DNA of 64,000 nucleotides from Hyphomicrobium sp. 99 (GTDB lineage: Bacteria; Pseudomonadota; Alphaproteobacteria; Rhizobiales; Hyphomicrobiaceae). Numbering within the stretch: the stretch's first letter is position 1; every line of letters starts with the position of its first letter. Where the stretch lies: assembly GCF_000384335.2 (NCBI RefSeq), contig NZ_KQ031382.1, forward strand, positions 2,677,545-2,741,544, written 5' to 3'. The notes beneath the pieces are model-generated. The model had not been told where the DNA came from and did not search any database. It saw only the letters and a list, made by a program, of their open reading frames with translations. This document shows, in pieces, positions 1-64,000 of the stretch. The position numbers and the translations under genes are program-made.

Positions 1-2
1 GC

Positions 3-683
3 GATCCACTCTCGGTCGCATCGGCGAACTTCATCGCAACGGCGCTCCTCATCGCTCAGCGTCTTCCGAAATCGCTCCTCATCGATATGGGCTCGACGAC
101 GACAGACATCATCGCGTGCGACCGTCCTCTCGGCTTGACCGATGCCGAACGCCTGCAGACGGGCGAGCTTGTCTATACGGGGCTGACGCGAACAGCCGTT
201 GCATCGATCACAAACCGTGCGCCGCTGGCGGGTCAATGGCAAGGCCTTGCCCGCGATGGCTTCGCGACGATGGCCGATGTGCGACGCATACTCGGCGATC
301 TTCCCGATGACGTCGATCAGCATCCAACGGCGGATGGACGGGGCAAATCACAAGAAGAAAGTCTCATCCGCTTCGCACGCGGCTTTGGGCGCGACGCGGA
401 AATGCGCCACCTGCCGGCGTGGCAGGTTTCTGCCGAATACGTTTCCGAACGGCAGCTGCGATCAATCCACGACGGCGTGCTGCAAGTTCTGTCACGCCCG
501 GCAGAAGCGGTGAACTCCATTGTGCTCGCCGGTATCGGCGCTTCTCATGCGGAAAAAATTGCGGTCCGGCTCGGAATTCCGGCATTCGCATTCGGCACCC
601 TCATCGATGCCGAAGATGATCAGCGGCTCTGGGCGACGCGATGCGCGCCGGCCGTCGCCGTGGCGCTCCTGCAGCACAAATAA
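3..683 (+). CDS. H4MPT-linked C1-transfer pathway protein, hydantoinase/oxoprolinase-like (5' truncated by window)
   Basis: The reading frame is open from base 3 with no stop, so the gene starts before the window; the ATG at 87 is internal. Just before and after it the protein reads LLIDMGSTTTDII, the phosphate-binding motif of the ASKHA/hydantoinase-A fold. About 227 C-terminal residues are visible, ending in a glycine-rich segment (VLAGIGASHAEKIA) typical of this fold. Proteins of this family sit with tetrahydromethanopterin-dependent formaldehyde oxidation genes in methylotrophs; their reaction is not established. The context fits, since furan- and pterin-cofactor genes follow on the other strand. 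A strong hairpin terminator lies directly after the stop. Confidence 0.75.
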   Translation, partial: DPLSVASANFIATALLIAQRLPKSLLIDMGSTTTDIIACDRPLGLTDAERLQTGELVYTGLTRTAVASITNRAPLAGQWQGLARDGFATMADVRRILGDLPDDVDQHPTADGRGKSQEESLIRFARGFGRDAEMRHLPAWQVSAEYVSERQLRSIHDGVLQVLSRPAEAVNSIVLAGIGASHAEKIAVRLGIPAFAFGTLIDAEDDQRLWATRCAPAVAVALLQHK

Positions 684-684
684 A

Positions 685-715
685 TTCGGCCGCAACGGAA
701 ACCGTCGCGGCCGAA
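685..715. terminator. Bidirectional hairpin terminator between convergent genes
   Basis: A perfect 9-bp stem, TTCGGCCGC paired with GCGGCCGAA, flanks a 13-base loop that has its own ACGG/CCGT pairing. It is followed by AAAAAC on the plus strand and, read on the minus strand, by TTTATTTG. It lies between the convergent ends of the C1-pathway gene and the small exported protein. Confidence 0.7.
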
Positions 716-737
716 AAAACTATCGGTGGCGAATAAC

Positions 738-1019
738 TCAGCCGCGTTCGCGACGAAGCCGCACGAGGTCGAACGAACCGCTTTCAATTTCGAGATCGTA
801 AACGTGACCGTTCGCGCGCTTGGCGTTGTCGACCTGCCAATACCCGTGCGACCAACGGATGTTGCGCCATTCGACGAAGCCCATGTGCTGCAGTCTCTCT
901 GCAACGACGGCCGGATCTTCATGGGCATCGTCGCGGCCTGCGCTTGCAGGGACTGCCGTGGCGAGGCCAAGGAGTGCCACAGCCGAAGCGAGCCGTAGGA
1001 TACGGGAGACGTCAATCAT
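738..1019 (-). CDS. Small exported PepSY-like hypothetical protein
   Basis: About 93 residues. I place the start at the ATG at 1019 because AGAAGG lies at the right distance upstream, whereas earlier in-frame starts have no ribosome-binding site. Residues 1-27 form a signal peptide (ILRLASAVALLGLATAVPASA). The mature part (AERLQHMGFVEWRNIRW, then a YDLEIESGSFDLVRLRR ending) resembles the alpha-beta PepSY fold seen in short periplasmic proteins, but it is too short for a firm family call. No function can be assigned. Confidence 0.6.
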   Translation of the reverse strand: MIDVSRILRLASAVALLGLATAVPASAGRDDAHEDPAVVAERLQHMGFVEWRNIRWSHGYWQVDNAKRANGHVYDLEIESGSFDLVRLRRERG

Positions 1020-1155
1020 CGAGTTCTGCCTTCTTGTCATGAATTCACTCTGGGGGTGCCGAGCATCAAACATATGAAGCCCGGATCGGTTCCCTCTACA
1101 CGCATTCCATGGCAGTGAGCAACAAATGAGGCGATGGAGTAAAAACGTAGCGAGC

Positions 1156-2340
1156 TTACCCAACATCCTTGAGTTGTGACTCGAGATGATGTGTCGAAAA
1201 ACCGCTAGTATTTTTCAATGCTTGATACTGCTCACGTGCCGTCACGCGATCGACGTGCGAAGATTTCACCGCCGCAATCAGAATGTTTTTGGACGTGTGT
1301 TCAGTTGAAACGAACTCAATCATCTTCACTTTGTAGCCCGAAGCTTCGAGCAGCAAAGCACGCGCCGCATCTGTGATGAGATCCGCCTGACGTTGCTTCA
1401 GAAGCGGATATTTGATGAGCCCTTGTAAGCCCTCGCCCGTATCTTTGATCTGCGGCGCGATTTCATGCTGGCAACAGGGCGCCGATAGAATGAGCGACGC
1501 ATCACCGCGCACACCGAGCGCCATCGCGTCGTCCGTCGCCGTATCGCAGGCGTGAAGCGCGATGATGATGTCCACGTGAGGCGGCGATGACCGCGATGCT
1601 TCTTCAGCAACGAACGACAATCCATCGAAGCGTAAATCGCGCGCCAGCCGATTGCAGAAATCGACGAGATCGCCGCGCATCTCAATTCCCGCCATATGGC
1701 AACGGCGGCCGAGTTGCGTCGTCAGATGATCATAAAATGCAAACGTGAGATATCCTTTGCCCGAACCGATATCGATAACGGTCAGCGCCGCATCTTTTTT
1801 TAGATCGCTGTCCTTGATCAAATCGTCGGCGATCTCGATGAAGCGGCAGATCTGGCGATATTTGCCCTGCATCGACGGCTTGATACGACCTTCCGCGTCA
1901 GCAACCTGCAACGCTTTGAGATACGGCCTGTCCGGCGGAACGAGATACGCCTTCTTGCGATCGTGCGCTTCTGGTTCCGACGTTTTCAACGTCGCCTTGC
2001 CGATCGCCAAATGCGGTACGCCCTTGCGGCTGTAATCGAGGCGAACGTCCCGCGTCGTCGAAAAGAGCGTCGCGCTCATGTACGTTTCACCGATCGACGA
2101 ACCGATCGCGCTCAAGCCTTCCTCGATCTTGTAAGTCTTCGTCTCGTCCTTCCGCGGAAAGCTCGTGACGACTTTCAGATGCGGCACATCCTTAAGCAAC
2201 ACGAGGGTCACAACCGCTTTCGACGCTTCGCCTTTCCCGCGAAACTTTCCGAGCGCGAGCTTGGCGAACGAACCGTCGTCGAGCGCGGCCGAAAACGCCG
2301 CCATGAATGCGTGCTTAGCGTCGCCGCCGTCAGACTTCAT
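1156..2340 (-). CDS. Class I SAM-dependent methyltransferase, Methyltransf_32/GSTCD type
   Basis: 394 residues from the ATG at 2340, which overlaps the stop of the preceding DUF447 gene in an ATGA arrangement; an upstream in-frame start at 2403 would run far into that gene and is unlikely. The C-terminal half has the SAM-binding motif VIDIGSGKGYLTF, then an LHACDTATDDA segment and the SAPCCQHE signature of this methyltransferase group. The N-terminal half is a family-specific extension. The substrate is unknown. It is the last gene of the long cofactor/ABC operon, so translational coupling is likely, but this does not prove a cofactor role. Confidence 0.75.
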   Translation of the reverse strand: MKSDGGDAKHAFMAAFSAALDDGSFAKLALGKFRGKGEASKAVVTLVLLKDVPHLKVVTSFPRKDETKTYKIEEGLSAIGSSIGETYMSATLFSTTRDVRLDYSRKGVPHLAIGKATLKTSEPEAHDRKKAYLVPPDRPYLKALQVADAEGRIKPSMQGKYRQICRFIEIADDLIKDSDLKKDAALTVIDIGSGKGYLTFAFYDHLTTQLGRRCHMAGIEMRGDLVDFCNRLARDLRFDGLSFVAEEASRSSPPHVDIIIALHACDTATDDAMALGVRGDASLILSAPCCQHEIAPQIKDTGEGLQGLIKYPLLKQRQADLITDAARALLLEASGYKVKMIEFVSTEHTSKNILIAAVKSSHVDRVTAREQYQALKNTSGFSTHHLESQLKDVG

Positions 2341-2918
2341 GAGGTCGTCTGATCGAAGCGCGCCTGACGCCACGCCGAGATTTTTTCCATCAGCCATTCC
2401 CATGCCTCTTCTTCGCGCGGGCCGGCGGTTTTCGAAATTGCGATTTCGAGATACTTCAATTCGCTCTCGACCTTCTCAGGCGGCAGCATGTTGAGGCGCG
2501 TCGTCAGAACGGCAAGCTCAATGACCGCGGCTTGCGCACGATTGAAGCCCTGCCATGCCTTGTGCATGACTTCATCTACGATTGAGCAATAAAAACGCGG
2601 CCGCTGCTCGTCCTCGACGATCTTGTCGACCGTCAACTCCCAATGCGACACGCAATCGGCGAGCCTTTCGCCCTTGATGCTCCGCGTCGGCGCCAACGGC
2701 CAAATTTTCCGTCCCGTCACGGCGCCTGCAAACACGCGGACATCATCCGTATGGCTCGCGGCGGCAACCGGATTGGCGCGCAGATTTTCGAGCGTCGTCG
2801 AAGGCCGGAACGGAGCAATGATCCAATGCGCGCCGTCATTGATGAGACCGAGAGGCGCAATGTGCGCTTCACCTGCGCTATTGAAGGTCGTTACGATTGT
2901 TTCGACGATACGCGGCAT
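2337..2918 (-). CDS. DUF447-family protein, probable flavin-binding, H4MPT-gene associated
   Basis: 193 residues from the ATG at 2918, which shares its A with the preceding stop (TGATG). The opening MPRIVETIVTTF and the following HIAPLGLINDG, then APFRPSTTLENLR, are typical of DUF447, a split-barrel family related to flavin-reductase-like folds. In methylotrophs and methanogens DUF447 genes travel with tetrahydromethanopterin and methanofuran biosynthesis genes. The step it catalyses is not known to me. Here it is coupled both to the kinase-like gene upstream and to the methyltransferase downstream. Confidence 0.75.
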   Translation of the reverse strand: MPRIVETIVTTFNSAGEAHIAPLGLINDGAHWIIAPFRPSTTLENLRANPVAAASHTDDVRVFAGAVTGRKIWPLAPTRSIKGERLADCVSHWELTVDKIVEDEQRPRFYCSIVDEVMHKAWQGFNRAQAAVIELAVLTTRLNMLPPEKVESELKYLEIAISKTAGPREEEAWEWLMEKISAWRQARFDQTTS

Positions 2919-3532
2919 CACGCGCCTCCTCCGCCAGCCAGAAGTGCGGCGAGCGCCGCATCGTCTGCCGGTCCGAAGATGGACCACGAAACTCCCGACC
3001 GCGCAACGATCTCTGGAAAAAGAATATCGACCACACCTTGCCGCGCCAATTCTTCAGCCGAAACATCTTTCGCGACGCCGACGGACTTCAGAAGAATGAG
3101 ACGCGCGTCCACGAGTTCCGCGAGACGCGCTGACAGACTGTCCGACGTAGCCGACCAGCTGGTTGCGATCGTCTCATCGTCGCCGATCATGCGAAGCGGC
3201 GCCCAGACGGGAATCTGTCCATCCATGATACAGTCGGACATTTCGTCGATGGTTTGCGCGACTTTCAACCCCGGCCGTTGAGCGACCATCCATTCAGCCA
3301 TCTGCTCCATCGCGAGCATGGCGAGCCGATGCGCCACCGCATCGTCGAAGCTCATCTCACGCTGCAAGCTGCGCACAGCGTCGGCAAACGGACCGCCGCC
3401 CGGCACGATGACGATCGGAACCTGCGCCGCGCTGAGCATCTCCAGCACGCCACCGAGACGTCCGGTCTCAGAAAGGCTTCCGCCGACTTTAATGACGAGC
3501 GGGCGAACCCCACTCAGGCGGAGCTCAGCCAC
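2918..3532 (-). CDS. Amino acid kinase-fold protein, MfnE-like (methylofuran biosynthesis)
   Basis: About 204 residues if the GTG at 3532 is used, which overlaps the aldolase stop by only 8 bases; the first in-frame start (3586) would give 222 residues and a 62-base overlap. The N-terminus LVIKVGGSLSE and the following VIVPGGGPFADAVR are the nucleotide and phosphate loops of the aspartokinase/uridylate kinase fold. In methanogens a kinase of this fold, MfnE, phosphorylates the aminomethylfuran intermediate. Its position next to an MfnB-like gene suggests the same role in bacterial methylofuran synthesis; this is inference. Confidence 0.7.
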   Translation of the reverse strand: MAELRLSGVRPLVIKVGGSLSETGRLGGVLEMLSAAQVPIVIVPGGGPFADAVRSLQREMSFDDAVAHRLAMLAMEQMAEWMVAQRPGLKVAQTIDEMSDCIMDGQIPVWAPLRMIGDDETIATSWSATSDSLSARLAELVDARLILLKSVGVAKDVSAEELARQGVVDILFPEIVARSGVSWSIFGPADDAALAALLAGGGGA

Positions 3533-3959
3533 GTCCAAACTCGCGTGCCGCAGCTTTCGTGGGAGGACGAATGATCTCGACGCCACGCAGCGGGCCGCGT
3601 TCCAGCTTTTCGAGCATCACGCGAACGGCCGCAATACGTTTGTCGGCAAGCACCTGCGCGGCGATTTTCTCCGCGAACGTCTCGACGAGTTTGATGTGCC
3701 CGCCGCGCGCCAGCGCGACGATGATATCAATGATGTCGGCGTAGGACGGAACTTCCGCCATTTCGTCTTCGACGCTGAACACGTCCTTCTGCAATCGCGC
3801 TTCGACGGTGAAGCGGACTTTCTGCGTAACGCCTTGCTCTTCCGCGTAGACGCCGACGTTGCAATCGACGATGAAGTCGCGAACGAAGATGGAATCCGCA
3901 AGCTCACGTGCTTCAGGCTTTATCTCATCGGCCTTTACAGGCTTCTTCTTGTCATTCAT
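3525..3959 (-). CDS. folB: Dihydroneopterin aldolase (FolB family), probably for methanopterin
   Basis: 144 residues. It contains DSIFVRDFIVDCNVGVYAEEQGVTQKVRF, the usual opening of FolB enzymes, and later ETFAEKIAAQVL with the conserved Glu. FolB splits the side chain of dihydroneopterin in pterin synthesis. An N-terminal extension of about 20 residues rich in Lys and Glu precedes the domain. Its ATG overlaps the stop of the MfnB-like gene (ATGA). Being inside this cluster it may serve tetrahydromethanopterin rather than folate; the sequence alone cannot separate these. Confidence 0.8.
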   Translation of the reverse strand: MNDKKKPVKADEIKPEARELADSIFVRDFIVDCNVGVYAEEQGVTQKVRFTVEARLQKDVFSVEDEMAEVPSYADIIDIIVALARGGHIKLVETFAEKIAAQVLADKRIAAVRVMLEKLERGPLRGVEIIRPPTKAAAREFGRG

Positions 3960-4693
3960 GCGACTGACGTCTCCGGCGCTACGTTTAGCTGTCTAGCGTT
4001 ATCGATTGCGCGACGAACCGCAATCACGCGATCGGCTTCAATGGCGCCTTTGCGGCCAGCCAAGCAAAGCGCTCCGCGAAATCCCAACATATCGGGTTCG
4101 AGCGATGCAAGAACAGCGATGTCGCTTTCCTTGAGCGATCCCGCGAGCCCCGTGAAGAGATCATGCGCACGCGCCGCGAGGATGAATTCCGTCAATCGCC
4201 GAAGGGGAAGGACCGCGGTCAAGCTGCCGGCGCCTTTGTCGGCCGTGTCCAGCATCACCCCGGAGAAGCCAGCGTCGCGAAGCGCCGGCAGAACAGCAAA
4301 GTCCGGAGCGCGGTCCGCCATCAGAACGGCGAAGAGTTTCGTCGAACTGGAACGCACGTTGCCGAGCGCCGCGATCGCCGCGCGCGGATCATCCTCGCCG
4401 AAGAATCCGATCTTTACGACGTCCACGCCCGTTTCGCTCATCGCGATCGCCGCTGCACGCATGACCTCGGGATCGGAAGGCAAATCGCCGACCGTCGCAC
4501 TGACGGATGCGCGCCCGTTGACGCGGCTAACGATGTCCCGAACCGTCAGCAAAGGCAGCGCACCGAGTGCACCCGATGCGGGATCCTTGCAGTCGATGAT
4601 ATCGGCCCCGCCCTGAAGCGCGATCTCTGCCTCGTTCGCGTTCGTAACGCTGGCGAGAAAGGCGGGCTTGCCTCGTCTCAAACCTTCAATCAT
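3956..4693 (-). CDS. mfnB: (5-formylfuran-3-yl)methyl phosphate synthase-like protein (MfnB/DUF556)
   Basis: 245 residues from the ATG at 4693, 34 bases after the ABC ATPase stop. The TIM-barrel protein has the family landmarks FLASVTNANEAEIAL, then IIDCKDPASGALGAL with its lysine, then VDVVKIGFFGE with a second lysine, and LDTADKGAGSL. In methanogens MfnB condenses two triose-phosphate units to the furan precursor through a lysine Schiff base. In methylotrophs the homologue is expected to start methylofuran synthesis. All key motifs look intact. It opens the cofactor block downstream of the ABC transporter genes. Confidence 0.8.
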   Translation of the reverse strand: MIEGLRRGKPAFLASVTNANEAEIALQGGADIIDCKDPASGALGALPLLTVRDIVSRVNGRASVSATVGDLPSDPEVMRAAAIAMSETGVDVVKIGFFGEDDPRAAIAALGNVRSSSTKLFAVLMADRAPDFAVLPALRDAGFSGVMLDTADKGAGSLTAVLPLRRLTEFILAARAHDLFTGLAGSLKESDIAVLASLEPDMLGFRGALCLAGRKGAIEADRVIAVRRAIDNARQLNVAPETSVA

Positions 4694-4727
4694 TCCATCA
4701 TTCCGAGATTGATCCGCCTCGGCCGCT

Positions 4728-5468
4728 CTAAGCGGCGAAAATGCGATTCTGCTCCTGAAGCACGGCAGCACGATCATGGCGCTGCGCCTCGGTCAAGTCG
4801 ATGCTCACATCCTGGACGACACTCGCCTTTCCGGGCGCCAAGCGCAAGATGCGCGTTCCGAGCTGAATTGCCTCGGTCCGGTCATGGGTAACGAAGATCA
4901 CCGTCGTCGGCTGGCTGTGCCAGAGCTCCATCAGGAGGTCCCGCAGGCTCGCCGCGGTTTGCTCGTCAAGCGACACGAATGGCTCGTCCATGAGCAGGAT
5001 TTCAGGCTCCAGAATGAAGCCTCGGGCCAGTGCCGCACGGCGCTGCATACCGAGCGACAACCGCTCCGGATAGGCGTTCATTGCCTGCCCCAACCCGACC
5101 CGCTCCAGCATCCCGGCAATTCGCGATTGCCTCGGATCGCCATCGGGAAGCGCGAGCGCGATATTTTCGTAAACCGTTCGCCACGGCAAAAGGCGCGGCG
5201 TCTGAAAGATGAACGCTAAGCGGTCCGCCGCAGGCCCGAGATCGATGCTGCCGTCGTAATCTCTATCGAGCCCCGCGATGATGTTGAGCAACGTCGATTT
5301 CCCGCATCCCGAAGGCCCGGTGATGACGAGAAACGAACGCGGCGCGACGTCGAACGAAATGTCCTTCAGCACGAGCTGAGCTTCGCGGTCGCCGACCGGC
5401 GGAAAAACCTTGCGGCGGACCGAAACGCTGATCGGCCGCGCGCCGTTTGCCCCGTTCAACGACGCCAT
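4728..5468 (-). CDS. ABC transporter ATP-binding protein, SsuB/TauB type
   Basis: 246 residues from the ATG at 5468, overlapping the permease end by 13 bases. Walker A is GPSGCGKST (residues about 51-59), Walker B is ILLMDEPF, and the H-loop is FVTHDRTEA. The signature loop reads LSLGMQRR instead of the usual LSGGQ, a noticeable departure. The family energises uptake of sulfonates, nitrate, thiamine precursors and similar small anions. Substrate here is unknown. Its gene is transcriptionally linked to the furan/pterin cofactor genes downstream. Confidence 0.85.
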   Translation of the reverse strand: MASLNGANGARPISVSVRRKVFPPVGDREAQLVLKDISFDVAPRSFLVITGPSGCGKSTLLNIIAGLDRDYDGSIDLGPAADRLAFIFQTPRLLPWRTVYENIALALPDGDPRQSRIAGMLERVGLGQAMNAYPERLSLGMQRRAALARGFILEPEILLMDEPFVSLDEQTAASLRDLLMELWHSQPTTVIFVTHDRTEAIQLGTRILRLAPGKASVVQDVSIDLTEAQRHDRAAVLQEQNRIFAA

Positions 5469-6268
5469 GCATTCACCCGTGCCTGCAACGGTTGCAACAC
5501 CAGAAATTCGATCGCCTGCACGATCAGGATGAACGCCAGCGCGTACGCCAAGATCGTGCTCACATCGAACTCCTGAAAAGCAATGCTCAAGCGGTAGCCG
5601 ACGCCGCTCGATCGCCCGAAAGCTTCGACGACAAGGACGATCTTCCAGACGAGCGAAAGCCCAGAACGCGCCGCCGCCGCGAAAAACGGAGCGAGCTGAG
5701 GAAGGATCACGTGGCGAAGCGTCTTCCAATGTCCGAATTTGTAGATCTTCGCCATCTCGTCGAGATCTCTGGAAAGGCTGCGCGCGCCTTCCCGCATATT
5801 CACAGCGACATTCGGAATCTTGTTGAGCGCGACCGCGGTGATCGCCGCGATGTCCGTCAGGCCGAACCAGATGTAGCAAAGCGTGATCGTCACGAGCGCG
5901 GGCAAATTGAGAAAGAGGATCAGCCACGCGTCGAAAAATTTGTCCGCAGTCTTGAAGCGGCCCAGCGCCAATCCGATCGCCGTGCCGATGAACATCGAAA
6001 CGACGAACGCGACGGCCACGCGCAGAAGCGTGGCGGAAATATTCACCCAGAGATCGCCACTGGCGCTCTCCCGCCATAGAACGTCGAAAACCGCGATCGG
6101 CGTCGGCAAGTAGCGGTTTTGTGCGTAGACGGCGATGAGTTGCCAAAGAACGGCCAAAGCGAACAGCGAGCCCGCCATCCATGCGAGCCGCTCTAACGCA
6201 GCCGTAAAGCCCAGGGGCGCGGCGACTGGCTTAGGTGTGGAAAAGATTCTGGTCGAAATGGGTGCCAT
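5456..6268 (-). CDS. ABC transporter permease, SsuC/TauC type
   Basis: About 270 residues if the ATG at 6268 is used; a TTG at 6298 is the earlier alternative. Both overlap the end of the binding-protein gene. There are about six membrane segments, and the cytoplasmic EAA-type loop is visible around EMAKIYKFGHWKTLRHVILPQLAP. The opening resembles SsuC-family permeases (LFALAVLWQLIAVYAQNRYLPTP). It forms the channel for the adjoining ATPase and binding protein. Confidence 0.85.
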   Translation of the reverse strand: MAPISTRIFSTPKPVAAPLGFTAALERLAWMAGSLFALAVLWQLIAVYAQNRYLPTPIAVFDVLWRESASGDLWVNISATLLRVAVAFVVSMFIGTAIGLALGRFKTADKFFDAWLILFLNLPALVTITLCYIWFGLTDIAAITAVALNKIPNVAVNMREGARSLSRDLDEMAKIYKFGHWKTLRHVILPQLAPFFAAAARSGLSLVWKIVLVVEAFGRSSGVGYRLSIAFQEFDVSTILAYALAFILIVQAIEFLVLQPLQARVNAWRR

Positions 6269-7211
6269 CGCCAACGAGTTCCGTGTCGCCGAGTTCAATG
6301 AGAAGGTTTGTCAGCTTCTTTGCAGCCGCGGTTTCCGCCTCACCCCAAGCCCCCGTGATCCCGGATCTGTAGTAATTCCTGATCGCAACGAGTTCGGCAT
6401 CGGAAGCTGGTTTGATCAATGGCCGCAACCGCTGCCAGGCACCATCCGACGTCGCCAGCACGCGGTTGGCGTCGGCCACAGCCGCTAAGAGCTTATCGAC
6501 CGGAACGCCCTTATCGCGGACTTGCTTTTCCGACCATATGAACCCGACGAGCGGCGGCGTCGGGCTGACGTCGAGCCCCTTCACCACGTCCGCCATCGTG
6601 AGCAGTTGACGCGCGCCGCCAGCCTCGAGCCGCGCGGCATACGTCCAGAAGTTCAAAACCGCATCGAGCCGGCCGTTCCGGAACTCTTCCGTAACGAGCG
6701 GGGCCGCGCCGAACACGGGTTCGGCCATGTTGGCAATGTCTTTGCCAAGTGTCTTGCGCGAGTAGGCACGGAGCAGGATCCAGCTCTTGTCGATGCCCGT
6801 ACCGGCGACGCCGATTTTCTTTCCTTCGAGATCCGCCAGCGACTTGATCGGACTGTCCTTGGCAACCATCAAGCTGCCGAGCGCCGACGAATACGGAGCG
6901 AACTTCAAATCGTCGCCCTTCGCACGCTGCCGCAGCGCCCACGTCCAATCGCTGACGGTCACGTCCGCCGCGCGAGACAGAAGCGCGACCGGAGCCGCCT
7001 GATTGTTTGAAACCTCGACGACCTGCAAATCAAGATCGTGCTTCTTGTCGATGCCTTCCTGCCGGATCGTGTCGATCAGCCAGCTCACCGAACCGAATTT
7101 CACCGACGTCAGCCGTACCGGCACCGAAGCCATCGCCAAACGCGGCAACAGCATCGATGCCCCGAATGCGGCCCCCGCGGCCAGTACGCTGCGGCGTGAA
7201 TGCGTCGTCAT
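6231..7211 (-). CDS. ABC transporter substrate-binding protein, SsuA/NMT1 type, Tat signal
   Basis: 326 residues from the ATG at 7211, which overlaps the DUF3280 stop (ATGA). The N-terminus has a twin-arginine motif, SRRSVLAAG, followed by a hydrophobic stretch and a cleavage-like AMAS. The mature protein has the NMT1/SsuA pattern, with a DLEGKKIGVAGTG segment and FWTYAARLEAGG in the second lobe. A Tat signal suggests export folded, sometimes with a bound ligand. The ligand cannot be read from the sequence; the operon suggests something linked to C1 cofactors or metals. Confidence 0.8.
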   Translation of the reverse strand: MTTHSRRSVLAAGAAFGASMLLPRLAMASVPVRLTSVKFGSVSWLIDTIRQEGIDKKHDLDLQVVEVSNNQAAPVALLSRAADVTVSDWTWALRQRAKGDDLKFAPYSSALGSLMVAKDSPIKSLADLEGKKIGVAGTGIDKSWILLRAYSRKTLGKDIANMAEPVFGAAPLVTEEFRNGRLDAVLNFWTYAARLEAGGARQLLTMADVVKGLDVSPTPPLVGFIWSEKQVRDKGVPVDKLLAAVADANRVLATSDGAWQRLRPLIKPASDAELVAIRNYYRSGITGAWGEAETAAAKKLTNLLIELGDTELVGDGTHFDQNLFHT

Positions 7212-7723
7212 TTCGCTGGAGCCTCGACGTTGAACCTGTTTCTCCAAAGATAGCGAACTCCGTGCAGCCAAAGCTCGTCGGTATTCCCGTTGATCGCCGC
7301 CGACATCGTCTTCGTCAGCTCGCCGGTCTTGGTGTCTCGCGCAACGATTTGCAAACTGAGCAACGCATCCGAGACCTTATCGACGAAACCCGTGACGGCG
7401 ATATCGGCGCCGGCTTCCTTGGCGATCGGAACCTCGCACCCGTTGCACTCCTTGAACGGCGAAGCCTTCTCGATTTCCTGAGCATGGGGCCCGAGGTCGA
7501 TGACCGCGTATTTTCCATCCTTCGCCATTAACACTTTGAGTTCATCCACGACGAGCTTCAGCCGCCGCAGATCTTCAGGGTTAAACTGGGGAACGATCTC
7601 GCCGTCCTGCTGGGCATCGTGAATGTCGAAAGGAAAAACCGCCGCCTTGGTCGTCGCGGCATGCGCAGGGACAGCGATAAGTAACGGCGAGAGGAGGCAT
7701 AAGAACTTCTTAAACCAGGGCAT
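7208..7723 (-). CDS. Exported DUF3280-like protein, PQQ-system associated
   Basis: 171 residues with a clear signal peptide (FLCLLSPLLIAVPAHA). The mature part starts KAAVFPFDIHD and later has ADIAVTGFVDKVS and a CNGC pair, features of DUF2380/DUF3280 periplasmic proteins. To my knowledge such genes occur near PQQ-dependent dehydrogenase and lanthanide-uptake clusters. It is divergent from the Lut/Ped-like transporter and is the first gene of the minus-strand operon running to 1156. Function unknown. Confidence 0.65.
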   Translation of the reverse strand: MPWFKKFLCLLSPLLIAVPAHAATTKAAVFPFDIHDAQQDGEIVPQFNPEDLRRLKLVVDELKVLMAKDGKYAVIDLGPHAQEIEKASPFKECNGCEVPIAKEAGADIAVTGFVDKVSDALLSLQIVARDTKTGELTKTMSAAINGNTDELWLHGVRYLWRNRFNVEAPAK

Positions 7724-7894
7724 GGTCGGTCGTTTCCAAGTTTATTGAGCGAACTCAGACTTCAATTTGGATGGATGCGCCCGGCCGAAGCGCCAGACCT
7801 GTAGGTGCCCGCTTACCCCCAACAATTGCAAGAGGTTCTGGGCTCCTTTGCAGACCATTCCCGGTCACAAACGCGCGAGGCGGGAGCCGCCAGC

Positions 7895-7923
7895 TTGACA
7901 AGGCGGACGCCCACCCCCTTTTA
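7895..7923 (+). promoter_or_regulatory. Possible promoter for the Lut/Ped-like operon
   Basis: TTGACA at 7895-7900 is a perfect -35 element. The A/T-poor -10 region (CTTTTA at 7918-7923, 17-base spacing) matches weakly. A hairpin GGCGG-GAG-CCGCC lies just upstream at 7879-7891 and could be an operator. The 216-264 base divergent region also drives the DUF3280 gene. Confidence 0.3.
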
Positions 7924-7987
7924 GCAACACAGTAACACTTTGCGGTGTGCGGCTACCCCCGCTAACGGACCGATTGGAGTTGGATCA

Positions 7988-9277
7988 TTGGCATTCCCGA
8001 GCACCCGGCCCACCGAACTCTCCGGAATATCGAGCTGGAAGACCGCGGCCTGTACCGCTCTTCTACTTGCGATGGTTTTTGCAGCACCCGCCGCCGCGGA
8101 GGACGCTAGCCCGCAGCCGGTTCCCATTCCGATCCCCTCGGCACAACCCCAGGGCGTAAACATCCAAATTCTTTACGTTAAGGAGAATAGCTCGAAGGAG
8201 CTTCCCCTATCGCTCCTCGATCAGCCGAACGCGGATGACGGCATCGCGGGCGCCAAGCTCGGCATCGCCGACAACAACACGACCGGCCGCTTCCTCAATC
8301 AGACGTTCAAAATGGACGTCCTCGAAGGCGACATCGACGAGCTGATCAAGGGCGCGACCGAGAAGGTCGCAAGCGGCGACAGCTTCATCATCGCCGACCT
8401 GACGCCGGAGTCGCTTCTGAAATTCGCCGATGCGTTCAAGGACAAACCGGCCCTCATCTTCAACGTCGGCAACCCCGACGATAGCGTGCGCGAGGAAAAC
8501 TGCCGCGCCAACGTCTTGCACACGGCACCAACCCGCACGATGCTCGCCGATGCGCTTGCCCAGTATCTCGTCTGGAAAAAATGGCCGAACTGGCTGCTCG
8601 TCGTCGGCCCGAGTCCGAAGGACCAGCTTCTCGCCGACGCCTATCGCCGGGCCGCAAAAAAATTCGGCGCCAAGATCGTAGAAGAGCGGCAGTTCAAGAT
8701 CGACACCGGCAACCGCCGCGCCGACGGCGGATTCGAGCAAATTCAGCAGCAGATCCCGCAGTTCATGCAAGGTGCCAAGGATCACGACGTTGTCCTGGTC
8801 GTCGACGAGGACAAAGTGTTCGCTGATTATTTCGCGTATCGGACGTGGGTTCCTCGCCCGATCGTAGGCTCCGCTGGCCTGGAACCATCGAGCTGGCACC
8901 CAGCGCTAGAGCTGTGGGGCGGGACCCAATTCCAGAACCGCTTCAAGAAGCTGACGGGCCGCATCATGCGCCCGGTCGATTATGATGCCTGGGTCGCCAC
9001 GCGCGCCGTCGGCGAAGCCGCTTCGCGTAAGCAGACGAGCGATTTCAAAACGCTTCGCGATTTTATGCATTCCCCGAATTTCGAGGTCGCGGCCTTCAAG
9101 GGCGTGGCAACGAGCTTCCGGTCCTGGAATGGCCAGTTCCGGGAACCGATCATCGTTTCGACGCCGAAGCAGCTCGTCAGCGTCTCGCCGCAACAGGGCT
9201 TCCTTCACCAGTTCAGCGTCCTCGATACGCTGGGCATCGATAAACCGGAGACGAAGTGCAAGGCCTACACGCAATGA
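7988..9277 (+). CDS. ABC transporter substrate-binding protein, PQQ/lanthanide-associated (LutA-like)
   Basis: About 429 residues from a TTG at 7988, chosen because GGAG lies 8 bases upstream; a TTG at 7940 is in frame but has no ribosome-binding site. A signal peptide ends near FAAPAAAED. The mature protein has the periplasmic-binding fold of branched-chain amino acid receptors, with repeated GADD-type segments. This is the family found beside PQQ-dependent alcohol dehydrogenases and in the lut/ped clusters, where it is needed for lanthanide-dependent growth. Whether it binds lanthanide or a carrier compound is not settled by sequence. Confidence 0.75.
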   Translation: MAFPSTRPTELSGISSWKTAACTALLLAMVFAAPAAAEDASPQPVPIPIPSAQPQGVNIQILYVKENSSKELPLSLLDQPNADDGIAGAKLGIADNNTTGRFLNQTFKMDVLEGDIDELIKGATEKVASGDSFIIADLTPESLLKFADAFKDKPALIFNVGNPDDSVREENCRANVLHTAPTRTMLADALAQYLVWKKWPNWLLVVGPSPKDQLLADAYRRAAKKFGAKIVEERQFKIDTGNRRADGGFEQIQQQIPQFMQGAKDHDVVLVVDEDKVFADYFAYRTWVPRPIVGSAGLEPSSWHPALELWGGTQFQNRFKKLTGRIMRPVDYDAWVATRAVGEAASRKQTSDFKTLRDFMHSPNFEVAAFKGVATSFRSWNGQFREPIIVSTPKQLVSVSPQQGFLHQFSVLDTLGIDKPETKCKAYTQ

Positions 9278-9342
9278 TCCGATCTGATCTTGCCGCGCTG
9301 GTGAGCCTTCGCAAATTGAGATCCTTCCACCTGGAGACGAGA

Positions 9343-10326
9343 ATGCCCCGAATTTCGCATGCATTGCCCGTGTTCGCCGCTGCCCTCTTGACGTCTTGCT
9401 ACGCAACATCCGCAAGCGCCTACACCGCCTACGTTACGAACGAGAAGGACAACAGCCTCTCCGTCATCGACACGGACAAGCTCGAAGTCATCAAGACGGT
9501 GAAGATCGGGCAACGGCCGCGCGGCATCGTCATGTCCAACGACGGCAAGTGGGTCATCATCTGCACGAGCGACGACAACGACGTGAAGGTGTACGACGCC
9601 AAAACTCTCGAATTCGTCAAAACGCTGCCGTCGGGTCCGGACCCCGAACTGCTGACGCTGCACCCTGACGGCAAGAGGCTTTACATCGCCAACGAGGACG
9701 ACAACCTCGTAACGGTCGTCGACATCGAATCCTCAAAGGTCCTCACCGAAATCCCCGTCGGCGTCGAACCCGAAGGAATGGGGATGAGCCCCGATGGCAA
9801 GGTTCTCGTCAACACGTCTGAGACGACGAACATGGCCCACTTCATCGACACCGAGAACCATAAGACCTTCGACAACGTCCTCGTCGATAGCCGTCCGCGT
9901 GTCGCAATGTTCAACCCGGCGCAGACGCAGCTGTGGGTGTCCTCCGAAGTCGGCGGCACCGTCGCGGTGATCAACCCGGCCGACCGCAAGATCATCACGA
10001 AAATCAATTTTGAGATTCCGGGCGTCGAAAAGGAAGCGATCCAGCCCGTCGGCATTCGCATCACTCAGGACGGAAAGACGGCCTTCGTCGCGCTCGGGCC
10101 CGCAAATCGCGTTGCCGTCATCGATACGGCGACCTTCAAGGTCCTGAAATACATTCTGGTTGGCCAGCGCGTCTGGCAGATGTACTTCACGCCGGACGGT
10201 AAACTTTTGCTCACGACCAACGGCGCATCGAACGATGTGACCGCAATCGACGTTGCCAGTCAGAAGGCGATCAAATCGATCAAGGTCGGGCGTTATCCCT
10301 GGGGCGTCGTGATTTCGCCCAAGTAA
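9343..10326 (+). CDS. PQQ-associated YVTN beta-propeller protein, exported
   Basis: 327 residues from the ATG at 9343, preceded by GGAGACGAGA. The signal peptide ends in ATSASA. The rest is about seven YVTN-type blades, seen in the repeats YVTNEKDNSLSVIDT, YIANEDDNLVTVVDI and FVALGPANRVAVIDT. Acidic repeats such as DGKW, DDND and EDDN are frequent and could bind cations. The family accompanies PQQ-dependent alcohol catabolism; in methylotroph lut clusters a propeller protein of this kind is exported to the periplasm. It is followed closely by the ATPase gene. Confidence 0.8.
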   Translation: MPRISHALPVFAAALLTSCYATSASAYTAYVTNEKDNSLSVIDTDKLEVIKTVKIGQRPRGIVMSNDGKWVIICTSDDNDVKVYDAKTLEFVKTLPSGPDPELLTLHPDGKRLYIANEDDNLVTVVDIESSKVLTEIPVGVEPEGMGMSPDGKVLVNTSETTNMAHFIDTENHKTFDNVLVDSRPRVAMFNPAQTQLWVSSEVGGTVAVINPADRKIITKINFEIPGVEKEAIQPVGIRITQDGKTAFVALGPANRVAVIDTATFKVLKYILVGQRVWQMYFTPDGKLLLTTNGASNDVTAIDVASQKAIKSIKVGRYPWGVVISPK

Positions 10327-10361
10327 CGATTGCGAAGAAATAACGTGAGGCACTGACGACA

Positions 10362-11141
10362 ATGGCACCGAAAGCCCCGACGGACGCCGAACGCACGCCG
10401 GCCCTCGTCGTCAGCGGCGTGAGCCACAGCTTCGGCGACAGGAAAGTTCTCGACCGCGTTTCGTTGACGGTGGAACAGGGCGCGTTCGTCGTTCTGCTCG
10501 GCCTCAACGGAGCGGGCAAGTCCACCCTGTTTTCGCTCATCACGCGCCTCTACGACAACGTCTCAGGCGAGATCGTCATTCGCGGTTTCGATGTGCGCCG
10601 CAGGCCCTCCCAGGCGCTACAGCGTCTCGGCGTCGTCTTTCAAAGTCGCACGCTCGATGTCGATTTGACCTTGATGCAGAACCTCAAATATCACGCAGCC
10701 CTGCATGGCTTCGCGGGCCGCGCGGCGGAGAATGGCGCCCGCCAGGCGCTCGAACTCGTCGGCCTCGCAGATCGCGCCAACGAGAAAGTTCGCGCACTTT
10801 CGGGTGGGCAGCTTCGCCGCGTCGAGATCGCTCGCTCGATGATGCATCGTCCCGACCTGCTGCTGCTCGACGAGGCAACCGTTGGCCTCGATCTCGGCTC
10901 TCGCGAAAGCGTCATCAAAATTGTCCGCGATCTCGTCGCGAGGGAACACCTCGGCGTCCTCTGGGCAACTCATCTCATGGATGAGGTTTTGCCAACCGAC
11001 CAGGTCGTCATTCTTCACAAGGGCGTCGTTCTCTACAATGGCCCTGTTCCGCAACTTCTGACACTTACGGGCACGACGAGCGTGCGCGAAGCATTTCGCA
11101 GCGTCACCGGCACGAAAAGCACGATCGAGGAGGCCGCCTGA
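10362..11141 (+). CDS. ABC transporter ATP-binding protein, PQQ/lanthanide-associated (LutE/PedA-like)
   Basis: 259 residues. Walker A is GLNGAGKST, the signature loop is LSGGQLRRVE, and Walker B is LLLLDEATVGLD, all intact. This is the ATPase of the ABC-2 type exporter-like family found next to PQQ-dependent alcohol dehydrogenases (PedA in Pseudomonas putida, LutE in Methylorubrum), whose loss prevents lanthanide-dependent growth. Its stop overlaps the permease start (TGATG). Confidence 0.8.
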   Translation: MAPKAPTDAERTPALVVSGVSHSFGDRKVLDRVSLTVEQGAFVVLLGLNGAGKSTLFSLITRLYDNVSGEIVIRGFDVRRRPSQALQRLGVVFQSRTLDVDLTLMQNLKYHAALHGFAGRAAENGARQALELVGLADRANEKVRALSGGQLRRVEIARSMMHRPDLLLLDEATVGLDLGSRESVIKIVRDLVAREHLGVLWATHLMDEVLPTDQVVILHKGVVLYNGPVPQLLTLTGTTSVREAFRSVTGTKSTIEEAA

Positions 11142-12160
11142 TGGCGACGCAAGCGGTCACGACAGGCTCTGAACCCCTCGGCCGAGGCTATCACGAAAGC
11201 GATGATGCGGCCCGCCGGCGCCTCGGCGTGTCCGGTTATTGGGCCTGCTTCAAGGGCATCGTTTGGCGCGAAATCCTTCGCTACCTCCATCAGCGCGAGC
11301 GGTTTTTGTCGGCGCTTGTGCGCCCGCTCATCTGGCTTTTCATTTTCGCAGCGGGCTTCCGGCAAACGCTCGGCGTGTCGATCATCCCGCCGTATGAAAC
11401 CTACGTTCTCTATGAGGAATATATCGCCCCCGGCCTTATCGCGATGATCCTGCTCTTCAACGCGATGCAGTCATCGCTGTCGATGGTTTACGATCGCGAG
11501 ACGGGAACGATGCGAACGCTTCTCGTCAGCCCCTTCCCGCGTTCGTTCCTATTGCTGTCGAAGCTTCTGGGCGGCGTCTCGGTTGCGTTGCTGCAGGCCT
11601 ACGCCTTCATGCTCGTCGCATGGTTCTGGGGAATTCAGCCGCCGCCAATTACCGAGGTGAAGCTTTTCACGTTCTACGATCCGCCGACGTGGGCAGGAGA
11701 CGCTATCACCAAGATGTCGGACCCGATCGTGAACTCGCTCTTCTCCGTCCCCGAGTTCATTCAGCCGTTTGCTGGCTACATCACCGTCATACCCGCGATC
11801 ATCCTGGCCGGATTGATGCTGGGCTCCCTCGCGCTCTTCATGTCGTCCGTCATCAAACAGCTCGAGAACTTCGCAGGCGTCATGAACTTCGTCATCTTCC
11901 CGATGTTCTTCGCCTCGTCTGCGTTGTATCCGCTGTGGCGCATCCGTGAGGCGAGCCCTCCGCTTTACGAAATCTGCCGGCTCAATCCGTTCACATATGC
12001 GGTGGAATTGATACGCTTCGGGCTTTATGGACAGGTCGATACGGTTTCGCTCGCCATCGTCGTCGGCTGCACGGCCGTCTTCCTTGCCGCAGCGGTTTTT
12101 GCCTACAATCCGTCGAAAGGGTTGATCGCTCGGCGCGGCGGCCCCGGCGGCTCAGCTTGA
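11141..12160 (+). CDS. ABC-2 type permease, PQQ/lanthanide-associated (LutF/PedC-like)
   Basis: 339 residues with about six hydrophobic segments and the ABC-2 membrane domain pattern, including YDRETGTMRTLLVSPFPR, a typical cytoplasmic loop, and MNFVIFPMFFASSALYPLWRI. It pairs with the ATPase immediately upstream. This permease type is found in PQQ-alcohol catabolism clusters and in the ped/lut transporters. An extra region of about 45 residues (residues 165-210) between the third and fourth membrane segments is predicted to be extracytoplasmic. Confidence 0.8.
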   Translation: MATQAVTTGSEPLGRGYHESDDAARRRLGVSGYWACFKGIVWREILRYLHQRERFLSALVRPLIWLFIFAAGFRQTLGVSIIPPYETYVLYEEYIAPGLIAMILLFNAMQSSLSMVYDRETGTMRTLLVSPFPRSFLLLSKLLGGVSVALLQAYAFMLVAWFWGIQPPPITEVKLFTFYDPPTWAGDAITKMSDPIVNSLFSVPEFIQPFAGYITVIPAIILAGLMLGSLALFMSSVIKQLENFAGVMNFVIFPMFFASSALYPLWRIREASPPLYEICRLNPFTYAVELIRFGLYGQVDTVSLAIVVGCTAVFLAAAVFAYNPSKGLIARRGGPGGSA

Positions 12161-12168
12161 GGTTGGAA

Positions 12169-12837
12169 ATGGACATGATCGGACATTCTCTTCGCCGCGC
12201 CGGACTGCAAATCGTGACGGCTATCGCCCCCTTCGCATTGATGGCTTTGCCCGCCGTCGCGGACGAGCCGGCGAAGGCCGAATGGCCCTGCGTCTATCGC
12301 AAGGTTCCAGTATTGACCGCCGCAACGATTTGGGACGGCCCGGCAATCACAGACACTTCGAGCTGGCGTAAGGACGAGACGATCAGAAAGCTCTCGCAGT
12401 ACCTCATCTCTCGCCGGGTCAAGGAAGACGAAGCGGAAGCCGCGATCAAAAAGTTCGCTGCCAGTGTTCCCGCCGATAGCCGTGACGCCAAGTTGACCGA
12501 GCTGTTCGCTGCCGTCCTCACCCGCACCAATGAGGATCGCAAGGTTGTCATGTCGGGCATCGAGCGCTTCCACAAACGCCAGCTCGAGCGTGCGAAGGAA
12601 ATCGAGAAGGAAGGCATAACCCTCCCCCCGGAATCCGAAACCGGTACGACCGACGACTCTCAGGGTCCAGTGGGCGAAATCTCGAAGCTTTCGAGCGAGG
12701 AAGAAAAGTACAAATGGGAGGTCCGCACCTTCCAGGAAAAGCAGGCCAATATCCCGATCGCCTGCGAAATTCCCCAGCTCATCGATGAGCGCGCCGGTGC
12801 GATCGCCCGCGCCATTCGCGCCGAGATGAAGAGCTGA
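12169..12837 (+). CDS. Exported hypothetical protein of the Lut/Ped-like operon
   Basis: 222 residues from the ATG at 12169; GAGG stands 6 bases upstream. A TTG at 12157 lies inside the permease and is not credible. The signal peptide is followed by WPCVYRKVPVLTAATIWDGP, with a pair of cysteines spaced over the whole protein (another near IACEIPQL), and a charged helical middle. Its place directly after the permease suggests a periplasmic accessory comparable to the exported proteins in lut clusters. I do not recognise the family otherwise. Confidence 0.65.
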   Translation: MDMIGHSLRRAGLQIVTAIAPFALMALPAVADEPAKAEWPCVYRKVPVLTAATIWDGPAITDTSSWRKDETIRKLSQYLISRRVKEDEAEAAIKKFAASVPADSRDAKLTELFAAVLTRTNEDRKVVMSGIERFHKRQLERAKEIEKEGITLPPESETGTTDDSQGPVGEISKLSSEEEKYKWEVRTFQEKQANIPIACEIPQLIDERAGAIARAIRAEMKS

Positions 12838-13064
12838 CCGAGGCTAATATTTTCGACCGGCTACGCGCGCCCCTTTCCGGGGGCCGGCGGCATTATGCGC
12901 GAAGTGCGCAAAAATAATCTTCACGACTCGTTAGCCTTAACGGCTCCTTAACCAAGGTTGACATACTCTCAACGTATCGGCTTCGGCACGAGTTCTCTTA
13001 CGGCCCGAAGCCAAGCTGCAAGCGAAAGTGTTGTCATCCCTGTTCTCGCGTTGTGAGGTTGACC

Positions 13065-13301
13065 ATGCACTACGAACTTGTCTCGCGTGCCCTTGCCTAC
13101 GCCTCCTGCATCTCGACCATGAGCCTGCTTATGACGTCGATGGCGATCGCCGCCATCAACGTTGGAAGAACGCACCCTGCCTTCTGCCAACCCAATGCCT
13201 GCGTCGCCGGCATCCGCGTTGGTACGGAAGCGCAATTCGGTGCTCTGACAAGCAAGGCCCACGTCGCCTCGCTGGCGGCCAAGTTCTGGCGCGTTACCTA
13301 A
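13065..13301 (+). CDS. Small hypothetical membrane or exported protein
   Basis: 78 residues from the ATG at 13065, with GAGG 6 bases upstream. Residues 8-35 are hydrophobic (ALAYASCISTMSLLMTSMAIAAINV) and could be a signal or a membrane anchor. The rest has two cysteines (FCQPNACVAG). No family recognised. The start signal is the main support; the opposite strand carries a competing ORF with none. Confidence 0.35.
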   Translation: MHYELVSRALAYASCISTMSLLMTSMAIAAINVGRTHPAFCQPNACVAGIRVGTEAQFGALTSKAHVASLAAKFWRVT

Positions 13302-13421
13302 AAGTACGAAGTCGAAATCTCAAAAAATACGCTCGCCGAAGCGATCACCCGTCTATGCGGGTAGCGGAACTGCGTCTTGGCGAGTGCGAAGTAAAGTCGA
13401 AGCCACCACGCTAAATAGAAA

Positions 13422-13444
13422 GCCATCCGCTGCGCACGGATGGC
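13422..13444 (-). terminator. Terminator after kdsA
   Basis: An 8-bp stem, GCCATCCG with CGGATGGC, is followed on the minus strand by TTTCTATTT. It lies about 110 bases downstream of the kdsA stop. Confidence 0.55.
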
Positions 13445-13554
13445 CCGAACCACGAAACGTCAACTGCCGATTACACTGCTCGTCGGAAACGTCCAAAGCC
13501 GGGCCCGGCATTTCCTCGAACGAATTCTAGAAACGACCCTCGAATGAGCGTGAG

Positions 13555-14421
13555 TCAGGCCTGGCTCGTGCTCATCCGCTGTTTGACGACCTTGTCGATC
13601 GCCTGCAGCTCCAAGATGAGCCCGCCGAAATCCTTGAGCGCGACCATGTTTGGCCCGTCTGACGGAGCCTTGTCGGGGTCCTGATGCGTCTCGATGAAGA
13701 GGCCGGCAACGCCGACGGCCACCGCCGCCCGCGCGAGTACCGGTACGAACCGGCGATCGCCACCCGAGGATGTTCCCTGCCCGCCCGGCTGCTGGACCGC
13801 GTGAGTGGCGTCGAAAATGACGGGAACGCCCGTTTCGGCCATCTGCGGCAGAGCCCGCATATCGACGACCAACGTGTTGTATCCGAAGCTCGAACCCCGC
13901 TCGGTCACGAGCACATTCGGGTTGCCCGACCCGGTCACCTTGGCGACGACGTTCTTCATGTCCCAAGGGGCGAGGAACTGCCCCTTCTTGATCTTCACCA
14001 CCCGCCCCGTCTTCGCGGCGGCAATCAGGAGATCGGTCTGGCGGCAGAGAAAAGCCGGGATCTGCAGCACATCGACGACCTCGGCGACGGCGGCACACTG
14101 GTCAGCCTCGTGAACGTCGGTGACGACAGGAAGCCCGTATGTCTCGCGGATTTCAGCAAACACCGGCAGAGCCGCGTCCAGCCCAATCCCGCGACGGCCG
14201 GAAAGCGACGTGCGATTCGCCTTGTCGAATGACGACTTGTAGACGAGCCCGAAACCCAGCTTTTTGCTGATTTCGCTTAAAGCCGCCGCCATCTCAAGGG
14301 CATGAGCGCGGCTCTCCATCTGGCAGGGCCCCGCCAACACGGCGATCGGCTGGTCGTTGCCGAACACCACGTCGCGGACGCGCACGTGGGCGGCAGGCTT
14401 CAGAATTTCATGTTGAGTCAT
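13555..14421 (-). CDS. kdsA: 3-deoxy-8-phosphooctulonate synthase
   Basis: 288 residues from the ATG at 14421; in-frame start at 14478 would add an unlikely leader. KdsA joins arabinose 5-phosphate and phosphoenolpyruvate to make Kdo 8-phosphate for the lipopolysaccharide core. The sequence carries AVLAGPCQMES, FDKANRTS, VTDVHE and FDATHAVQQPG. The AGPC cysteine is the position that binds metal in class II (metal-dependent) enzymes, where E. coli has asparagine. A terminator follows. No other lipopolysaccharide gene is adjacent. Confidence 0.95.
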   Translation of the reverse strand: MTQHEILKPAAHVRVRDVVFGNDQPIAVLAGPCQMESRAHALEMAAALSEISKKLGFGLVYKSSFDKANRTSLSGRRGIGLDAALPVFAEIRETYGLPVVTDVHEADQCAAVAEVVDVLQIPAFLCRQTDLLIAAAKTGRVVKIKKGQFLAPWDMKNVVAKVTGSGNPNVLVTERGSSFGYNTLVVDMRALPQMAETGVPVIFDATHAVQQPGGQGTSSGGDRRFVPVLARAAVAVGVAGLFIETHQDPDKAPSDGPNMVALKDFGGLILELQAIDKVVKQRMSTSQA

Positions 14422-14484
14422 GATGGGTTTATAGCCTCCAAGGCTCAGCCTCGCGACCCCTTCCGGCGCATACCCCAAACAAAA

Positions 14485-14505
14485 ACGGCGGCCTAAGGCC
14501 GCCGT
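14485..14505 (-). terminator. Terminator after pqqA
   Basis: A perfect 9-bp stem, ACGGCGGCC with GGCCGCCGT around a TAA loop, is followed by TTTTTG on the minus strand. It separates pqqA from kdsA. Confidence 0.8.
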
Positions 14506-14531
14506 TCAGAAACCCGAAGGTTCGAATTCTT

Positions 14532-14621
14532 TTAGATGAGGTCGATTTCAGCCGGCAGATAGCTGGTGACTTCGAGGCCAACTTCCTGCTCGCGAACTGC
14601 AGGCTTCATCCAGACTTTCAT
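14532..14621 (-). CDS. pqqA: PqqA, coenzyme PQQ precursor peptide (29 residues)
   Basis: The ATG at 14621 follows AGGAGG at 6 bases. The peptide opens MKVWMKP, contains GLEVTSYLPAEIDLI and ends at TAA 14534-14532. It has the invariant Glu-x-x-x-Tyr (E17 and Y21), the residues joined by PqqE to make pyrroloquinoline quinone, and the EVTSY context matches methylotroph PqqA peptides. No pqqB, pqqC, pqqD or pqqE is in the window, so this is a solitary copy; methylotrophs often carry extra pqqA copies apart from the main locus. Its own terminator follows. Confidence 0.9.
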   Translation of the reverse strand: MKVWMKPAVREQEVGLEVTSYLPAEIDLI

Positions 14622-14973
14622 GTGCGTCCTCCTGGCATTTCTACAGGTTGTTCCTGTTGGTTACCTAGTTAGAGAAACAACCCCTCAAATTCCAATCTCT
14701 TTTCGCTAACGCGGGTCAAACTTTTCGTGATCGAAAAAACGAATTGTTATATCATTTCAAACCTGCAGACGACTGTTTCTCCAATTTGGTCCGCGCGTAT
14801 CCAAGGAAAGCTGACATTGTCCGGGCACTGACTGTGCCTTCAAAGCTTCAGTCGGAAACCCGAGCTTTCCTGCGGTGGGCCTTGTCGCTTTGCCTGGCTC
14901 TTCACGTGCTAAGCCGAACTTGCAAGCCGCGACTCGGAAGGCGGCATCACAAAAACGCGTGGAGACAATCGAA
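14622..14973. other. Divergent intergenic region upstream of pqqA and the small membrane gene
   Basis: 352 bases with no convincing gene. It holds the pqqA promoter region, including GTAACC at 14659-14664 and AGAA at 14639-14642 on the minus strand (16-base spacing), and an inverted repeat ACAGG-TTGTT-CCTGT at 14644-14658. On the plus strand a TTG-initiated ORF at 14744 has no ribosome-binding site and is rejected. Confidence 0.5.
14639..14664 (-). promoter_or_regulatory. Possible ECF-type promoter for pqqA
   Basis: GTAACC, a 16-base spacer, then AGAA, read on the minus strand. This differs by one base in each element from the GTAACA-N16-CGAA upstream of the ECF sigma gene at 37943. The distance to the start codon is also similar. 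Confidence 0.3.
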
Positions 14974-15213
14974 ATGCATATCCTTGAAACCTACCCCTGG
15001 ATTGAGCCGGTCCTGATCGGCGCAGCGATCGTGTTCGTCCTCGACCTGATCGGCAATCTCATCTCGTTTTCGAACCGCATCTTGAACGCGCTCGCAACGG
15101 CGATCATCTTCGCAATCGTGTTCGGCGGCCTGCTTTACACCGGCGTTCTCAAGCTCGACGTGAGAACTGAAACCACCACGACGACGTCGGCCCCGGCAAC
15201 GCCCGCGCCATAA
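14974..15213 (+). CDS. Small two-helix membrane protein, hypothetical
   Basis: 79 residues from the ATG at 14974, with GGAGA upstream at 8-base spacing. Two hydrophobic helices are visible (PVLIGAAIVFVLDLIGNLI and ALATAIIFAIVFGGLLYTG), then a Thr/Ala/Pro-rich tail. No family recognised. A perfect terminator hairpin 38 bases after the stop supports it as a transcribed gene. Confidence 0.6.
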   Translation: MHILETYPWIEPVLIGAAIVFVLDLIGNLISFSNRILNALATAIIFAIVFGGLLYTGVLKLDVRTETTTTTSAPATPAP

Positions 15214-15250
15214 GGCTCCGCACAACTTCTCGGGAGATCGAAGGTTGTCA

Positions 15251-15275
15251 AATCCCGGCGCATGACGCCGGGATT
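15251..15275 (+). terminator. Intrinsic terminator
   Basis: A perfect 10-bp stem, AATCCCGGCG with CGCCGGGATT, with a CATGA loop, then TTTATTT. Confidence 0.85.
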
Positions 15276-15291
15276 TTTATTTGAGCCACCA

Positions 15292-15783
15292 CTACGATAG
15301 GTCCGGCGTCACTTCGCTGGCATCCTTCGCCTTCTTGACGCTACCTTCGAAATGCGCGCCTTCAGCGACGGTCAGCCGCTCCTGAACGATGTTGGCTTCC
15401 ACGACCGAATGCTCGTGCAGAATGACGTTCGAGCCCTTGAGCTCGCCCTTCACACCGCCCTGGATAGCGATTGTGCGTGCTGTGATGATGCCTTTGACGT
15501 GGGCGCCGTCATCGACTGTGACGGATTCTCCGTGCACATCCCCCTCGATGTGACCTTGTATCAACAGCGAACCTTTGGTTTTCAGGATAAGCTGCTGACC
15601 GAATATCGAAATGTCGGGCCCCAGGATGGATGTGGGCCTGTCGGATGTGGTGGGCTGGTAGCTTGGCGTGGAGGCATTGGCCACAACGCCGATTGGTCCT
15701 GAGAAGCGCGGTGGCGCCGCCGGCGTCGTGTTGGGTCTGGCAGTTTCCGCGCGTGTCTCTGCTCGTGAATCTCGACTGAACAT
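15292..15783 (-). CDS. Bactofilin (polymer-forming cytoskeletal protein)
   Basis: 163 residues. An unstructured Pro/Ser/Thr-rich N-terminus of about 50 residues is followed by the right-handed beta-helix repeats typical of bactofilins, such as GSLLIQGHIEGDVHG, VKGIITARTIAIQGGVKGEL and SVVEANIVQERLTVAEGAHFEGSV. Bactofilins polymerise without nucleotide and act in cell shape, stalks and budding. In stalked or budding alphaproteobacteria they locate at growth sites. It stands alone here, divergent from the exported protein at 15910. Confidence 0.85.
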   Translation of the reverse strand: MFSRDSRAETRAETARPNTTPAAPPRFSGPIGVVANASTPSYQPTTSDRPTSILGPDISIFGQQLILKTKGSLLIQGHIEGDVHGESVTVDDGAHVKGIITARTIAIQGGVKGELKGSNVILHEHSVVEANIVQERLTVAEGAHFEGSVKKAKDASEVTPDLS

Positions 15784-15909
15784 AAGAACCCCCTAAAGAT
15801 TGATTACTTTGAACATAAGAAAGGGCCGGTCCCGCTCGAGCAAAAGGGACACGCGATTGCAGCGGCAAGAGGGCACACAGCAAGGAAAACCGAGGGGGAA
15901 ACTCTCCTG

Positions 15910-17100
15910 ATGAAACTTTCATCGATTTCGGTTCGCCGGCTCGGCGCGGCCATCTGCGTGATCGTGGCCGCCGGCATGATCGCATTGCCGGCACACGGCA
16001 TCGCCCAGACCGAACCCGCCAATCTCGCGCAAAAGATCGCTCAGTACCGTGAGAAACTCGCGGAATACACGAAGGCACGGGCCGAGTACGAAGTGCTGGC
16101 CGGACCTTACTGGGCGAAGATCGCGGAAAAACGCGCATTGCGGATCGCCAAACAACGCAAGAAAGAGCGCACGACCCTCGATGATTATGTCCTCGAGCAA
16201 CCGCCCGTTTACACAGGTCCGCCCAAGCCCGAAGATCCGGAGAAGCGGCCAACCGGCGAAGAGTACATGCCGGTAGTCGAAGATTTCCTGCAGCACGCCA
16301 AAGAACATTTCGGCTTCGTTCCTGAGCGCCCGGCGAGCGATGATCAGTACAGGCACAGCTATGCGCAAACCGCTTTGGCAGCCGGACTGACGCCGGAGCA
16401 ATGCGTCAAGGTCTACGCGTTCGAATCCGGCGGCGAAGGCGGATACGCCATTCAAGCAGGATTGGAATACGGCCGCCCGGGCGAGCGCGCGATCTCGACA
16501 GCGCTCGGCTACAACCAGCTCCTGACAACAAACAGCGTCGAACTGCTCGCAGAAGTCGGCGATAAGTTCGCATCCACCCTGCGCGCGAAAGCCGACGCGG
16601 CAGACGATGCGCGCGGGGTCGAGCTACGGAAAAAAATCGCGACACTCAAAAAGATGATCGCGTTCAGCCAGACCGTCCCCGATCAATGGAGCGCGCACGC
16701 CCGGCTTGCGGAAACGCCCAAAGGCCTCGGAATTCACGCGATCATTCTCGATATCGATATCAGCCCGCTGTTGCAGGTCGAAAAGCTGCTGACATCGGTC
16801 AACTACGCCAAGCGCCAAGGCTACACCAAGCCGCTGACTGCCGCCGAACTCGAGATGATGAACTTGACGGGCGATGGCACCGGCTTTGACATGGTCACGA
16901 TGTCGGATGAGATGAAAAAGAAAATCCCGACGTCGAATTTCTTCCAGCGACGCGGCTACGAGCGCAACTCGGTCGCCATCATCAACAACACGGTCGCCAA
17001 GCTGATCGCCGCCACCGACGCCAAGATGGAATCGGAAGCCCAGCTGCCGGGTGCGCGCGCGCTCGCAGCTGCGTTCGAGATCTATAGCGAAACCCGCTGA
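15910..17100 (+). CDS. Exported hypothetical protein with a lytic-transglycosylase-like segment
   Basis: 396 residues with a signal peptide ending ALPAHGIAQ. Residues about 35-60 are a charged helix. Around residue 175 there is CVKVYAFESGGEGGYAIQAG followed by ISTALGYNQLL; the ESGG and GYNQLL pairing resembles the catalytic Glu and the G-x-x-Q region of SLT-type muramidases. Conservation beyond that is not visible to me. An envelope-modifying enzyme is possible, but this is inference from two short motifs. Confidence 0.6.
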   Translation: MKLSSISVRRLGAAICVIVAAGMIALPAHGIAQTEPANLAQKIAQYREKLAEYTKARAEYEVLAGPYWAKIAEKRALRIAKQRKKERTTLDDYVLEQPPVYTGPPKPEDPEKRPTGEEYMPVVEDFLQHAKEHFGFVPERPASDDQYRHSYAQTALAAGLTPEQCVKVYAFESGGEGGYAIQAGLEYGRPGERAISTALGYNQLLTTNSVELLAEVGDKFASTLRAKADAADDARGVELRKKIATLKKMIAFSQTVPDQWSAHARLAETPKGLGIHAIILDIDISPLLQVEKLLTSVNYAKRQGYTKPLTAAELEMMNLTGDGTGFDMVTMSDEMKKKIPTSNFFQRRGYERNSVAIINNTVAKLIAATDAKMESEAQLPGARALAAAFEIYSETR

Positions 17101-17142
17101 GACCGCCGGTCCCATCGAAGCACGGCGGCGGCCAACAAGCGC

Positions 17143-18858
<1,716 letters not shown>

Positions 18859-18875
18859 TCAAAGGAACCCGACGG

Positions 18876-19457
18876 TTAAAGTGGCCTGCCGCACTGCTGT
18901 GAAACCTCTTGCGTCGCAGCAGCCTGCACGTCCGGAGGCACCGTTTCACTGGAAATTTGCGCCTTCAGGGCGTCGGCTGTTTCACGCGTGTTGCGCGCGG
19001 CAGGCGCAATGCCGTCGCGACCATACGTAACGTCTATCGCGACGACGCGAAGATCGGTCGGCTTGATCGTGACCTGTTGGCCCTTCTCGGCGATCTTCGT
19101 CTTCCCGCACTTGAATGTGGTCTGTGGGGGCGTGGACGTGAATGTCTTCTGATGCTGCTGGAGGCCGTAATCTGCGGCAGCGGCCAACGCGATCTTTTCA
19201 AGCCGGTCTGACGGCGTTCCCGGAGAGCCTGCCGCCGTCACATGAACGCTGCCGTCGGAATTGGCCGAGATGCTGTAGCCGGCCGGCGCAAACAAATTCG
19301 CGGCCTGATAACTCGTGACTGACGCCGTCGTCAGATCGCCGAGCGTCGCGCCGCAACCGCCGAGGTGAAGTAGAACGCCGCTCCCCGCGATGAGCGCCAA
19401 AAAACGCCAAGCTTGGCCGTGCAAACGTCCGAGCCGGATCGACCTGATGTCAGCCAT
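18876..19457 (-). CDS. Putative outer-membrane lipoprotein, hypothetical
   Basis: 193 residues from the ATG at 19457, with GGGGGA upstream. The N-terminus ends in LLHLGGC, a fair lipobox with Cys about 35. The mature chain has two further cysteines (FKCGKT and QQCGRPL at the very end) that may form a disulfide. It contains SISANSDGSVHVTAAG and a coiled central part. No family recognised. It lies between pyrG and secG on the same strand. Confidence 0.6.
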   Translation of the reverse strand: MADIRSIRLGRLHGQAWRFLALIAGSGVLLHLGGCGATLGDLTTASVTSYQAANLFAPAGYSISANSDGSVHVTAAGSPGTPSDRLEKIALAAAADYGLQQHQKTFTSTPPQTTFKCGKTKIAEKGQQVTIKPTDLRVVAIDVTYGRDGIAPAARNTRETADALKAQISSETVPPDVQAAATQEVSQQCGRPL

Positions 19458-19558
19458 GTGTATTCCCCCAAGATTTCCCATTTTTGCAGGGAAACCGCTG
19501 GGGGTCTAGCTGGCCGGGACCTCTGGCCCCGGCAGCGCACATGAAACTGAGGCGTCGA

Positions 19559-19945
19559 CTACTGATTCTGGGGGACGAGTGGCGCGCGGGGCGCGTCGAG
19601 CTTGTCCAAGATGCCGCCACGGGCCGGCGCGGCCTTGGAAGCGTCGCCGCCGGCTGCCGGCGCCTGCGTACCGCTCTGCGGTGCCCCTGCCCCGTTATCA
19701 AAGACCGAGCCCCGCGGTGCGGAATGATTCGCAAGGATCGTCAGCAAAATGCTCGTCGCGAAGAAAGCAGCCGCGAGGCCCGCTGTCGTGCGCGTCAGCA
19801 GGTTGGCCGTTCCCCGCCCGGTCAAGAAGCCGCCGCCACCGCCGCCACCGATCCCGAGCGCTCCGCCCTCGGATTTCTGCAAAAGCACAACGGCGACAAG
19901 CGCCGCGGCGATCATCAAATGGATAACGAGCAGTACGGTGGCCAT
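19559..19945 (-). CDS. secG: Preprotein translocase subunit SecG
   Basis: 128 residues from the ATG at 19945. The SecG pattern is clear: a first membrane helix (TVLLVIHLMIAAALVAVVLLQ), then KSEGGALGIGGGGGGGFLTGRG, then a second helix (TAGLAAAFFATSILLTILA), and a Pro/Ala-rich tail. SecG is the third subunit of the SecYEG channel. In alphaproteobacteria secG is commonly near tpiA and pyrG, as here. Confidence 0.9.
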   Translation of the reverse strand: MATVLLVIHLMIAAALVAVVLLQKSEGGALGIGGGGGGGFLTGRGTANLLTRTTAGLAAAFFATSILLTILANHSAPRGSVFDNGAGAPQSGTQAPAAGGDASKAAPARGGILDKLDAPRAPLVPQNQ

Positions 19946-20105
19946 AGGTATTTTGATCCGGATTGAGCGGGCGCCAAGCCCTGCAAGCGTGCGCCTATAC
20001 ACTAGCCCGTCGCGATGAACCAGCCCTTGGACGCAAGGATAAAGCCGCGAATGTTAACCTGTTTTACTTCGGGAGCCATTTCGGCTCGTCAAGGACCTGG
20101 AGCCA

Positions 20106-20774
20106 TCACTGCCCCGGGTGCGGCATAACCACCGTTTCCCCGAACCCAAACCCCGGCAACGACGGGTCGGGCGTGTAAGGCGGACTGGCGCCCGACGACG
20201 TATCCGCGGCCTGGACGCTCGAACTGGGCTGCTGAATGACCGGTGGCGGCGGAGCTGCGCGTTCCTGAGAAATCTTGGTTTTCGGTGACGCCACAGCCTT
20301 GTCGTTCTCCGCCTTCGGCTCGGCCGGCTTTGCCTTCTTGTGGGTCGCCTTCTTCGGCGCGTCCTTCTTTTCGGGCGCTCCTGGTTTGGTAGCCGCACCG
20401 GGCTTCGGCGGATCGTGCGCGACAGGAGCCGTCGGATCGGCGTCCGAATTGAGTTCGAGGCGAGCCGCAGCCTCGCTTGCCCGCTCGGCTTCAGGCGAAA
20501 GCTTGGCGTCCCGGCAGCCGAATTTCACCTGCTCGTCGAGCTGGATGTAATGCTCGATTTCACGCAGCCGCTCGGCGGGCAGATTGGATTTCGCCCACTG
20601 CGGTCCCTTGCTCATGTCATCGAGAATACCGGACGCGCGGAACTTGATCTGTTCCAGCCGGAGCGTGCTGCAAGTATCAGGATCGACCTTCGGTTGCGTC
20701 GCCCACACCGAAATCGGCGCGCAAAAAGTCAGGGCGATTGCGATAGCGATGGCGTGTCGAAAAAGAAGCAGCAT
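20106..20774 (-). CDS. Exported Ala/Pro/Lys-rich hypothetical protein
   Basis: 222 residues, signal peptide ending APISVWA. The N-terminal part has two cysteines (DTCSTLRL and FGCRDAKL) in a helical domain. The second half is low-complexity, rich in Pro, Ala and Lys (KKATHKKAKPAEPKAE), and probably disordered. Its ATG shares bases with the tpiA stop, so the two are translationally coupled. No family recognised. Confidence 0.6.
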   Translation of the reverse strand: MLLLFRHAIAIAIALTFCAPISVWATQPKVDPDTCSTLRLEQIKFRASGILDDMSKGPQWAKSNLPAERLREIEHYIQLDEQVKFGCRDAKLSPEAERASEAAARLELNSDADPTAPVAHDPPKPGAATKPGAPEKKDAPKKATHKKAKPAEPKAENDKAVASPKTKISQERAAPPPPVIQQPSSSVQAADTSSGASPPYTPDPSLPGFGFGETVVMPHPGQ

Positions 20775-21550
20775 CAGTTCGACTCGTACGCGCGAACTAT
20801 GGCGAGAAAATCGTTTGCCTTGAGGCTCGCGCCGCCAACGAGCGCGCCGTTGACGTTCTCCACAGACATTAGCGTCGCGGCGTTGTCCGGCTTCACCGAG
20901 CCACCATAGAGGATGCGCATCCCGGCACCTTCGGTTCCAAACAGATCCACGAGATCGTGGCGAATCGCTTCATGGACGATTCGAACATCTTCAGGCGTCG
21001 GCGTCAGCCCCGTTCCGATGGCCCAAACGGGTTCATAGGCCACAATCGTATTGGCCGCGCTCGATCCCTTCGGCAGCGACCCCTTGAGTTGCGTCGACAC
21101 CACACCAAGTGTCGCACCGGCGACGCGTTCGTCCTTGGTCTCTCCGACGCAGACGATCGCAATCAAGCCGGCGCGATGTGCGGCCTCCGCCTTCGCCCTC
21201 ACGTCTTCGTTCGATTCACCATGATCGGCACGCCGCTCCGAATGACCGACGATCACCGCGGTCGCGCCTGCATCTTTGAGCATTTCAGCGGAAATATCGC
21301 CCGTATGAGCGCCGCTCGGCTTGGCATGACAATCCTGCCCGGCGAGCAAAACCGGACGATTCCCGACGGAGCCCGCAAACCCCGCGATAAGAGTTGCAGG
21401 AGGCGCGATCATCACGTCGGCAGAAATAGATGCCAGCGGCCCGAGAAGGGCATCACCGACGGCCAGAACCTCGCTGACGCTCGCCTTCAGCCCGTTCATC
21501 TTCCAATTTCCCGCGACCAGGGGCCGAATTTCGCGACGTTCGTTCACCAT
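20774..21550 (-). CDS. tpiA: Triosephosphate isomerase
   Basis: 258 residues from the ATG at 21550, with AGAAGGGA upstream. It carries the classical VAGNWKMNG start, the catalytic region [10 protein letters not shown], and [11 protein letters not shown] with the catalytic Glu. TpiA interconverts glyceraldehyde 3-phosphate and dihydroxyacetone phosphate. Upstream in-frame starts to 21661 are not needed. It is coupled to the exported protein gene downstream. Confidence 0.97.
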
Positions 21551-21767
21551 CCCGTCCCTTCTCTTTGCGGACCAGAACACGCCGTCCCGGTGTTCGCCCT
21601 GGTGAACACTCCGTAACCTCATCCCGGTCGCCCTTGCAATCCGAAACGGCCTGCGCTTCATATCACCCCATCGCTCCGTTTCGCGGAGCGGTTCGCCATC
21701 TGAAGCTCGTTGACCTTGCGCCCTCCCGCGGCAGCGTCACGCTTCCATCAACGGGACGTCATTATCT

Positions 21768-23657
21768 ATGCTCGAAGCTCTAAGACGCGGCGCCCAGACA
21801 CGGGTAGCCAAGCTGCTGTTCGGATTGCTGGTTCTGAGCTTTGGCATCTGGGGCGTCCATGACGTGTTCCGCGGCTGGGGCCGTGGCGCGGTCGCCAAGG
21901 TTGGCAGCACTTCAATTTCGGATGAAGAATTCCGCCGCGCCTACCAGGATGAGCTCGACCGGGTTTCCCAGCAGGCCCGCCAGCGCATCACGGCCGAGCA
22001 GGGCCGCGCATTCGGTCTCGACAAGAAGGTTCTGGCCCAGCTCGTTGCTGGCGCAGCACTCGAGTCTCATGCGCATCAGCTAGGCCTCGCGCTCTCCGAC
22101 AAGACACTCGTCGAAGGCGTCCAGAACGATCCCGATTTCCAGACGGACGGCAAATTCTCGAAGCAGAACTTCGACGGACTGCTCCGTCAGATCGGCCTGA
22201 CCGAGCAAGGCTTCCTGAACTTGCGCCGCAAGGATGAACTTCGCGCCGCGATCATCAGGTCGTTCATCACCGGGCAGACGGTCCCCAAACCACTCCTCGA
22301 CCTCATGCACGCCTACAACGGCGAGAAGCGCGTCATCGAGTGGGTGAAGATCGATCCCGAAGCCGTCACCGTCGCTGAACCGTCGGAGGACAAGCTCAAG
22401 GAGCTCTACGATAAGGACAAGTCGAAATACATGACGCCTGAGTACCGCAAGGTACAGGTCATGACGCTCGGCATCGACGATCTGAAGAAACAGATCACGA
22501 TCACCGACGAGGAAATCGCGAAATCCTACGAGGCGACGAAGGACAGCTACGACAAGCCTGAGGAACGGCGCATTCAGCAGATCGCCTTCAAGGACAAAGC
22601 AACTGCGGAAGCAGCGTTGAAGGATCTCCGCGACGGCAAGAAATCCTTCGGTGACGTCGCTAAGGAAGCTGGCGCCAAGGACACCGACGTCGACCTCGGA
22701 TTGATCACGAAGAAAGCCATGATCGACCCGAAGATCTCCGACGTCGCGTTCACGCTCGAAAAAGACAAATATTCCGACGTCATCGAAGGCCGCTTCGCGA
22801 CGGTGATCCTGCGCGTCACACAGATCGATCCGGGCGTCACCCACACGCTCGCCGACATCAAGGATCAGGTGCGCGACAAGCTCGCGACGGAAAAAGCCAA
22901 GTCCGAGCTGCAGAACAAGCACGACGAGGTTGAAGACAACCGCATTGCCGGCAAGTCGCTGACGGAAATCGCGGAGACCGCGAAGCTCAGCTTCAAGGAA
23001 ATCCCAGCAACCGATGCAACGGGCCTCTCGCCCGACGGCAAGCCCGTCTTGGAAACGCCCGATCTGCGCAAGATCGTTTCTCGCGCGTTTGCACCCGACA
23101 ACAGCTCCGACGACACCGCCATCGAGCTGGCGGACGGCGGCTACGCTTGGGTCAATGTACTCTCCACCGAAGCGCCGAAGCAGAAGCCGTTCGAACAGGT
23201 GAAGGACCAGGTGAAGGAAGACTATACGTCCTCCGAACGTCACCGTCTGATCGATGAGCTGGCGAAGAAGCTTGCCGACCGCGTCAATGCCGGTGAGCCG
23301 ATGACCGCGCTCGAAGCGGAAGCGAAAAACAAGGTCGAGAAGACCGAGCCGCTGACGCGAAAGACCATTCCGCAGAGCATTTCGGACGGGATCGTCGCGC
23401 AGGCCTTTGCTTTATCGAAGGGCAAGGCGGGCCACGGAGCTTCACCCGACCACACGACGGAAATCGTCTTCCAAGTCGCCGACGTAATTCCGGCACCTGA
23501 GGCTTCTCTGACCGAGACGGATCAGTTGACCCGTGAGCTCAATGCCGAACTCGCAAACCAGACGCTTACCGAATATACCGAAGCGCTCAAAAAGCGCCTG
23601 GGCACATCCGTAAACGCTGCGGAAATGAATGCGGCCCTCGGCATCAGCGAAGAGTGA
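21768..23657 (+). CDS. PpiD-like membrane-anchored peptidyl-prolyl isomerase (SurA N-terminal domain)
   Basis: 629 residues. A membrane anchor near residues 15-32 (LLFGLLVLSFGIWGVHDVF) is followed by a SurA_N-type chaperone domain (GSTSISDEEFRRAYQDEL) and a parvulin-like PPIase region around residues 250-360, then a second helical part. PpiD helps newly exported proteins fold on the periplasmic side of the inner membrane. The chain is Lys/Asp/Glu-rich. It precedes trpE by 7 bases, so the two may be co-transcribed, which is a common alphaproteobacterial order. Confidence 0.85.
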   Translation: MLEALRRGAQTRVAKLLFGLLVLSFGIWGVHDVFRGWGRGAVAKVGSTSISDEEFRRAYQDELDRVSQQARQRITAEQGRAFGLDKKVLAQLVAGAALESHAHQLGLALSDKTLVEGVQNDPDFQTDGKFSKQNFDGLLRQIGLTEQGFLNLRRKDELRAAIIRSFITGQTVPKPLLDLMHAYNGEKRVIEWVKIDPEAVTVAEPSEDKLKELYDKDKSKYMTPEYRKVQVMTLGIDDLKKQITITDEEIAKSYEATKDSYDKPEERRIQQIAFKDKATAEAALKDLRDGKKSFGDVAKEAGAKDTDVDLGLITKKAMIDPKISDVAFTLEKDKYSDVIEGRFATVILRVTQIDPGVTHTLADIKDQVRDKLATEKAKSELQNKHDEVEDNRIAGKSLTEIAETAKLSFKEIPATDATGLSPDGKPVLETPDLRKIVSRAFAPDNSSDDTAIELADGGYAWVNVLSTEAPKQKPFEQVKDQVKEDYTSSERHRLIDELAKKLADRVNAGEPMTALEAEAKNKVEKTEPLTRKTIPQSISDGIVAQAFALSKGKAGHGASPDHTTEIVFQVADVIPAPEASLTETDQLTRELNAELANQTLTEYTEALKKRLGTSVNAAEMNAALGISEE

Positions 23658-23664
23658 GACTGAC

Positions 23665-25260
23665 GTGACCGCCTCAACGGCAGCGCCGGCATCGGCCCAA
23701 TCTTCGTCGGCCAATGAGGCGGACGCAAACACAGGGCGCGCGGATATTTTTCCCGCGCCCGATCAGTTCGCCAAGATCTACGATGAGGGCGCACCCCAAG
23801 TCGTGTGGACGCGGCTCATCGCCGATCTCGAGACGCCCGTCTCGGCCTACCTGAAGCTCGGCGAGCGCCGCGCGATGAGCTTCCTCCTCGAGTCGATCGA
23901 GGGCGGATCCGCGCGCGGACGCTATTCCGTCATCGGCCTCGCACCAGACCTGATCTGGAAGGCCAACGGCGACATCGCGGAAATCAATCGATCGCCGGAA
24001 GCCGATCCGGAGGCGTTTACACGCGACGCTAATCCCGCGCTTCAGTCGCTGCGGAAATTGCTCGCCGACAGCGCGATCACCCTTCCCGAAACATTGCCAC
24101 CCATGGCCGCCGGAATTTTCGGCTACATGGGCTACGACACCGTCCGGCTGATCGAAAAACTGCCCGAGATGAAACCGGACGCGCTCGGCGTGCCCGACGC
24201 CATCCTCATCCGTCCGACGCTGATGCTCATCTTCGACAACGTCAAGGATGAGATGATCCTCGTGACGCCGGTCCGGCCGCGCGAGAATATCACGGCAGCC
24301 GACGCCTACGCGCAAGCTCTGGCGCGCATCGAGGGAGCCATCAAGGCACTCGATACCCCGCTTCAGCGCACTGCCTCGACGCCTCAGCCGACCCTGACCC
24401 TGCCCGAACCGCAATCGAACACGTCGCCCGCCGACTACATGGCGATGGTCACGAAGGCGAAGGAATACATCAAAGCCGGCGATATCTTTCAGGTCGTGCT
24501 TTCCCAGCGCTTTTCAGCGCCGTTCGCGCTTCCCTCATTCGCGCTCTATCGCGCTTTGCGGCGTCTCAATCCGTCGCCGTTTCTTTTCCATCTCGATTTT
24601 GGAAACTTCCAGCTCGTCGGATCGTCGCCCGAAATTCTCGTCCGTGCGCGCGACGGCGTTGTCACCATCCGGCCCATCGCCGGCACGGCTCCCCGCGGCG
24701 CGACGGACGCCGAGGACAAGGCGTTGGCAGCAGCGCTCCTCGCCGATCCGAAAGAACGCTCCGAGCATCTGATGCTGCTCGACCTCGGCCGCAACGACGT
24801 CGGCCGCGTTTCCGAACCCGGCAGCGTCACCGTCACCGATAAATTCGTCATCGAGCGCTACAGCCATGTCATGCACATCGTCTCGAATGTGATCGGCAAG
24901 CTCGATGAGAAAAATCACGACGCGATCGACGCCCTGATGGCAGGCTTTCCGGCCGGCACCGTTTCGGGAGCGCCGAAGGTGCGCGCGATGGAAATCATCG
25001 CCGAGTTCGAAAAAGCCAAGCGCGGCCCCTACGCGGGCTGCGTCGGCTACTTCTCGGCGAGTGGCGAGATGGACACCTGCATCGTGCTCCGAACAGCGAT
25101 CCTCAAGGACGGCATGATCCACGTACAGGCCGGCGCCGGAATCGTGCACGACAGCATTCCCGAGAACGAACAGCAGGAATGCATTAATAAGGCGAAAGCC
25201 GTTGTCCGCGCCGCCGAAGAAGCCGTTCGCTTCGCCTCGCGCTCATCCAACACCCGTTAG
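23665..25260 (+). CDS. trpE: Anthranilate synthase component I
   Basis: About 531 residues from a GTG at 23665, 7 bases after the ppiD stop; an ATG at 23629 gives 543 residues and overlaps ppiD. TrpE converts chorismate to anthranilate with ammonia from TrpG. The chorismate-binding domain is complete, with IRPIAGTAPRG, LDLGRNDVGRV, RYSHVMHIVSNV and AGAGIVHDSIPENE. It is separated from trpG by two unrelated genes, so the trp genes form two blocks. No Trp-codon leader peptide is visible upstream. Confidence 0.95.
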   Translation: MTASTAAPASAQSSSANEADANTGRADIFPAPDQFAKIYDEGAPQVVWTRLIADLETPVSAYLKLGERRAMSFLLESIEGGSARGRYSVIGLAPDLIWKANGDIAEINRSPEADPEAFTRDANPALQSLRKLLADSAITLPETLPPMAAGIFGYMGYDTVRLIEKLPEMKPDALGVPDAILIRPTLMLIFDNVKDEMILVTPVRPRENITAADAYAQALARIEGAIKALDTPLQRTASTPQPTLTLPEPQSNTSPADYMAMVTKAKEYIKAGDIFQVVLSQRFSAPFALPSFALYRALRRLNPSPFLFHLDFGNFQLVGSSPEILVRARDGVVTIRPIAGTAPRGATDAEDKALAAALLADPKERSEHLMLLDLGRNDVGRVSEPGSVTVTDKFVIERYSHVMHIVSNVIGKLDEKNHDAIDALMAGFPAGTVSGAPKVRAMEIIAEFEKAKRGPYAGCVGYFSASGEMDTCIVLRTAILKDGMIHVQAGAGIVHDSIPENEQQECINKAKAVVRAAEEAVRFASRSSNTR

Positions 25261-25269
25261 TCGAAACCG

Positions 25270-25294
25270 CCGAAGGTCCTCAACGGACCTTCGG
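25270..25294. terminator. Hairpin at convergent 3' ends of trpE and a membrane-protein gene
   Basis: A perfect 10-bp stem, CCGAAGGTCC with GGACCTTCGG, with a TCAAC loop. It has no U-tract and overlaps the last codons of the minus-strand gene. Confidence 0.5.
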
Positions 25295-25672
25295 CTCCGC
25301 GCGCCAGCGCTTTGCCCAGGCTCGCTGCCATGGCGACCATTTGGGCCGCCAAAGCAGGCTGACGATGCTGTGCCACAGCGCATAGATCGGCAGCCAGAAG
25401 AGCACCCGGATCGGCAACACGCCAAGAGCAAACACCAGGCGCCGGATGCGGTTCGATGCGGACGCTCCGTATTTCTGACTTCGCGCCTTCACCCATGCCC
25501 TGACCCGCTCCTGGCCGAGCACGCGCTCCGCGACCCTGAGCGCGATGAAGGCTGCGATCGCAATCGGCAGCAGCAGCCAAAGCACGATCCAGACAAGTTG
25601 CGTGAAAATCCACCAGACGATGCTGACGAAGAGGCTCAAAAGCCAAAAAAGCGGTGCCAGTAGATAATCCAT
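25280..25672 (-). CDS. Hypothetical membrane protein
   Basis: 130 residues. The N-terminal third is one long hydrophobic stretch holding two helices (LLAPLFWLLSLFVSIVWWIFTQLVWIVLW onward), followed by a basic region and a third hydrophobic segment (LVFALGVLPIRVLFWLP). Trp and Arg are abundant at the C-terminus. No family recognised. Confidence 0.6.
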   Translation of the reverse strand: MDYLLAPLFWLLSLFVSIVWWIFTQLVWIVLWLLLPIAIAAFIALRVAERVLGQERVRAWVKARSQKYGASASNRIRRLVFALGVLPIRVLFWLPIYALWHSIVSLLWRPKWSPWQRAWAKRWRAEPKVR

Positions 25673-25782
25673 TGCGGATGGACCTTGTCATCACGGCAGC
25701 GCGAATCTATGGCCTATCGCTTAACGACACCGACGGCCTGCTGTAAGGTCAGTTCGTCGCGCAACGCCAGCCCAAGGCCGCA

Positions 25783-26295
25783 ATGCTTTCTCTTGCCCTC
25801 CTCCGCCATGCCAAATCAAGCTGGGACGCGAAGGGAATCGACGATTTCGACCGCGCCTTGAATGAGCGGGGGCGCACTGCTGCGCCGATCATGGGAGCAG
25901 TTCTGAAAGAACTCAATTTCGCACCTGAACACATTCTTTGTTCTCCTGCGAAACGGACCCGCGAGACGCTGGAACTGATCAAGCCATTCGTCAAGGAAGC
26001 TGACGTGACGTTCGACGATCAGTTGTATCTCACAAGCCAGGATACACTTTTCGCACGCTTGAAGGACATTCCCGTCGGCGTGAAGAGAGTGCTGATGGTC
26101 GGTCACAATCCCGGTATGCACGGCCTCGCCCTGATGCTGGCGGGCACCGGCGATGCAAAGTCCATATCGCGGTTGGAAGATAAGTTTCCGACCGCCGCCC
26201 TCGCGACCTTCTCCTTTCCGCAAAGGACCTGGCGCGATTTGACGCCCGCCACGGGTCACCTCGAAGCCTTTGTCACCCCCCGCGACCGAGCTTGA
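25783..26295 (+). CDS. SixA-like phosphohistidine phosphatase
   Basis: 170 residues. It starts LALLRHAKSSW, the RHG catalytic motif of the histidine phosphatase superfamily in its SixA form, and contains CSPAKRTRETLE and LMVGHNPGMHGLA with the second catalytic His. SixA in E. coli removes phosphate from histidines of phosphotransfer proteins. The substrate here is unknown. It is on the same strand as trpG, 130 bases upstream of it. Confidence 0.85.
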   Translation: MLSLALLRHAKSSWDAKGIDDFDRALNERGRTAAPIMGAVLKELNFAPEHILCSPAKRTRETLELIKPFVKEADVTFDDQLYLTSQDTLFARLKDIPVGVKRVLMVGHNPGMHGLALMLAGTGDAKSISRLEDKFPTAALATFSFPQRTWRDLTPATGHLEAFVTPRDRA

Positions 26296-26425
26296 AACGC
26301 CGAAACTCTGTCCCGCGTTGAAACAAGCCGTTCGAGGGCCATATTTTCCGTGTCGCGGTGCGTCCGGGGTCTGCTAGAAGGGCGTAGTCCGCGTTGAGAT
26401 GCGCGCCGGCAGACTAAGGGCCAAT

Positions 26426-27022
26426 ATGCTGATCCTGATCGATAACTACGATAGCTTTACCTACAATCTCGTCCATTATCTCGGCGAGCTCGGAGCCGAG
26501 AGCGTCGTCATCCGCAACGACAAGGTTTCAGCCGACGAGGTGCTCGCAAAGAAGCCTCAGGCGATCGTGCTGTCGCCCGGCCCTTGCACGCCGAACGAAG
26601 CCGGTGTCTGCCTCGAACTCATCAAGAAGGCGGGTCCCACAATTCCGCTACTCGGCGTCTGCCTCGGGCATCAGGCGATCGGACAAGCCTACGGCGGCAA
26701 CGTCGTTCGCGCGCCCGCTCCGATGCATGGCAAATTGTCGACGATCTCCAACACGGGCAAAGGCATCTTCAAGGGCCTGCCGCAGCGCTTCGACATCACG
26801 CGCTATCATTCACTCATCGTTGATCGCGCGACGCTTCCCGATTGCCTCGAGGTTACGGCTGAAACCGACGACGGAATCATCATGGGGCTGCAGCACAAAT
26901 CGCATCCCGTCCACGGCGTTCAGTTCCACCCGGAAAGCATCGCTTCCGAGCAGGGCCATGCGCTACTCGCCAACTTCCTTTCGCTTGCAGGCTTCTCTCC
27001 GAAAAGCCGTAAGGCGGCCTGA
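26426..27022 (+). CDS. trpG: Anthranilate synthase component II (glutamine amidotransferase)
   Basis: 198 residues from the ATG at 26426. The class I amidotransferase pattern is intact: [43 protein letters not shown] with the nucleophile Cys, and the final VQFHPESI. It supplies ammonia to TrpE and, as in many bacteria, may also serve para-aminobenzoate synthesis. trpD begins 3 bases after its stop. Confidence 0.93.
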
Positions 27023-27025
27023 ACC

Positions 27026-28075
27026 GTGACAACCGCAGCAACCGTCGCTAATCCGGCTCGCGAACTGAAGAGCCTCATGAATCGCATCGCCGACGGCGAA
27101 ACCCTCGGCGATGAGGGCATGCAGCAGGCGCTCGATCTGCTGATGTCAGGCATTGCCCCTCCCGTCGCGATGGGCGCGTTCCTCATGGGGCTGCGCCTAC
27201 GCGGCGAGACGACGGAAGAAATCACGGGCGCCGCCAAGTTCATGCGCGGGCGCATGACAACCGTTGACGCGCCCCCCGGCGCCATCGACATCGTCGGCAC
27301 GGGCGGCGACAGCCGCGGCACCTTTAATATCTCGACAGCCGCGACGTTTGTTGCAGCCGGAGCCGGTGCCATCGTCGCCAAGCACGGCAATCGCGCCGTC
27401 ACCTCGCTTTCCGGCGCATCCGATGTGCTCTCAGCGCTCGGCGTCAAACTCGACGTCCCGCCCGTCGTTGTTTCGCTTGCGATTGCCGACGCCGGTGTCG
27501 GCTTCCTGTGGGCGCCGCTTTATCATCCGGGGTTCAAGACCTGGGCGCCGATCCGCGCCGACCTCGGGCTCCGGACGATTTTCAATCTGCTCGGACCTCT
27601 CTGCAATCCGGCACGCGTGACGCGTCAGGTCCTCGGCGTCTATGATCGCAAGCTCGTCGAACCAATTGCCGAAGTTCTGCGCAAACTCGGCTCCGCCCAC
27701 GCGTGGGTCGTCCATGGCGCCGACGGCATGGACGAACTGACGACAACCGGTGTCACCCACGTCGCGGAATTGAAGGACGGCGATATCTTCGCCTTCGATC
27801 TGACGCCCGAAGACGCCGGCCTCGAGCGCAGCAGCATCGAAGCGCTGAAGGGCGGCGACGCCGCGACCAACGCCGCCGCTATTCACGCGCTCCTGCAGGG
27901 CGAAACGGGCCCCTATCGCGACATCGTCGTTTTGAATACGGCCGCAGCACTCATCGTGGCCGGCAAGGCCGACGGCCTTCCCGACGGGATCGAGAAGGCG
28001 GAAGCATCAATCGATAGCGGCCGCGCCGCACGCTCGCTCGACCGCCTGGTCGCCGTCACCAACGAACGAGTTTAA
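27026..28075 (+). CDS. trpD: Anthranilate phosphoribosyltransferase
   Basis: 349 residues from a GTG at 27026. It transfers ribose phosphate from PRPP to anthranilate. Motifs visible are DIVGTGGDSRGTFNIST (the glycine-rich PRPP loop), AKHGNRAVTSLSGASDVL and FNLLGPLCNPA. Length and order fit the trpGDC block. Confidence 0.95.
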   Translation: MTTAATVANPARELKSLMNRIADGETLGDEGMQQALDLLMSGIAPPVAMGAFLMGLRLRGETTEEITGAAKFMRGRMTTVDAPPGAIDIVGTGGDSRGTFNISTAATFVAAGAGAIVAKHGNRAVTSLSGASDVLSALGVKLDVPPVVVSLAIADAGVGFLWAPLYHPGFKTWAPIRADLGLRTIFNLLGPLCNPARVTRQVLGVYDRKLVEPIAEVLRKLGSAHAWVVHGADGMDELTTTGVTHVAELKDGDIFAFDLTPEDAGLERSSIEALKGGDAATNAAAIHALLQGETGPYRDIVVLNTAAALIVAGKADGLPDGIEKAEASIDSGRAARSLDRLVAVTNERV

Positions 28076-28078
28076 GAG

Positions 28079-28882
28079 ATGGCCGACATCCTCGACAAAA
28101 TCACTGCCTACAAACGCGAAGAGGTCGCGCGCGCCAAAACGCTGAAACCCCTTCGCGTCATTGCCGAATATGCGCGCTCGGCGCCGAAGGTGCGCTCATT
28201 CGTTGGGGCCATCGAAGCGAAACATCAGAAAAAACAGCCGGCTCTGATCGCGGAGATCAAAAAGGCATCGCCGTCGAAGGGCCTCATCCGGGCCGACTTC
28301 GATCCCCCGGCACTTGCCAAAGCCTATGAGGCGGGCGGCGCTGCCTGCCTGTCGGTCCTCACCGACCGTCCTTCGTTTCAGGGCGCACCCGAATTTTTGA
28401 CTGCAGCGCGCGAAGCCACATCGCTTCCCGTCCTGCGCAAGGACTTCATGATCGACACTTACCAAGTTGCCGAGGCGCGAGCCTGGGGAGCCGACTGCAT
28501 CCTCATCATCCTCGCCGAGGTCGACGATGCGACGGCACACGATCTTGCCTCCGCAGCCAATGACTGGGGCATGGACGCCATCGCCGAAGTCCACGACGCA
28601 GCGGAACTCGAACGCGCGCTGAAACTCGATTGCCGCCTCGTCGGCATCAACAATCGCAACCTGAAGACCTTCGAAGTGAAGCTGGAGACGACAGAAGTCC
28701 TCGCGCCGCAGGTCCCCGCCGGCAGAATTGTCGTCGGCGAGAGCGGTATCTTCACCCCTGCCGACATCGCCCGGCTTTCCAAAGTGGGCGTCGAGACGTT
28801 CCTCGTCGGCGAAAGCCTGATGCGGCAAGCCGATGTGACCGCCGCGACGAAGACTCTGCTTCAGCCGGCGATCGCGTCATGA
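28079..28882 (+). CDS. trpC: Indole-3-glycerol phosphate synthase
   Basis: 267 residues, stand-alone TrpC (not fused to TrpF). Visible TIM-barrel motifs are [37 protein letters not shown] and [13 protein letters not shown]. It closes the indole ring after the Amadori rearrangement. Its stop overlaps the moaC start (ATGA). Confidence 0.96.
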
Positions 28883-29373
28883 GCAAGCTTTCACACATCA
28901 ACGACAAGGGCGAAGCCCGGATGGTGGACGTCTCGGAAAAGGCCACCACGGCCCGCCGCGCCGTCGCTGAAGGCTTCGTCGCGATGCGCCCCAGCACGCT
29001 GGAACTCGTCGAAAAGGGCGAAGCACACAAAGGTGACGTCATCGGCACCGCGCGCATCGCCGGCATCATGGCGGCCAAGCGCACGCATGAGCTGATCCCG
29101 CTTTGCCATCCGCTCGCAATCACCAAAGCAACCGTCGATTTCACGCTTTCCCAATCTCCACCCGGCATCCACGTAAGGGCTGAAGTGAAAGTGTCGAGCC
29201 AGACGGGCGTCGAGATGGAAGCTTTGACGGCTGTGTCGGTCGCCTGCCTGACGCTCTACGACATGCTCAAGGCGGCGGACAAATCCATGACGATCGAAGG
29301 CGTCCGCCTCATCGCCAAGGACGGCGGCAAATCAGGCGTCTACCGTGCTGCCGAGCGCTCCGGAGGCGCCTGA
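28879..29373 (+). CDS. moaC: Cyclic pyranopterin monophosphate synthase
   Basis: 164 residues from the ATG at 28879. MoaC makes cyclic pyranopterin in molybdenum cofactor synthesis. It carries [27 protein letters not shown] and [20 protein letters not shown], all typical. It is coupled to trpC and moeA in the alphaproteobacterial trp-moa order. Confidence 0.95.
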
Positions 29374-29376
29374 CAT

Positions 29377-30588
29377 ATGGCGTTGCTGCCCGTCGCCGAA
29401 GCTCTGAAGCGCATTCTGGATGTCGCGACGACACTTGAACCGGAAGACGTCGAACTACTGAAAGCCCGCGGTCGCACGCTCGCAGCGCCCGTCGTTTCGC
29501 GCCATGACAATCCCCCGTTCAATGCCTCCGCTATGGACGGTTACGCCGTTCGCGCTGAGGACGTCGCAACCGTTCCGGCCTTGCTCACGGTGATCGGCGA
29601 AGCGGGCGCAGGCCGCCCCTTCTCGGGTACCCTCGGAAAAGGCGAAGCCATACGCATCTTTACGGGCGGCTGCCTGCCGGAAGGCGCGGATGCGATCGTC
29701 ATTCAAGAAAACGTCGATGCATCGGGCCCAACCATCACGGTCAGAGAGACCGCGGCGATTGGCGCGAACATCCGACCCCAAGGCGAGGATTTCCGGAAGA
29801 AGGACATCCTGCTCGAACCTGGCCGCTGCCTAACCGCACGCGACGTACTGATCGGAGCATCCTCGGGACACGCGAAACTTGCGGTCGTTCGGAAGCCGGT
29901 CGTCGCCATCTTATCGACGGGCGATGAACTCGTTCCGCCTGGAAATCCTCTTGGGCCGGGCCAAATTTCTGGTTCCAATGCTTACGGCCTCGCCGCCATC
30001 GTCGAAGCCGCGGGCGGGGAAGCCCGCTTTCTCGGAATTGCGCACGACACGATTGCGTCGCTCGAAGAATGCATCAACGCCTCGGACGGCGCCGACATCC
30101 TCGTCACGAGCGGCGGCGCTTCCGTCGGCGATCACGATCTGGTTCGCCCTGCACTCGAAAAAGCGGGAGCCAAGCTCGAGTTCTACAAGATCGCGATGCG
30201 ACCAGGAAAGCCATTGTTCTTCGGATTGCGCGCGGCAAGCGGCAAGACGCAATACTGCGTCGGCCTTCCGGGAAATCCGGTTTCCTCTCTCATTTGCGCG
30301 CGCGTATTTCTCGTGCCCCTCATCGGCCGGCTGCTTGGACGAGAAGCCCCGTTCCAAGCGGTCGACGCCGTGCTCGCCGAACCTCTTCCGGCGAATGGAC
30401 CGCGCCAACACTACATGCGCGGACTGTTGGATATGGACGCGTCCCCGCCGCGAGTAACGCCATTCAAAAATCAGGACAGCGGACTGATCAAATCCCTGCA
30501 GCGCGCCGATTGTCTGGTCGTGGTGCCAGAAAACGCGCCCGCTCAGGCAGCCGGAACGCCCGTAAAAGTTCTGAAACTGGATATTTGA
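29377..30588 (+). CDS. moeA: Molybdopterin molybdotransferase
   Basis: 403 residues. MoeA inserts molybdate into adenylated molybdopterin. Visible are NPPFNASAMDGYAVRAED, FTGGCLPEGADAIVIQE, ILSTGDELVPPG and TSGGASVGDHD. Many alphaproteobacteria have lexA directly after moeA; here a spacer of 143 bases and a transglutaminase gene follow instead. The Mo cofactor is needed by the oxidoreductase at 35049. Confidence 0.95.
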   Translation: MALLPVAEALKRILDVATTLEPEDVELLKARGRTLAAPVVSRHDNPPFNASAMDGYAVRAEDVATVPALLTVIGEAGAGRPFSGTLGKGEAIRIFTGGCLPEGADAIVIQENVDASGPTITVRETAAIGANIRPQGEDFRKKDILLEPGRCLTARDVLIGASSGHAKLAVVRKPVVAILSTGDELVPPGNPLGPGQISGSNAYGLAAIVEAAGGEARFLGIAHDTIASLEECINASDGADILVTSGGASVGDHDLVRPALEKAGAKLEFYKIAMRPGKPLFFGLRAASGKTQYCVGLPGNPVSSLICARVFLVPLIGRLLGREAPFQAVDAVLAEPLPANGPRQHYMRGLLDMDASPPRVTPFKNQDSGLIKSLQRADCLVVVPENAPAQAAGTPVKVLKLDI

Positions 30589-30731
30589 CGCATAATTGGG
30601 CACAGCGACCAAAGTTAGTCGCGAGGCTCTTTGGTCCGTGCGCGTCATTCCCGCGAATTCAGTATTTTGGGGAACATTCCAGCCGAGCGCGACGTTTTTC
30701 GGTCTCATTACTTAGGCCGAGGGCGCCACAG

Positions 30732-31571
30732 ATGCTCATTCACGTGGGTTACGATATCGGTTTGCAACTTTATGCGCCGACCCCGCTTCTTCTGCTTCTC
30801 GATATCCATCCGAACCGGCGGCGCGATTTCATTTACGAAGACGCGTTGAGCGTTCCCGACATTCCGATCGAGCACGGACTCGATCTCTACGGAAACCGGA
30901 CGCAGCGGCTTGTCGCACAGCCGGGTCCGCTAAAGCTCAGCTATCGCGCGGTGGTGCGAGATTCCGGAGTTCTCGACGATCAGCCAATCAACGCCGGCGA
31001 AATCCCGGTGGCTGACTTACCGAACTACGCGATGCATTTCTTGACCGGCAGCCGCTATTGCGAAACCGACGAGCTGACGCCAATCGCGTGGGAACTCTTC
31101 GGCAACGTCCCGCCCGGATACGCGCGCGTCAAAGCGATCTGTGACTTCGTTCACAACCACATCAAATTCGATTATCAGGCCGCGCGCTCCACACGCACCG
31201 CCGCCGAGGCCTATAAGGAAGGCACCGGCGTTTGCCGCGACTTCGCACACCTCGCGATCGCGTTCTGCCGCTGCCTCAACATTCCGGCGGCGTACGTCAA
31301 CGGCTATCTGGGAGATATCGGTGTGCCGGCCGATCCGGCGCCGATGGATTTCAGCGCCTGGTTCGAAGCCTACATCGATCATCGCTGGGTGACCTTCGAC
31401 GCGCGCCATAACAAGCCGCGGATAGGCCGCGTCGTCATCGCACGCGGACGCGATGCCGCCGACGTGGCGATGGTCACGTCGTTCGGTCAGCACTATCTGG
31501 CTGAATTCAAAGTCGTCTGCGAAGAAGTTGCCCCGCAACGCGCGGAGCAACTAACAACTCGAGCGGCTTAA
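30732..31571 (+). CDS. Transglutaminase-like cysteine peptidase family protein
   Basis: 279 residues from the ATG at 30732; an earlier in-frame start lies inside moeA. The transglutaminase core is visible with its Cys in GTGVCRDFAHLAIAFCRCL, the His in YIDHRWVTFDARH and an acidic residue following, the papain-like triad. The N-terminal 80 residues form the beta-rich part common to bacterial transglutaminase-like proteins. Substrate unknown; related proteins occur with peptide-synthesising operons, which I do not see here. Confidence 0.8.
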   Translation: MLIHVGYDIGLQLYAPTPLLLLLDIHPNRRRDFIYEDALSVPDIPIEHGLDLYGNRTQRLVAQPGPLKLSYRAVVRDSGVLDDQPINAGEIPVADLPNYAMHFLTGSRYCETDELTPIAWELFGNVPPGYARVKAICDFVHNHIKFDYQAARSTRTAAEAYKEGTGVCRDFAHLAIAFCRCLNIPAAYVNGYLGDIGVPADPAPMDFSAWFEAYIDHRWVTFDARHNKPRIGRVVIARGRDAADVAMVTSFGQHYLAEFKVVCEEVAPQRAEQLTTRAA

Positions 31572-31580
31572 ATCGACCGA

Positions 31581-32150
31581 TCAGTCTTTCGCGCGTTCGA
31601 CGTACGATCCGTCCGCCGTCATGACGACGACGCGCGTACCAGCACCAATGTGCGGCGGCACCATCACGCGGGCGCCGTTCGAAAGCTTCGCGGGCTTGTA
31701 GGACGACGAGGCCGTCTGGCCTTTGACGACGGGATCGGCTTCGACGATTTCAAAAGTCACGCGCTGCGGCAGCTCGATCGAAATCGGGTTGCCTTCGTGC
31801 AGCGAGACGAGGCACGTCATGCCTTCCTGCAGCCACTGGCCCTGGTCGCCCACCACGTCCTTCGGGATCGTGATCTGGTCGAAGGTCTCGGGCTGCATGA
31901 AGTTGTAGCCCATGTCGTCTTCGTAGAGGAAATTGTAGTCCTTTTCATCGAGATAGGCGCGTTCGACCTGATCGGTCGTGCGGTAACGCTCAACAAGCTT
32001 CACGCCGTCAGCGATGCGGCGCAGTTCGAGATGCGTGACAGGGGTGCCCTTGCCCGGATGGATGTTTTCAGCGTGCATCACCACGGCAAGCCTGCCATCG
32101 AGATCGAGCACGTTGCCTTTACGAACCGAGCTTGCAATAACCTTCACCAC
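31581..32150 (-). CDS. efp: Elongation factor P
   Basis: 189 residues, full length. EF-P relieves ribosome stalling at polyproline stretches. Lys34 in HPGKGTP is the site lysylated by EpmA in E. coli-type systems. The three beta-domains are recognisable ([49 protein letters not shown]). It is convergent with the transglutaminase gene and divergent from epmA across 150 bases, so a shared promoter region is likely. Confidence 0.97.
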
Positions 32151-32300
32151 GTAACGTCTCCGATCTCAATTCATGCGCTACGGCCGCCTCGTGGGGCGGC
32201 CGGCCGGCGGAAGCCTTCAGGGAATCTGTCGCGTCTCATACCCGCTTAGTTCTTTGTCGCCAAGTGCGGCAACCCTGTCTCAAAAGCCCAATTTGTAAGC

Positions 32301-33356
32301 ATGCCGCAGCTTTCCCCCTGGTGGCGACCCGATCGCCACGCCGACCGGCGCCCATTCCTGATAGATCGGGGCCGCATCAAAGCCGCGATCAGAAACTGGT
32401 TTATTTCCCAGGACTTCGTGGAGGTCGAACCAGGACTTCTGCAGATTTCACCGGGAAACGAGCCGCATCTCCACGCCTTCAAGACCGAGCTTATCGGAAC
32501 CGATCTTTCGCGCCGGGACCTCTATCTCCACACCTCCCCTGAGTTCGCGATGAAGAAACTCTTAGCGGCCGGTGAGACGAAGATCTTCGCTTTCTCGCCA
32601 GTCTTTCGCAACCGCGAGCAGGGGAGCCTGCATTCGCCTGAATTCACCATGCTCGAATGGTACCGGGCGAATGAGCCGTATGAAACGCTATGGGCCGATT
32701 GCCAGGCCATCCTCGATATCGCCGCGAAGACGACGGAGCGCACGCAATGGTCATATCGCGGCAAGCCATGCGATATCTCCAAGCGCTACGATTGGACGAC
32801 GCTTTATCAGGCGTTTGCTCAGTTTGCCGAAATTCCACTGCACAAGACGGTAAGCGCAACATCGGTCGATCGTGCCAAGCTTGCGGAGTTCGCGACCGCC
32901 CAAGGCATTCGCGTCGGCGACGACGATAGCTGGTCGGATATTTTCAGCCGCGTGCTCGTCGAAAAGATTGAACCGGGATTGGGCCTCTATCGGCCCGAGA
33001 TCCTATGCGAGTATCCGCTCCCGGAAGCCGCGCTGGCCCGGCCAAGCGCGGAGGACCGGGCGGTGGCCGAGCGCTTCGAGCTTTACGTCTGCGGCGTGGA
33101 ACTCGCGAACGGCTTCGGCGAATTGACCGATGCCGCCGAGCAGCGCCGCCGGTTCGAAGCCTGGATGGACGAGAAACAGCGCATCTACGGTGAGCGTTAT
33201 CCGCTCGATGAGGATTTTCTCGCCGCGCTCGGCCAAATGCCGCCCTCTTCCGGCTGCGCCTTGGGGTTCGACCGCCTCGTCATGCTTGCAACGGGCGCCG
33301 AGCGGGTCGATCAAGTCATCTGGACGCCGTTGAGCTCTGGCGAAAGGAACGGCTGA
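32301..33356 (+). CDS. epmA: EF-P lysine--lysine ligase (EpmA/PoxA/GenX)
   Basis: 351 residues, a shortened class II lysyl-tRNA synthetase lacking the anticodon-binding domain. Motif 2 is visible as FSPVFRNREQGSLHSPEFTMLEWYRA and motif 3 as GFGELTD plus GCALGFDRLVML. It attaches beta-lysine to Lys34 of EF-P. The GFA-family gene follows 3 bases later, and epmB follows that, so the three genes form one unit. Confidence 0.92.
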   Translation: MPQLSPWWRPDRHADRRPFLIDRGRIKAAIRNWFISQDFVEVEPGLLQISPGNEPHLHAFKTELIGTDLSRRDLYLHTSPEFAMKKLLAAGETKIFAFSPVFRNREQGSLHSPEFTMLEWYRANEPYETLWADCQAILDIAAKTTERTQWSYRGKPCDISKRYDWTTLYQAFAQFAEIPLHKTVSATSVDRAKLAEFATAQGIRVGDDDSWSDIFSRVLVEKIEPGLGLYRPEILCEYPLPEAALARPSAEDRAVAERFELYVCGVELANGFGELTDAAEQRRRFEAWMDEKQRIYGERYPLDEDFLAALGQMPPSSGCALGFDRLVMLATGAERVDQVIWTPLSSGERNG

Positions 33357-33359
33357 CCG

Positions 33360-33836
33360 ATGTCCTCCAGCGATACCCATAGTGGCGGATGCCAGTGCGG
33401 CGCGGTCCGCTTTCGCGTCGAGGGTGCACTCACTGACGCCTCCGTGTGTCACTGCCGCATGTGCCAGAAGGCTTTCGGAGCATTATATGCGCCTCTCGTC
33501 AGCGTGCGTGGCGCGAAACTCGTCTGGACACGCGGAGAGCCGAAAAAATTTCAATCGTCGAATGTCGTTCAACGCGGCTTCTGCGCGGACTGCGGCACTC
33601 CGCTGACCTATGAGGCGCCCGACGGCATCGCGATCGCCATCGGAGCATTCGACGACCCAACAAGCCTCGCGCCGAAAATTCAGTGGGGCGTCGAAGCAAA
33701 GCTTCCCTTTACTGACGAAATTCCCACTCTTCCCGAACGCGATACGCTTGCGGACGCAAACGCAGCGCCATTTCTGAAAACGCTCGTGTCCTATCAGCAC
33801 CCCGACCACGACACCGATGTTTGGCCGCCGAAATGA
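33360..33836 (+). CDS. GFA-family zinc-binding protein (glutathione-dependent formaldehyde-activating fold)
   Basis: 158 residues. The cysteine pairs of the GFA fold are visible: GGCQCGAVRF, CHCRMCQKAFG and CADCGTPL. The fold is found in the glutathione-dependent formaldehyde-activating enzyme and many other small zinc proteins. A formaldehyde role is attractive in a methylotroph, but most GFA proteins have no known substrate. It sits between epmA and epmB, overlapping the epmB start (ATGA). Confidence 0.75.
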   Translation: MSSSDTHSGGCQCGAVRFRVEGALTDASVCHCRMCQKAFGALYAPLVSVRGAKLVWTRGEPKKFQSSNVVQRGFCADCGTPLTYEAPDGIAIAIGAFDDPTSLAPKIQWGVEAKLPFTDEIPTLPERDTLADANAAPFLKTLVSYQHPDHDTDVWPPK

Positions 33837-34903
33837 CGCTCATCGAACGCAAGCTGACCTCCATCGATGATCTGATCGACGCAAAACTCGCCTCGAACGA
33901 CGACCGCACGGCGCTGACGAATGTCTCTGCACGCTATGCCGTCGCGCTGACGCCCGTCATCGCAAACCTCATCGACCCGAGCGCCGCGGATGACCCGATT
34001 GCCCGCCAGTTCATCCCCAGCGCCAAAGAACTCGAAACGCATCCGCGCGAAGAAGCCGATCCGATCGGAGACAACCTCAAAAGCCCGGCGCCCGGCATCG
34101 TGCACCGGTATGCGGACCGCGTGCTTGTGAAAATCGCGAGCGTCTGCCCCGTCTATTGCCGCTTCTGCTTCCGCCGCGAAATGGTGGGACCCACGAACGG
34201 AGAAGCGCTGTCAGCCGAAGATCTGGCAGTCGCTCTCGACTACATCGCCGCCAATCCCAACATCTGGGAAGTCATCCTGACGGGAGGCGATCCGTTCATC
34301 CTCTCGCCACGCCGCATCCGCGAAGTCACCATGGCGTTGTCGGCGATCCCCCACGTCAAAATATTGCGATGGCATACGCGCGTGCCGGTCGTTGATCCTG
34401 ATCGCGTCAGCGACGAACTCATCGCGGCTTTGAAAGCAACCACGAAGACAGTCTTCGTCGGACTTCACACGAACCACGCCCGAGAGCTTGAAGGAGCCGC
34501 AACCGATGCGATTGCCCGGCTCGTCGATGCGGGGATCCCGCTCGTCAGTCAAACGGTGCTGCTGAAAGGCGTCAACGACAACGTCGAGACGCTCGAAGCC
34601 CTGATGCGCCGCCTCGTCGAGCTTCGGGTGAAGCCCTACTATCTCCATCACGGCGACTTGGCCCCCGGCACAGCACACTTCCGCACGACCATCGCCGAAG
34701 GCCGCGCGCTGATGGCCGGTTTGCGCCAGCGGCTCTCGGGGCTGGCTCTTCCCACCTATGTTCTCGATCTACCCGGCGCCTTCGGCAAAGTGTCGATCGA
34801 ACGCCACTCCGGTGTCGGCGACGATGGCGTCGAAACGTTCACCGACCGCGATGGCCTAACCCACCGCTACGAGGATGCCTGCGCCGCCCCCGAAGTGCCC
34901 TGA
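33833..34903 (+). CDS. epmB: EF-P beta-lysylation protein (lysine 2,3-aminomutase-like radical SAM enzyme)
   Basis: 356 residues from the ATG at 33833. The radical SAM motif CPVYCRFC (C-x3-C-x2-C) and the following FRREM lie about one third in; ILTGGDP and KPYYLHHGDLAPGTAHF near the C-terminus fit the PLP-dependent aminomutase subfamily. EpmB converts lysine to beta-lysine for EpmA. It completes the EF-P modification set in this 3-kb stretch. Confidence 0.93.
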   Translation: MTLIERKLTSIDDLIDAKLASNDDRTALTNVSARYAVALTPVIANLIDPSAADDPIARQFIPSAKELETHPREEADPIGDNLKSPAPGIVHRYADRVLVKIASVCPVYCRFCFRREMVGPTNGEALSAEDLAVALDYIAANPNIWEVILTGGDPFILSPRRIREVTMALSAIPHVKILRWHTRVPVVDPDRVSDELIAALKATTKTVFVGLHTNHARELEGAATDAIARLVDAGIPLVSQTVLLKGVNDNVETLEALMRRLVELRVKPYYLHHGDLAPGTAHFRTTIAEGRALMAGLRQRLSGLALPTYVLDLPGAFGKVSIERHSGVGDDGVETFTDRDGLTHRYEDACAAPEVP

Positions 34904-35048
34904 CCGAATTGGCTTATTTGGGCAAAATGCCCGTCGTAAGCCCGCAGCCTGATCACACGTTCTTTCGATTGGACGCCCTCCGAATTCGATGCCAGATTGC
35001 CGCATCAAAACAAGCCGAATAACGGCTGGCATCGACTTGGAGGAATGA

Positions 35049-37196
35049 ATGAACGACGAACCGGCCCGCGAAAAGTTCTTTGGTGCGTGTCCGCACGACT
35101 GCCCGGACACCTGCGCGATGATCTACGAGGTCAAGGATGGCCGGCTAGTCGACGTCCGCGGCAACAAAGAACATCCCATCACGCGCGGCGGCCTGTGCGT
35201 GAAGCTCAAGGATTTCGCCGACCACCACGTCAATCCGGACCGGCTGATGTATCCGCTCCGCCGCGTCGGCCCGAAAGGTTCGGGACCAAACGGCGGCAAC
35301 AATTTCGAGCGCATCACCTGGGACGAAGCGATCTCCGAGATCGGCATCCGGTGGCGCGAGATCATCGCGAAGTACGGCGCGGAAGCAATCATGCCGCAAA
35401 GCTATCTCGGCAACATGGGGCTCGTGCAGGGCATCAACTCCGGCGACCCATTCTTCAACCGTCTCGGCTCGACCGTAAACGAGAAGACCTACTGCACCTC
35501 GGGCTCGTCAACGGCTTGGCTTCTGACACACGGGCCCACCGGCGGCGTCGATCCGGAAAGCTTCGTTCACTGCAAGTACGTCGTGATCTGGGCCTGCAAC
35601 TCGATCTCGACGAACCTGCATCATTGGCCTTTTGTTCTCGAAGCACAGAAGCGCGGGGCAAAGATCGTCGTCGTCGACTCCTACAAATCTCGGACCGCGA
35701 AGGCAGCTGACTGGCACATTTGCCCCAAGCCCGGCACCGATGGAGCACTCGCTCTCGGCATCATCAATTCGATGGTCGAGCAAGGCCTGATCGACCAAGA
35801 CTACGTCGACAATTACACGCAAGGCTTCCCCGAGCTCAAAGCCCGCGCGGCCGAATTCTCTCCCGAATACGTCGAGCAAGTCACCGGCGTTAAAGCGGCT
35901 GACGTTGCCAAGTTCGCCCGCGAATTTGCGACCTCGCAGCCGTCCGCCATCCGCATCGGTGTCGCCATCGAACGCTCGGCTGGCGGGGCCCAAGCTGCCC
36001 GTGCCGTTTACGCAATCCCGGCTGTCTGTGGTTCGTGGCGCCACGTCGGCGGCGGCATGCTGCAATTGCCGCTCTGGGACTTCCCAATCGATTGGGTAAG
36101 GGCCGCGCGGCCCGACTGGATCAAGCCCGGCACGCGCGTCGTCAACAATCTGCGGCTCGGCCAGGCGCTCAACGGCGAGATGAAGCTCGATCCGCCGATC
36201 AAGAGCATGTTCGTCTTCTGCACCAATCCCGTCAGCCAATCGCCCGAGACTAACAAGATCGTCGAAGGGCTATTGCGGGAAGACCTGTTCACGGTCGTCG
36301 CCGAACACTTCATCACCGACACGGCGAAATATGCCGACATCATCCTGCCGTCCGCCATGGCGGGCGAGGCCGAAGACATGATGTGGTCGTGGGGCCACTT
36401 CTATCTGACGTACAATGAGAAGGCGATCGACCCGCCCGGCGAATGCAAGCCGACGAGCGAGATGTGGCGGTTGCTCGCCAAAGAAATGGGCTTCGACGAC
36501 CCGGTCTTCAAAATGACCGACAGCGAGCTTTGCGCCGCATACATCAACTGGGACGATCCCAAGATGGGCGGCGTCGATATGGAGTACTTCAAGAAGCACG
36601 GGTACTACAAAATCGACGTCGGCTCCGCGGATACGCGCACACCACACAGCGAGGGCAAGTTCCCGACGCCGTCGGGCAAAGTCGAGCTGTTGTTGCACGA
36701 CGCGAAGAACTTCGTCGCCGGCCCATTCCGCGCGATGTACGAGGGCCAGCAGTCGGGCGAGCCCATCGATCCGCTGCCCGGCTACGTCCCGGTTCGCGAA
36801 TCTCCGGAGACCAACCCGGAACTGGCGAAGAGCTATCCGCTGAACATCATCTCACCCAAGAGCCACGCCTTCCTGAACTCCTGCTACGCCAACGAACCGC
36901 ACAAAATCAAAATCCAAGGCGAGCAGTTCGTGATGATTTCGCCGGTAGATGCCGCCAAGCGGAACATCCGCGAAGGAGATCCGGTGCGCGTGCGGAATGC
37001 TCGCGGCGACTTCGAAGGCATCGCGCGCGTAACGGACGACGTCAATCCAGGCATCGTCGTGGCGACGCTCGGCTACTGGCGCTCGCTCAACCGCTCCGAC
37101 GGGTCCGTGAACTCGATTTCGTCCGACGCCTGGAGCGGCCTCGGCCGGGCTCCGACGTTCTCGGACAATCTCGTCGAAGTTCAGCGCGTGAACTAA
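35049..37196 (+). CDS. Molybdopterin oxidoreductase, DMSO-reductase superfamily, soluble
   Basis: 715 residues, no signal peptide. The N-terminal [4Fe-4S] set is CPHDCPDTC followed by a fourth cysteine in RGGLCVKL. Two bis-MGD-binding regions follow (KYVVIWACNSISTNLHH and later IILPSAMAGEAEDMMW), and the C-terminal dinucleotide domain starts near LNIISPKSHAFLNS. The molybdenum ligand is uncertain; TYCTSGSSTAW is a candidate loop. It resembles the YyaE/BisC-like group of unknown substrate rather than the Sec- or Cys-formate dehydrogenases. No iron-sulfur or membrane partner subunit adjoins it. Confidence 0.85.
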   Translation: MNDEPAREKFFGACPHDCPDTCAMIYEVKDGRLVDVRGNKEHPITRGGLCVKLKDFADHHVNPDRLMYPLRRVGPKGSGPNGGNNFERITWDEAISEIGIRWREIIAKYGAEAIMPQSYLGNMGLVQGINSGDPFFNRLGSTVNEKTYCTSGSSTAWLLTHGPTGGVDPESFVHCKYVVIWACNSISTNLHHWPFVLEAQKRGAKIVVVDSYKSRTAKAADWHICPKPGTDGALALGIINSMVEQGLIDQDYVDNYTQGFPELKARAAEFSPEYVEQVTGVKAADVAKFAREFATSQPSAIRIGVAIERSAGGAQAARAVYAIPAVCGSWRHVGGGMLQLPLWDFPIDWVRAARPDWIKPGTRVVNNLRLGQALNGEMKLDPPIKSMFVFCTNPVSQSPETNKIVEGLLREDLFTVVAEHFITDTAKYADIILPSAMAGEAEDMMWSWGHFYLTYNEKAIDPPGECKPTSEMWRLLAKEMGFDDPVFKMTDSELCAAYINWDDPKMGGVDMEYFKKHGYYKIDVGSADTRTPHSEGKFPTPSGKVELLLHDAKNFVAGPFRAMYEGQQSGEPIDPLPGYVPVRESPETNPELAKSYPLNIISPKSHAFLNSCYANEPHKIKIQGEQFVMISPVDAAKRNIREGDPVRVRNARGDFEGIARVTDDVNPGIVVATLGYWRSLNRSDGSVNSISSDAWSGLGRAPTFSDNLVEVQRVN

Positions 37197-37226
37197 GCGG
37201 CACGCCTTCCCTGCTCATAGGAAATG

Positions 37227-37255
37227 GGTCTGCACGGCCTTGAGTCGTGCAGACC
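37227..37255 (+). terminator. Hairpin after the molybdopterin oxidoreductase
   Basis: A perfect 10-bp stem, GGTCTGCACG with CGTGCAGACC, with a 9-base loop, 30 bases after the stop. The downstream sequence lacks a long T-run. Confidence 0.55.
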
Positions 37256-37388
37256 GCTGTTACCTAGGTGACATCCCCCCGGAACTGGCTTGCGCTAAAA
37301 ATACCCCGGGAAAGTAGGTTGACGATGATCGCGGACCTTCCGGAAAGACCGGGCGCCGTAGTCGTCAGCCACGCAGCGATGGAAGCTT

Positions 37389-37775
37389 ATGTCACCCGTT
37401 CACGCGGCGCTGGCCGCGATCACATATCTTCTGGTCAAGCACGCGGTAGCCGATTTCATCCTTCAGACGGATCTGATCTTCCGCCAGAAAGGATCCTACG
37501 GCGCACCGGGCGGATTGTGGCACGCGCTCATCCACATCCTGTTGACAGCGCCGGTCTTTTTGCTTTTTCCGGGCGGCAGCCCTGCCCTCGCCCTGGCACT
37601 TCTCGCCGGCGAATTCGTTGTTCACTATCATATCGACTGGACGAAGGAGCAGATCGTCCGCCACGAGAATTGGACGCCTAAGGACAAATATTTCTGGTGG
37701 GCGCTCGGGATCGATCAGATGCTGCACGGTCTCACCTATGTCGCCATCCTTTGGATCTGGCTTCCCCCCGCTTGA
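37389..37775 (+). CDS. DUF3307-family membrane protein
   Basis: 128 residues with three or four membrane segments. DUF3307 landmarks are visible: KHAVADFILQTD, RQKGSYGAPGGLWHALIH, FVVHYHIDWTKEQI and WWALGIDQMLHGLTYVAI. Several His and Asp residues in the membrane segments are conserved in the family. The function is unknown. Confidence 0.8.
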   Translation: MSPVHAALAAITYLLVKHAVADFILQTDLIFRQKGSYGAPGGLWHALIHILLTAPVFLLFPGGSPALALALLAGEFVVHYHIDWTKEQIVRHENWTPKDKYFWWALGIDQMLHGLTYVAILWIWLPPA

Positions 37776-37895
37776 TTTTCCGTGACCCCGCGCCCTTTGC
37801 GCATCTTGCGCAGCATGACGGGCCACTGCCATATGCGGCTGGCAAGCGGGTTGGCGCGCCAATCTGCACACCGCATTAATATTGTTTGTTCCCAC

Positions 37896-37921
37896 GTAAC
37901 ATTTCCCCGCCAGCCGTCGAA
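37896..37921 (+). promoter_or_regulatory. ECF sigma-type autoregulatory promoter
   Basis: GTAACA at 37896-37901, a 16-base spacer, then CGAA at 37918-37921, about 21 bases before the sigma gene start. This is the GTAAC-N16-CGAA form described for Caulobacter SigF-type ECF factors, and its position fits autoregulation. Confidence 0.65.
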
Positions 37922-37942
37922 GACAACTGAGAAGGCGTAATT

Positions 37943-38500
37943 TTGGACCGAAAGGCTCGAGACGCTGAGTGGACAGGCTTAATGCGCGCCGCAATCGCGG
38001 GCGATCAAGCTGCCTATCGCCAGCTTCTTTCCGAGCTTTCGCAGGTCCTGAGAGGCGTAGTCCGTCGCGGCTTCGCCGGTGTCGGCGTGCCCCGCGGTGA
38101 CGTGGAGGATGTGGTGCAAGACGTGCTGCTCGCAATCCATCTGAAGCGGCACACCTGGGACCAGTCGATGCCGCTCGGCCCCTGGGTGATGGCGATTGGC
38201 CGCAACAAGATGATCGACGACCTCCGGCGGCGCGGTAGGCGTCCCGAGGTTCCGGTGGACTTGAGTGAATTCGAATTCGAGGGTGAAGATCAGCAGGCTT
38301 CGATCGATGCGCATGATGTCAAGCGCGTTCTCGACCGCCTCTCCGATAAGAACCGCGACATCGTCCAGTCGATCAGTATCGATGGACAATCGGCGCGCGA
38401 CGTTGCTGAGCGTCTTGGAATGAGTGAAGTGGCCGTTCGCGTCGCGTTGCACCGAAGCCTGAAGGCCCTCGCCGATACCTATCAAGAGAAGAAACTATGA
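37943..38500 (+). CDS. ECF-family RNA polymerase sigma factor, SigF-like
   Basis: 185 residues from a TTG at 37943, preceded by GAGAAGG at 7 bases; the next ATG is 13 codons later and poorly placed. Region 2 is seen as DVVQDVLLAIHLKRHTWD and region 4 as DGQSARDVAERLGMSEVAVRVALHRSL. Coupled (ATGA) to a DUF1109/NrsF anti-sigma gene, as in Caulobacter sigF-nrsF, which answers to heavy metals. A matching promoter lies just upstream. Confidence 0.88.
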   Translation: MDRKARDAEWTGLMRAAIAGDQAAYRQLLSELSQVLRGVVRRGFAGVGVPRGDVEDVVQDVLLAIHLKRHTWDQSMPLGPWVMAIGRNKMIDDLRRRGRRPEVPVDLSEFEFEGEDQQASIDAHDVKRVLDRLSDKNRDIVQSISIDGQSARDVAERLGMSEVAVRVALHRSLKALADTYQEKKL

Positions 38501-39138
38501 AGACGGACGACCTCATCAATGCCCTTGCTGCAGATGCTAAAAGCGTCGAGCGGCCGATTGCGCAAACCGTTGCGATGGCGGTCGGCGCGGGCGCATTGAT
38601 CTCGGCGCTGCTGTTTCTATGGGCGATCGGCATCCGCGCGAACTTCGCGGAATCGATGGTGTCTTCGCTCCGCTTCGTCTTCAAATTCGTCCTGACGTTA
38701 AGCCTTGCAATTCCCGCCTTCGTCCTCGTTCGCGGGCTGTCGCGGCCGGATTTCCGACCCGAAAAGAAACTTTGGTGGCTGGCACTGGCCCCAGCTCTTC
38801 TTTTGATCGCTATCGGCCTCGAGCTGTTCTCTGTGCCATCCGATCAATGGCACGCGCGGATGATGGGCCACAATTCCGTAGCCTGCATGATCGTCATCCC
38901 GCTTCTATCGCTGGCGCCGCTGGCGGCTGTTCTCTACGCACTTCGCGACGGTGCTACAGCGAACCCGGCGATCGCAGGAGCCGTTGGCGGATTGCTATCC
39001 GCGAGCATCGGAGCGACGCTCTACGCCAGCCACTGCCCCGACGACAGCCCACTGTTTCTTGCCGCCTGGTACCCGATCGGCATCGTTTTGATGACCGGCC
39101 TCGGCGCACTGATCGGATCGCGCATTTTACGCTGGTGA
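38497..39138 (+). CDS. NrsF-type (DUF1109) anti-sigma factor
   Basis: 213 residues, start overlapping the sigma stop by 4 bases. About six membrane helices. It begins with a short cytoplasmic helix (TDDLINALAADAKSVERP), the usual sigma-binding part. Two cysteines facing the periplasm (VACMIV and YASHCPDDS) are candidates for redox or metal sensing, as proposed for the Caulobacter protein. Acts by holding the ECF factor inactive at the membrane. Confidence 0.85.
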   Translation: MKTDDLINALAADAKSVERPIAQTVAMAVGAGALISALLFLWAIGIRANFAESMVSSLRFVFKFVLTLSLAIPAFVLVRGLSRPDFRPEKKLWWLALAPALLLIAIGLELFSVPSDQWHARMMGHNSVACMIVIPLLSLAPLAAVLYALRDGATANPAIAGAVGGLLSASIGATLYASHCPDDSPLFLAAWYPIGIVLMTGLGALIGSRILRW

Positions 39139-39159
39139 CAGCCGTGACTCACGAGCCAA

Positions 39160-39702
39160 TTACTTTGGTCGCACGAGCTTGGCCATAAGCGCCTCGAACA
39201 GCAATTCGCTTGTGGACTTTATTTCGGCGGCGGGCGTGCCTTGCATGAGCAGGGTCACGACTCCGTTGGAGGCTGCCCAGATCGTTCGTGCCGCCGTGTC
39301 GACATCGGTCGTCAAGCGGCCTTCGATTGCCAGACGCTCGACGATCGCCCGCATAATGATGAAAGCCTCTTGGCTCGCGCTCGGATCAGACCGCGTGCTC
39401 TCGATCATCAGCCGGAACAGTTTGGGGCGTTCGAGGGCGAACGCGATCCAACCATTCCAACCGCGCTTCAGATCGGCCATGGCATCCGACGTCTGACGGT
39501 TGGCCCGCTTGTGCGCCATGAACGTTTCGACGCCCCGGGCAACGACGGCGCGCAGCAAACCATCCTTATCACCGAAGTGATGATAGAGCGTCGGCGCAGT
39601 CACCCCCGCAGCCTGACAAACCGCGCGCGTCGTAACGGCCTCGAAGCCGTCTTTTTCCAGAAGACCGACAGCAGCATTCAAGATCTCGTCTTCGGTCGCC
39701 AT
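39160..39702 (-). CDS. TetR-family transcriptional regulator
   Basis: 180 residues from the ATG at 39702. The helix-turn-helix is clear: VTTRAVCQAAGVTAPTLYHHFGDKDGLLRAV. The C-terminal ligand domain is helical, with no cofactor clue. It is divergent from the epimerase gene, and two identical-type palindromes lie between them, which suggests it represses the epimerase and itself. Confidence 0.9.
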   Translation of the reverse strand: MATEDEILNAAVGLLEKDGFEAVTTRAVCQAAGVTAPTLYHHFGDKDGLLRAVVARGVETFMAHKRANRQTSDAMADLKRGWNGWIAFALERPKLFRLMIESTRSDPSASQEAFIIMRAIVERLAIEGRLTTDVDTAARTIWAASNGVVTLLMQGTPAAEIKSTSELLFEALMAKLVRPK

Positions 39703-39734
39703 GATCACTCTCAAAAAAGGGGCTTGCAGGCTTC

Positions 39735-39749
39735 TATAGCGGCGCTATA
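39735..39749. promoter_or_regulatory. Operator palindrome 1 (TetR)
   Basis: TATAGC-GGC-GCTATA, a perfect 6-bp-arm palindrome with a 3-base centre, in the divergent promoter region. Confidence 0.7.
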
Positions 39750-39757
39750 TTGAGGGA

Positions 39758-39772
39758 TATAGCAACGCTATA
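39758..39772. promoter_or_regulatory. Operator palindrome 2 (TetR)
   Basis: TATAGC-AAC-GCTATA, the same arms as operator 1, centres 23 bases apart (about two helix turns). The second site ends 8 bases before the epimerase ATG. Confidence 0.7.
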
Positions 39773-39780
39773 GAGGTAAC

Positions 39781-40749
39781 ATGAAAAAAGCATTCGTCAC
39801 AGGGGGCTCCGGCTTTGTCGGCGGCGCATTGGTTCGGCGGCTCGTGGCACAAAACGTTCGTGTCGTGGCTCTGGTCCGCAGCGAGGCTGCAGCGGCGGCG
39901 GTCAGGAACCAGGGGGCAGACGCCTGCCGCGGTGACCTGCTGGACGAACGGGCCATTACCGAGGGCATGCGGGGCTCCGATACGGTGTTCCATGTCGCCG
40001 GGCATCTGAGCGCATGGGCCCCTCGTGAAGTCTTTCACAAAGCCAACGTGCTTGGCACCCGAACGATGCTCGCGGCGGCGAAGGCTGCAGGCGTGTCGAC
40101 ATTCATTGCTGCCGGAGCCTCTGCCGTCGTCATGGGCCGGCCCATGTCAATGAAGGACATATCGGAAGACCTGCCGCTTCAGGCGCCTTCATGGGCTCCT
40201 TACATCGAAACGAAGGCGGAAGCTGAACGATTGGTGCGGCAAGCGAATACGTCCGAGCTGCGCACGGTGGTGATCCGGCCGCCGCTGATCTGGGGCGCGG
40301 GGATGCCGATGCTCGAAGAGATGGTCGCTGCGGCCAAGGCCGGCCACTTCGCGTTGCCGGATGCTGGGCGACAAATCATGTCCACCAGCCACGTCGACAA
40401 CGTCGTAGAAGGCTTGGTCTTGGCTGCCGAAAAAGGCCGGGGCGGCGAAGCCTATTTCGTGACGGACGGCGAAGACACCACGCTCAAAGACGTGCTGACC
40501 GATCTTTTTCGGACACGCGGGGTTCCGCCCATCAAACGTAGCGCCCCGTTCGGTTTAGCCTGGTACATAGCGGCTGCCATGGAGGCCGTGTGGCGTACAT
40601 TTCGTCTTCCCTCCAAACCACCCATCACACGTCAGACCCTGCGCATGATTGGCCAGGACTTCACCCTCAACATCTCCAAGGCACGCCGCGATCTCGGTTA
40701 CGTACCGGTCATCAACTGGGCTGACGGTATCTCGCGCATGCGCGGATAG
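39781..40749 (+). CDS. NAD-dependent epimerase/dehydratase (dihydroflavonol reductase-like SDR)
   Basis: 322 residues. The cofactor fold TGGSGFVGGALVRRL starts the protein, and the catalytic YxxxK is in WAPYIETKAEAERLV. Extended SDR family; such proteins reduce or epimerise sugars or carbonyl compounds. The substrate is not determinable. Control by the divergent TetR regulator suggests induction by a small molecule, perhaps an aldehyde or lipid. Confidence 0.85.
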   Translation: MKKAFVTGGSGFVGGALVRRLVAQNVRVVALVRSEAAAAAVRNQGADACRGDLLDERAITEGMRGSDTVFHVAGHLSAWAPREVFHKANVLGTRTMLAAAKAAGVSTFIAAGASAVVMGRPMSMKDISEDLPLQAPSWAPYIETKAEAERLVRQANTSELRTVVIRPPLIWGAGMPMLEEMVAAAKAGHFALPDAGRQIMSTSHVDNVVEGLVLAAEKGRGGEAYFVTDGEDTTLKDVLTDLFRTRGVPPIKRSAPFGLAWYIAAAMEAVWRTFRLPSKPPITRQTLRMIGQDFTLNISKARRDLGYVPVINWADGISRMRG

Positions 40750-40844
40750 CCCGGATAAGGCAAACCTCATCATCCACGGCGACACCCGAGCGCGAATCTT
40801 CGTGCTCTTGGCCCAGCCATGCCCGTCGCGGCTTGGCTTTTTTC

Positions 40845-42122
40845 TTAAAGCAGATCGCGAATGCGGTAATAAAGCATCCCGAGCGCCAGCATGTAGTTGC
40901 CCGCGATGTCGCTCAGCGGCAACCGCATGTGCCTGATGCGGTCGAAAAGATCGAACTGCTCCGTCGTCCCACAAATCGCATCCGAAACGATTTCCGCCGC
41001 GATGTGCGTGGCATTCACCCCATGCCCCGAATACCCCTGCAGATAATAGAGGTTCGGCGCGAGCCGCCCGATAGCCGGCACACGATTGACGACGATGGCG
41101 ATCGTCCCGCCCCAGGCGAACTCGACCTTCGCATCCTTAAGCTGCGGATAAACCTCGATCATCCGCGGGCGCATGACGGCGGCAATATCCGGCGGATCGC
41201 GGTTGGTATAGTTGCAGCGCCCACCAAACAGCATCCGCCGATCCGCCGACATCCGGAAATAATCGAGCACGACGTTGCTATCGGCGACGGCAAGATTTTG
41301 CGGATCGACCGTCTCCATCTCGCTGCCGGTCAAAGGCTCGGTGGCGATGATGTAGCTGCCCGCTGGCAGCATCAATCCCTTGAGACCGGATTGCCCGAAG
41401 CGATTGAAGATTTCGCCGCCGATGACGACTGAGCCTGCTTCGACCTGGCCGCGCTCGGTCTGAACCCAGGGCTTTGCTCCGCCACCAAGACTGATCGCAG
41501 CGGTATTCTCGAAGATCTGCACACCGAGGGCGGCGGCAGCATTGGCTTCACCACGGCAAAGATTGAGCGGGTGCAGATGGCCGCTGCGACGGTCGATATA
41601 GCCGCCGTAATAGGAGTTGGTGCCAAGCACGCTCGGCATCGCGCCGGCTTCGATGATCTCGAGGCCATCGCCGTCGCCCTCCTTGAGGCGGTCCTCGACG
41701 TAGGCCCGCATATGATCCATGTGGCGCGGACGCGCCGCAACTTCCATCCAGCCGTATTTCAGATCGCAGGCAATGCCGTATTTCGCGATCCGGCTTTCGA
41801 TGATCTCGTGCCCACGATAGCGAATGTCACGAACGAGCTTCGCACCAGCTGCGCCGAGCTGCTTCTTGATCGTCGCTTCGCCGCTGATGCCGCCGATCAT
41901 CTGGCCGCCGTTGCGGCCCGACGCACCCCAGCCGATGCGCTTGGCTTCGAGCAGCACCACGGACCGCCCGCGTTCCGCCAGCGTCAGCGCGGTCGCGACG
42001 CCGGAGAAACCGCCGCCGATAACGCACACATCCGCCTTGACCGTACCTTCGAGGGCGGGAAAGCGCGCCTCGTCGTTTGCGGTCGCTGCGTAGTACGAGC
42101 GTATGTAATCTTGAGCCGTCAC
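40845..42122 (-). CDS. FAD-dependent oxidoreductase, PuuB-like (gamma-glutamylputrescine oxidase)
   Basis: About 425 residues from a GTG at 42122, 56 bases after the permease stop; the longest frame begins at 42221 inside the permease and is less likely. The FAD-binding VCVIGGGFSGVATALTLAERG and GWGASGRNGGQM, then YLQGYSGHGVN, are typical of the DAO/PuuB group, which oxidises gamma-glutamylputrescine in E. coli. It ends the polyamine transport unit, which supports that role. Confidence 0.85.
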   Translation of the reverse strand: MTAQDYIRSYYAATANDEARFPALEGTVKADVCVIGGGFSGVATALTLAERGRSVVLLEAKRIGWGASGRNGGQMIGGISGEATIKKQLGAAGAKLVRDIRYRGHEIIESRIAKYGIACDLKYGWMEVAARPRHMDHMRAYVEDRLKEGDGDGLEIIEAGAMPSVLGTNSYYGGYIDRRSGHLHPLNLCRGEANAAAALGVQIFENTAAISLGGGAKPWVQTERGQVEAGSVVIGGEIFNRFGQSGLKGLMLPAGSYIIATEPLTGSEMETVDPQNLAVADSNVVLDYFRMSADRRMLFGGRCNYTNRDPPDIAAVMRPRMIEVYPQLKDAKVEFAWGGTIAIVVNRVPAIGRLAPNLYYLQGYSGHGVNATHIAAEIVSDAICGTTEQFDLFDRIRHMRLPLSDIAGNYMLALGMLYYRIRDLL

Positions 42123-42177
42123 GATGAGCCGGTGATTAGCGCGCCCCGCTCCGAAACACAAATGCCGAGTGACATTC

Positions 42178-43002
42178 TCAGCCCGTAGCTCCGAAGGCTT
42201 TGCGCCGCTCCCTTTCTGCACGATCCGTCTGTCGCTTCGTAACGAAGGAAGCCAACAGCAAGCCGACGGTGACGATGCCGATCAGAATTGTCGAAATGGC
42301 ATTGATTTCCGGCGTCACGCCCAGTCGAACCTGACTGTAGATCTTCATCGGCAGCGTCGTCGCGCCGGGGCCCGTCGCGAAGCTTGAGATCACGAGATCA
42401 TCGAGTGACAGAGTGAATGACAGCAACCATGCCGAGATCACCGAAGGCGCAATGATCGGCAACGTCACCTGGAAGAAGGTATTGATCGGCGTCGCACCGA
42501 GATCCATCGCCGCCTCTTCAACGGACTTGTCGAAGTCCTGCAGGCGCGCCTGCACGACGACAGCCGCATAGCACATAGTGAACGTGATATGCGCCAGCGT
42601 AATGGTCCAGAAACCGCGGTCGAGCCCCATGGCGACGAACAACAGAAGCAGCGACAGTCCGATGATGACTTCCGGCATAACGAGCGGCGCGAAAATCATC
42701 CCCGAAAACAGCGTCTGGCCCCGAAACCGGCCGACGCGAACAAGCGTAATGGCAGCCAGCGTACCCAGAATGGTCGCGACAGTAGCGGATAGGAGGCCGA
42801 CGCGGATCGTGACCCACGCAGCGTCTTTCAGCGCCTGATTTTGCATCAGCGAGCTGTACCACTTCGTCGAGAAGCCAGCCCACACCGTGACGAGCTTCGA
42901 CTCGTTGAAGCTGAAAATCACGAGCAGCAGGATCGGAATGTAAAGGAACGCGAAGCCAAACGTGATCGACGTCAAATTGAACCAGGAGAAGTTCTTATTC
43001 AT
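42178..43002 (-). CDS. Polyamine ABC transporter permease, PotC/PotI type
   Basis: 274 residues from the ATG at 43002, overlapping the PotB-like stop (ATGA). About six membrane helices. The EAA loop is visible around DKSVEEAAMDLGATPINTFFQVTLPI. Second permease of the spermidine/putrescine uptake system. Confidence 0.9.
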   Translation of the reverse strand: MNKNFSWFNLTSITFGFAFLYIPILLLVIFSFNESKLVTVWAGFSTKWYSSLMQNQALKDAAWVTIRVGLLSATVATILGTLAAITLVRVGRFRGQTLFSGMIFAPLVMPEVIIGLSLLLLFVAMGLDRGFWTITLAHITFTMCYAAVVVQARLQDFDKSVEEAAMDLGATPINTFFQVTLPIIAPSVISAWLLSFTLSLDDLVISSFATGPGATTLPMKIYSQVRLGVTPEINAISTILIGIVTVGLLLASFVTKRQTDRAERERRKAFGATG

Positions 43003-43901
43003 CGCCCGCCCTCCCGCTCGATCTGCTGCTGACGCTGGAAGAGTACGATCGGGATCGTCAACACGAGCAACAGAATGACCGCCACCGCGGAGGCAAGGGG
43101 CCAATCACGATTGTTGAAAAATTCATTCCACAGCGTCTTGCCGATCATCAAGGTATCGGACCCGCCCAAGAGATCCGGGATGACGAACTCGCCGACCGCC
43201 GGAATGAAGACGAGGAGGCAACCAGCGAAGACACCGGGCAGCGACAGCGGAAACGTCACCTGCCAAAAGGCCCGCCACGGTCGAGAACCCAAGTCTTGCG
43301 CCGCTTCGAGCAGCGCAGGATTGATCTTCTCGAGGCTGGCGTAAAGCGGCAGGATCATGAACGGCAGATAGGAATAGACGATACCGATGTAGACCGCGGT
43401 CGTCGTGTTCATGATCTGCAGCGGCTCGCTGATAAGGCCGAGCTTCATCAGGAACATCGTGAGGAATCCTTCCGGCTTCAGGATCGCGATCCAGGCGTAG
43501 ATGCGGATCAGAAACGAGGTCCAGAACGGAAGGATGACGAGCATCATCAGCGTCGGCTGCCAGGATCGCGGCGCCCGCGCCATGCCGTACGCCATCGGAT
43601 AGGCAACGAGAAGCGTCAGGAACGTCGAGATCGCCGCGATCTTCAAGCTCGAGAGGTAAGCGTTGACGTAGAGCGGATCGCCGAAAATGAATGTGTAGTT
43701 CTCGAAATCGAGTTGCGAGATGAACGCCCCGATGCCGGTCGACCAGCTGAACGTCGGCACGTACGGCGGAATGGCCGTCGCAACATCGGACAGCGAAAGC
43801 TTGAAGACGATGAAGAAGGGAATGAGGAAGAAGATCAGCAGCCACAGATAAGGGGCAGCGATCACATACCAGCGTCCGAGGCCGTGGGTTTTTGTGCTCA
43901 T
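42999..43901 (-). CDS. Polyamine ABC transporter permease, PotB/PotH type
   Basis: 300 residues from the ATG at 43901, 8 bases after the ATPase stop. About six membrane helices, with the EAA-type loop LEAAQDLGSRPWRAFWQVTFPLSLPG. First permease of the putrescine/spermidine uptake system, coupled to the second permease. Confidence 0.9.
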   Translation of the reverse strand: MSTKTHGLGRWYVIAAPYLWLLIFFLIPFFIVFKLSLSDVATAIPPYVPTFSWSTGIGAFISQLDFENYTFIFGDPLYVNAYLSSLKIAAISTFLTLLVAYPMAYGMARAPRSWQPTLMMLVILPFWTSFLIRIYAWIAILKPEGFLTMFLMKLGLISEPLQIMNTTTAVYIGIVYSYLPFMILPLYASLEKINPALLEAAQDLGSRPWRAFWQVTFPLSLPGVFAGCLLVFIPAVGEFVIPDLLGGSDTLMIGKTLWNEFFNNRDWPLASAVAVILLLVLTIPIVLFQRQQQIEREGGR

Positions 43902-43909
43902 CGCTTGCC

Positions 43910-45106
43910 TCAGCCCGTCAGAACCACACCCGCATCGACCGGCCAGTCGAGCCAGACGCTGTCTTCCCAGCTGATCGACCGTTCCACAGTATGCGCAGCG
44001 TTGGCCCGAAGCGCCGTAATGCGTTCGCCGGGCGCCGTGCGGACATGATAATGAGAGATCGATCCGAGATAGCCGATGTCCTCGACTTTCCCCGGAATGA
44101 CATTGACCGCACTTGCCGGCTGCTCGTGCGAGATGCGGATTTTCTCCGGCCGCAGCGCCAGCCACACCTGTTGACCGACCGTCACCGGCTCTGAGCTGCG
44201 GGTTTTGAAAGCGTAACCGTCTTTCGCATTGATCTCGATGCAGCCATCACCGATCGCGGAGACTGTTCCCTCGAAGATATTCACGTCGCCGATGAAGCCT
44301 GCGATGTAGCGCGTCTTCGGATTCTCGTAGATATCGCCGGGCGTCGCGACCTGAACGAGGACGCCCTTCTCCATCACGGCAATGCGGCTCGCGACCGTCA
44401 TCGCCTCTTCCTGATCGTGCGTGACGATGATGAAAGTCGTGCCCGTCGTTTCCTGAATGTGCATCAACTCGAATTGAGCCTGCTGGCGCAGCTTCTTGTC
44501 GAGAGCGCCGAGCGGCTCGTCGAGCAACACGATGCGCGGCTTCTTGGCGATCGCCCGCGCCAGCGCTACGCGCTGCTGCTGTCCGCCGGATAGCTGGTTA
44601 GGTTTGCGTTTTGCGAACTGGCGAAGCTCCAGCATGCCCATGGCTTCGTCGACACGTTCGGCAATCAAGTTTTTGGGCATGCCCTCCTGGCGCAGTCCAA
44701 AACCGATGTTTCGCTCGACCGTCATATGCGGAAAGAGCGCGTACGACTGGAACATCATGTTCACAGGGCGCTGATACGGGGGAAGGTCCGTGATGTCCTG
44801 GCCCGCCACGATCATCCGGCCCTGCGTCGGCTTCTCGAAACCTGCGAGCATTCTGAGGAGCGTGCTCTTTCCGCAGCCCGACGGCCCGAGCAACGCGAAG
44901 AATTCTCTTTCATAGATGTCGAGCGTCACATCATTGACGGCGACGAAGTCGTCGAACCGTTTCGTCACCCCCTCGAAGCGAACGATCGGCGGCAAGTTCG
45001 GATTTTTCCAAGGCGCAAATCCCGACTGCGGCGCAGCCGTACGCGGTCCTGCACGCTGTGAAGAGGCATTGCTTGCCTGTGGATCGCGCGCAGTCACAAC
45101 GGTCAT
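43910..45106 (-). CDS. Polyamine ABC transporter ATP-binding protein, PotA/PotG type
   Basis: 398 residues. Walker A is GPSGCGKST, the signature is [15 protein letters not shown], Walker B is [12 protein letters not shown], and a TOBE domain follows (residues 290-398). An N-terminal extension of about 35 residues, rich in Ala, Ser and Pro, is unusual. It energises the polyamine permeases downstream. The gene lies downstream of the binding-protein terminator. Confidence 0.92.
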
Positions 45107-45164
45107 GTTTGACGTCCCTAAATCGACTCCATCGGCCCCAATTCCGATGGGGAGTGTAAAAAGA

Positions 45165-45198
45165 AAAAACCGCGCCAGTTTTTGCTGGCGCGGTTTTT
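45165..45198. terminator. Strong hairpin between the polyamine binding-protein and ATPase genes
   Basis: A perfect 14-bp stem, AAAAACCGCGCCAG with CTGGCGCGGTTTTT and a TTTTTG loop, lying just after the binding-protein stop. It would partially end transcription and give more binding protein than transporter. A second hairpin, CCATCGG with CCGATGG (45129-45150), precedes the ATPase start. Confidence 0.85.
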
Positions 45199-45200
45199 GG

Positions 45201-46310
45201 TTATTGCCCTGTCGTGATCCGTGTCCACATTCGGGTTACGATCCGTTGAGTTTTGTTGTCCCATGCCGTCTTCACATAGAGCTTCTTGAACGTCTCGGGA
45301 TCCGGATACACCGCCGGGTTCTTCAGAACACTCTCGTCGATATCCTTCTGCGAGGCAAGGTTGCCGTTGGCGTATTGAATGAAGTTCGACGCCTTAGCCA
45401 TCACTTCGGGCCGGTTGAGATAGTTAAGGAAGATGTGCGCCTCCTCGACATCCTTGGCATCCGCGGGGATGGCCATCATGTCGAACCACATCTGGGTACC
45501 TTCCTTCGGAATGTGATACTTGACCACCTGGCCGTTCTTGGCATCGGTTGCGCGCGTACCGGCCTGAAGGATATCGCCTGACCAGCCGAGCGCCATGCAG
45601 ATGTCGCCATTGGCAAGCGCGTTGATGTATTCCGAAGAGTGGAACTTCTTGATGTAAGGCCGGATCTTCATCATCAGATCTTCGGCCTTCTTGAAATCCT
45701 CTTCCTTGGTGGTGTTGGGATCGAGGCCCAGATAGTTGAGGACAACCGGGAGAATATCTTCCGGTGAATCAAGCACGTAAATTCCGCAATCCTTGAACTT
45801 GGCGGCATTCTCCGGCTTCAAGATGATATCAAGAGAATCGACCGGAGCATCCGGCATGCGCTCCTTGACCTTGGCTTCGTTGTAGCCAACACCGGTCGTG
45901 CCCCACATCCAGTTCATTGCGTACTGGTTGCCGGGGTCATACTGGGCAACACGATTGTAGACCTCGGGCCAAGCGTTCGCGAAGTTGGGGATCTTGGACT
46001 TGTCGAGCTTCTGGAAGACGCCAGCTTTGATCTGACGCGACAGGAACGACCCGGTCGGCACGACGACATCGTATCCGCTGCCGCCCGCTAGAAGCTTCGT
46101 TTCCAGAACTTCGTTGCTGTCAAAAACGTCGTAGACAACCTTAATGCCGGTCTCTTTGGTGAAGTCCGTCAGGATCTGCGGGTCGATGTAGTCCGACCAG
46201 TTGTAGACCTTGACTACCCTGTCTTCTGCATATGCGCCCGCACTGACTAACGTAACTGCAGACGCAATTAAGCACGCGGCGCAGCGCACCACTTTCCCTA
46301 CCGTTAACAT
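45201..46310 (-). CDS. Polyamine ABC transporter substrate-binding protein, PotF/PotD type
   Basis: 369 residues with a signal peptide ending AGAYA. The mature start VVKVYNWSDYIDPQ, then VVVPTGSFLSRQIKAG, are typical of PotD/PotF. Binds putrescine or related polyamines in the periplasm. It is the promoter-proximal gene of the unit and divergent from the PuuA-like gene. Confidence 0.9.
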   Translation of the reverse strand: MLTVGKVVRCAACLIASAVTLVSAGAYAEDRVVKVYNWSDYIDPQILTDFTKETGIKVVYDVFDSNEVLETKLLAGGSGYDVVVPTGSFLSRQIKAGVFQKLDKSKIPNFANAWPEVYNRVAQYDPGNQYAMNWMWGTTGVGYNEAKVKERMPDAPVDSLDIILKPENAAKFKDCGIYVLDSPEDILPVVLNYLGLDPNTTKEEDFKKAEDLMMKIRPYIKKFHSSEYINALANGDICMALGWSGDILQAGTRATDAKNGQVVKYHIPKEGTQMWFDMMAIPADAKDVEEAHIFLNYLNRPEVMAKASNFIQYANGNLASQKDIDESVLKNPAVYPDPETFKKLYVKTAWDNKTQRIVTRMWTRITTGQ

Positions 46311-46779
46311 TGGAATTCCTCCAGAACCCGTCGCAACCAGGACGCCCGAAAAGAGCGGTTTAGTCGCAAACAGCCGCTCTCATCGGCGTTTTGCTAAACA
46401 TCCGATATACTGCGCAATTAAATTGCGGAGCACAACAGATCAGTTAAAGAAATATTGAAGTAATCATCGTCAGCATAAGGAGTAAAAAGCCAAACTAAAC
46501 TGCGCGTACTTGAGGCATGTGCTACCCTGTTGAACAGTTGCATGATCTCATCGGTTCGGGGGGCGGCAAAAGCTATGCTTCACGGCTGCTATTGAGGTTC
46601 CTTCGTCGGCCGGGTTAAGCTCGATGGCTTTCTGACCTCGAAAATCCAACATGTCTGACGATCGCTTAAAGCAAAATGCGGGCTTGGCCGATAACAGGCT
46701 TGGCAGCAGCCGTGACGCATTTCTTCGATCCCACCGACGAGCCGCAGAAACAAATAATGCAAATTACTCAGGTGTCCTT
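46311..46779. other. Divergent regulatory region between the polyamine binding-protein gene and puuA
   Basis: 469 bases with no recognised gene. It contains a 15-base perfect palindrome at 46413-46427. The stretch from 46651 is in frame with puuA and could encode a longer N-terminus, but has no good ribosome-binding site. Confidence 0.45.
46413..46427. promoter_or_regulatory. Candidate operator in the divergent polyamine region
   Basis: CGCAATT-A-AATTGCG, a perfect 7-bp-arm palindrome about 100 bases upstream of the binding-protein start. Confidence 0.4.
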
Positions 46780-48180
46780 ATGACCGCCCCACCCGCACGG
46801 ATCCTCAACGAAGACGGTGACTTCGGCGCCGGCTCGACGCCCGAAGCGCTTCGCGATTGGCTTCGTCAGCACCGCATCGAGGAAATTGATTGTGCTGTAC
46901 CTGACATCGCAGGCGTTGCCCGCGGCAAGACGATGCCAGCCGAGAAGTTCGTAAAGCTCGATGCGGTACACCTTCCGATCTCGATCTTCCATCAGACGAT
47001 TACAGGCGATTACGTCGGCTTCGAAGAGGACGGCCAGCAACTCTACGCCGAAAGCGACCTGATGATGGTGCCGGATCTTTCGACCATCCGGCCCGCTCCA
47101 TGGGCATCGAGCCCGACTGCCCAGGTTATTCACGACGCACAATGGCAGAGCGGAGATCCCGTTGAGATCGCACCGCGCAACGTGCTGAAGCGTGTCGTCG
47201 ATCTTTACGCGAAAGAAGGCTGGGTGCCGGTCGTCGCGCCCGAACTCGAATTCTATCTGACGAAGACCAATCCCGATCCCGACTATCCGCTCGAACCGCC
47301 GATGGGGCGTTCGGGTCGCCCGGGCGCTGGTCGCCAAGCCTACAGCCTCGGCGCTGTCGACGAATATGACAAGATCGTCGACGACATCTACGAGTTTGCC
47401 GAGCGCCAGTATCTGAAGATCGATACGATCATTCAGGAAGGCGGCGCGGCTCAGCTCGAGATCAACTTGCTGCACGGCGATCCCGTCGATCTCGCCGATC
47501 AGGTTTTCCTCTTCAAGCGGACAATTCGGGAAGCTGCATTCGCCCAAAATTGCTACGCGACGTTCATGGCCAAGCCCCTTGCCAACGAGCCCGGCAGCGC
47601 CATGCACGTGCATCAAAGCGTCGTCGATGCGAAGACGGGGAAGAACATCTTCACGCAGGGGAACGGCGAACCGAGCAAGCTGTTCTTCAACTTCCTCGCG
47701 GGTCAGCAGGCCTACCTGCCCGCCGCGATGTGCTTGATCGCACCCTACGTCAATTCCTATCGCCGCCTCGTGCCGAATGGCGCCGCGCCGATCAACGTCG
47801 AATGGGGCTACGACAATCGTTCGGCTGGATTGCGAGTGCCCATCTCGCCGGCATCGGCGCGACGTGTTGAAAATCGCCTCGCCGGCGCCGATTCAAATCC
47901 CTATGTGGCGCTCGCAGCTAGCCTCGCCTGCGGCTATCTCGGAATGAAAAACGAGCTAGAACCGCGGCAGGCGGTCGTCGGCAATGCCTACCGAAACGAC
48001 CATCAGCTGCCGCGTGGCCTGCTTGAAGCCCTGACGGATTTCGAGGAGAACACAGCGCTTCATGACATTCTCGGCAAACGCTTCTGCCACGTCTACCTCG
48101 CCTTGAAGCGCAGCGAATTCGAAGAATTCATGCGCGTCATCAGCCCGTGGGAGCGCGAGCATCTTCTGCTGAGCGTCTAA
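46780..48180 (+). CDS. Glutamine synthetase family protein, PuuA-like (gamma-glutamylputrescine synthetase)
   Basis: 466 residues from the ATG at 46780 (AGGTG 7 bases upstream); an ATG at 46651 would add 43 residues. The glutamine synthetase fold is complete, with DIAGVARGKT, VAPELEFYL, GGAAQLEINLLHGDP and AMHVHQSV. PuuA attaches glutamate to putrescine; the opposite divergent block encodes polyamine transport and a PuuB-like oxidase. PuuC, PuuD and a PuuR-like regulator are absent from the window. A hairpin terminator follows. Confidence 0.85.
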   Translation: MTAPPARILNEDGDFGAGSTPEALRDWLRQHRIEEIDCAVPDIAGVARGKTMPAEKFVKLDAVHLPISIFHQTITGDYVGFEEDGQQLYAESDLMMVPDLSTIRPAPWASSPTAQVIHDAQWQSGDPVEIAPRNVLKRVVDLYAKEGWVPVVAPELEFYLTKTNPDPDYPLEPPMGRSGRPGAGRQAYSLGAVDEYDKIVDDIYEFAERQYLKIDTIIQEGGAAQLEINLLHGDPVDLADQVFLFKRTIREAAFAQNCYATFMAKPLANEPGSAMHVHQSVVDAKTGKNIFTQGNGEPSKLFFNFLAGQQAYLPAAMCLIAPYVNSYRRLVPNGAAPINVEWGYDNRSAGLRVPISPASARRVENRLAGADSNPYVALAASLACGYLGMKNELEPRQAVVGNAYRNDHQLPRGLLEALTDFEENTALHDILGKRFCHVYLALKRSEFEEFMRVISPWEREHLLLSV

Positions 48181-48502
48181 TAAACGAGACCGGCCTTCCT
48201 GCTCTTGCCTGCCGGAAGGCCCCGTCTCGCCGCTCTGACGGCACCCCCCTCTCAGGGGCACCACTCGAATTCCATTCAAAAAGCAAATTTGAACGCGGTC
48301 CCATGAAGACGGCCGCGGTTATGTCGCTTTCTATCGATGCCGGTGAGGAATTGTTAATGCTGCGCGCAAACAAGTTCCAATTTTCCACCAATCTTGGATT
48401 GATTTCAAATACTGCAGAGCAAAATGACTGAAGCGGACGGGCAATCTTGCGAGCCTTGAACACATCCGTGCATGCGTTCGAGCCGGGGGTGGATTCAAAT
48501 CG
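48181..48502. other. Gap between puuA and the response regulator gene
   Basis: 322 bases without a gene. A hairpin (GGCCTTCC at 48192-48199 with GGAAGGCC at 48214-48221, flanked by GAGAC and GTCTC) follows puuA. Beyond it I see no clear promoter; short ORFs have no ribosome-binding site. Confidence 0.5.
48186..48228 (+). terminator. Terminator-like hairpin after puuA
   Basis: GAGAC-x-GGCCTTCC pairs with GGAAGGCC-xx-GTCTC around a 14-base loop, directly after the stop. Confidence 0.5.
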
Positions 48503-49648
48503 ATGACGTTAAAGGCAGAGACCTTGGCTGATAGAAAAAGCGAAACCATTCTCTTCGTCGATGACGAACCGCTTTCGCTGAAATACTTCAAAAGCTCGAT
48601 CGGCAAATACGCCAACGTTGTCACGGCGAGTAGCCCAGAAGCAGGCTTGCAGATCCTGGCGACGGCCGGCAACGACATTTCAGTTGTCGTCAGCGACGAG
48701 CGCATGCCGCGTGACAGCGGCGTGTCCTTTCTGAGCGAAGTCCGAAAATCATGGCCCTCAACAGTCCGTGTACTGACGAGCGCCTACGCCAATATCGATA
48801 ATCTCCAGCAGGCAATCAATGCGGCGGCGATCTATCGCTTCGTGCCGAAACCCTGGAATCTCGACGAATTATGCGAGGCGATGGAAGACGCCCTCCACGT
48901 CGAGCGGTCCGCTGCAGCCCTAGCCGAACCAGTGCTCGGTCCGAGCACTCGCGGAGACGCGGAAAGTGCAAATCTCGCCCTCCTCGGCATTCTCGCCAGC
49001 GGCCTCGAAGCCCCGTTGAAATCGCTGGATACCGAAGCGGAGCTACTCGCCGAGTTGAGCCTTCCCGGTTCGTTGGATTCTTCCAACCCCGTCGGGACGT
49101 CATATCTGGGATCGTGGGCATCCCGGCTGCGGCTTGGAAAGATGGCCACATCTGCTGCGCAAATCCGCCGTGACGTTGAACACTGCCGGTCGCTCGCAAG
49201 CTCCATTGGCAATCTCGTCCGCAGCCTCGCTGAGCCCGCCGTCACTCAAACGTCATCAATGGCCGACACCATTTCCGAAGTTGCCGAACAAGCTGTGATC
49301 TCTCACTCCGGTAGAGCCTTCGGCGGACCCGGCATCGGCCAGGACTTCGCCTACCGCATGCCCCGCGAGATTATGAAGTTCGTACTGACGAATTTGCTCC
49401 GCAGTGCGACAAAATCATCTTTTTCAAGCCTCGACACGTTCCCGAGAGTGGAATTGATTTCCGGTGCCGAACATAACGAGGTTCGAATCACTTCGGTGTT
49501 GGAACGTGAACAGCCTTTAGCGCTGGAAAATAATCAGTCGTGGAGGACGGTCCGCTGTGCCCTTTGGGCGTTCGGAGGCGAACTCCTCTCCTCCATTGAT
49601 AAAACTTTGAGCACATCTACACTGACCATGTGCCTCCCGAAGGCATAA
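48503..49648 (+). CDS. Response regulator with degenerate kinase-like C-terminus (PhcQ-like)
   Basis: 381 residues. The receiver has ILFVDDEPLSLKYF, phospho-acceptor Asp65 in VVVSDERMP and Lys in RFVPKPWN. The C-terminal 220 residues resemble a histidine kinase core, but the H-box region reads LASGLEAPLKSL with no histidine, so it is probably inactive as a kinase. Proteins of this shape act in PhcQ/PhcR-type quorum-sensing circuits. It is 107 bases upstream of the methyltransferase gene and resembles the regulator at 53805. Confidence 0.7.
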   Translation: MTLKAETLADRKSETILFVDDEPLSLKYFKSSIGKYANVVTASSPEAGLQILATAGNDISVVVSDERMPRDSGVSFLSEVRKSWPSTVRVLTSAYANIDNLQQAINAAAIYRFVPKPWNLDELCEAMEDALHVERSAAALAEPVLGPSTRGDAESANLALLGILASGLEAPLKSLDTEAELLAELSLPGSLDSSNPVGTSYLGSWASRLRLGKMATSAAQIRRDVEHCRSLASSIGNLVRSLAEPAVTQTSSMADTISEVAEQAVISHSGRAFGGPGIGQDFAYRMPREIMKFVLTNLLRSATKSSFSSLDTFPRVELISGAEHNEVRITSVLEREQPLALENNQSWRTVRCALWAFGGELLSSIDKTLSTSTLTMCLPKA

Positions 49649-49728
49649 TTCCTCGGGGTGTATCTCCAAGGCATTGATATTCCGAATTCATCTAAACGGT
49701 TTCTAAATTACGCAGGGCCAAACTGAAC

Positions 49729-49758
49729 CAATGTGATAATCTTTGTTTACCCACATTG
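49729..49758. promoter_or_regulatory. Inverted repeat upstream of the PhcB-like gene
   Basis: CAATGTG at 49729-49735 and CACATTG at 49752-49758, a 7-bp-arm inverted repeat with a 16-base spacer, ending 24 bases before the start codon and 12 before the ribosome-binding site. It is a candidate operator. Confidence 0.35.
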
Positions 49759-49782
49759 TCGTTCAGTTATGGAGCAGTCCCC

Positions 49783-51180
49783 TTGCGCATCGAACGAGAT
49801 ATTGATCGCACGGTCTCTTTTAGAAGCAGCCAGGGCACGGTCTTTCGCGGAACCCTGAGCAAGCTCTCAAGACGCAATATTGTCTTCGAGATCTACAATC
49901 CATTTTCACCCGTCCAGACCAGCGAGGTCCTCAGCGATCTCAAGGTGCGACGCGGCAAGAACCTCGTCTATCAGGGTGATGCGGTCGTAACCGGCATCGT
50001 CACCACGAGCATTCTCGTGGTCGTGTCCGCGACGCTGGTCAATCAGTGGTCCGCAGTCGACGCAATCATCTCGGACCCCGCCGGACTCGGATCCGAGGTC
50101 GGCCGTTTCGTCGATGAGTGGGATCGGGCTAACAAGCTCCAGCCGAACTATCAGCTCAAAGTCGCTGATCTCCGGTCATTTCTGAGCGACTTGAGCTTCT
50201 GGTTGGATCAGGTCGACCTGGCGATCGAAGGCGAACCCGGCGCGAGCCATGCCGTTCTCGACCCTGAAAGATATGAAGAGATCAAAGCGCCTGTGATGCC
50301 GCGCCTGACACAGCTCTTTCTCGAACTCGAGGAAGCGTGCCGCCAGCTCGAAGTCGACGAGGTCGAAAATCATAAGCAGCTGGCCCAGCGCGATCTGCTG
50401 CCGCTAATGATGGCTTCGCCCTTCTTCAACCGTGTCTATTCCAAGCCCCTCGGCTACGCGGGCGACTATGAGATGGTCAACATGATGTTCCGCAAGGAGC
50501 GTCGTGGAAAAACGACCTATGGCCAGATTATTAATGATTGGTTGCTGAACGGCGGACCACCCGAAGCACACCGCAACCGCATCTACATGCTCGGAAAGAT
50601 GCTCGACAAGGCAGCTGAAGAAGCAGCGGCGGCGAACAAGCAACTCCGTATTTTGAACGTCGGCTGCGGGCCGGTGCAGGAACTCCAGCTCTTCCTTTCG
50701 AAGAACAAGGAAGCCCACCGCTTCTCCTTTGATCTGCTTGACTTTAACGCCGAAACGCTCGCCTACGCCAAACGCCAGATCGAGGCGGCGACAGCCGGCA
50801 GCGAAGAAGCGCCGAAGGTGACATATATCCTGAAGACCGTGCAGGATCTTTTGCGCCAAGCCATTGAGCTTCCGGAGAATTCCAAGACCTACGACATCAT
50901 CTATTGTGCCGGCCTGTTCGATTACCTCTCCGACCGCGTCTGCACCAAACTGGTACGCCTGTTTTATCAGTGGTGTGAACCTGGCGGACGCGTGATCGTG
51001 ACAAATGTGCATTCGTCAAACCCTGTGAAAGGTTTGATGGAGCATATTATGGAGTGGCACCTCGTGATGCGTGACGAGTCGGATATGGTCCGGCTTGCCC
51101 CTGATCTTGGGCCGCTAAAGATTTATACAGATGAGACGGGTATCAACGTCTTTCTGGAGATAGATAAACCGACCGTTTGA
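49783..51180 (+). CDS. PhcB-like SAM-dependent methyltransferase (fatty-acid methyl ester signal synthase candidate)
   Basis: 465 residues from a TTG at 49783, with GGAG 8 bases upstream; another TTG at 49756 is 27 bases earlier. The N-terminal 90 residues are beta-rich, as in the PilZ-like N-terminus of this family. The middle has KPLGYAGDYEMVNMMF, a family hallmark, and the SAM site is ILNVGCGPVQELQLFL. Members are annotated as extracellular factor (3-hydroxypalmitate methyl ester) synthases; in Ralstonia, PhcB methylates a 3-hydroxy fatty acid to make the quorum signal. Its stop is 4 bases before the sensor kinase gene. Confidence 0.8.
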   Translation: MRIERDIDRTVSFRSSQGTVFRGTLSKLSRRNIVFEIYNPFSPVQTSEVLSDLKVRRGKNLVYQGDAVVTGIVTTSILVVVSATLVNQWSAVDAIISDPAGLGSEVGRFVDEWDRANKLQPNYQLKVADLRSFLSDLSFWLDQVDLAIEGEPGASHAVLDPERYEEIKAPVMPRLTQLFLELEEACRQLEVDEVENHKQLAQRDLLPLMMASPFFNRVYSKPLGYAGDYEMVNMMFRKERRGKTTYGQIINDWLLNGGPPEAHRNRIYMLGKMLDKAAEEAAAANKQLRILNVGCGPVQELQLFLSKNKEAHRFSFDLLDFNAETLAYAKRQIEAATAGSEEAPKVTYILKTVQDLLRQAIELPENSKTYDIIYCAGLFDYLSDRVCTKLVRLFYQWCEPGGRVIVTNVHSSNPVKGLMEHIMEWHLVMRDESDMVRLAPDLGPLKIYTDETGINVFLEIDKPTV

Positions 51181-51184
51181 CGGC

Positions 51185-53824
51185 ATGGATGACAAGAACG
51201 ACTTACGACGCGCCTTCGAGGCTGAGGAGCAAGAGCTTCGGCTAAGGCAGTCGAAGGTCGCTTGCATCCTTGGCATTGTTCTGATCCCCGCCGGGATCGT
51301 CCTCGATCGCATCACCTATTACAACCAGGTCAACACGTTGACCGGGATCCGGCTCGTTGCTGCGGGCCTGATTGCGATCATTTATGCTTTGCACTTCTGG
51401 GACAAGACAGCAGCCCATGTCCGCTATCTGACGATGGCGGGCCTGCTGATCGCCGTCGCGTCCATCGCGGTCATGATCGGCATCACGGACGGCGCGAACT
51501 CCACCTACTACAATGGCCTCTTCCTGATCCTGTTCGCAGTCGGCGTATTGGCGCCTATGCAGCCATTCGAGGCAGCGCTTCTCTGTATCTCGACCCTCGG
51601 GATTTACATCATCGCGTGTTTGCAGGTGCCCACCGCCGCCGACACGACGAAAACGTTGATGAACAACCTCTACTTTCTCGTCCTCACCTGCATCATTTCG
51701 GTCACCGCTGTTCATTTCAACTATCGGCGCCGCTTCAACGAATTCCGGCTGAAGTTCAAGCTCGCCTCACAGCATCAGGAACTGTCGGCGCTCGATCGGT
51801 TGAAATCTCAGTTCTTTGCAAACGTTAGCCACGAGCTGAGAACCCCGCTGACGCTTATTTTGGCGCCCGTTGAGCGGCTAAAAACCGACGTCGCGGCCCT
51901 AAGCCCGTCCGCCGAGCAGCTGCTGGACGTCATCGAGAACAATGCGCTTCGGCTGCTTCGGCTTGTGAACGATATTCTGAGCCTGATCCGCCTCGAGGAA
52001 GGCCGCGCTACGCTTTCCAAGAAGCCGGTCGATATGGCGCACTTCATGAAACACACGGCCGCCTCGATGAAGCATCTCGCTTCGCTGAAGGAGGTCAATC
52101 TCGAGCTGGCGGAGCCGACCGGCGATCTTCTGATCGATGCCGATCCGGACGCACTCGAGAAGATCGTAAGCAACGTCATCGCCAACGCGATCAAGTTCAC
52201 GCCGCCCGGAGGCCGGATCGACATTTCGGCCCGGCGCGAAGACGATATGGTGACCATCAAGATTTCCGATACCGGCATCGGTATTCCGGCCGAGCAGCTA
52301 CCGCACATCTTTGATCGCTTCTATCAGGTCGATGGATCCGCCACGCGCCGTCACCAGGGCCTGGGTCTCGGCCTCGCCCTCGTCCGGGAGCTGATTACGC
52401 GGCATGGCGGCGACGTCACAGCCACAAGCGACTCAGGGCACGGCACGACTTTCATTTTACGTTTTCCTCATGCACTCCAGATTACGCAATTCGACATGAG
52501 CAATTCCGAAGAGAAGCCGGATGGACTTGCCGACGATCCGCTGCGCACCTTCGATCGTAAAGCATCGGCGCGCGCCATTATGGTGAGTGACAACGCAACG
52601 TCAGGGATCGGCAATCTGAGCGATCCCAACGAGCAGGATGGTCGCATAGAGCTGCCGCTTCTGCTCGTCGTCGACGATGAACCGGATATGCGCCGCTATC
52701 TGGTTTCCATGCTTCGCGAAAACTATCGCATCATCGAGGCGCCCGATGGCATCACCGCCCTCGAAAAGGCGAAGGAACAAAAGCCTGATCTGATTTTGCT
52801 CGACGTCATGTTGCCAGGCGTGACGGGGCTAGAGGTCTGCCGCTCGCTCAAGGAAAGAGCCGAGACGCGAGCCATCAAGATCATCATCTTGACCGCGAGA
52901 GCCGACGAAGAAGCAAAGATCACCGCTCTGAAACATGGCGCCGACGACTTTGTCATAAAGCCATTCAGCGGCGTGGAAGTACGCTCGCGTATCGCCAACC
53001 TCATCAGAGCCTCGCAACTCGAAACCAACCTTCACCGGACGAACGCCGAACTCAAGCAAAGCCTGCAGCAGTTGCGTGAGACCGAGGCCGCCCTCGTTCA
53101 AAACGCGCGCCTCAGCGCACTTGGTACGATGGCAGCCGGCCTACTGCACGAAATCGGCAATCCGCTGAACTTCATGGGCACGGCGCTGCAATTGGCCGCG
53201 CGTGACCCAACGATTCAAGCTGATCCCGACACCGCGGATACGCTGAAGGACATCCACGCCGGCTATGAACGCATTCACCGCGTCGTCACCGACCTCCGAG
53301 GCTTCACCGCGCCGCATCGCCCCGAGCACCCACGGCCGTTCCATATGGAATCCGCCATCGACCATGCGCTTCGTTTTACGGCGCATATTCAGAAGGGCAT
53401 TACGATAACAAGGAACGACGCACCGGATGATTTGGTCGTCGGCTCGCAGTCGACGATCGCCCAGGTTCTCGTCAACCTCATCGTCAATGCCGTCGCCGCA
53501 GTCCGCTCGATCGAAGAAGAACGTAAGCCTGAGATAACCATTGCGTCGGTTGTTGAGGGAGATGAACTGATTGTCTCTGTACGGGACAACGGGACCGGCA
53601 TCGATCCCAAGATCCAAACTCAGATCTTCGACCCATTTTTCTCGACAAAAGAAGTCGGTGAAGGAATGGGCCTGGGCTTGGCAGTCAGTCACCGCATCAT
53701 CGCGAACCATGGGGGTTCATTGACTGTTAAGAGTAGTCTTGGAGAGTGGACCGAGTTCCGTTTCAACCTCCCGATCTCGTCGGACAAAGAGAACCAGGTC
53801 TTCCATGGAGTCGTTTCGTACTGA
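51185..53824 (+). CDS. Hybrid sensor kinase: six-TM sensor, kinase, receiver, second kinase (PhcS-PhcR fusion-like)
   Basis: 879 residues. Six hydrophobic segments lie between residues 23 and 180, with no large periplasmic domain. Then comes a HisKA domain with His216 in NVSHELRTP, an ATPase domain ending near 435, a receiver around 490-610 with Asp540 in LLDVMLPG, and a second kinase with His655 in LLHEIGNPLNF and its own GMGLGLAVSHRI ATPase motif. In Ralstonia, PhcS (membrane kinase) and PhcR (receiver plus kinase) are separate; this protein has both in that order. It would sense the product of the upstream methyltransferase. Confidence 0.8.
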   Translation: MDDKNDLRRAFEAEEQELRLRQSKVACILGIVLIPAGIVLDRITYYNQVNTLTGIRLVAAGLIAIIYALHFWDKTAAHVRYLTMAGLLIAVASIAVMIGITDGANSTYYNGLFLILFAVGVLAPMQPFEAALLCISTLGIYIIACLQVPTAADTTKTLMNNLYFLVLTCIISVTAVHFNYRRRFNEFRLKFKLASQHQELSALDRLKSQFFANVSHELRTPLTLILAPVERLKTDVAALSPSAEQLLDVIENNALRLLRLVNDILSLIRLEEGRATLSKKPVDMAHFMKHTAASMKHLASLKEVNLELAEPTGDLLIDADPDALEKIVSNVIANAIKFTPPGGRIDISARREDDMVTIKISDTGIGIPAEQLPHIFDRFYQVDGSATRRHQGLGLGLALVRELITRHGGDVTATSDSGHGTTFILRFPHALQITQFDMSNSEEKPDGLADDPLRTFDRKASARAIMVSDNATSGIGNLSDPNEQDGRIELPLLLVVDDEPDMRRYLVSMLRENYRIIEAPDGITALEKAKEQKPDLILLDVMLPGVTGLEVCRSLKERAETRAIKIIILTARADEEAKITALKHGADDFVIKPFSGVEVRSRIANLIRASQLETNLHRTNAELKQSLQQLRETEAALVQNARLSALGTMAAGLLHEIGNPLNFMGTALQLAARDPTIQADPDTADTLKDIHAGYERIHRVVTDLRGFTAPHRPEHPRPFHMESAIDHALRFTAHIQKGITITRNDAPDDLVVGSQSTIAQVLVNLIVNAVAAVRSIEEERKPEITIASVVEGDELIVSVRDNGTGIDPKIQTQIFDPFFSTKEVGEGMGLGLAVSHRIIANHGGSLTVKSSLGEWTEFRFNLPISSDKENQVFHGVVSY

Positions 53825-55046
53825 TCAGCCGGTTGAGATCCTGATCGTCGACGACGAGCCGCAGGCCGTCAAATATTTCAAGAAGGCGTTCGGCACGCGC
53901 TACGATGTGCTGACCGCGACGAGCGCCGACGAAGCCGAATCCCTCATTCTCTCCGGCAACCACAACATCGCGCTCGTCATTTCCGACCAGCGCATGCCGG
54001 GACGAAGCGGCGTCAGCCTTCTGAACCGTATTCGTAATGAGCGGCCCGACATCATCCGGATGTTGACGACGGCCTATGCCGATCTCGATAGCGCCATCGA
54101 TGCAGTCAACAAAGGCGAGATCCTTCGCTACATTTCGAAGCCGTGGGATCTCCGCGTGCTCGAAGCCGAAATCGAGCAGGCGATCACCTTTTATCTCCTG
54201 AAGAACGAATACGACATGCTCCTGCGCGACAAGCTCAGCGCGTTGCATCGTACTCTTTTGCGCGATCGGATGAACGACCTCGCGATGCTGTCGGGGTTGC
54301 TGCCTTACAATAACGCGCCGCTGACGATGTATCAGTACTTGAAGGATTCGCTCGCCGAAACATCCTGGCGGCCGTCCGCACAAAAGGCTTGGTTGCAGCT
54401 CCGTATCCGCGATCACTGGCGTATTCCGGTCGAAGAGACCCAGCGCGCCGTCGATCTTTCAGGATCGTTGACGACGCCGCCGCTTTTGGCGGACGCTCAA
54501 GTAGCTGAAGTCGACTTGATCGCCACCCTGTCGGCATGCGCCGAAGCAATCAATAAGGACCTTGGCGCAAAGCAGGTCGTCATCCACGCCAACCGCAAGC
54601 AAATCTTCGTCTCCGCTGACCCGGCAGCGCTCAGTGAGATCATGATGCGCCTGCTGGATCCGATGAGCCAGTGGGCTGCCACCGGCAGCACACTGATCGT
54701 CAATCTCTCGCAGGAGATCGATAATGGTGACGTCGACATCCATTTCGAGCTCCGCAATTGCGAGCCCCACAGGTCAATGCAGGATTGCGTGCTTTTCACG
54801 CCGCCGCTGCACACGGCGCCGAAGCGCGCCAGCGACTATCTGAAGGCAACGCTTGCCATCGGCCACATCGGAGGCACGATAAGCTCGCCGCCCATGGAAA
54901 ACGGCTACAAGCAAATCCACATTACACTACCCGCGCGCGCAAAGACCGGCGCCCATAAGATCAACGCGCTCCCGAAGCAGTGGCTGCAGGACCTGAGCGA
55001 CGAGTACGAAAAGTGGGTACTGGGCACGCTCGAAATCGCAGCGTGA
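53805..55046 (+). CDS. Response regulator with kinase-like C-terminus (PhcQ-like)
   Basis: 413 residues from the ATG at 53805, overlapping the kinase stop by 20 bases. The receiver carries ILIVDDEPQAVKYFKKAF, Asp61 in VISDQRMPG, and RYISKPWDLR. A helix links it to a C-terminal region that is kinase-like in outline but lacks a clear H-box. Its tight overlap with the hybrid kinase suggests it is the kinase partner. A PhcQ-type protein closes the Phc operon in Ralstonia too. Confidence 0.75.
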   Translation: MESFRTDQPVEILIVDDEPQAVKYFKKAFGTRYDVLTATSADEAESLILSGNHNIALVISDQRMPGRSGVSLLNRIRNERPDIIRMLTTAYADLDSAIDAVNKGEILRYISKPWDLRVLEAEIEQAITFYLLKNEYDMLLRDKLSALHRTLLRDRMNDLAMLSGLLPYNNAPLTMYQYLKDSLAETSWRPSAQKAWLQLRIRDHWRIPVEETQRAVDLSGSLTTPPLLADAQVAEVDLIATLSACAEAINKDLGAKQVVIHANRKQIFVSADPAALSEIMMRLLDPMSQWAATGSTLIVNLSQEIDNGDVDIHFELRNCEPHRSMQDCVLFTPPLHTAPKRASDYLKATLAIGHIGGTISSPPMENGYKQIHITLPARAKTGAHKINALPKQWLQDLSDEYEKWVLGTLEIAA

Positions 55047-55066
55047 GCAACGCCAGCCAGACAGAA

Positions 55067-55611
55067 CTAAGCGTTTAGTCCCTCGAGTAACTTTGTGATC
55101 GCCGCGTCCGATTCATTTAACAGCGGCGGCAGCTGGCGGCCGAGTTCCAGAACGGTCAATCCGTGAACAAGCGCCCATAGCGCGGCAGCCTGACTTCGAC
55201 CGGCGCCCGCTTAAAAAGGCGCGCCCGCTGACCGCGCGTCAAAATGTCGGCAATAATCAAAACCGGAGCGCATGAAGCCTCCTTCAGCGAGGCATCACCG
55301 CTCTTGTCGATTTCCGAACTGAACATAAGTTCGAAGAGAGACGGGTTCGCGCGACCAAAATCCAGATATGCTTTTGCAAGCGCAATCAATTCGCTATGCG
55401 GAGAACCGCCGACCGGCAAAATCGCCGTGATCAGGTCCTCCTGCAGTTGACGATAACCCTGCAGTGCGAGTTCGGCCAGTAGCGCGGCTTTGTCGGAAAA
55501 GTGCTTGTAGGGCGCAGCATGGCTTACCCCCGCCCGCCGCGCCACTTCGCGCAGGGTGAAATGCCACGCTTTTCCCTCACGAAGCATCTCTCGTGCGTTT
55601 TCTATCAGCAC
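55067..55611 (-). pseudogene. TetR-family regulator, frameshifted
   Basis: The N-terminal HTH is intact (LREVARRAGVSHAAPYKHFSDKAALL), and the frame ends at 55156 in an out-of-family tail after VEV. In the next frame, from about 55191, the expected C-terminus continues as QAAALWALVHGLTVLELG and reaches a stop at 55067. One missing base near 55191-55200 explains it. Either the gene is a pseudogene or there is a sequencing error. The start (GTG at 55611) is uncertain. It is convergent with the regulator gene before it. Confidence 0.75.
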
Positions 55612-55759
55612 GCGCTTGAGATCGCCGTGATGGTATGGTCATTCGAGCGGTTGGTGCACGAAAAGGAACCAATGTGTCAGCGATGACATGTGTTGACAGG
55701 GAGAACATCTCGCTCGCTAGCGGGCTATGTTTTCAGTGTCTACATCAGGAGATTTTTTA

Positions 55760-57181
55760 ATGACGGCTCATGTTTCGGTCAAGGACGAGGGCTTTCTCCT
55801 TACCGGCTTCCTCAGCAAACAACGCGCCGCGTTTTTGAACGACGGCCCGCCCTCCGCTGCAGCCCGTCGCGCGGATTTGCTAAAACTGAAGCACGCACTG
55901 GTGAAACGCCGGACGGCCTTCGAAGCCGCCGTCAGCAAGGATTTCGGCTACCGCTCCGCGTACGAAACGCGGATCATGGAAATCACGCCGGTTATCCAGA
56001 TGATCAACTACCTCCGCAGCAATCTGACGAAATGGATGCGGCCCGAGCGCCGCCGTGTCGCGCTTCACTTCCGCCCCGGCCGCACCCGCGTCATTTATCA
56101 GCCGCTCGGCGTCATCGGGATCATCTCTCCGTGGAATTACCCGATATCGCTTGCCCTGACCCCACTCGCGACCGCGATCGCCGCGGGCAATCGCGCCATC
56201 CTGAAACCATCCGAGTTGACGCCGGCGACGAGCGAGCTTCTGAGGTCCGTACTGCGCGAAATTTTCCCCGAGGAACAGGTCGCCGTCGTCACCGGAGGTC
56301 CTGAGATTGGAGCAGCCTTCGCGCGCCTCCCCTTCGACCATCTCGTCTTCACCGGCAGCACCAGCGTCGGCCGCTCGGTGATGAAGGAAGCAGCCGATAA
56401 TCTCGTGCCGGTGACACTAGAGCTCGGCGGCAAATCTCCGGTGTTGATTGGCCCAGACGCCGACATCGAAGCAGCAGCGACAAGCGTCGCCTTCGGAAAG
56501 CTCGCAAATTCCGGCCAAACCTGTATTGCGCCGGACTACGTCCTGGTACCCGAAAAGGACGCCGCCGCCTTCGTTGCGTCCTTCGACGCAACGGCGCGCA
56601 AGTTCTATCCGCAGGGAGCGGCAGACAGGAACTACTCATCCATCATCAACGCGAAGCATTACAATCGCGTGCTCAAGCTGATCGACGATGCGAAGCAAAA
56701 GGGCGCAAAGGTCATCGAAGTCGCGGACAACGGCGGAGCAGAAACGCGTAAGCTCGCGCCTGTGATCGTGCTCAACGTCACCGACGACATGGCCATCATG
56801 CAGCAGGAAATCTTCGGCCCCGCGCTGCCCGTGATGACCTATCGCACCATTGACGATGCGATCGGCTACATCAACCGCAAGCCCCGCCCGCTGGCGCTCT
56901 ATTATTTCGGCCAAAACGGCGAAGATCGCCAGAAGGTTCTGACCCGCACGACGTCAGGCAACGTCACCGTCAACGATACGCTGATGCATTACGTCCAGAA
57001 CGACATCCCGTTCGGCGGCATCGGCATGTCCGGCATGGGCGCCTATCACGGGCACGAAGGCTTCAAATCGCTGAGCCACGCCAAGGGCGTGTTCGAGCAG
57101 AGCCGGTGGAACCTCGGCTGGCTTCTGCATCCGCCATTCAGCAAAACGACGGATGTCGTCATCCGCTATTTTCAACGGTGA
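55760..57181 (+). CDS. Aldehyde dehydrogenase, coniferyl-aldehyde type
   Basis: 473 residues from the ATG at 55760, preceded by AGGAGA. The NAD-dependent ALDH pattern is complete: the Glu in LELGGKSPVLIGPDA and the nucleophile Cys in NSGQTCIAPDYVLVP. The N-terminus (KRRTAFEAAVSKDFGYRSAYETRI) and the short C-terminus place it in the coniferyl aldehyde dehydrogenase/CalB group, whose members oxidise varied aldehydes. It is divergent from the broken TetR gene, which may once have controlled it. Confidence 0.88.
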   Translation: MTAHVSVKDEGFLLTGFLSKQRAAFLNDGPPSAAARRADLLKLKHALVKRRTAFEAAVSKDFGYRSAYETRIMEITPVIQMINYLRSNLTKWMRPERRRVALHFRPGRTRVIYQPLGVIGIISPWNYPISLALTPLATAIAAGNRAILKPSELTPATSELLRSVLREIFPEEQVAVVTGGPEIGAAFARLPFDHLVFTGSTSVGRSVMKEAADNLVPVTLELGGKSPVLIGPDADIEAAATSVAFGKLANSGQTCIAPDYVLVPEKDAAAFVASFDATARKFYPQGAADRNYSSIINAKHYNRVLKLIDDAKQKGAKVIEVADNGGAETRKLAPVIVLNVTDDMAIMQQEIFGPALPVMTYRTIDDAIGYINRKPRPLALYYFGQNGEDRQKVLTRTTSGNVTVNDTLMHYVQNDIPFGGIGMSGMGAYHGHEGFKSLSHAKGVFEQSRWNLGWLLHPPFSKTTDVVIRYFQR

Positions 57182-57264
57182 CTTTCCCTGCCAAATCGCA
57201 TGTATTCGGCCGCCGTTGATCGCCCACGCGGTGGTGAAATTGAAAACCAAAAAAAGGAACTCGA

Positions 57265-57702
57265 ATGCAGCAAACAGTGGTCAGGGTCATCTGCGCGATC
57301 GGTCAGTCCGGTCAGCTCGGCCTCAATGGAGAGCTGCCATGGGAAGGCAACCAAGACCCTGAATACGTGGCCGACGTCGCGCGTTTTTTCGACATCACGC
57401 GCGGCCACGTTTTGTTGGCCGGGCCGAAGACCATTAAAGCCGTACCGGAATTCGCGCGCACCGATCGCACGCTCTTCGTTCTGCGGTCCCACATGGACCC
57501 CGAAGAAACGCTCAAGCAGTTTGCGGGTCGCGTTGTGTACATCGGAGGCGGCCCGCCCGTTTGGGACATCTATGCACGCTTCGTTAGCCACTGGGATATA
57601 ACGCGCCTGCCCTACGATGGTCCGGCGGACCGCTGGTTCAATCCCAATTGGCTGACGGCCGGCAACCACGCTGGCGCGCACGGCAGCGCAGCGTCGGTTT
57701 GA
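57265..57702 (+). CDS. dmrA: DHFR-like reductase, probable dihydromethanopterin reductase (DmrA)
   Basis: 145 residues. The DHFR fold opening VICAIGQSGQLGLNGELPWEG, then HVLLAGPKTI and VVYIGGGPPVWDIYA, are visible, ending WDITRLPYDGPADRWFNPNWL. It is about 15-16 kDa, the size reported for DmrA of Methylorubrum, the last enzyme of tetrahydromethanopterin synthesis. Ordinary FolA is usually longer and lacks this spacing, but I have no alignment to prove the call. It lies over 50 kb from the other H4MPT genes. A hairpin terminator follows. Confidence 0.65.
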   Translation: MQQTVVRVICAIGQSGQLGLNGELPWEGNQDPEYVADVARFFDITRGHVLLAGPKTIKAVPEFARTDRTLFVLRSHMDPEETLKQFAGRVVYIGGGPPVWDIYARFVSHWDITRLPYDGPADRWFNPNWLTAGNHAGAHGSAASV

Positions 57703-57710
57703 AATACAAA

Positions 57711-57737
57711 GGCCGGATGCGTTGCACGCGTCCGGCC
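57711..57737. terminator. Terminator between dmrA-like gene and KGG protein gene
   Basis: A 10-bp stem, GGCCGGATGC with GCGTCCGGCC (one G-U pair), with a 7-base loop, at the convergent ends. Confidence 0.55.
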
Positions 57738-57768
57738 CAAGCTACGAGGTGCGAGTGAATTTCAACCG

Positions 57769-58002
57769 CTAGTGCTGTCCGCCTTTGCGGCCGGCTTCTG
57801 CCGCTCGTTTGGGATCATTCCGAAAATTTCCGCCGCTCTCATGCCCGCCTTTTCGGCCGGCCTGGGACGCAAGTTCGTGATTTCGCGAAAAGCTGCGCTC
57901 ATTGTCCGGAACGCTTGCGCCGCCCTTCCGGGCGATCTCACGCTGCTTTTCGGCATCCATCGATGCGAAGCCGCGTTTTGATGTTCTGTCCTCTTGAGCC
58001 AT
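57769..58002 (-). CDS. KGG-repeat stress protein (con-10 like)
   Basis: 77 residues, very hydrophilic. It has three KGG motifs (ARKGGASVP, GRKGGHESGGNF, GRKGGQH) and MDAEKQREIARKGG, the usual pattern of the con-10/general-stress family. AAAGG stands 8 bases before the ATG. Such proteins rise under desiccation or stationary stress in many proteobacteria. Function at the molecular level unknown. Confidence 0.85.
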   Translation of the reverse strand: MAQEDRTSKRGFASMDAEKQREIARKGGASVPDNERSFSRNHELASQAGRKGGHESGGNFRNDPKRAAEAGRKGGQH

Positions 58003-58412
58003 TTGAACTACCTTTTTGGAGTGAAATTGAATAATCGAGACACGTGAAGTTGCCCCAAATGCAGGCGCCGCTCAGCGACCGCGGAGCAACTGAAGGATCA
58101 ACCTCTTTTTTCGTGCTCGGTTCCGACAACTCTCGTCGGCAAACATGACGTTTTGGCAAGAATGCTCACGAAGCTTGGCGCGCGCCATCGCACAAACCGC
58201 GTCCGTCATGCGGATTATCCAAGCAATTGCTTCGAATTTTGAGAACCGATGACGGGCGATGCACCGGAAAGGCACGCCGAGTTATTCCGCGGAATATGTA
58301 CCCGGCACCAGAAGCAGCCGTGGCGACGCACCGTCTTCATGACAGGCCTCGCCACCGCCATTCTCGGCGTCCGCTATTCAATGCGCCGGTCGTCGCTGCT
58401 CCTTAAGGACGA
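58003..58412. other. Gap between the KGG gene and the DUF2076 gene
   Basis: 410 bases with no convincing gene. It holds the KGG promoter. A 55-codon plus-strand ORF (58249-58416) overlaps the DUF2076 end and lacks a good ribosome-binding site. Confidence 0.4.
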
Positions 58413-59096
58413 CTAGACATCGAAATCGTCGTTGTTACCCCAGCTGTCGTCGTCATCCTGCGCGTCTTGCATATCGTCCTGCGTAGCATCGGCATCTGCC
58501 AAGTCCCGCTGCGCCTGATCGCGATCATCATCCGCGTCCTGCGCTTGGTCCTGAAGATTATCGATCGTCTTTTGATCAGCCGCGCTGGCTCCGCCACCAC
58601 CCGCCCAGGCCTGTCCGCCTGCTCCGCCTCCAAAGAGGCTCCGAATTCCATCAGCGAGAAACACGCCTCCCGCGACACCGGCAGCTGTCGAGAGTGCCGA
58701 AGATAAAAATCCGCCACCTCCCGCCGGGCGTGCAGGGGAACCCCAGGGGCTACTGGGTTGAGCTGGCGGCACCGCGTCCGAGGGTGCAGCCTGCGGGGAC
58801 GACGCATATCGACTTCCGCTTTGAGGAACAGACGCGCCACCGAGGAAACTTCCGCCGCGCCCGGTTTGCTGCTGTTGCTGCCGTAAAGCGCCTTCCAGCT
58901 CTCTGATGCGAGCCTCCGCGCGTTCGACGGCCTGCTGCTGGACGATGACTGTCTGCGCAAGATAATATGGCGCATCCGGAGAGCGCCGCACGAGATCCTG
59001 GATGAGCGCTTGCGCTTCCAGATCCTTATCACCGCCATCGAAATTGCGGAGCCGCGCAAATAAATCCTCGATGAGCTGCTTTTCTTCCGCGTTCAT
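58413..59096 (-). CDS. DUF2076-family protein
   Basis: 227 residues from the ATG at 59096. It opens MNAEEKQLIEDLFARLR, with YYLAQTVIVQQQAVERAEARI and an ELEGALRQQQQQ coiled region, then a Gly/Pro/Ala-rich linker, FLSSALSTAAGVAGGVFLADGI, and a strongly acidic C-terminus rich in Asp and Gln. These are the standard DUF2076 parts. Function unknown; the acidic tail is a feature of the family. Confidence 0.85.
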   Translation of the reverse strand: MNAEEKQLIEDLFARLRNFDGGDKDLEAQALIQDLVRRSPDAPYYLAQTVIVQQQAVERAEARIRELEGALRQQQQQTGRGGSFLGGASVPQSGSRYASSPQAAPSDAVPPAQPSSPWGSPARPAGGGGFLSSALSTAAGVAGGVFLADGIRSLFGGGAGGQAWAGGGGASAADQKTIDNLQDQAQDADDDRDQAQRDLADADATQDDMQDAQDDDDSWGNNDDFDV

Positions 59097-59623
59097 GAGG
59101 TTAGTCTCCTTGCTTGGCCGTCTAGGCCGACTGTTCTGCAACGCATGTAAGAACCGGATTGCGGTAGTGACATGGGGGCAGAGATTAATTTTTGGCTGGG
59201 TTGATTGAACGGCCGAGGACCCAGCGCGGCTGCGCGTTTGTGGGAGCACCCCTGCCGTGACGGCCTCGGTAATTCGGTTTGAGATGAATCTGCCAGGAAG
59301 CGGGCCGCTTCTCACATCAGCCGTTCGGACTAGATAAAAAGACCAGAGCAACGCAACGAAGTTCGGCTCAGGTACGTTTCCGGAGAGTAGGCTTTGGTGT
59401 GCCAGCGAAGGGATCGACGGATACTCACGTTCGCCCCAGCTCATCCGGTACCGAAAGCGTTAGCGCCCTCATCCGTACTCCCCAGCGCAACGGAAAGCCC
59501 GGCCGTCCTTGCGGTATCTTCGGGCTTCCAATCCAGCACGGCCTAGCGACAGAACCATTCTGTCCGTTTCAACGGAAAAGGCGCTATATCTATCCGAGTA
59601 CGTCCTTTGTTGGGAGAACGGTG
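59097..59623. other. Intergenic region with a possible structured RNA
   Basis: 527 bases without a protein gene. It contains a closed structure at 59213-59269 (CCGAGG with CCTCGG, enclosing GCGC-GGCT-GCGC and GGGAGCACCC) and a hairpin GAAGCG-GGC-CGCTTC near 59295-59310. No tRNA consensus is present. A short peptide gene follows at 59624. Confidence 0.35.
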
Positions 59624-59710
59624 ATGGATAAAATCGTACTGCCCCTGTTGTTCATCTTATTGGTGATCCTCTGCACGGCAATTTTCCACATGGCCAATGT
59701 TGCGTCCTAG
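59624..59710 (+). CDS. 28-residue single-helix membrane peptide
   Basis: Start ATG at 59624 with GGGAG at 8 bases. The peptide MDKIVLPLLFILLVILCTAIF is one hydrophobic helix with a polar end HMANVAS. A terminator hairpin lies 13 bases after the stop. The combination of ribosome-binding site, membrane helix and terminator suggests a real small membrane protein. An upstream GTG at 59399 in the same frame has no ribosome-binding site. Confidence 0.55.
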   Translation: MDKIVLPLLFILLVILCTAIFHMANVAS

Positions 59711-59723
59711 GCCTGAAATGAAA

Positions 59724-59747
59724 AAAGCGGCCCTTGCAGGCCGCTTT
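59724..59747. terminator. Bidirectional terminator between the small peptide and the TonB receptor
   Basis: AAAGCGGCC with GGCCGCTTT, a perfect 9-bp stem with a CTTGCA loop. On the minus strand TTTTTT follows, so it mainly serves the TonB receptor. Confidence 0.75.
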
Positions 59748-59776
59748 CGCATTTCTGGGTTGAGCTACGTAGAGAC

Positions 59777-62308
59777 TTAGAATTTCACCTTCACGCCGCC
59801 GTAAGCCGCAAACGGGAGGGCCGGCACGATAGTCCGCGGGTTGTTCTTGTCGAACTCGACACCCGTCACTGGTGTCAACTCGTTGGCATCGTCTACGCTG
59901 AAATAGGTACCGTAAAGCGAGTAGCGATTGTCGAGCAGATTTTCGATCAATCCGTAGACCTGGATATGATCGGTTATGTCGTAAGACGAGTGCAGATTGA
60001 CCTTGGCGTAGCCCGCAAGCGGCCGCGAGAGATTAGCCGCGTCCTCGAAGAAGAACTGCGAGCTCGCGGCGATGACGTCTGCACCGAACTTCCACTTCGG
60101 CGTCATCCAGTAGTCGAAACCTGCCTTGAAGGTGTGGGCAGGAACGCCCGGAATTCGATCGCCCTTGCTGACGAAGGTGCAGTTTCCTGTATCTGCAGTC
60201 GGGTCGTTCGGATCAAGAGGGCATGGCTCCACGCCGGGGCCTTCCGGATGATTAGGAGCCGGGAAGAATGGAATCGCGGATTGGAACGTAGCGTCGGTAT
60301 AAGTGTAGTTTCCGTACGCAAAGAGGCGCTTCGACCGATAGGAGAGGTTCGCCTCAACGCCCTGACGCAACGTTGTGCCGATGTTCTGGAAGTAGCCGCG
60401 GCCCGTCTGCGTGGAGGCGGCGCTGAAGATGTCATCGGAGTTCTCAGTCCGGAACAGACCGACACCCCAGTTCCATTCCGATCCGTTCCAATTATTGACT
60501 GTGCCGCGGAAGCCCGTTTCCCAAGTGCGAGAAACGACCTGCTTCAACGGCGGATCCGATGTCAGGAAGCTCTCGATGAGGCACGGGTTTTCAGGATCCG
60601 AGCACGCAATTTCCGCAGCCGTCGGAGCGCGGTTGGCTTCCGAATAACCGCCATACCAATTGAGCGCCGGATTGAACGAATACGTCAGACCGGCAGACGG
60701 ATTGAAGCGGCTGTACTTGTTGACGCCATTGAGGAGGTCGTTTTCCGCATCACCCGTATTCTCGATCTCGATGCGCGCGTAATTGTAACGGCCACCGACC
60801 GTCAAGGCGAGCTTATCCGTGATGTTGAACGTATCAGCGAAGAAGGCTCCGAAATAATCGTTCGTCGTTGACAAAGAGCGGGGATCAAAATCTTGCGATC
60901 CCGTCATGATTGTGCCCGTCCCGCCGACGACGAACTTCGGCTGCATAAAGCCGAGTTCACTTTCCGCCGTATAGGCTACTCTGCCGCGATCATAGCTTAC
61001 GCCGACAACGAATTGGTTGTTGTGACCGAAGAGCTTCGCCGTCTCCGTGGCCTGAAGGCTGATACCCGCCCCATCAGCATTCTGTGACGTGTGGTCGATC
61101 GTGGCGTAGGACGCAGTAGGGTCGAAATCGATTGGCGCGCCGTGGGCATCCAAAACTTCTTCATCACCCGAACAAAGGTGGCCGTTGCAGTCTTTCGGAT
61201 CGTCGAACAGGTTGCCGTCCAAGTGCTTCTGATTGAAGTGGCGATAGTACGTGACACCGGAGAAGGTCAGCGTATCGGTTGCCTTGACCTTACCGTTCAC
61301 CGAGTACATCTGCATCTCGTTGTCGGTCGTCTGCGGTGATGTGAACGTCAGTCGCCTGCTGATGTCGAGAAGCTGCTCAGGCGCTGCGGCCGTCACGCCG
61401 ACATGGTTATCGGCACCCGTGAAGTTGAAATGGAACTCAGCCCGGTCCCCTTTGACGCCGAGGTCGAAATACCCTCTGCGCACCTCGGCATCTGAGAAGT
61501 CGCGGAACCCATCATCGTTGATGGCCTCGAACGCTCCGTACATACCCCAATTACCGCTACGCAAGCCGGCCTCCGCAGAGACTTGCTTGCGGCCGAACGA
61601 GCCAAAGCGCGTATCGATGTCCGCGCCCTGGTAATTGAACCCGTCCTTCATGTCGATGACGACTGAACCACCCAGCGCATTGAGACCGAAGACCGGATTG
61701 CCGGTCACCAGCGCAACATTATTGATCGCATTCGACGGCAGGAAATCCCAGTTGACGATATCGCCGAACGCTTCGTTGATCCGGACGCCGTTCTGATAGA
61801 CCGCGAGCCCCTGCGCGACACCATTCACAGGCGACGCATCGAAGCCACGATACTGAATGTTGGTCTGGAATTGGTTGCCCTGCACGTCGGTGACGATCAG
61901 GCCGGGAACCTGACTCTGCAGCGCATCCTGAAGGATGACTGCTCCATCTCTCTTGATGTCCGAGGAATTCATCTGGAAGACGCTTCCGGGAACTTTATCG
62001 ACCGGAATTTCACTGCCCCCCAGCGGCGACATCTTCACGGTACTTGCCTCGGCGTTCACCGGCGTTGCATCGCCTGCGGGAGGCGCGCTCGCAGCGGCGA
62101 CCGGCGCGGCCTTCTCGGGCTTCTTGGCCTGCTTGACGGGCTTCGGCTTAGGCTTCGCCTGCTCTTGGATTACCTGAACTTCAGGAAGGGTCTCTACTGC
62201 TGCCGGAGGAGTCTGGTTTGCATTCCCTGCGTCCTGCGCAAGCGCAGGTCCCCAATGACCGATCAACAGCGCTACGGCTGCCGCCGAAGCAAATAACTCA
62301 CGAGTCAT
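59777..62308 (-). CDS. TonB-dependent outer-membrane receptor
   Basis: 843 residues from the ATG at 62308, with GGGGAAG upstream. After the signal peptide comes LPEVQVIQEQ, a TonB-box-like segment, then a Lys/Pro/Ala-rich linker of about 40 residues, and the plug (GAVILQDALQSQVPGLIV, NIQYRGFDASPVNG). The barrel ends in KVKF with the terminal Phe used for outer-membrane insertion. Barrel loops carry paired cysteines. The ligand is unknown; in methylotrophs receptors like this serve siderophores, cobalamin or lanthanide carriers (LutH). Confidence 0.88.
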   Translation of the reverse strand: MTRELFASAAAVALLIGHWGPALAQDAGNANQTPPAAVETLPEVQVIQEQAKPKPKPVKQAKKPEKAAPVAAASAPPAGDATPVNAEASTVKMSPLGGSEIPVDKVPGSVFQMNSSDIKRDGAVILQDALQSQVPGLIVTDVQGNQFQTNIQYRGFDASPVNGVAQGLAVYQNGVRINEAFGDIVNWDFLPSNAINNVALVTGNPVFGLNALGGSVVIDMKDGFNYQGADIDTRFGSFGRKQVSAEAGLRSGNWGMYGAFEAINDDGFRDFSDAEVRRGYFDLGVKGDRAEFHFNFTGADNHVGVTAAAPEQLLDISRRLTFTSPQTTDNEMQMYSVNGKVKATDTLTFSGVTYYRHFNQKHLDGNLFDDPKDCNGHLCSGDEEVLDAHGAPIDFDPTASYATIDHTSQNADGAGISLQATETAKLFGHNNQFVVGVSYDRGRVAYTAESELGFMQPKFVVGGTGTIMTGSQDFDPRSLSTTNDYFGAFFADTFNITDKLALTVGGRYNYARIEIENTGDAENDLLNGVNKYSRFNPSAGLTYSFNPALNWYGGYSEANRAPTAAEIACSDPENPCLIESFLTSDPPLKQVVSRTWETGFRGTVNNWNGSEWNWGVGLFRTENSDDIFSAASTQTGRGYFQNIGTTLRQGVEANLSYRSKRLFAYGNYTYTDATFQSAIPFFPAPNHPEGPGVEPCPLDPNDPTADTGNCTFVSKGDRIPGVPAHTFKAGFDYWMTPKWKFGADVIAASSQFFFEDAANLSRPLAGYAKVNLHSSYDITDHIQVYGLIENLLDNRYSLYGTYFSVDDANELTPVTGVEFDKNNPRTIVPALPFAAYGGVKVKF

Positions 62309-62786
62309 CCCCTGACTTCCCCATTTTCTTGGCGCTCTCCCGATGCCTGCCAAGCATCGAGTTGCAGCGCGAACATCCCAGTAATCACGACTCTGACTAC
62401 TGCCCCGGGGACAAGGAACGGATTTAAAACGAATGGGTCAATCCAATGATCACCCCGAGTTTTTCCCGAGGATACCATTCGCTGAGCATAAGTTGCATTG
62501 AAGCAACGAAGTTGCTGAAATCGGGAAAAATTCCCTGTCGCGGCGGGAATTATCATGGCGTCTGCATACCCGGCTCAGCCGGGAGCGGCAGTGTGAACGA
62601 GCTGCGGGAGATGCTTCCGCGAGGATAATCCATCGGCTCTGTGACGATGCGACCGGTTAAATTGCCGATCTCGATACAATCGCCCGACGCTCGCAAACCC
62701 CACACAATATTTTACGCGGGTTTAATGGCTCAACTGCTGTGATGGAAACCGCTTACTATTGTGCGTCCTAGACTTCGGAAAATCTG
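62309..62786 (-). other. Long leader and promoter region of the TonB receptor gene
   Basis: 478 bases before the next gene, no ORF. On the minus strand it can form CCCGGC-TGA-GCCGGG (62569-62583), ATTCCC with GGGAAT (62530-62550), and alternative hairpins of GCAAC and GTTGC blocks at 62492-62516. Segments GGCTGAG, GATAAT and GCGACAGGGAA occur in the order seen in a TPP riboswitch, but the core ACCTGAT is missing. Confidence 0.35.
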
Positions 62787-63158
62787 GTGTCTCTTTCCCT
62801 CGCAAATTCCCTAACCGACAAATCCAATCCCGCTGGGTCATCTATCAAGACCGTGGTGGGCTTTTTAGGATGCGGAATTCTAATCGCTGCATTGGTCAGT
62901 CTATTCTTGCCGTCCCACGAGGAAAGGATCGTCACGCTCGCGAAGCGGCAAGTTCTCAATCGCCTTACAAATCCGGAAAGCGCCGTCTTCGCCGAAGTCC
63001 GCGTCGCTGAGGAACGGGTCAAAGCCTGGACATCGATCGCCATCCACGGCTGCGTGAGGGAGCGCAATGCCGCCAGCGAATTCCCGATCTGGAGAGGCTT
63101 TTCCGTCGAAGGTGACGAGGTGAGCTTTCGCTCGGTCTATTGCCCGTTCCTTCCCTGA
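62787..63158 (+). CDS. Hypothetical membrane-anchored protein
   Basis: 123 residues from a GTG at 62787, with GGAA 6 bases upstream. One membrane segment near residues 22-42 (VVGFLGCGILIAALVSLFL) is followed by a basic helix and a domain with two cysteines (IHGCVRER and VYCPFLP). No family recognised. Confidence 0.5.
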   Translation: MSLSLANSLTDKSNPAGSSIKTVVGFLGCGILIAALVSLFLPSHEERIVTLAKRQVLNRLTNPESAVFAEVRVAEERVKAWTSIAIHGCVRERNAASEFPIWRGFSVEGDEVSFRSVYCPFLP

Positions 63159-63261
63159 TCGATAACAGCGCATCATCGCGAAAGGTCCGCAGACAAAACG
63201 GCGGGCGCGCTGTTTGCACTCCCGCCGCCATTCTCAAGCCGCTCGGCTTTCCGCAATTTGC

Positions 63262-63564
63262 TTATCGCCAACGGCCGTCGCCGCGTGGGTCGCGCCGATC
63301 GTCCCAGCCGTAACGATTGCGATCCCGCTCGAAGCGGTGATCACCCCGCCAGTGTCGGCGCCAGCCTTCGTCACCGCCCCAGCGATGCTCATGACGCCAC
63401 CAAGGGCGACGGCCTTCATAGTATCCCTCGTCGTGGACGCGCTGAACGGTTGAAGGACCGCGATAGGCGTTGTTGCCCACCGCAAAGTCCGCCTTCGCTT
63501 CGGTAAGGCCTGCGAACGTTGTCAGGGCTAGAGCTACCGGCAAAAGCGCAAGAGTGCGTTTCAT
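63262..63564 (-). CDS. Small exported Arg/Trp/His-rich protein
   Basis: 100 residues from the ATG at 63564, with GGAGGAAG just upstream. Signal peptide ends GLTEAKA. The mature part is short and unusually rich in Arg, Trp, His, Gly and Asp (for example RRPWWRHEHRWGG). Such composition suggests metal or nucleic-acid contact, but no family is recognised. Confidence 0.6.
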   Translation of the reverse strand: MKRTLALLPVALALTTFAGLTEAKADFAVGNNAYRGPSTVQRVHDEGYYEGRRPWWRHEHRWGGDEGWRRHWRGDHRFERDRNRYGWDDRRDPRGDGRWR

Positions 63565-63734
63565 GACTTCCTCCCTCAAGCGCGCTCACATGGCCGCTTG
63601 ATCAGAGTCGCATTCAACATCAACGCCCCGCAACCCAGGCTGAACAGACGGTTTACCCGCCGTTGGGAAGCTCGCCGCAAGGCCGCCATGATTTGCGCAG
63701 CGCCGGCTCAGAAAGCGCCAGGCGCCCCCGCGCT

Positions 63735-64000
63735 CTATCGATCCGCCGTAAGCTCCCTGATGTCTGAGGCGCTTGCGGCAGTCGCACCACGCAACCGCGT
63801 CACCTGATTTGCCACTCCGTTCGCGACTACGACCGAAAATTCGCTGACCTGAGGCAGTCCCATCAGCTCGCCGATTGTCCCGCGAGCGAGCGGACCCGCG
63901 ATAAACAAACTCTGATTGGGCCCGTCATCGGAATTCAGCGCATGTCCGGCCGCGTCGCACGCGATACCGAGGTGCGTCGGATCTTCCCGTAGATGACCGG
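63735..64000 (-). CDS. FAD/NAD(P)-binding protein, C-terminal part (runs off window)
   Basis: The minus-strand frame is open from the window end to a TAG at 63737-63735, about 88 codons. It contains DAAGHALNSDDGPNQSLFIAGPLARGTIGELMGLPQV, typical of the C-terminus of FAD/NAD(P)-binding proteins of the COG4529 kind. The catalytic part lies outside the window. Confidence 0.7.
   Translation of the reverse strand, partial: GHLREDPTHLGIACDAAGHALNSDDGPNQSLFIAGPLARGTIGELMGLPQVSEFSVVVANGVANQVTRLRGATAASASDIRELTADR

What the first reader, a model, noticed from the sequence alone, without database searches (positions are those of the whole stretch)
48503..55046. A PhcBSRQ-like quorum-sensing operon with the sensor kinase and response regulator fused
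In one direction lie a PhcB-type methyltransferase (KPLGYAGDYEM, NVGCGPVQELQ), then an 879-residue protein with six TM helices, kinase (His216), receiver (Asp540) and second kinase (His655), then a PhcQ-like regulator overlapping it by 20 bases, plus a second PhcQ-like regulator upstream. In Ralstonia solanacearum PhcB makes a 3-hydroxy fatty acid methyl ester sensed by PhcS and passed through PhcR; the domain order of the fused protein is exactly PhcS followed by PhcR. I know of Phc systems mainly in Burkholderiales, so one in a methylotrophic alphaproteobacterium, with a fused kinase and a second regulator, would be new. No PhcA-like LysR output regulator is present in the window.
Basis: partly seen in the sequence, partly recalled or inferred. 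Interest (0 to 1): 0.88.

Follow-up and report, generated by a model that had tools for sequence, protein, structure and literature searches.

The report
Two-kinase relatives of Phc quorum sensing
A soil methylotroph carries its own version of the cell-to-cell signalling genes known from the plant pathogen Ralstonia, and its sensor protein has an extra kinase and relay module that relatives in several bacterial phyla share but the textbook Ralstonia-type sensor lacks.

Summary
Window 48503-55046 carries four same-strand genes, conserved in Hyphomicrobium: RR1, a full-length PhcB-family methyltransferase (43% identical to Cupriavidus PhcB), an 879-aa six-TM sensor with HK1-REC-HK2, and RR2. The 879-aa protein is not 'PhcS followed by PhcR'. 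Its sensor and SECOND kinase match PhcS (224 bits against 54 for HK1); HK1-REC is an extra cassette between them. PhcR exists separately: one branch of a regulator tree (100/100) puts RR1 with PhcR and RR2 with PhcQ. RR1 is a PhcR whose kinase half has decayed. So all four Phc components are present, as R-B-S(long)-Q. Among 82 loci, the short (PhcS-like) sensors are all betaproteobacterial (38 of 38); none of the 38 long loci besides the window is recorded as such: they come from Alpha-, Gamma- and Deltaproteobacteria, Myxococcota, Planctomycetota and Verrucomicrobiota. A 2023 survey gave phc a restricted, betaproteobacterial distribution. Whether the long form is ancestral is unresolved (AU p 0.56, 0.18). 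No PhcA orthologue, but only 2 of 18 carrier genomes have one. Signal and density sensing are untested. New variant of a known kind.

The parts
48503..49648 (+). RR1, 381 aa: PhcR-type regulator (receiver + decayed histidine-kinase half). Phospho-Asp context kept (VVSDERMP); H-box His lost (LASGLEAPLKS where PhcR has LAHELxTPLxS); G-boxes lost.
   Evidence: On the PhcR side of a 59-row tree, 23 against 36 rows, 100/100; C-terminal half aligns to PhcR kinase half, hhalign 96.8%, 215 columns; alignment
49783..51180 (+). PhcB-family SAM methyltransferase, 465 aa: small six-strand N-terminal domain (model residues 9-85), helical linker, methyltransferase domain.
   Evidence: 43% identity to the C. 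gilardii and C. basilensis proteins
51185..53824 (+). Long PhcS, 879 aa: six-TM sensor (1-200), HK1 (His216), receiver (Asp540), HK2 (His655). HK1-receiver is the extra cassette; sensor + HK2 = PhcS.
51185..51784 (+). Six-TM sensor domain, homologous to the PhcS sensor (weak MASE8 match, below cut-off).
   Evidence: PhcS-sensor profile 141.8 bits on residues 5-200; MASE8 E 0.0094, 16.6 bits vs cut-off 26.2
51785..53002 (+). Extra cassette (about residues 201-606): HK1 with intact ATP-site motifs, and receiver with Asp540.
   Evidence: absent from 38 of 38 betaproteobacterial short sensors
53069..53794 (+). HK2 (about residues 629-870), the PhcS-type kinase with the shared H-box GLLHE(I/V)xNP(L/V)N.
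   Evidence: PhcS-kinase profile 224.4 bits at 630-864 vs 53.6 at 212-429; junction stretches
53805..55046 (+). RR2, 413 aa: PhcQ-type regulator (receiver + degenerate histidine-kinase-like C-terminal half).
   Evidence: PhcQ profile 193 vs PhcR 128 bits; on the PhcQ side of the tree; no Pfam match in the C-terminal half at E up to 1; model pLDDT 85.2, best PDB matches LvrB chains

Best explanation
This is a Phc-type quorum-sensing operon of Hyphomicrobium in the order phcR(decayed)-phcB-phcS(long)-phcQ. Shown by sequence: homology of all four parts to the Burkholderiales operon, conserved phospho-sites, and the extra HK1-receiver cassette. Inferred: PhcB methylates a fatty-acid-derived carboxylate (a 3-hydroxy acid in Ralstonia) to a diffusible methyl ester. 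The six-TM sensor binds it and sets HK1. HK1 phosphorylates Asp540. The phosphorylated receiver gates HK2 in cis, as in Rec-controlled kinases such as LvrB. HK2, the PhcS-equivalent kinase, phosphorylates PhcQ (RR2), and perhaps RR1. PhcQ has no DNA-binding domain and acts by protein contact on an unknown partner other than PhcA. In Burkholderiales the cassette is absent, so the sensor drives the same kinase directly.
For: Full-length PhcB homology, 43% to two Cupriavidus. Window R22 aligns with R22 of C. basilensis PhcB and is R in 75 of 82; phcB R22C in Ralstonia lowers signal output (PMC6989110, passages), though the Ralstonia protein itself was not aligned here. HK2 = PhcS kinase: 224 vs 54 bits; best domain is the second kinase in 37 of 39 long sensors; HK2+PhcS one group, support 93. 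RR1 with PhcR and RR2 with PhcQ, 100/100. A PhcQ-type gene follows the long kinase in 33 of 34 loci with at least 900 bp of room. Phospho-sites conserved. In Ralstonia, phcQ deletion alters 96.8% and phcR deletion 22.9% of positively QS-dependent genes (PMC8578825, passages), which fits a decayed PhcR beside a kept PhcQ. LvrA (HK-REC-HK) phosphorylates LvrB (PMC5863495, passages).
Against: No tool here shows the product, ligand binding, phosphotransfer or density response. 3-OH-PAME was not recovered from C. metallidurans although its phc genes are conserved (PMC2864759, passages), so the signal may differ. No PhcA orthologue, so the output is unknown. Proteins were compared with Cupriavidus, not with Ralstonia itself. 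The HK2+PhcS group (support 93) is below the 95 threshold. RR1's receiver alone scores higher on the PhcQ than on the PhcR profile (120 vs 95).
Confidence: 0.68

Rival explanations
1. One reading: the 879-aa protein is PhcS fused to PhcR, with two PhcQ-like regulators.
For: The domain order HK-REC-HK is formally that of PhcS followed by a REC-HK protein. RR1's receiver alone scores higher on the PhcQ profile.
Against: The fused receiver barely matches PhcR receivers (39 bits vs 95 and 119); the PhcS kinase is the second, not the first; HK2 groups with PhcS, not with PhcR kinases; PhcR is present separately.
Confidence: 0.05
2. Same parts, but not quorum sensing: PhcB makes a modified lipid or other carboxyl methyl ester that the same cell senses (membrane or metabolic self-monitoring), and the kinase chain controls envelope or biofilm genes.
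For: No output gene or PhcA found; no signal measured; two distant relatives of the methyltransferase domain sit beside GGDEF/EAL genes.
Against: All four parts are homologous to a system with a proven diffusible signal; synthase, sensor kinase and PhcQ-type gene stay together across phyla in this set.
Confidence: 0.22
3. Direction reversed: short PhcS is the original and HK1-REC was inserted once in an ancestor of all long forms, which then spread between phyla.
For: Forcing all long forms into one clade is not rejected: p-AU 0.559 on the methyltransferase tree, where the forced tree was even 1.45 log units better, and 0.177 on HK2.
Against: The careful methyltransferase tree nests the short clade beside gammaproteobacterial long forms (98/88); long forms span several phyla, short forms one class in this set.
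Confidence: 0.3

Closest known systems
Phc quorum sensing (phcBSRQ + phcA) of Ralstonia / Cupriavidus
   Same: Full-length PhcB-type methyltransferase, six-TM PhcS-type sensor domain, PhcS-type kinase, PhcR-type and PhcQ-type regulators, clustered on one strand.
   Different: Extra HK1-receiver cassette in the sensor; gene order R-B-S-Q; PhcR kinase half decayed; no PhcA orthologue; alphaproteobacterial host.
LvrA/LvrB of pathogenic Leptospira
   Same: LvrA has the same HK-REC-HK order and LvrB is REC-HK; LvrA is the best NCBIfam match of the 879-aa protein (318 bits, residues 197-863); LvrB chains are the six best PDB fold matches of RR2.
   Different: LvrA has a PAS domain and is predicted cytosolic (PMC5863495, passages); the NCBIfam match is far below the cut-off (1200); the fold match has low TM-scores (about 0.3); RR2's kinase half looks degenerate, while LvrB's works.
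Lqs system (LqsA/LqsS/LqsR)
   Same: Small-molecule synthase with sensor kinase and regulator; coexists with phc in many Betaproteobacteria (PMC10653808, passages).
   Different: Different genes and signal by that paper; not compared by sequence here.

Membership tests
Phc system | PhcB methyltransferase, full length including N-terminal domain | tested here: met
   residues 7-459 aligned, 43% identity to C. gilardii and C. basilensis; 465 aa against 464-468 aa in Ralstonia (PMC8578825, passage)
Phc system | PhcS: six-TM sensor joined directly to a PhcS-type kinase | tested here: not met
   Sensor and kinase both homologous but separated by HK1-REC
Phc system | PhcR: receiver plus histidine kinase | tested here: inconclusive
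   RR1 is on the PhcR side of the tree, 100/100, but its kinase motifs are lost
Phc system | PhcQ: receiver plus own C-terminal half, no DNA-binding domain | tested here: met
   RR2; no other Pfam domain
Phc system | Gene order phcB-phcS-phcR-phcQ | tested here: not met
   Order here RR1(R)-B-S-Q
Phc system | PhcA orthologue in the genome | tested here: not met
   No hit at E 1e-20 in G000; 11 of 18 carrier genomes have some LysR match, but a clear orthologue (88-100%) is in 2, both Cupriavidus; the query is one of these two
Phc system | Product is a 3-hydroxy fatty acid methyl ester | not testable with these tools
   Needs LC-MS
Phc system | Density-dependent regulation | not testable with these tools
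   Needs mutants and expression data
LvrA/LvrB | HK-REC-HK hybrid kinase | tested here: met
LvrA/LvrB | NCBIfam LvrA score over cut-off | tested here: not met
   318 vs 1200 bits; six-TM sensor instead of PAS
PilZ (for the PhcB N-terminal domain) | Sequence-profile match to PilZ | tested here: not met
   No Pfam PilZ match; hhalign probability 0.6% against a PilZ set that held some wrong stretches. Fold similarity was not tested separately.

The most novel reading that the evidence does not exclude
Phc signalling is an old system crossing several phyla. Its common form uses a two-kinase sensor in which a first kinase and an internal receiver gate the PhcS kinase, with PhcB, that kinase and PhcQ as universal core, PhcR dispensable and PhcA a late local add-on. 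The Ralstonia/Cupriavidus system, from which the known biology comes, would be the stripped-down branch.
Probability: 0.42. Interest if true: 0.78.

Novelty: new variant of a known kind. Interest (0 to 1): 0.62.

Why it matters
A 2023 comparative paper gives phc a restricted, betaproteobacterial distribution, and the system is studied mainly for plant disease. Relatives with a longer sensor in harmless methylotrophs and in uncultured Planctomycetota and Verrucomicrobiota would make fatty-acid methyl esters a candidate for a widespread bacterial signal, testable in culturable species such as Hyphomicrobium facile. They also bear on an open question, how PhcS, PhcR and PhcQ share the work: in the long loci the kinase-PhcQ pair is the constant part, PhcR may decay or be absent, and PhcQ's uncharacterised C-terminal half looks like a dead histidine kinase.

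Tried and rejected
PhcS+PhcR fusion: rejected. RR1 as a second PhcQ: its receiver scores higher on the PhcQ profile (120 vs 95 bits), but so do the receivers of gammaproteobacterial proteins that are clearly PhcR-type (L016 147 vs 125, L020 141 vs 126), so that score does not discriminate outside Betaproteobacteria; tree and C-terminal half decide. Rooting the long/short change: the careful tree favours long-first, but AU tests do not exclude the other root. A first HK tree rejected HK2+PhcS as one clade (p 1.6e-07) and HK2 alone (p 0.02); it had a true HK2 (the split L048) labelled 'other'. I rebuilt it with that row relabelled, the row L008_R dropped, and more long sensors. In one search the re-rooting list was empty, so I use only its unrooted split (short sensors on one side, support 100, 73 rows; four incomplete sensors left out). 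PhcA by way of E. coli LrhA: a recalled resemblance, wrong lead; PhcA was then located beside fur as described for C. metallidurans. PilZ nature of the PhcB N-terminal domain: no support (28 of 30 fetched PilZ loci were tried, 23 gave a stop-free stretch, at least two of those printed were not PilZ). Conserved output gene beside the operon: of ten window genes searched around it, the flanking ones found matches close to the operon only in Hyphomicrobium-type loci. Fold search of the PhcB model: the 50 listed of 1707 matches cover the methyltransferase part; rank 1 (3ocj) has no assigned function. Promoter scan: 9 sites against 3.4 (sd 1.7) in shuffles, three of them at 49507-49649 just before the methyltransferase gene; terminators 10 against 8.0; consensus matches only, not used. 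Papers on Phc with Hyphomicrobium, Planctomycetes or Alphaproteobacteria, or a hybrid PhcS: none relevant in the held library; one search's one hit was an unrelated cytochrome paper. A 2026 review, in the passages seen, speaks of phc in Ralstonia only (PMC13220807).

Full report
What is there. Four same-strand genes: RR1 48503-49648, methyltransferase 49783-51180, 879-aa kinase 51185-53824, RR2 53805-55046. The window lies in a 4.1-Mb genome with 68 receiver-domain matches and a single match to this methyltransferase. Nearest named relatives are Hyphomicrobium: methyltransferase 97% identical in Hyphomicrobium sp. AWTP1-10 and 95% in H. facile DSM 1565. The methyltransferase is found in 21 of 103 genomes of the family (15 of 22 of the genus, own included; one of the 21 is a partial match), in 6 of 397 genomes drawn from the order (five in this family, own included, and one domain-only match) and in 7 of 398 drawn from the phylum, own included. 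In that sample of the order it is full-length only in this family.

Relatives. With a Paraburkholderia plasmid locus and the window that makes 82 loci, chosen by similarity to the methyltransferase. I read the neighbouring ORFs with searches seeded from the window's own domains and sorted the sensors: 39 with sensor, HK1 and receiver ('long', window included), 37 short, 6 other. Of the 39, five are incomplete: L018, L029, L041 and L080 run off their contigs and L068 ends early. Of the 6, L035 is short with its methyltransferase ORF read too long (so 38 short), four are cut by contig ends (L011, L030, L074, L079), and L048 has the long form split in two overlapping ORFs. All 38 short loci are betaproteobacterial: 37 by NCBI rank, plus the Paraburkholderia plasmid. 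None of the 38 long loci besides the window is recorded as betaproteobacterial: Alpha 7, Gamma 10, unplaced Pseudomonadota 2 (close to Hyphomicrobium by sequence), Deltaproteobacteria 1, Myxococcota 1, Planctomycetota 10, Verrucomicrobiota 7. All the deltaproteobacterial, myxococcal, planctomycete and verrucomicrobial loci are MAGs by title, so single assignments may be wrong; L048 lies on a 4.85-Mb Verrucomicrobiota MAG chromosome. Isolates with the long form include H. facile (L004), Salinisphaera hydrothermalis (L020) and Ectothiorhodospiraceae WFHF3C12 (L016).

What the 879-aa protein is. A profile of 38 short PhcS-type kinases scores the window 224.4 bits at residues 630-864 (HK2) and 53.6 at 212-429 (HK1). 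Across the 39 long sensors the best domain is the second kinase in 37; the other two (L041, L080) run off their contigs before HK2. A PhcS-sensor profile scores 141.8 bits on residues 5-200, hits all 39 long sensors, and outside the sorted sensors hits only L035, which is itself short. In a quick tree of 70 kinase domains (22 of the 39 long sensors plus the split L048, 12 of the 38 short) HK2 and PhcS form one group (support 93, under the 95 threshold) apart from HK1 (96), PhcR kinases (94) and 7 other kinases. The junction is visible: short sensors go from the last TM through a coiled-coil-like linker straight into GTxxAGLLHE(V/L)NNPVN, long ones into HK1, with G(T/R/S)xxxGLLHE(I/V)xNPLN only after the receiver. 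So the difference is an HK1-receiver cassette between the two halves of PhcS.

The regulators. Profiles from 34 PhcR and 35 PhcQ of short loci give RR2 193 bits for PhcQ and 128 for PhcR. In a careful tree of 59 chosen regulators one branch, 100/100, separates a PhcR side (23 rows: 10 betaproteobacterial PhcR, 5 gammaproteobacterial first regulators, 5 RR1, 3 Hyphomicrobiaceae regulators on the opposite strand) from a PhcQ side (36 rows, including 5 RR2). RR1's C-terminal half aligns to the PhcR kinase half (hhalign 96.8%) but has lost the H-box His and G-boxes. RR2's C-terminal half aligns to it too (94.0%; three comparisons with the methyltransferase as control gave under 1%). Its model (pLDDT 85.2) shows receiver, helices and HATPase-like fold, and the six best PDB matches are LvrB chains, E 3e-13 to 4e-12, with low TM-scores (about 0.3). 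I read PhcQ as a receiver with a degenerate kinase half. A PhcQ-type gene follows the kinase in 33 of 34 long loci with at least 900 bp of room; the exception is L068, whose kinase ends early. A PhcR-type gene with at least 35 bits on the PhcR kinase-half profile is near in 10 of those 34; four of the 10 (L025, L027, L059, L072) score only 38-55 bits. In these loci methyltransferase, sensor kinase and PhcQ are the constant set.

History. On a careful methyltransferase tree of 64 rows (59 of the 82 loci plus 5 outgroups; 23 near-copies or cut loci left out) the short clade is 100/100 and sits beside three gammaproteobacterial long forms (98/88), inside a group (86/99) that also holds the window. 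That suggests Burkholderiales lost the cassette once. But the outgroups are very distant, one supposed outgroup (L068_second) fell inside the long forms, and forcing all long forms into one clade is not rejected (p-AU 0.559, forced tree slightly better; on HK2 0.177). Loss versus insertion is open.

PhcA. In C. metallidurans phcA lies next to fur (PMC2864759, passages). A LysR gene found there in both Cupriavidus genomes was taken as PhcA, and the C. basilensis copy was searched in 18 carrier genomes. Eleven have some LysR match at E 1e-20, but clear orthologues (100 and 88%) only the two Cupriavidus. The six other Betaproteobacteria (Paraburkholderia, Duganella, two Hydrogenophaga, Pseudorhodoferax, Polaromonas) have best matches of 27-32% identity, and the window's genome has none. 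So PhcA is not part of the general system in this sample, and its absence here is not evidence against Phc kinship of the rest.

Mechanism. Phosphotransfer from PhcS to PhcQ is stated for Ralstonia in a paper's introduction (PMC12993560, passages), with PhcQ binding and stabilising PhcA (PMC13320629, abstract). For the long form I infer sensor to HK1 to Asp540, which gates HK2, which phosphorylates RR2. The steps are modelled on LvrA-LvrB, where LvrA phosphorylates LvrB (PMC5863495, passages) and receiver phosphorylation activates the following kinase (PMC13269768, passages). Nothing in this chain was measured here.

Known or new. One source already names relatives 'extracellular factor (EF) 3-hydroxypalmitic acid methyl ester biosynthesis protein', so PhcB kinship is not new as annotation. 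[quoted passage not shown] Searches for Phc with Hyphomicrobium, Planctomycetes or Alphaproteobacteria, or with a hybrid PhcS, found nothing relevant in a library that holds open-licence papers only. Of the 12 papers that hold 'phcBSRQ' I saw passages of six and the abstract of one; the rest only as listing. The long sensor and the wider range therefore look unreported, within those limits.

Noticed in passing
55156-55611 (-): A 151-aa TetR-type ORF (TetR_N plus part of TetR_C_33) between RR2 and the aldehyde dehydrogenase; no match at E 1e-15 in the 81 loci read, including syntenic Hyphomicrobium loci; perhaps a strain-specific insertion or truncated gene.
   Followed up: partly
42999-48180: ABC transporter genes with a solute-binding protein and a glutamine-synthetase-family gene next to the operon, shared with the Hyphomicrobium loci; they recall polyamine uptake and use (recalled, not tested) and look unrelated to signalling.
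   Followed up: partly
L101:3746-4792 and L102:3698-4741: Distant relatives of the PhcB methyltransferase domain on Roseateles and Rhizobium plasmids, near GGDEF/EAL genes; 143 plasmid records carry relatives, 125 of them Rhizobium.
   Followed up: no
L100:3953-6572: On a Pseudanabaena plasmid a short relative of the methyltransferase domain faces a HAMP sensor kinase and a response regulator, a different synthase-like/kinase pairing.
   Followed up: no
L068:6278-9380: A Planctomycetota locus has two tandem full-length PhcB-like genes (227 and 394 bits), the only one of the 82 loci with a second match.
   Followed up: no
L048:9383-11838: In a Verrucomicrobiota MAG chromosome the long sensor is split into overlapping sensor-HK1 and REC-HK2 ORFs; real split or frameshift is undecided.
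   Followed up: no
L012, L013, L023, L038, L043 (PhcQ-type rows of alignment A2): These Planctomycetota and deltaproteobacterial/myxococcal PhcQ-type proteins keep an H-box-like stretch (GL(S/G)H(H/Q)IRN), not seen in the Hyphomicrobium or Burkholderiales rows, as if PhcQ decays stepwise from a receiver-kinase; L050 lacks it.
   Followed up: partly
49507-49649 (+): Three promoter-like matches at the end of RR1, just before the methyltransferase gene (9 found in the region against 3.4, sd 1.7, in shuffles); the methyltransferase may have its own start.
   Followed up: no
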